From: Thermoplasmata archaeon
GTDB lineage: Archaea; Thermoplasmatota; Thermoplasmata; Thermoplasmatales; Thermoplasmataceae
Direction of reading: 5' to 3'
Length of the DNA: 10,976 bases
NCBI GenBank assembly: GCA_021797025.1
Contig: JAKAAK010000093.1
Span: 1 to 10,976 of the forward strand
A model generated the notes under the pieces. That model was not told the DNA's origin. It saw nothing but the letters and a program-made list of their open reading frames with translations, and searched no databases. The position numbers were made by a program, and so were the translations under genes. Positions 1-10,976 of this stretch are shown here, one piece after another. Each line of letters begins with the position of its first letter. Within the stretch, counting starts at the first letter, position 1.

Positions 1-665
1 AATCCCTGGGATTTAAAGTAATTGTCTATTGCTTCCGGTTTGGCCACTTTATTTCCATAAGCATTGCAGAGAAGTAGCATTTCAGGAGCTGATATTCTGT
101 TTACAACGAAGCCGGCTTCGTCTTTCAGTACTTTAATAGGTACTTTTCCAATTTTTTTGGATATTTCATATATTTCCTCAATATATTCCATGGATGTTTT
201 ATCACCTTTTATCACCTCTACAAGCTTCATAAGTATAGGGGGATTGAAAAAGTGCATTCCAAGAAATCTCTCGGGATTTTTTATTTCCTTTGCCATTTCC
301 GTAATTCGTATATTGGATGTGTTGGAAGCTACAATTTTATCTGTATGGTCTGCAATTTCCTTTAGTACCTTCACCTTTATATTGTATATTTCAGGAACCA
401 CTTCAATGGATAAATCTGCATTTTTTACTGCCTCTTCAATAGTATTAAAATATTTTATGTGATCCAATGCTGCCTGTTTCCCAGCCTCGTCTATTTTCTT
501 CGAGGCAAGAAGCTTATCAAGGCTATTATTCAATCCTTTCTTTGCTTTCTCTATGACCTCTGGATAAAAATCTTCCAGATTTACATCATAGCCATTCAAT
601 GCAAAAACTTCTGCTATGCTGTGCCCCATTACACCGGCACCGATAACTGCTACCTGCTTAATCAT
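1..665 (-). CDS. 3-hydroxyacyl-CoA dehydrogenase, NAD-binding domain (partial, C-terminus beyond left edge)
   Basis: Reading the minus strand from ATG at 665 gives 221 residues open to the window edge. The N-terminus is a Rossmann fold with GAGVMG at residues 9-14 and an acidic residue (D32) at the end of the second strand, as expected for NAD binding. Catalytic residues of the family line up with a constant offset from the human mitochondrial enzyme: S117 in ASNTSN, H138 in GMHFFNPP, E150 in KLVEVI, and N189 in GFVVNR, where the C-terminal domain begins. The enzyme oxidises (3S)-3-hydroxyacyl-CoA to 3-oxoacyl-CoA in beta-oxidation. It diverges from the acyl-CoA synthetase operon and shares its 211-base intergenic region. 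Whether it is a stand-alone enzyme of about 300 residues or the archaeal dehydrogenase-crotonase fusion cannot be told because the 3' part is outside the window. The family call is firm; the substrate is inferred. Confidence 0.93.
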   Translation of the reverse strand, partial: MIKQVAVIGAGVMGHSIAEVFALNGYDVNLEDFYPEVIEKAKKGLNNSLDKLLASKKIDEAGKQAALDHIKYFNTIEEAVKNADLSIEVVPEIYNIKVKVLKEIADHTDKIVASNTSNIRITEMAKEIKNPERFLGMHFFNPPILMKLVEVIKGDKTSMEYIEEIYEISKKIGKVPIKVLKDEAGFVVNRISAPEMLLLCNAYGNKVAKPEAIDNYFKSQG

Positions 666-684
666 GATAATGCATATTTTTTAA

Positions 685-692
685 CTTTAAAG
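685..692 (-). promoter_or_regulatory. TATA box of the hydroxyacyl-CoA dehydrogenase gene
   Basis: CTTTAAAG is centred 23-24 bases upstream of the ATG at 665, the spacing expected for an archaeal promoter giving a leaderless transcript. A second candidate, ACTATAAAG on the minus strand around 708-716, would give a leader of about 20 bases. Confidence 0.5.
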
Positions 693-820
693 TCTTTTTC
701 ATTTACACTTTATAGTTAAATGATACGGATCAATTTTTAGATAATTCTTCTATAGAAATATTATAAAGTACGACGGTATGAAAAGTGAAATGAAGTTTCG
801 ATTCGTTCATATGTAATTTT

Positions 821-840
821 TTACAAGGTTAACGTTGTAA
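821..840. promoter_or_regulatory. 20-bp near-perfect palindrome, candidate operator of the beta-oxidation operon
   Basis: The sequence TTACAAGGTTAACGTTGTAA is self-complementary at nine of ten pairs; only the G/G pair at arm position 7 fails. It ends nine bases before the TATA box of the acyl-CoA synthetase gene, where a bound repressor would hinder TBP/TFB or an activator would contact them. By analogy with archaeal TetR-type FadR control of lipid-degradation clusters it may respond to acyl-CoA; this is inference, since no regulator gene is in the window. Confidence 0.5.
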
Positions 841-849
841 TGGGAAAAC

Positions 850-857
850 TTATAATA
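850..857 (+). promoter_or_regulatory. TATA box of the acyl-CoA synthetase operon
   Basis: TTATAATA lies about 23 bases upstream of the ATG at 877, and no Shine-Dalgarno sequence precedes that ATG, so transcription is expected to begin at or next to the start codon. Confidence 0.65.
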
Positions 858-876
858 CAAATGATTATCATAATTC

Positions 877-2454
877 ATGGTAGACTTTAAGCTGACAATC
901 AACAATCTCCTGGATGCTGCCGTAAGATCTAATGGAAATCAGCAGATAGTGTATGGAAATAAAACCATAACGTACAAATCATTCGAAAAGAATGTAAAAA
1001 ATTTTGCGGCAAACCTCAGGAAAATCGGTGTGAAGCCGGGGGATAGAATAGCTGTTCTGGATTATGATACCATAAATTATCTCTATTGTTATTACTCAAT
1101 CCCCATGATAGGCGCGGTAATTCATATGGTTAATATTAGATATCCGTCGGAGATACTATACTATACAATAAAAAATTCGGAGGATTCATATCTTGTAGTG
1201 AATGCCGATTTCATGCCACTGATTCTCCAGTACAAGGATATGTTTGATTTTATCAAGGGATTTATCGTGTATTCAGAAAAAGGCCATGATAAATATGATC
1301 TCAGGAACGTATATTTCGTCGATGACCTCCTGAAGGATGCAGAATATAAGGAGAGACAGCCGGATGAAAATAGCATGGCAACTCTTTTCTATACCTCCGG
1401 AACCACCGGACTTCCCAAGGGCGTTTACTATTCACATAAACAACTTGTACTCCATAGCCTGGCATCATCTGTGGCTTTGGCGGATGAACCGATATCTTTT
1501 AAAAGGACGGCTGTTATGCTTCCGCTTGTTCCCATGTTCCATGTTCATGCATGGGGAATCCCATATTTCACTATCATGCGGGGGATAAAATATGTTCTTC
1601 CGGGAAAGTATGAATGGGATAGAATAGTGGGAACAATGGAAAAAGAAAAGGTTACAAATTCTGCAATGGTACCTTCAATACTTTACCTGCTGTTGCAGGC
1701 AAAACGTGGACCGGAAGTGATGGGGAAACTGAAATTGACAACTATTATAGGCGGTGCAGCACTCAATGAAGGTCTGGCTAAAACTGCCGAATCCCTCGGC
1801 ATGACCGTTATAACCGGTTATGGCATGTCCGAAACAGGTCCTATACTGACACTGGCAAGTTATAGTAATGCCGTTATGGAATTTGACAGCGAAAAGAAGC
1901 AGGAATACAGAAGAAAAACAGGAATACCCATACCATTTGTCAATCTGCGTGTTGCATCCGGTGGAAAAGACGTTGAGAAAAACAATAAAGAAATCGGTGA
2001 AATAATAGTTCAGGCTCCATGGCTTACGGAAGGATACATAAAAGACCCGGAAAAAACTGCAAAACTATGGAAGGATGGCTGGCTTCATACTGGCGATCTT
2101 GCAACCATGGATGAATATGGATATATTAAAATCGTAGACAGGGAGAGCGATGCGGTAAAGTCCGGTGGAGAATTCATTCCATCCATGGTACTGGAGGATC
2201 TTATCAGCACGGTACCAGGTGTCGGTGAGGTTGCAGTTACAAAAAAGGCGGATGAAAAATGGGGAGAGCGCCCTGTTGCCTTCATAAAGGGAACCGCAAG
2301 CAGGGAAGCAATAGAAAAAGTAATGAAAGAATATGTTGACACAGGAAGAATAGCCAAATTCTGGCTACCCGATGATTACATATTTGTGGATGAATTTGAA
2401 AAAACAGGAACCGGAAAGATAAATAAAGTGGTTCTGAGGAAAAAGTTGGAGTGA
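877..2454 (+). CDS. Acyl-CoA synthetase (AMP-forming, fatty-acid--CoA ligase type)
   Basis: A 525-residue member of the ANL adenylate-forming superfamily, close to the usual FadD/AlkK-type length. Motifs in order: phosphate-binding loop YTSGTTGLPKG at 172-182, GYGMSETG at 314-321, the hinge/ribose-binding DRESD at 421-425, VKSGGEF at 427-433, and the adenylation lysine K514 in TGTGKINK near the C-terminus. It activates a carboxylic acid, probably a medium- or long-chain fatty acid, to acyl-CoA with ATP via an acyl-adenylate; no signal peptide or membrane segment is seen, so it is cytosolic. It heads an operon with thiolase and two acyl-CoA dehydrogenase genes, which supports fatty-acid degradation over an acetyl-CoA synthetase role. 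Odd point: the common DRxKD hinge motif reads DRESD, lacking the lysine. The leaderless-type promoter supports the ATG at 877. Chain-length specificity cannot be read from the sequence. Confidence 0.93.
   Translation: MVDFKLTINNLLDAAVRSNGNQQIVYGNKTITYKSFEKNVKNFAANLRKIGVKPGDRIAVLDYDTINYLYCYYSIPMIGAVIHMVNIRYPSEILYYTIKNSEDSYLVVNADFMPLILQYKDMFDFIKGFIVYSEKGHDKYDLRNVYFVDDLLKDAEYKERQPDENSMATLFYTSGTTGLPKGVYYSHKQLVLHSLASSVALADEPISFKRTAVMLPLVPMFHVHAWGIPYFTIMRGIKYVLPGKYEWDRIVGTMEKEKVTNSAMVPSILYLLLQAKRGPEVMGKLKLTTIIGGAALNEGLAKTAESLGMTVITGYGMSETGPILTLASYSNAVMEFDSEKKQEYRRKTGIPIPFVNLRVASGGKDVEKNNKEIGEIIVQAPWLTEGYIKDPEKTAKLWKDGWLHTGDLATMDEYGYIKIVDRESDAVKSGGEFIPSMVLEDLISTVPGVGEVAVTKKADEKWGERPVAFIKGTASREAIEKVMKEYVDTGRIAKFWLPDDYIFVDEFEKTGTGKINKVVLRKKLE
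2448..2454 (+). promoter_or_regulatory. Shine-Dalgarno site that fixes the thiolase start
   Basis: GGAGTGA lies five bases before the ATG at 2460 and contains the TGA stop of the upstream gene. It argues against the in-frame GTG at 2451, which is itself part of this site. Confidence 0.75.
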
Positions 2455-2459
2455 ATAAT

Positions 2460-3635
2460 ATGGAAGAAGTTTATATAGTAGACTACAGGAGAATACCGTT
2501 CTCAAGGGCACGGCCCAGGGAACCGGAAAAGGATGTGTATAATGATTTAAGAATGGATAAAATGCTGTCAGAACTGATTAAGCTCTCTGTCAAGGAGACG
2601 AAAATCAATCCAGCTGAAATCGAGGATGTAATAACCGGTTGCGCCTTTCAGGCAGGTGAAAACTGGACATACGGTGGAAGACACCCAGTGCTGCTGGCTG
2701 ATTTACCGGTATCCGTGCCTGCCATGTCCATGGATCGGGCATGCTCATCTTCATTGAATGCAACAGCAATTGCATCCATGGAAATTATGACTGGAAGGGC
2801 AGGCATTACCATTGCTGGTGGAATGGAGCACATGACCCATGTGCCACTGGGAATAGATAATCCGTTTATAAAGCCAAATATGGAACTCATGGTCAATCCA
2901 AAATATGCCAAATTCAATATGAATGTATCATATAACATGGGGTTGACAGCAGAAAAACTTGCAGGTTTGAGGAAAATATCCCGAGATGAAATGGATGAAT
3001 ATTCCTACAACTCACACAAGAGGGCAGAAAAAGCATACGAAGATGGTTTCATGAAAGGCGAACTCATGCCTGTTACGGTTAACGGCACTACCATAGATAA
3101 AGATCTGGGGATAAGAAAGGATGTTTCCCTTGAACAGATCAAATCATTGAGGCCGGCATTCGCGGAAAATGGAGTAATAACCGCAGCCAATTCATCATCT
3201 CTTAATGATGGAGCATCAATGGTAATGTTAATGTCCGGATCAAAGGTTAAAGAATACGGAATGAAACCACTTGCAAGAATAGTTGATTTTGCCGCAGCTG
3301 GTGTTGATCCCACAATAATGGGTGCCGGTCCGGTTCCAGCAACAGAGAAGGTACTGCAAAGAAACAAACTTTCCCCGGATGATATCGATTACTGGGAAAT
3401 AAACGAGGCCTTTGCTGTTGTGGTTCTCAACGCAGTACATGCATTCAACCTTGATCTTGAAAGGGTGAATATACATGGTGGTGGCATATCAGTAGGGCAT
3501 CCTCTTGGTGCCACGGGCGCGAGGCTTGCAGGTACCCTGGGAAGAACCTTACAGGCCAAAAAGAAAACTCTTGGAATAGCCACATTATGTGTTGGTGGCG
3601 GCCAGGGATATTCAATGTTACTGGAGCGTGTTTAA
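2460..3635 (+). CDS. Acetyl-CoA acetyltransferase / 3-ketoacyl-CoA thiolase
   Basis: A 391-residue thiolase of the degradative/biosynthetic FadA-AtoB family with normal length. The nucleophilic cysteine is C95 in DRACSSS, the NEAFA motif is present, H347 lies in GGGISVGHPLGATGAR, and the second cysteine C377 is in CVGGGQG. These positions nearly match the 89/348/378 triad of the Zoogloea enzyme, so the protein should be active. It cleaves 3-oxoacyl-CoA with CoA to acetyl-CoA and a shortened acyl-CoA, the last step of beta-oxidation, or runs in reverse as acetoacetyl-CoA synthase. The ATG at 2460 is chosen over the in-frame GTG at 2451 because GGAGTGA sits exactly five bases before the ATG. 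It starts five bases after the acyl-CoA synthetase stop and abuts the next gene, so it is co-transcribed and translationally coupled. The operon favours the degradative role. Confidence 0.94.
   Translation: MEEVYIVDYRRIPFSRARPREPEKDVYNDLRMDKMLSELIKLSVKETKINPAEIEDVITGCAFQAGENWTYGGRHPVLLADLPVSVPAMSMDRACSSSLNATAIASMEIMTGRAGITIAGGMEHMTHVPLGIDNPFIKPNMELMVNPKYAKFNMNVSYNMGLTAEKLAGLRKISRDEMDEYSYNSHKRAEKAYEDGFMKGELMPVTVNGTTIDKDLGIRKDVSLEQIKSLRPAFAENGVITAANSSSLNDGASMVMLMSGSKVKEYGMKPLARIVDFAAAGVDPTIMGAGPVPATEKVLQRNKLSPDDIDYWEINEAFAVVVLNAVHAFNLDLERVNIHGGGISVGHPLGATGARLAGTLGRTLQAKKKTLGIATLCVGGGQGYSMLLERV
3623..3626 (+). promoter_or_regulatory. Shine-Dalgarno site of the first acyl-CoA dehydrogenase gene
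   Basis: GGAG inside the last thiolase codons lies nine bases before the ATG at 3636. The ATG follows the thiolase TAA with no gap, so translation is probably coupled. Confidence 0.55.
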
Positions 3636-4715
3636 ATGTTTGAAGAACTGGATGATTACAGAAACAAAATCAGGGAGTTTGCCCTGAAAGAATTTACAGA
3701 AGAGGTTGCTGCTGAGTACGATAGAAAGGAATCATATCCTGACTATCTTAGGAAAAAATCATTATCACTAGGGATAGTAGATATGCAGAATCCTGCCAAG
3801 GTACTGATAGCCATAGAGGAGCTCTGTAGGGTGGATGCTGGCCTCGGCATAGCACTTACGACACCATATTTCGGCAGTGAGGTTATCATGCTATTCGGCA
3901 ATGATAAGCAGAAGGAAATCCTGAACGATGTATATCGTGGGAAGTATATACTGGGGCTTGGTGTAACAGAACCATCGGGTGGAAGTGATGTTGCAGCCCT
4001 GAAAACTACCGCCAAAAAGCAGGGCAATAAATACATACTCAACGGTTCAAAGATGTTCATAACCAACGGTGCAATAGCAGATTATCTGGTCATACTGGCA
4101 AGAACATCAGAGGATTCAAATCCACACCACGGCCTCAGTACATTTCTTCTGAACACCAAATCAAAGGGTTTCAGTGCAACAAAACTGGAGGACAAGCTCG
4201 GAGTAAGGGCAACAAACACCGCCGAACTTCAATTCAACAACATTGAACTGTCCGAGGATGACCTTATAGGTGAAGAGGGCAAGGGTTTTTACTATATTAT
4301 GATGTTCTTCAATATCAGCAGAATTTATGTTGCAGCGCAGTCCATCGGCATAGCCAGGGGGGCTTTTGATAAAATTAAATCTTACATAAAGGAGAACAAT
4401 ATCAAGGACGAGGATTCTATGTTCCAGCTTTCTGATGTGGGAACAAGAATAGAGGCTTCCATCCAGATGACATACAATGCAGCATCCTATCTGTTTGAAT
4501 TCAAGCCAAAACCTGAACTCACAAGCATGGCAAAGGCTTATAGCAGTGAAACTGCAGTTTTTGCAGCTGAGGAGGCAATGGAAATCCTCGGAGACCGGTC
4601 ACTGTATGAAGACGTCCAGAGGATATTCAGGAACGCAAAAATTATGGAAATCTGGGAAGGTACAAGTGAAATTGAGAAACTCGTTATTGCTAGATACATA
4701 TTGAAAGGTGAATAA
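3636..4715 (+). CDS. Acyl-CoA dehydrogenase homologue, catalytic subunit of a probable heteromeric enzyme
   Basis: A 359-residue acyl-CoA dehydrogenase (ACAD) fold protein, somewhat shorter than the usual 380. It keeps the family signature TEPSGGSD at 111-118, which contacts flavin and substrate, and the catalytic base E341 in IWEGTSEI. Elements normally supplied to the neighbouring subunit are missing: the RxxFG stretch after the first C-terminal helix is replaced by ENNIKDEDSMF, and the GGYGY adenine-binding loop reads GDRSLYEDV. The N-terminal PEEYGG-type loop is also deleted between the second and third helices (around residues 46-55). The next gene keeps exactly these parts. I infer that the two proteins form one enzyme oxidising acyl-CoA to trans-2-enoyl-CoA and passing electrons to ETF; no ETF gene is in the window. 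Family membership is certain; the heteromer is inference. Confidence 0.9.
   Translation: MFEELDDYRNKIREFALKEFTEEVAAEYDRKESYPDYLRKKSLSLGIVDMQNPAKVLIAIEELCRVDAGLGIALTTPYFGSEVIMLFGNDKQKEILNDVYRGKYILGLGVTEPSGGSDVAALKTTAKKQGNKYILNGSKMFITNGAIADYLVILARTSEDSNPHHGLSTFLLNTKSKGFSATKLEDKLGVRATNTAELQFNNIELSEDDLIGEEGKGFYYIMMFFNISRIYVAAQSIGIARGAFDKIKSYIKENNIKDEDSMFQLSDVGTRIEASIQMTYNAASYLFEFKPKPELTSMAKAYSSETAVFAAEEAMEILGDRSLYEDVQRIFRNAKIMEIWEGTSEIEKLVIARYILKGE
4706..4711 (+). promoter_or_regulatory. Shine-Dalgarno site that fixes the second acyl-CoA dehydrogenase start
   Basis: AGGTGA lies five bases before the ATG at 4717, the same spacing as at the thiolase gene. The in-frame GTG at 4708 is part of this site and so is unlikely to be the start. 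Confidence 0.7.
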
Positions 4716-4716
4716 A

Positions 4717-5703
4717 ATGGAAGAGGAAAACAATATACTCAGGGAAACTGTAGCAGAATTCTGTGAAAAAAACCTTGATGAAAAGAAAATAGAAACAGAT
4801 GGAATCGATAAGAAATTAACACAACTCTTGGCGGAACAGGGATTCCTTGGGTGTGCAATACCCGATAAGTACTCCGGATCGGGACTGGATGAAACATCTT
4901 ACGAAATTATTCTTGAGGAAATTGCAAAATATTCCCCCACGGTGGCAATGAGAATATTTGTCTTAAACTCTATGTACTATCCGGCTGTTAATGGTACTGC
5001 AGCAGAAGAAACATTGAAGGATGCATCAACGGGAAAAATTAATATTGCGGTAGATTTTATCAATAAAAAAACTGGTAATGAATCTGTTTCAGGAAAGATC
5101 AAGGGCACACTGAAAAACATACTTGGAACAGATGCCGATAAACTCGTCGTATTCAATGATGGTACATCCCTTGTTTCAGGACCCTTTAAATCGGAGTCCA
5201 GGGATTTCATGGGCTTCCGCGGATTGAAGTTTGGTGACCTATTCCTTGATAACAGTGTTCAGGTTCTCGATAAAAGCAACAGATTGTCAGAAATAATGGA
5301 AAAAGCATACGGTCCCGCATCAGCAATCGCACTGGGCATGATAGCCAGTGCACTGCAGAAGGCTATAGACTATACAAATGTAAGAAAGGCATTCGGCAGC
5401 CAGCTCAGGGATTTCGAACCGGTTTCTTTCAGGCTGGCAAGGTTCAGGTCCACAGAGGTAATTTTGAGAAATTCACTTTATGGCAAGGTAGACCCATATT
5501 ACACATTTAACTTTGCCATGGAGCACCTAGTGGAAATTGCAAGATATTCTGTAAATACTCACGGTGGATACGGGTATTTCAAGGATTTCGGTGTTGAGAA
5601 GTTTTACAGGGACGCCATTGTGATGAAATCCATATTCTACGGCACAGAAGAACTCAGAAAGCTTACCGATCATGTTTACTCTGAAAAAATAAATTTTATA
5701 TAA
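4717..5703 (+). CDS. Acyl-CoA dehydrogenase homologue lacking the catalytic glutamate, partner subunit
   Basis: A 328-residue ACAD-fold protein, about 50 residues short of the family norm; most of the loss is in the middle beta domain. It keeps the IPDKYSGSGL loop (the PEEYGG equivalent), RKAFG at 223-227 and GGYGY at 283-287 followed by VEKFYRDA. In homotetrameric ACADs these segments bind the ADP part of FAD held by the neighbouring subunit. It lacks the TEPxxGSD signature, and at the catalytic site it reads FYGTEE (Y308, G309) where the family has YEGT, so the glutamate base is deleted. It is therefore unlikely to be active alone. It begins one base after the stop of the preceding ACAD gene, which lacks just the segments present here. 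The ATG at 4717 is supported by AGGTGA five bases upstream. Pairing with its neighbour is inference; the family call is strong. Confidence 0.87.
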   Translation: MEEENNILRETVAEFCEKNLDEKKIETDGIDKKLTQLLAEQGFLGCAIPDKYSGSGLDETSYEIILEEIAKYSPTVAMRIFVLNSMYYPAVNGTAAEETLKDASTGKINIAVDFINKKTGNESVSGKIKGTLKNILGTDADKLVVFNDGTSLVSGPFKSESRDFMGFRGLKFGDLFLDNSVQVLDKSNRLSEIMEKAYGPASAIALGMIASALQKAIDYTNVRKAFGSQLRDFEPVSFRLARFRSTEVILRNSLYGKVDPYYTFNFAMEHLVEIARYSVNTHGGYGYFKDFGVEKFYRDAIVMKSIFYGTEELRKLTDHVYSEKINFI

Positions 5704-5725
5704 GTTAAATATATTTTTATAATTA

Positions 5726-6271
5726 TCAGTGAAATATTTTCGCACTGTAAGCATAGATTGAAGAATTTTTGTAACAATCTTTTTTCATGCCAGCCTTTAT
5801 GCATGTTTCCATTATGAATTCATCCATGGTTAAATTATTCTCTACCGCAACCTGTGGAAGCAGTGTGCCTGAATATATTCCATTTTCTATATAAACACCG
5901 TATTTTCCCGGAACGGCTAACCGTATATCTTTATATTCTACCTCTTTCAATTCACCTATTACTGTGACCTCTATAGAAATTCTATTGATCTCATCATTAT
6001 TCATGGGATCAAACCTGGGGTCTCTGTATGCTGCATTCCATGCTGCTTTCTCCACAGCCTTTACCAGTGGCATCACGGGCTTCAGATAACCTATGCACCC
6101 CCTTAACCTATTATTCTCGGTCAGGGTGACAAAAGCCCCTGCCCTGTTTTCCAGTTTTTCAGGAATGTTATCTATCGGTTTATCATCACCGGTTATGGCA
6201 TTTCTTGCAATGTCTATCAGTGTTTTTCCATCTGCATCATTTAAATTTTCAATGAACTCATCCTGTAACAT
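5726..6271 (-). CDS. AMMECR1-domain protein (AmmeMemoRadiSam system protein A)
   Basis: A 181-residue protein made of a single AMMECR1 domain. The hallmark LRGCIG is at residues 56-61, followed by a conserved YRDPRF segment, IEVTVI, LLPQVAVE and the C-terminal CIKAGM. The biochemical role of the family is not settled; the invariant RGC cysteine (C59) suggests a catalytic or ligand-binding site. The domain is typically encoded near, or fused to, a MEMO domain and near a radical SAM gene, as found here, so it probably acts with the two divergent neighbours. An upstream in-frame TTG at 6286 would add five residues, but the ATG at 6271 has a TATA box (6294-6302) about 27 bases before it and fits a leaderless transcript. 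It is convergent with the ACAD operon, with 22 bases between stops. Confidence 0.92.
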   Translation of the reverse strand: MLQDEFIENLNDADGKTLIDIARNAITGDDKPIDNIPEKLENRAGAFVTLTENNRLRGCIGYLKPVMPLVKAVEKAAWNAAYRDPRFDPMNNDEINRISIEVTVIGELKEVEYKDIRLAVPGKYGVYIENGIYSGTLLPQVAVENNLTMDEFIMETCIKAGMKKDCYKNSSIYAYSAKIFH

Positions 6272-6293
6272 AATAAGATATATCAATCATTCA

Positions 6294-6302
6294 GATATAT
6301 AG
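6294..6302 (-). promoter_or_regulatory. TATA box of the AMMECR1 gene
   Basis: CTATATATC on the minus strand is centred 27 bases before the ATG at 6271 and supports that start over the TTG at 6286. Confidence 0.65.
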
Positions 6303-6377
6303 ATTTTTAGTATATGGATCGTATCATTCATGAACTGTATGACTATTCAAAAAGTATATTGAAAATTATTTATTAAG

Positions 6378-6403
6378 AAAAATAATGTTTTAACATTATT
6401 TTT
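6378..6403. promoter_or_regulatory. Perfect 12-bp inverted repeat, candidate operator between AMMECR1 and MEMO genes
   Basis: AAAAATAATGTT and AACATTATTTTT flank a two-base TT centre. The site ends 16 bases before the MEMO TATA box at 6420 and lies about 76 bases upstream of the AMMECR1 TATA box, so a dimeric regulator here would mainly affect MEMO but could act on both. AT-rich DNA makes palindromes more likely, yet twelve consecutive pairs are well beyond what is typical. Confidence 0.5.
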
Positions 6404-6419
6404 GAAACTTTTATATAAA

Positions 6420-6431
6420 CTTTATATAAAG
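6420..6431 (+). promoter_or_regulatory. TATA box of the MEMO gene, with an upstream duplicate
   Basis: CTTTATATAAAG lies about 23 bases before the ATG at 6449. A near copy, CTTTTATATAAA, directly precedes it at 6408-6419, so two overlapping promoters are possible. The proximal one fits a leaderless transcript. Confidence 0.65.
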
Positions 6432-6448
6432 CATAGTAATCCTTTTAT

Positions 6449-7264
6449 ATGGATAATACCAGGGAAGCCTATGTCTCCGGTGCATTCTACCCGGACGATT
6501 ATGAAAAACTAAAGAATGATATAAAAAGTTATTTGGATATAACTACTCCGGACTTAACCTATAAAAAACTAATCGGGGCCATTGTTCCACATGCAGGTTA
6601 TATATATTCAGGCAGGACAGCTGCGTATGCCTACAGCATAATAAAAAATTCCAAAAAAAGGGATTTTTTAATTATAGGGCCAAATCATTCAGGATATCCT
6701 TCCTATCCTGCTATTTACCCGGACGGCTACTGGAACACACCCATGGGATATGCAAAAGTAAACTCTGAACTTTCAAGTAAAATTCTTTTAAAGTCCAACA
6801 TTATAAGGGATGATAAAGAGGCACATATGATAGAGCACTCCATTGAGGTTCAGATCCCGTTTCTCCAGTATATTTTTAACAATAATTTCACATTTTCACC
6901 CATGGTTCTGGGCAATCAGAGTCAGGCTATGTCGCGAAATATAGCAGAAACTATAGAGACACTGGAGGAAAAGCCAATCCTGCTCATAAGTTCAGATCTC
7001 AACCATTATAATGGGTATAATAGAAACAACGAGCTTGATAATATAATAATAAGGGATATTGAGGAACTGCATGTAGGAAAATATTATGAAGATATAAAGA
7101 AATATGGCATATCTGCCTGCGGTTACGGAGCCATAGCTGTACTTATGATGGTAACCCGTCAGATGAAAGGGAAAATAGCACTTTTGAATCACAGCAATTC
7201 CGGGGATTATGGGACAGATCGTGATAGGGTCGTAGGGTATGCATCTATGATAGCATATAAATAA
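6449..7264 (+). CDS. MEMO-family protein (AmmeMemoRadiSam system protein B)
   Basis: A 271-residue MEMO/LigB-like protein of full family length. Conserved blocks in order: VPHAGYIYSG with H48, IGPNHSG with H80, EHSIEVQIPFLQ, ISSDLNHY, SACGYGA with C224, and SNSGDY near the C-terminus. H48, H80 and C224 correspond to the metal-site residues H49, H81 and C244 of human MEMO1, so the metal site appears intact. The fold is related to class III extradiol dioxygenases, but no dioxygenase activity is established for the family and its reaction is unresolved. It diverges from AMMECR1 and is followed 74 bases later by the radical SAM gene, completing the conserved trio. The start at 6449 is supported by a TATA box at leaderless distance. 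The family call is firm; the function is unknown. Confidence 0.94.
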   Translation: MDNTREAYVSGAFYPDDYEKLKNDIKSYLDITTPDLTYKKLIGAIVPHAGYIYSGRTAAYAYSIIKNSKKRDFLIIGPNHSGYPSYPAIYPDGYWNTPMGYAKVNSELSSKILLKSNIIRDDKEAHMIEHSIEVQIPFLQYIFNNNFTFSPMVLGNQSQAMSRNIAETIETLEEKPILLISSDLNHYNGYNRNNELDNIIIRDIEELHVGKYYEDIKKYGISACGYGAIAVLMMVTRQMKGKIALLNHSNSGDYGTDRDRVVGYASMIAYK

Positions 7265-7308
7265 TAATTCCGGACATGAAATTATAATTCCCGGAGAAAT
7301 TGATATAG

Positions 7309-7317
7309 TATAAATAT
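7309..7317 (+). promoter_or_regulatory. TATA box of the AmmeMemoRadiSam radical SAM gene
   Basis: TATAAATAT lies about 26 bases before the ATG at 7339. The radical SAM gene therefore seems to have its own leaderless promoter rather than depending only on read-through from the MEMO gene. Confidence 0.65.
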
Positions 7318-7338
7318 CTGTAATGCGATTAAATATAT

Positions 7339-8355
7339 ATGGAAGCCAGTTTATATGAAAAAAAGGGCGACAGAATACGGTGCACAGCCTGTGAAAGATA
7401 CTGTTACCTGAGGGAAGGCCAGAGTGGCTTCTGCGGGGTCAGGACATTCAAAAACGGGGTTCTGAATCTTGATGTTTATAATTATCCATCCGGCTATAAT
7501 GTAGACCCTATTGAGAAAAAGCCTGTTCTGCATATGTATCCCGGTTCAAGAATACTTTCCTTTGGAACTTCAGGATGCAATTTTGCATGCAAATACTGTC
7601 AGAATTATGAAATGAGCCAGAGAAAAACCGTTGAAGGTGAATACATGACACCTGAGAAAATAATTAAAATAGCCAGAAAATTGCAGGTGGACGGTATAGC
7701 GTATACATATAATGAACCCACAATTTTCATGGAATTTGCACATGATGTGGGAATCCTGGCTCATAAACAGGGGTTATTCAACATATTTGTAACCAATGGT
7801 TACGAAACTCCAGAATCCATGGAAATGGCAGCTGAATTTCTGGATGCTATGACCATTGATTTCAAGGGAAACGCAGAGGAAAAATTCTATAACCGATATA
7901 TATCCGTAATGCACCCGGATTTGATATATAAAACCATAGAATCTGCACTGAATCACGGGATCCATACAGAAATCACTGATCTTGTTATACCAGAGATCGG
8001 AGACAATCTTGATGCTGCGGAAAAGATGATAGCAAAAATAAAGGATATCGGTGGGGAATACATGCCCGTAAGTTTTCTTAGATATCACCCTGATTACAAA
8101 TTATCCCTGCCCTATACGCCCCTCGAAACATTGAAAAAACATTATAACCTTGCCAAATCCATGGGTATGCATTATGTTTATCTGGGCAATGTCCGGGAAG
8201 AAAATTATGAAAATACATACTGCCCTGGATGTGGAGCACTCTTAATTCAAAGGCATGGTTTTGATTCAACCATAATAAATCTGAACTCCGATGGTAGCTG
8301 CACACATTGTGGCTTCCAAACCGGAATACTTCTTAAGACTGATATTATCCAGTAA
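7339..8355 (+). CDS. AmmeMemoRadiSam system radical SAM enzyme
   Basis: A 338-residue radical SAM protein of the pyruvate-formate-lyase-activase-like group. The SAM-cluster motif CNFACKYC places C80, C84 and C87 around the 4Fe-4S centre that cleaves SAM to a 5'-deoxyadenosyl radical. Before it lies a cysteine-rich N-terminal segment (C15, C18, C22, C32) leading into GFCG, and after the barrel a zinc-ribbon- or rubredoxin-like tail has CPGC (C295, C298) and CTHC (C321, C324). These extra cysteines could hold a metal or an additional cluster. The family is named for its co-occurrence with AMMECR1 and MEMO genes, both immediately upstream here; the substrate is unknown. The ATG at 7339 has a TATA box at leaderless distance. 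Its 3' end overlaps the convergent small gene by 11 bases. Confidence 0.93.
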   Translation: MEASLYEKKGDRIRCTACERYCYLREGQSGFCGVRTFKNGVLNLDVYNYPSGYNVDPIEKKPVLHMYPGSRILSFGTSGCNFACKYCQNYEMSQRKTVEGEYMTPEKIIKIARKLQVDGIAYTYNEPTIFMEFAHDVGILAHKQGLFNIFVTNGYETPESMEMAAEFLDAMTIDFKGNAEEKFYNRYISVMHPDLIYKTIESALNHGIHTEITDLVIPEIGDNLDAAEKMIAKIKDIGGEYMPVSFLRYHPDYKLSLPYTPLETLKKHYNLAKSMGMHYVYLGNVREENYENTYCPGCGALLIQRHGFDSTIINLNSDGSCTHCGFQTGILLKTDIIQ

Positions 8356-8581
8356 TATTTTTCATAGTCAGCGGCATATTTTTTTCAATAATTTTTTTTG
8401 TGGATACCGCTTTGTTGGCTATGTAGGCGTCAATAAATTCATTGCTCACATAATATACCAGAAGAAAATCAAGAATAACCTCTTCCTCTTCAAGGTTTTC
8501 AATCTTTCTGAATAGGTGGTCACAGGATATCCCTGAAATTAGATATTTAGATATTTCCCTTCTCATTATAACGTATCTCAT
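8345..8581 (-). CDS. Small acidic-centred protein of unknown function (78 aa)
   Basis: I do not recognise this protein. The 78 residues are probably mostly helical: a basic, hydrophobic N-terminus (MRYVIMRREISKYL), a lone CDH (residues 23-25), an acidic patch ENLEEEEV in the middle, an aromatic run FLLVYYV, and a basic C-terminus. No signal peptide or clear membrane helix is seen. It follows the nitrilase gene on the same strand: GTGA, which contains the nitrilase stop, lies five bases before the ATG at 8581, the same Shine-Dalgarno layout used by two operon genes elsewhere in the window. This argues for a real, translationally coupled gene. A GTG at 8590 is an alternative start but is itself part of that site. 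The 3' end runs 11 bases into the convergent radical SAM gene. A role linked to the nitrilase is only inferred from coupling. Confidence 0.65.
   Translation of the reverse strand: MRYVIMRREISKYLISGISCDHLFRKIENLEEEEVILDFLLVYYVSNEFIDAYIANKAVSTKKIIEKNMPLTMKNITG
8379..8399 (+). terminator. Twin poly-T tract, probable terminator of the radical SAM gene
   Basis: Runs of seven and eight T (8379-8385, 8392-8399) begin 24 bases after the radical SAM stop, matching the T-rich intrinsic terminators of archaea. They lie antisense within the convergent small gene, where they read as lysine/isoleucine-rich codons. Confidence 0.5.
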
Positions 8582-8586
8582 GTATG

Positions 8587-8590
8587 TCAC
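8587..8590 (-). promoter_or_regulatory. Shine-Dalgarno element of the 78-residue protein gene
   Basis: GTGA on the minus strand, including the nitrilase TGA stop, lies five bases before the ATG at 8581. The complementarity to the 16S 3' end is short, but the spacing equals that of the other coupled genes here. Confidence 0.45.
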
Positions 8591-9369
8591 AGTTTATAAA
8601 GTTCAGGTCTCCTCTGCCTGAGGACAGGCATTTTCTTCCTTACGGCCGCAATTCTTTCCGGATCGACCGTAGCATAGATCATGTCCTCATCTTCCGCAGC
8701 CCGGTTTCTAATTGTTCCTATGGGATCGGTAAATGTAGTTATTCCTGTAAAGCCACCGTTTACCATATTGGACGTCGCAAGATAAACCGTGTTTTCAAGG
8801 GCACGGACTGAAACAAGAGATAGCCACTGCTCCCCCTTAACCGGACCTGAAAACCAGGCAGAGATAAGAACGATCATATCCACATCATTAAGTGAATAAT
8901 TCCTGAATACTTCTGGGAACCTTATATCATAACATATAAGCATGCCAAAATTTATCCCCCCTATTCTTGAAATTTTAAATGGTCCGTTGCCATATGTATA
9001 GATATCTGATTCCTTATATCCAAAGGCATCGTATAAGTGCGATTTCCTGTAATAATTATTCAGTTCACCTTCATGTATAAAGACTGCTGTATCATAATAA
9101 TTATTATCATAAACTTCATTTATCCCTGTAATTATGCCGATTTTGTTTACTATTGATATTTCCTTCAATTTTTTAATATAATTCCCGTTCAAAGGTTCAG
9201 AATTTTTAATTACATTATCTTTATAAGGAGAATAAAACATGTAATATTCCGGGAATACTATTAGATCTGCCGAATTCGAAGCTGCAACACCAGAGTAATA
9301 TTCTATATTCCGCAGGCTGATATCCTTTTCTGCAACAGGATTCAACTGTGTTAATGCTATTTTTAACAT
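8587..9369 (-). CDS. Carbon-nitrogen hydrolase (nitrilase superfamily amidase)
   Basis: A 260-residue single-domain nitrilase-superfamily protein of typical length. The catalytic triad is complete: E41 in VFPEYY, K109 in YYRKSHL and C146 in LICYDIRFPE. The YDIRFPE and YRKSHL contexts resemble the Nit1/Nit2/omega-amidase branch and related bacterial and archaeal amidases, which hydrolyse small amides such as 2-oxo acid amides to acid and ammonia; the exact substrate cannot be assigned. No signal peptide is present, so it is cytosolic. An in-frame ATG at 9384 would add five residues, but the start at 9369 gives the usual MLKIALTQ opening and has a TATA box about 24 bases upstream, whereas none precedes 9384 at that distance. 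It is followed by a coupled 78-residue protein gene and diverges from the MqnD-like gene. It is not a known member of the nearby AmmeMemoRadiSam set. Confidence 0.92.
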   Translation of the reverse strand: MLKIALTQLNPVAEKDISLRNIEYYSGVAASNSADLIVFPEYYMFYSPYKDNVIKNSEPLNGNYIKKLKEISIVNKIGIITGINEVYDNNYYDTAVFIHEGELNNYYRKSHLYDAFGYKESDIYTYGNGPFKISRIGGINFGMLICYDIRFPEVFRNYSLNDVDMIVLISAWFSGPVKGEQWLSLVSVRALENTVYLATSNMVNGGFTGITTFTDPIGTIRNRAAEDEDMIYATVDPERIAAVRKKMPVLRQRRPELYKL

Positions 9370-9387
9370 ATATATACAATCCATTTA

Positions 9388-9397
9388 AATATAAAAA
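9388..9397 (-). promoter_or_regulatory. TATA box of the nitrilase gene
   Basis: TTTTTATATT on the minus strand is centred about 23-24 bases before the ATG at 9369, supporting that start and a leaderless transcript. Confidence 0.6.
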
Positions 9398-9495
9398 TCA
9401 TGCGCTTGATTTCACAAAATGAAATATTACGATTAATCCTGAAGGTGCAGATGGATTTATGAGACTCCAGCAATACAAAGAATCTTTTAAAATTA

Positions 9496-9503
9496 TTTAA
9501 ATA
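9496..9503 (+). promoter_or_regulatory. TATA box of the MqnD-like gene
   Basis: TTTAAATA is centred about 24 bases before the ATG at 9524. The 154-base gap between the two divergent genes otherwise shows nothing I recognise. Confidence 0.6.
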
Positions 9504-9523
9504 AGACCGCTGAATATTCATAT

Positions 9524-10390
9524 ATGAAAACTATACGTATCGGTGCACTGGCTGACTCTGGCGATCTGTACCCATTTATACCATTAATAGAAAAGAAGAT
9601 AAAAAGCGATGATTTCAATATGGAATTTGAATTTATACCTACCGTCCAGGAAGTCAATGACAAGATTGTTAAGAAAGAAGTTGACATTTCAGTTCCATCT
9701 GCCGCTCTCTATCCATATATACAGAAAGATTACTTCATTCTTTCCAGTGCAGTAGCATCCGCGGTGGATGGGATAACCGGAATGCCTATTCTTGCAATGA
9801 AAAATATGGATATGGATGATATCAAAAATTCAAAAATTATTGTACATGGTTTGAATACAACAGCATTCAATCTTTATAAGCTATTGATTGGCAAATACAA
9901 AAAGCTTGTTGTGGTTCACAGAGTTCTGGATGAGGTCAATGCCATGGTTGAGGAAGACGGTGTTATGGTAGCTGTCCACGAACTTAAAGCAATGTATGAT
10001 TTAAAGAAAATGGGTGTTGAGCCAAAGAGGATCGCCAGTATGTGGGAAATGTGGAAAGAATTATCAGGAAACAAGCCCATGCCAATGGGTACAGTAGTTA
10101 TAAATTCGGATATCGGTGAAGAATATGCTCTCAAGTTCAAGGAATTATACAACAGGAGTAAAAAATATGCAGAGTACCACATGGATGAAATTCTGCCGGT
10201 AGATGTAAAGATTATGAGGGAGGTGCAAAATTCCGATATCAGTCTGGACATAATAAAAGGTACAATCGGGGCCGATGTCAAAGAATATAACGTATCCTTA
10301 GATGATGTAAAATCAGGGATGGAATTTTTCTATGATATAATGTACAGGAAAAACCTACTTCCTGGCGTTAAAGAGTTAAGATTAATTTAA
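9524..10390 (+). CDS. Divergent MqnA/MqnD-family protein (1,4-dihydroxy-6-naphthoate synthase-like)
   Basis: A 288-residue protein of periplasmic-binding-protein fold without a signal peptide, hence probably an enzyme in the cytosol. The second half matches the MqnD pattern: a GVMVAVHE segment with the conserved histidine at H152, then ...KELSGNKPMPMGTVVI, equivalent to the family's WW..TG.P.PLGG region, and a C-terminal MREVQNSDISLDIIKGTIG helix region. MqnD cleaves cyclic dehypoxanthinyl futalosine to 1,4-dihydroxy-6-naphthoate in the futalosine route to menaquinone, a quinone found in Thermoplasmatales. The first half is diverged: the usual PNDTF motif reads DSGDLYPF and the GxGCGP loop reads VDGITGMP. 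It may therefore be a lineage-specific MqnD, a related enzyme, or a binding protein. It is monocistronic, with a leaderless-type promoter. No other menaquinone gene is in the window. Confidence 0.65.
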   Translation: MKTIRIGALADSGDLYPFIPLIEKKIKSDDFNMEFEFIPTVQEVNDKIVKKEVDISVPSAALYPYIQKDYFILSSAVASAVDGITGMPILAMKNMDMDDIKNSKIIVHGLNTTAFNLYKLLIGKYKKLVVVHRVLDEVNAMVEEDGVMVAVHELKAMYDLKKMGVEPKRIASMWEMWKELSGNKPMPMGTVVINSDIGEEYALKFKELYNRSKKYAEYHMDEILPVDVKIMREVQNSDISLDIIKGTIGADVKEYNVSLDDVKSGMEFFYDIMYRKNLLPGVKELRLI

Positions 10391-10500
10391 GCTTGCCCGG
10401 TGGAAAGTCCTGTGCGTCAGTGTTGAAATAGTATCATTTTAGAATATTTATCAGAAATTTTAAAGTTCCATATATTTTTCCTATTCCTATAAAATCAGTA

Positions 10501-10508
10501 TAAAAAAT
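10501..10508 (-). terminator. Poly-T tract downstream of tRNA-Val
   Basis: On the minus strand TTTTTT, within ATTTATTTTTTATAC, lies about 38 bases beyond the tRNA 3' end and is the first strong T run in that direction, so it probably ends the tRNA transcript. Confidence 0.4.
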
Positions 10509-10545
10509 AAATATAAGCTTTAACTTATAAACTCCTGATTAGAAG

Positions 10546-10617
10546 TGGGCCCGACCGGATTCGGACCGGTGACCTTCTCCGTGTCAGGGAGACATCATAC
10601 CACTAGACTACGAGCCC
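10546..10617 (-). tRNA. tRNA-Val (anticodon GAC)
   Basis: The 72-base minus-strand sequence folds as a cloverleaf. The acceptor arm GGGCTCG/CGGGCCC pairs fully with one G-U, and the discriminator is A73. The D arm is weak: G10-U25, U11-A24, C12-G23, with U13/U22 unpaired. The anticodon stem TCTCC/GGAGA has five pairs around the loop CTGACAC, giving anticodon GAC (valine, decoding GUC and GUU). The T arm ACCGG/CCGGT has five pairs. CCA is not encoded and no intron is seen. Unusual: the T loop is TCCGAAT, with C at position 55 where uridine (later pseudouridine) is nearly universal. The flanks AGAAG and CTTCT are complementary and could extend the acceptor helix in the precursor, with A73 bulged. 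Confidence 0.93.
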
Positions 10618-10636
10618 TTCTAGGTTCATTTAAAGA

Positions 10637-10647
10637 TAATATATAAT
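10637..10647 (-). promoter_or_regulatory. TATA box of the tRNA-Val gene
   Basis: AATTATATATTA on the minus strand is centred about 25 bases before tRNA base G1, so the primary transcript should start at, or only a few bases before, the mature 5' end. Confidence 0.5.
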
Positions 10648-10705
10648 TTTTTACATTAGAAAATTCATTTGAAAGATACGTTTCCCGTATATGACAACAA
10701 TGCTC

Positions 10706-10712
10706 TTATACA
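10706..10712 (+). promoter_or_regulatory. TATA box of the RaSEA-like gene
   Basis: TTATACA is centred 24 bases before the ATG at 10733; no Shine-Dalgarno sequence precedes the start, in line with a leaderless transcript. Confidence 0.5.
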
Positions 10713-10732
10713 CATAATCAATATTATATAGA

Positions 10733-10976
10733 ATGGTAGTTAGAGATTATTCACTTTATATTAAAAGCCTTATGCGCGAGAATAACAGAAAAAATGACGT
10801 TGATAAACCTGTTTCCATATGGAAGGAACTTGATAGGTTGAGAGGATATCCAGAGAAAACAATGGTATGTATTTTCAGAACGACTGGATGTGCATGGTAT
10901 AAATTTACGGCATGTTCAATGTGCGGTTACTTCAATGATACATCTCCCGATATAATTGATGAAAATCTGAAGATCG
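10733..10976 (+). CDS. RaSEA-like radical SAM protein, archaeosine synthase subunit (partial, 3' end beyond right edge)
   Basis: The first 81 residues of a radical SAM protein are present. The cysteines that bind the 4Fe-4S cluster are C53, C61 and C64 in FRTTGCAWYKFTACSMCGYF, a CX7CX2C spacing rather than the classic CX3CX2C. This spacing, with the RT.GC and MCGY context, is characteristic of the Elp3-like RaSEA group, which works with ArcS to convert the preQ0-derived lysine adduct at tRNA position 15 into archaeosine (G+). The N-terminal helix (residues 5-35) followed by RGYPEKT also fits. It diverges from tRNA-Val, which has G at position 15 and is thus a possible substrate, though the adjacency may be chance. 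Start at 10733 is supported by a TATA box at leaderless distance. The C-terminal part cannot be judged. Confidence 0.85.
   Translation, partial: MVVRDYSLYIKSLMRENNRKNDVDKPVSIWKELDRLRGYPEKTMVCIFRTTGCAWYKFTACSMCGYFNDTSPDIIDENLKI

Follow-up and report, generated by a model that had tools for sequence, protein, structure and literature searches.

The two adjacent acyl-CoA dehydrogenase (ACAD) homologues analysed here, designated A and B, have lost complementary halves of the ACAD active site, and very probably are the subunits of one obligate heteromeric enzyme, most likely an alpha2beta2 tetramer. Both are encoded in a 10,976-nucleotide stretch of Thermoplasmata DNA (the window; G000:C37:11837-22812, minus strand) that belongs to a 1.59 Mb genome in 161 contigs. 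The features relevant to this assignment are the following (window coordinates):

1..665, minus strand: N-terminal part of a divergent 3-hydroxyacyl-CoA dehydrogenase (HCDH)
877..2454, plus strand: acyl-CoA ligase (FadD-like), the first gene of the run
2451..3635, plus strand: thiolase (acetyl-CoA acyltransferase), directly upstream of A
3636..4715, plus strand: protein A, putative alpha-like subunit, 359 aa, with the flavin-ring half-site and catalytic Glu341
3966..3989, plus strand: A residues 111-118, TEPSGGSD, kept
4392..4406, plus strand: A residues 253-257, a short, variable loop at the site of the missing RxxFG, from the alignment
4587..4610, plus strand: A residues 318-325, LGDRSLYE replacing the GGxG loop, from the alignment
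4656..4658, plus strand: A Glu341 (in WEGT), the catalytic base at the SCAD/MCAD position
4717..5703, plus strand: protein B, putative beta-like subunit, 328 aa, with the ADP-binding half-site, no catalytic Glu and an eroded middle domain
5383..5397, plus strand: B residues 223-227, RKAFG, kept
5563..5577, plus strand: B residues 283-287, GGYGY, kept (HGGYGY being 282-287)
5635..5652, plus strand: B residues 307-312, FYGTEE in place of the canonical xEGTxE, without the Glu

The plus-strand genes are tightly packed in the order FadD-like ligase, thiolase, A, B. The ligase and thiolase genes overlap by four bases, the thiolase stop touches the start of A, and a single base separates A from B (whose start is placed at ATG 4717; the mechanical ORF list has GTG 4708). 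This spacing, as read from the sequence, suggests that the four genes are co-translated. Approximately half a kilobase outside the window, a 647-aa frame that shares the strand of the dehydrogenase at 1..665 contains an enoyl-CoA hydratase (ECH) domain. Judging from their position, the two are probably parts of one protein, in which case all steps of beta-oxidation would be encoded at this locus. The original prediction had placed an archaeal ACAD pair inside a fatty-acid operon, and the presence of FadD, thiolase and the divergent HCDH-ECH frame, together with the archaeal relatives of the pair described below, agrees with that placement. The thiolase-A-B triplet is a conserved order: among 29 loci examined, two of which are the same place, a thiolase lies immediately 5' of A in 28 and a FadD-like match is present in 17. 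The window's genome also contains ETF genes, including two long frames of 614 and 566 aa, and three canonical ACADs besides A and B. One of the canonical ACADs (L001, G000:C75) has Ala at the SCAD-type Glu position and Glu at the IVD/LCAD position. Just 3' of B, genes for AMMECR1 (minus strand), Memo (plus) and a radical SAM protein (plus) are grouped at 5726-8355; further on lie a member of the VitK2_biosynth Pfam family (menaquinone biosynthesis; 9524-10390, plus) and a tRNA-Val (GAC) gene (10545-10617, minus).

In ACAD structures the flavin ring of FAD is held in one chain, and its ADP part is contacted by the Arg/Phe and GGxG elements of the other chain in the dimer. The fate of these two half-sites was followed in 48 aligned A/B pairs, i.e. 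the whole pairs with DNA fetched, out of 76 paired places (the Thermoplasma volcanium pair, the G016 pairs and a truncated A of G008 are among those excluded), with 48 canonical ACAD rows as a control.

In A, the T, E, G, S and D residues of TEPxxGSD and the catalytic Glu are present in 48/48 sequences. The Phe, the double Gly and the Arg of the ADP-binding elements are each found in 0/48, and the PEKYGG loop is deleted in all 48. In a second alignment an Arg occupies the ADP-binding column in 3 of the 48, none of them with the Phe; a text check, whose anchor was found in 34/48 sequences, picked up an RxxF nearby in eight of these, by eye elsewhere in the chain. The IVD/LCAD Glu position carries S or T in 48/48. 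Residues T111, E112, G116-D118, W340, E341 and G342 are invariant over 24 A sequences, and four A sequences of family f14, outside the 48, have TDSxxGSD instead of TEPxxGSD. The Pfam N-terminal, middle and C-terminal ACAD domains are all recognized in A above cut-off.

B has the other half. The Arg and Phe of RKAFG and the GGYG residues are present in 48/48 B sequences, and R223, F226 and H282-G286 are invariant over 61. The catalytic Glu is found in 0/48, both in the FYGTEE segment and at the alternative (IVD/LCAD) position, and the TEPxxGSD motif is missing. Pfam assigns the N- and C-terminal ACAD domains to B above cut-off; its middle domain gave no Pfam match at E<=10, in a search where HMMER's filters drop most weak matches. 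The monomer model of B has a confident acyl-CoA dehydrogenase fold with a reduced beta region, its lowest confidence being at residues 281-290, and in a fold search the entire model could be aligned with ACADs. Both proteins are therefore members of the ACAD superfamily, A by its three domains and B by two domains and the model. The residue assignments of the original prediction were reproduced throughout, with exact positions: TEPSGGSD (111-118) and E341 in WEGT kept in A, with RxxFG, GGxG and the PEEYGG loop lost, and RKAFG (223-227) and GGYGY (283-287) kept in B, with TEPxxGSD and the Glu of the FYGTEE segment lost.

The canonical control retained Arg and Phe in 48/48 rows and the second Gly and the Glu in 47/48 each, the one row without the standard Glu having it at the alternative IVD position. 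All eight tested positions were intact in 29/48 canonical rows; most of the other deviations were exchanges between T and S in TEPxxGSD. Since the half-sites of the controls are nearly intact, the loss of a whole half-site in A and in B is far beyond chance. The feature of SCAD/MCAD-like homotetramers, namely RxxFG and GGxG in the Glu-bearing chain, is absent in A/B.

Conservation is distributed along the two chains in the same manner. Among 24 A sequences the highest values were obtained for TEPSGGSD (0.92), FITNG (0.96) and WEGTSE (0.95) as compared with 0.74 for the whole protein, and the former ADP loops reached 0.38 and 0.50. Among 61 B sequences HGGYGY (1.00), EKFYRD (0.98) and RKAFG (0.74) exceeded the average of 0.56, the middle region (0.42) and the former EGT segment (0.46) falling below it. 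B diverges faster: in 1128 comparisons made for both proteins the mean identity was 0.37 for B and 0.62 for A, and A had the higher value in 1126. The pattern of conservation matches the roles proposed for the two proteins.

The co-occurrence of the two genes was assessed in a first set of 101 genomes (the window's own and 100 relatives). This set contained 77 A-type matches (at least 347 bits, with three partial ones included in the 77) and 77 B-type matches (at least 136 bits, with two in G016 and one in two pieces in G032 included). B is located directly downstream of A, on the same strand and with a gap of 3-66 bp, in 76 of the 77 cases, the exception being cut by a contig end; likewise, 76 of the 77 B genes adjoin an A, the A next to the remaining one (G016:C6) being fragmented. 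Both types are present in 75/101 genomes and neither in 26. Among 300 genomes drawn from the class, the B-type (>300 bits) was found in 60, the A-type (E<=1e-120) in 61, and both in 59; A alone was detected in G032 (B in two frames) and G145 (contig end), and B alone in G080 (A cut at the contig start). Adjacency also held for nine pairs that did not belong to the first set (9/9). In total, B-type genes are beside an A in 86/86 places (one of these A genes fragmented), and 85/88 A-type genes have B directly downstream; of the remaining three, two are cut by contig ends and one is truly alone. The original prediction had raised the question of whether the two genes are always neighbours in related genomes or whether many relatives carry one alone; by these counts, A and B co-occur almost without exception.

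The one A-type gene that truly stands alone belongs to G270, where it is the second of its type (435 bits); it, too, is without RxxFG and GGxG. No B was found within its 9-kb stretch, and it may share a B encoded elsewhere in its genome. This gene (L186 4385-5539, G270:C23) adjoins a frame that by eye resembles a 3-hydroxyacyl-CoA dehydrogenase. In Thermoplasma volcanium (G032; L066 5744-6756), the B gene falls into two frames (161 and 185 aa), A is a single open frame, and a thiolase match is upstream; the break in B is either a sequencing error or real. Two complete A-B pairs are present in G014 (G014:C42 and G014:C3; L028, L078).

With respect to the range of the pair, a search covered 5.8 billion proteins and scored 7,996 candidates. 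The best 120 of its 450 matches include 87 B-family proteins, with 291-446 bits and all without the middle domain; after a wide gap, the next listed match (193 bits) has this domain. The named minority of the 87 includes Ferroplasma (62 and 70% identical to the window's B), Acidiplasma, Oxyplasma, Caldiplasma and other Thermoplasmata. The host of the window is probably Ferroplasma or closely related to it, and probably acid-loving. The only non-Thermoplasmata label among the named members listed is that of a Nitrososphaerales MAG (P0025), which is presumably mis-binned. The whole-genome search for B covered the window's class, where the B-type occurs in families f1, f3 and f4, all of the window's order, and in f14 and f31, which lie outside that order; it was not found in the genomes searched from family f5, again of the window's order. 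A contig scan with B yielded at least 80 loci, the top two of which (L086, L087) are B-type, L087 being labelled no further than Euryarchaeota; the remaining ones, at most 28% identical to B, are taken for canonical ACADs (about a dozen were checked).

From the above we infer a complex in which A would bind acyl-CoA and the flavin ring and supply Glu341 as the base. B, its own catalytic pocket lost, would extend RKAFG and the HGGYGY loop over the interface between the two chains and hold the ADP moiety of the FAD seated in A. In each A:B dimer one FAD site would be functional and the other dead. A homodimer of A would lack the ADP clamp and a homodimer of B the flavin-ring pocket and the base; the losses being complementary, only A:B would give one complete site. 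The presumed activity is the first step of ordinary fatty-acid beta-oxidation, in conjunction with the FadD, thiolase and HCDH-ECH of the cluster, the likely substrate being an acyl-CoA of that pathway, and electrons would pass to ETF. The proposal of an obligate heteromer, already made in the original prediction, is thus supported at the level of sequence by the nearly exceptionless adjacency of the two genes and by the same half-site logic as in ChsE4-ChsE5. A fused A-B model was built from L086, where A and B are in-frame neighbours separated by one stop, by treating the two as a continuous chain; with almost no B rows in its alignment, too shallow in that part, it has a pTM of 0.51 and a pLDDT mostly below 50 in the B half, and it carries no information on the complex either way.

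Several other readings of the pair were weighed against this one. A alone could be functional as a homo-oligomer with an altered mode of FAD binding, B being a dispensable paralogue or a chaperone. A has indeed kept the conserved residues on the flavin-ring side and the base, and the lone A-type gene in G270 and the split B of T. volcanium fit such a view. We nevertheless regard it as quite unlikely, as B accompanies A in 85/88 places (two of the other three cut by contig ends), and the ADP loops, which a chaperone would not need, are among the most conserved parts of B. The presence of three canonical ACADs in the genome, and a fold that would allow mixed dimers, might suggest that B partners one of these enzymes as a modulating or ADP-binding subunit; but canonical ACADs have their own RxxF (48/48) and GG (47/48), and gene order ties B to A in all 86 places found, making this idea hardly credible.

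The pair could also be viewed as an acyl-CoA binding or stress protein of the ACAD fold rather than a dehydrogenase. Nothing direct speaks for this, the precedent being ACAD homologues with other roles, mentioned in a passage of PMC6851490, and it appears very improbable in view of the retention of Glu341 and the TEPxxGSD residues in 48/48 A sequences, the adjacent thiolase (28/29 loci) and the FadD and HCDH-ECH alongside in the window's genome. The A:B heteromer is accordingly the reading we retain in what follows.

Known split-site ACADs come from bacterial steroid degradation. The part of PMC11153573 devoted to ChsE4-ChsE5 assigns the isoalloxazine, the Glu and the substrate site to the alpha subunit and contacts with the ADP-ribose to beta, and a passage of PMC8399759 describes one Glu and one FAD per alpha-beta dimer, the heterotetramer being essential for activity. 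As to the Glu itself, two positions are distinguished in a section of PMC11153573: that of LCAD Glu291, common to IVD and the M. tuberculosis ACADs, and that of MCAD Glu405, common to MCAD, VLCAD, SCAD and IBD. For comparison, an IpdE2 model was run against 246 genomes of one actinobacterial phylum, giving five places (E<=1e-80), four of them above cut-off. The stretches around three of the five (two above cut-off, one below) provided 12 ACAD-like frames, of which the 11 with at least 280 aa were used, and these were labelled from sequence as alpha-like (five, with SEPxxGSD) or beta-like (six, without it), two of the three genomes being near-copies (alpha-like rows 88-91% identical). Arg and Phe are present in 6/6 beta-like and 0/5 alpha-like frames. 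The IVD/LCAD position is occupied by Glu in 5/5 alpha-like frames, their SCAD position by A or G.

As for the origin of the pair, we lean towards an independent emergence in Thermoplasmata of an obligate two-gene ACAD from a SCAD-type enzyme, used in ordinary beta-oxidation and with its base elsewhere than in the steroid enzymes. Common descent with the bacterial steroid alpha2beta2 ACADs, with transfer between bacteria and archaea, is a possible though less likely history; it concerns origin only and is compatible with the A:B mechanism. The same division of half-sites in both groups is in its favor, as are the placement of B beside steroid-cluster beta-like rows in a quick tree (SH-aLRT 94) and the fact that a clade of A with alpha-like rows is not rejected (p-AU 0.352). 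It is opposed by the different positions of the catalytic Glu, the best PDB matches of A and B to SCAD-like chains (301 and 179 bits), the tree position of A amid canonical ACADs (not strongly supported), and the long branches of B and steroid beta. The quick trees (58 and 47 rows) included 13, then 8, of 24 A rows and of 24 B rows along with selected canonical rows; in both, the A rows and the B rows each group into a single clade (100). A topology uniting A with B was not rejected either (p-AU 0.274), and, neither arrangement being rejected, we do not claim convergence as shown. The suggestion in the original prediction that the archaeal pair is possibly convergent gains from the different Glu position and nothing from the trees; convergence with the steroid enzymes is plausible and rests mainly on where the catalytic Glu is predicted to lie.

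ACADs of beta-oxidation are described in a passage of PMC6678751 as homotetramers or homodimers, the heterotetramers of cholesterol side-chain degradation being called 'unusual'. Among the papers listed in searches of the open-licence literature, no title or abstract describes an archaeal heteromeric ACAD, an earlier mention within papers on the known heteromers being possible. If the assignment is correct, a division into catalytic and cofactor-holding subunits is not confined to enzymes with bulky steroid substrates, and it may have arisen on two occasions. Such a result would also matter for the numerous ACAD genes of these archaea, whose roles are hard to discern according to a passage of PMC3750248. 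For annotation purposes, B is probably no enzyme by itself.

Among systems characterized so far, the archaeal pair is closest in design to ChsE1-ChsE2, ChsE4-ChsE5 and IpdE1-IpdE2, each consisting of two adjacent ACAD paralogues, one with the flavin-ring site and the Glu and the other with the ADP loops. As in the steroid type, the catalytic Glu is in one subunit only (48/48 A, 0/48 B), and the ADP-binding elements, as far as a pair known from sequence can be compared, are in the beta-like B. It differs in its archaeal host and beta-oxidation cluster, in the score of B against the IpdE2 model (26.5 bits vs. a cut-off of 450; NF050027), and in the Glu of A, which is at the SCAD/MCAD position in 48/48 sequences, whereas the steroid alpha-like frames have it at the IVD/LCAD position (5/5). 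In fold and in the Glu position of A the pair resembles SCAD/MmgC/AcrC-like acyl-CoA dehydrogenases, which are homotetramers and provide the best PDB matches of both profiles (A to 5lnx, 301 bits; B to 6fah, 179, and 5lnx, 169); those enzymes, however, keep both half-sites in each chain, and A/B divide them between two genes. No ChsE or IpdE appeared by name among the best 60 of 141 (A) and 60 of 109 (B) PDB profile matches, nor was such a chain named among the fold search matches listed, which by itself proves nothing. The one chain recognized by name in B's PDB list, Tcur3481 (72 bits, among the matches listed), is presumably a heteromer subunit. A two-subunit ACAD outside steroid metabolism is represented, by name, in PimC/PimD (pimeloyl-CoA dehydrogenase large/small, TIGR03204/TIGR03203), with weak matches of A to PimC (86.2 bits) and PimD (53.4) and of B to PimD (17.1). 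As A fails the Glu position that defines the steroid alpha subunit, we do not file the pair with that family; the best reading of the sequences is that it would work like the ChsE/IpdE enzymes without being a member. Overall, the comparison gives good support to the view of the archaeal A/B pair as a variant of the known split-site design, with the catalytic residue placed differently.
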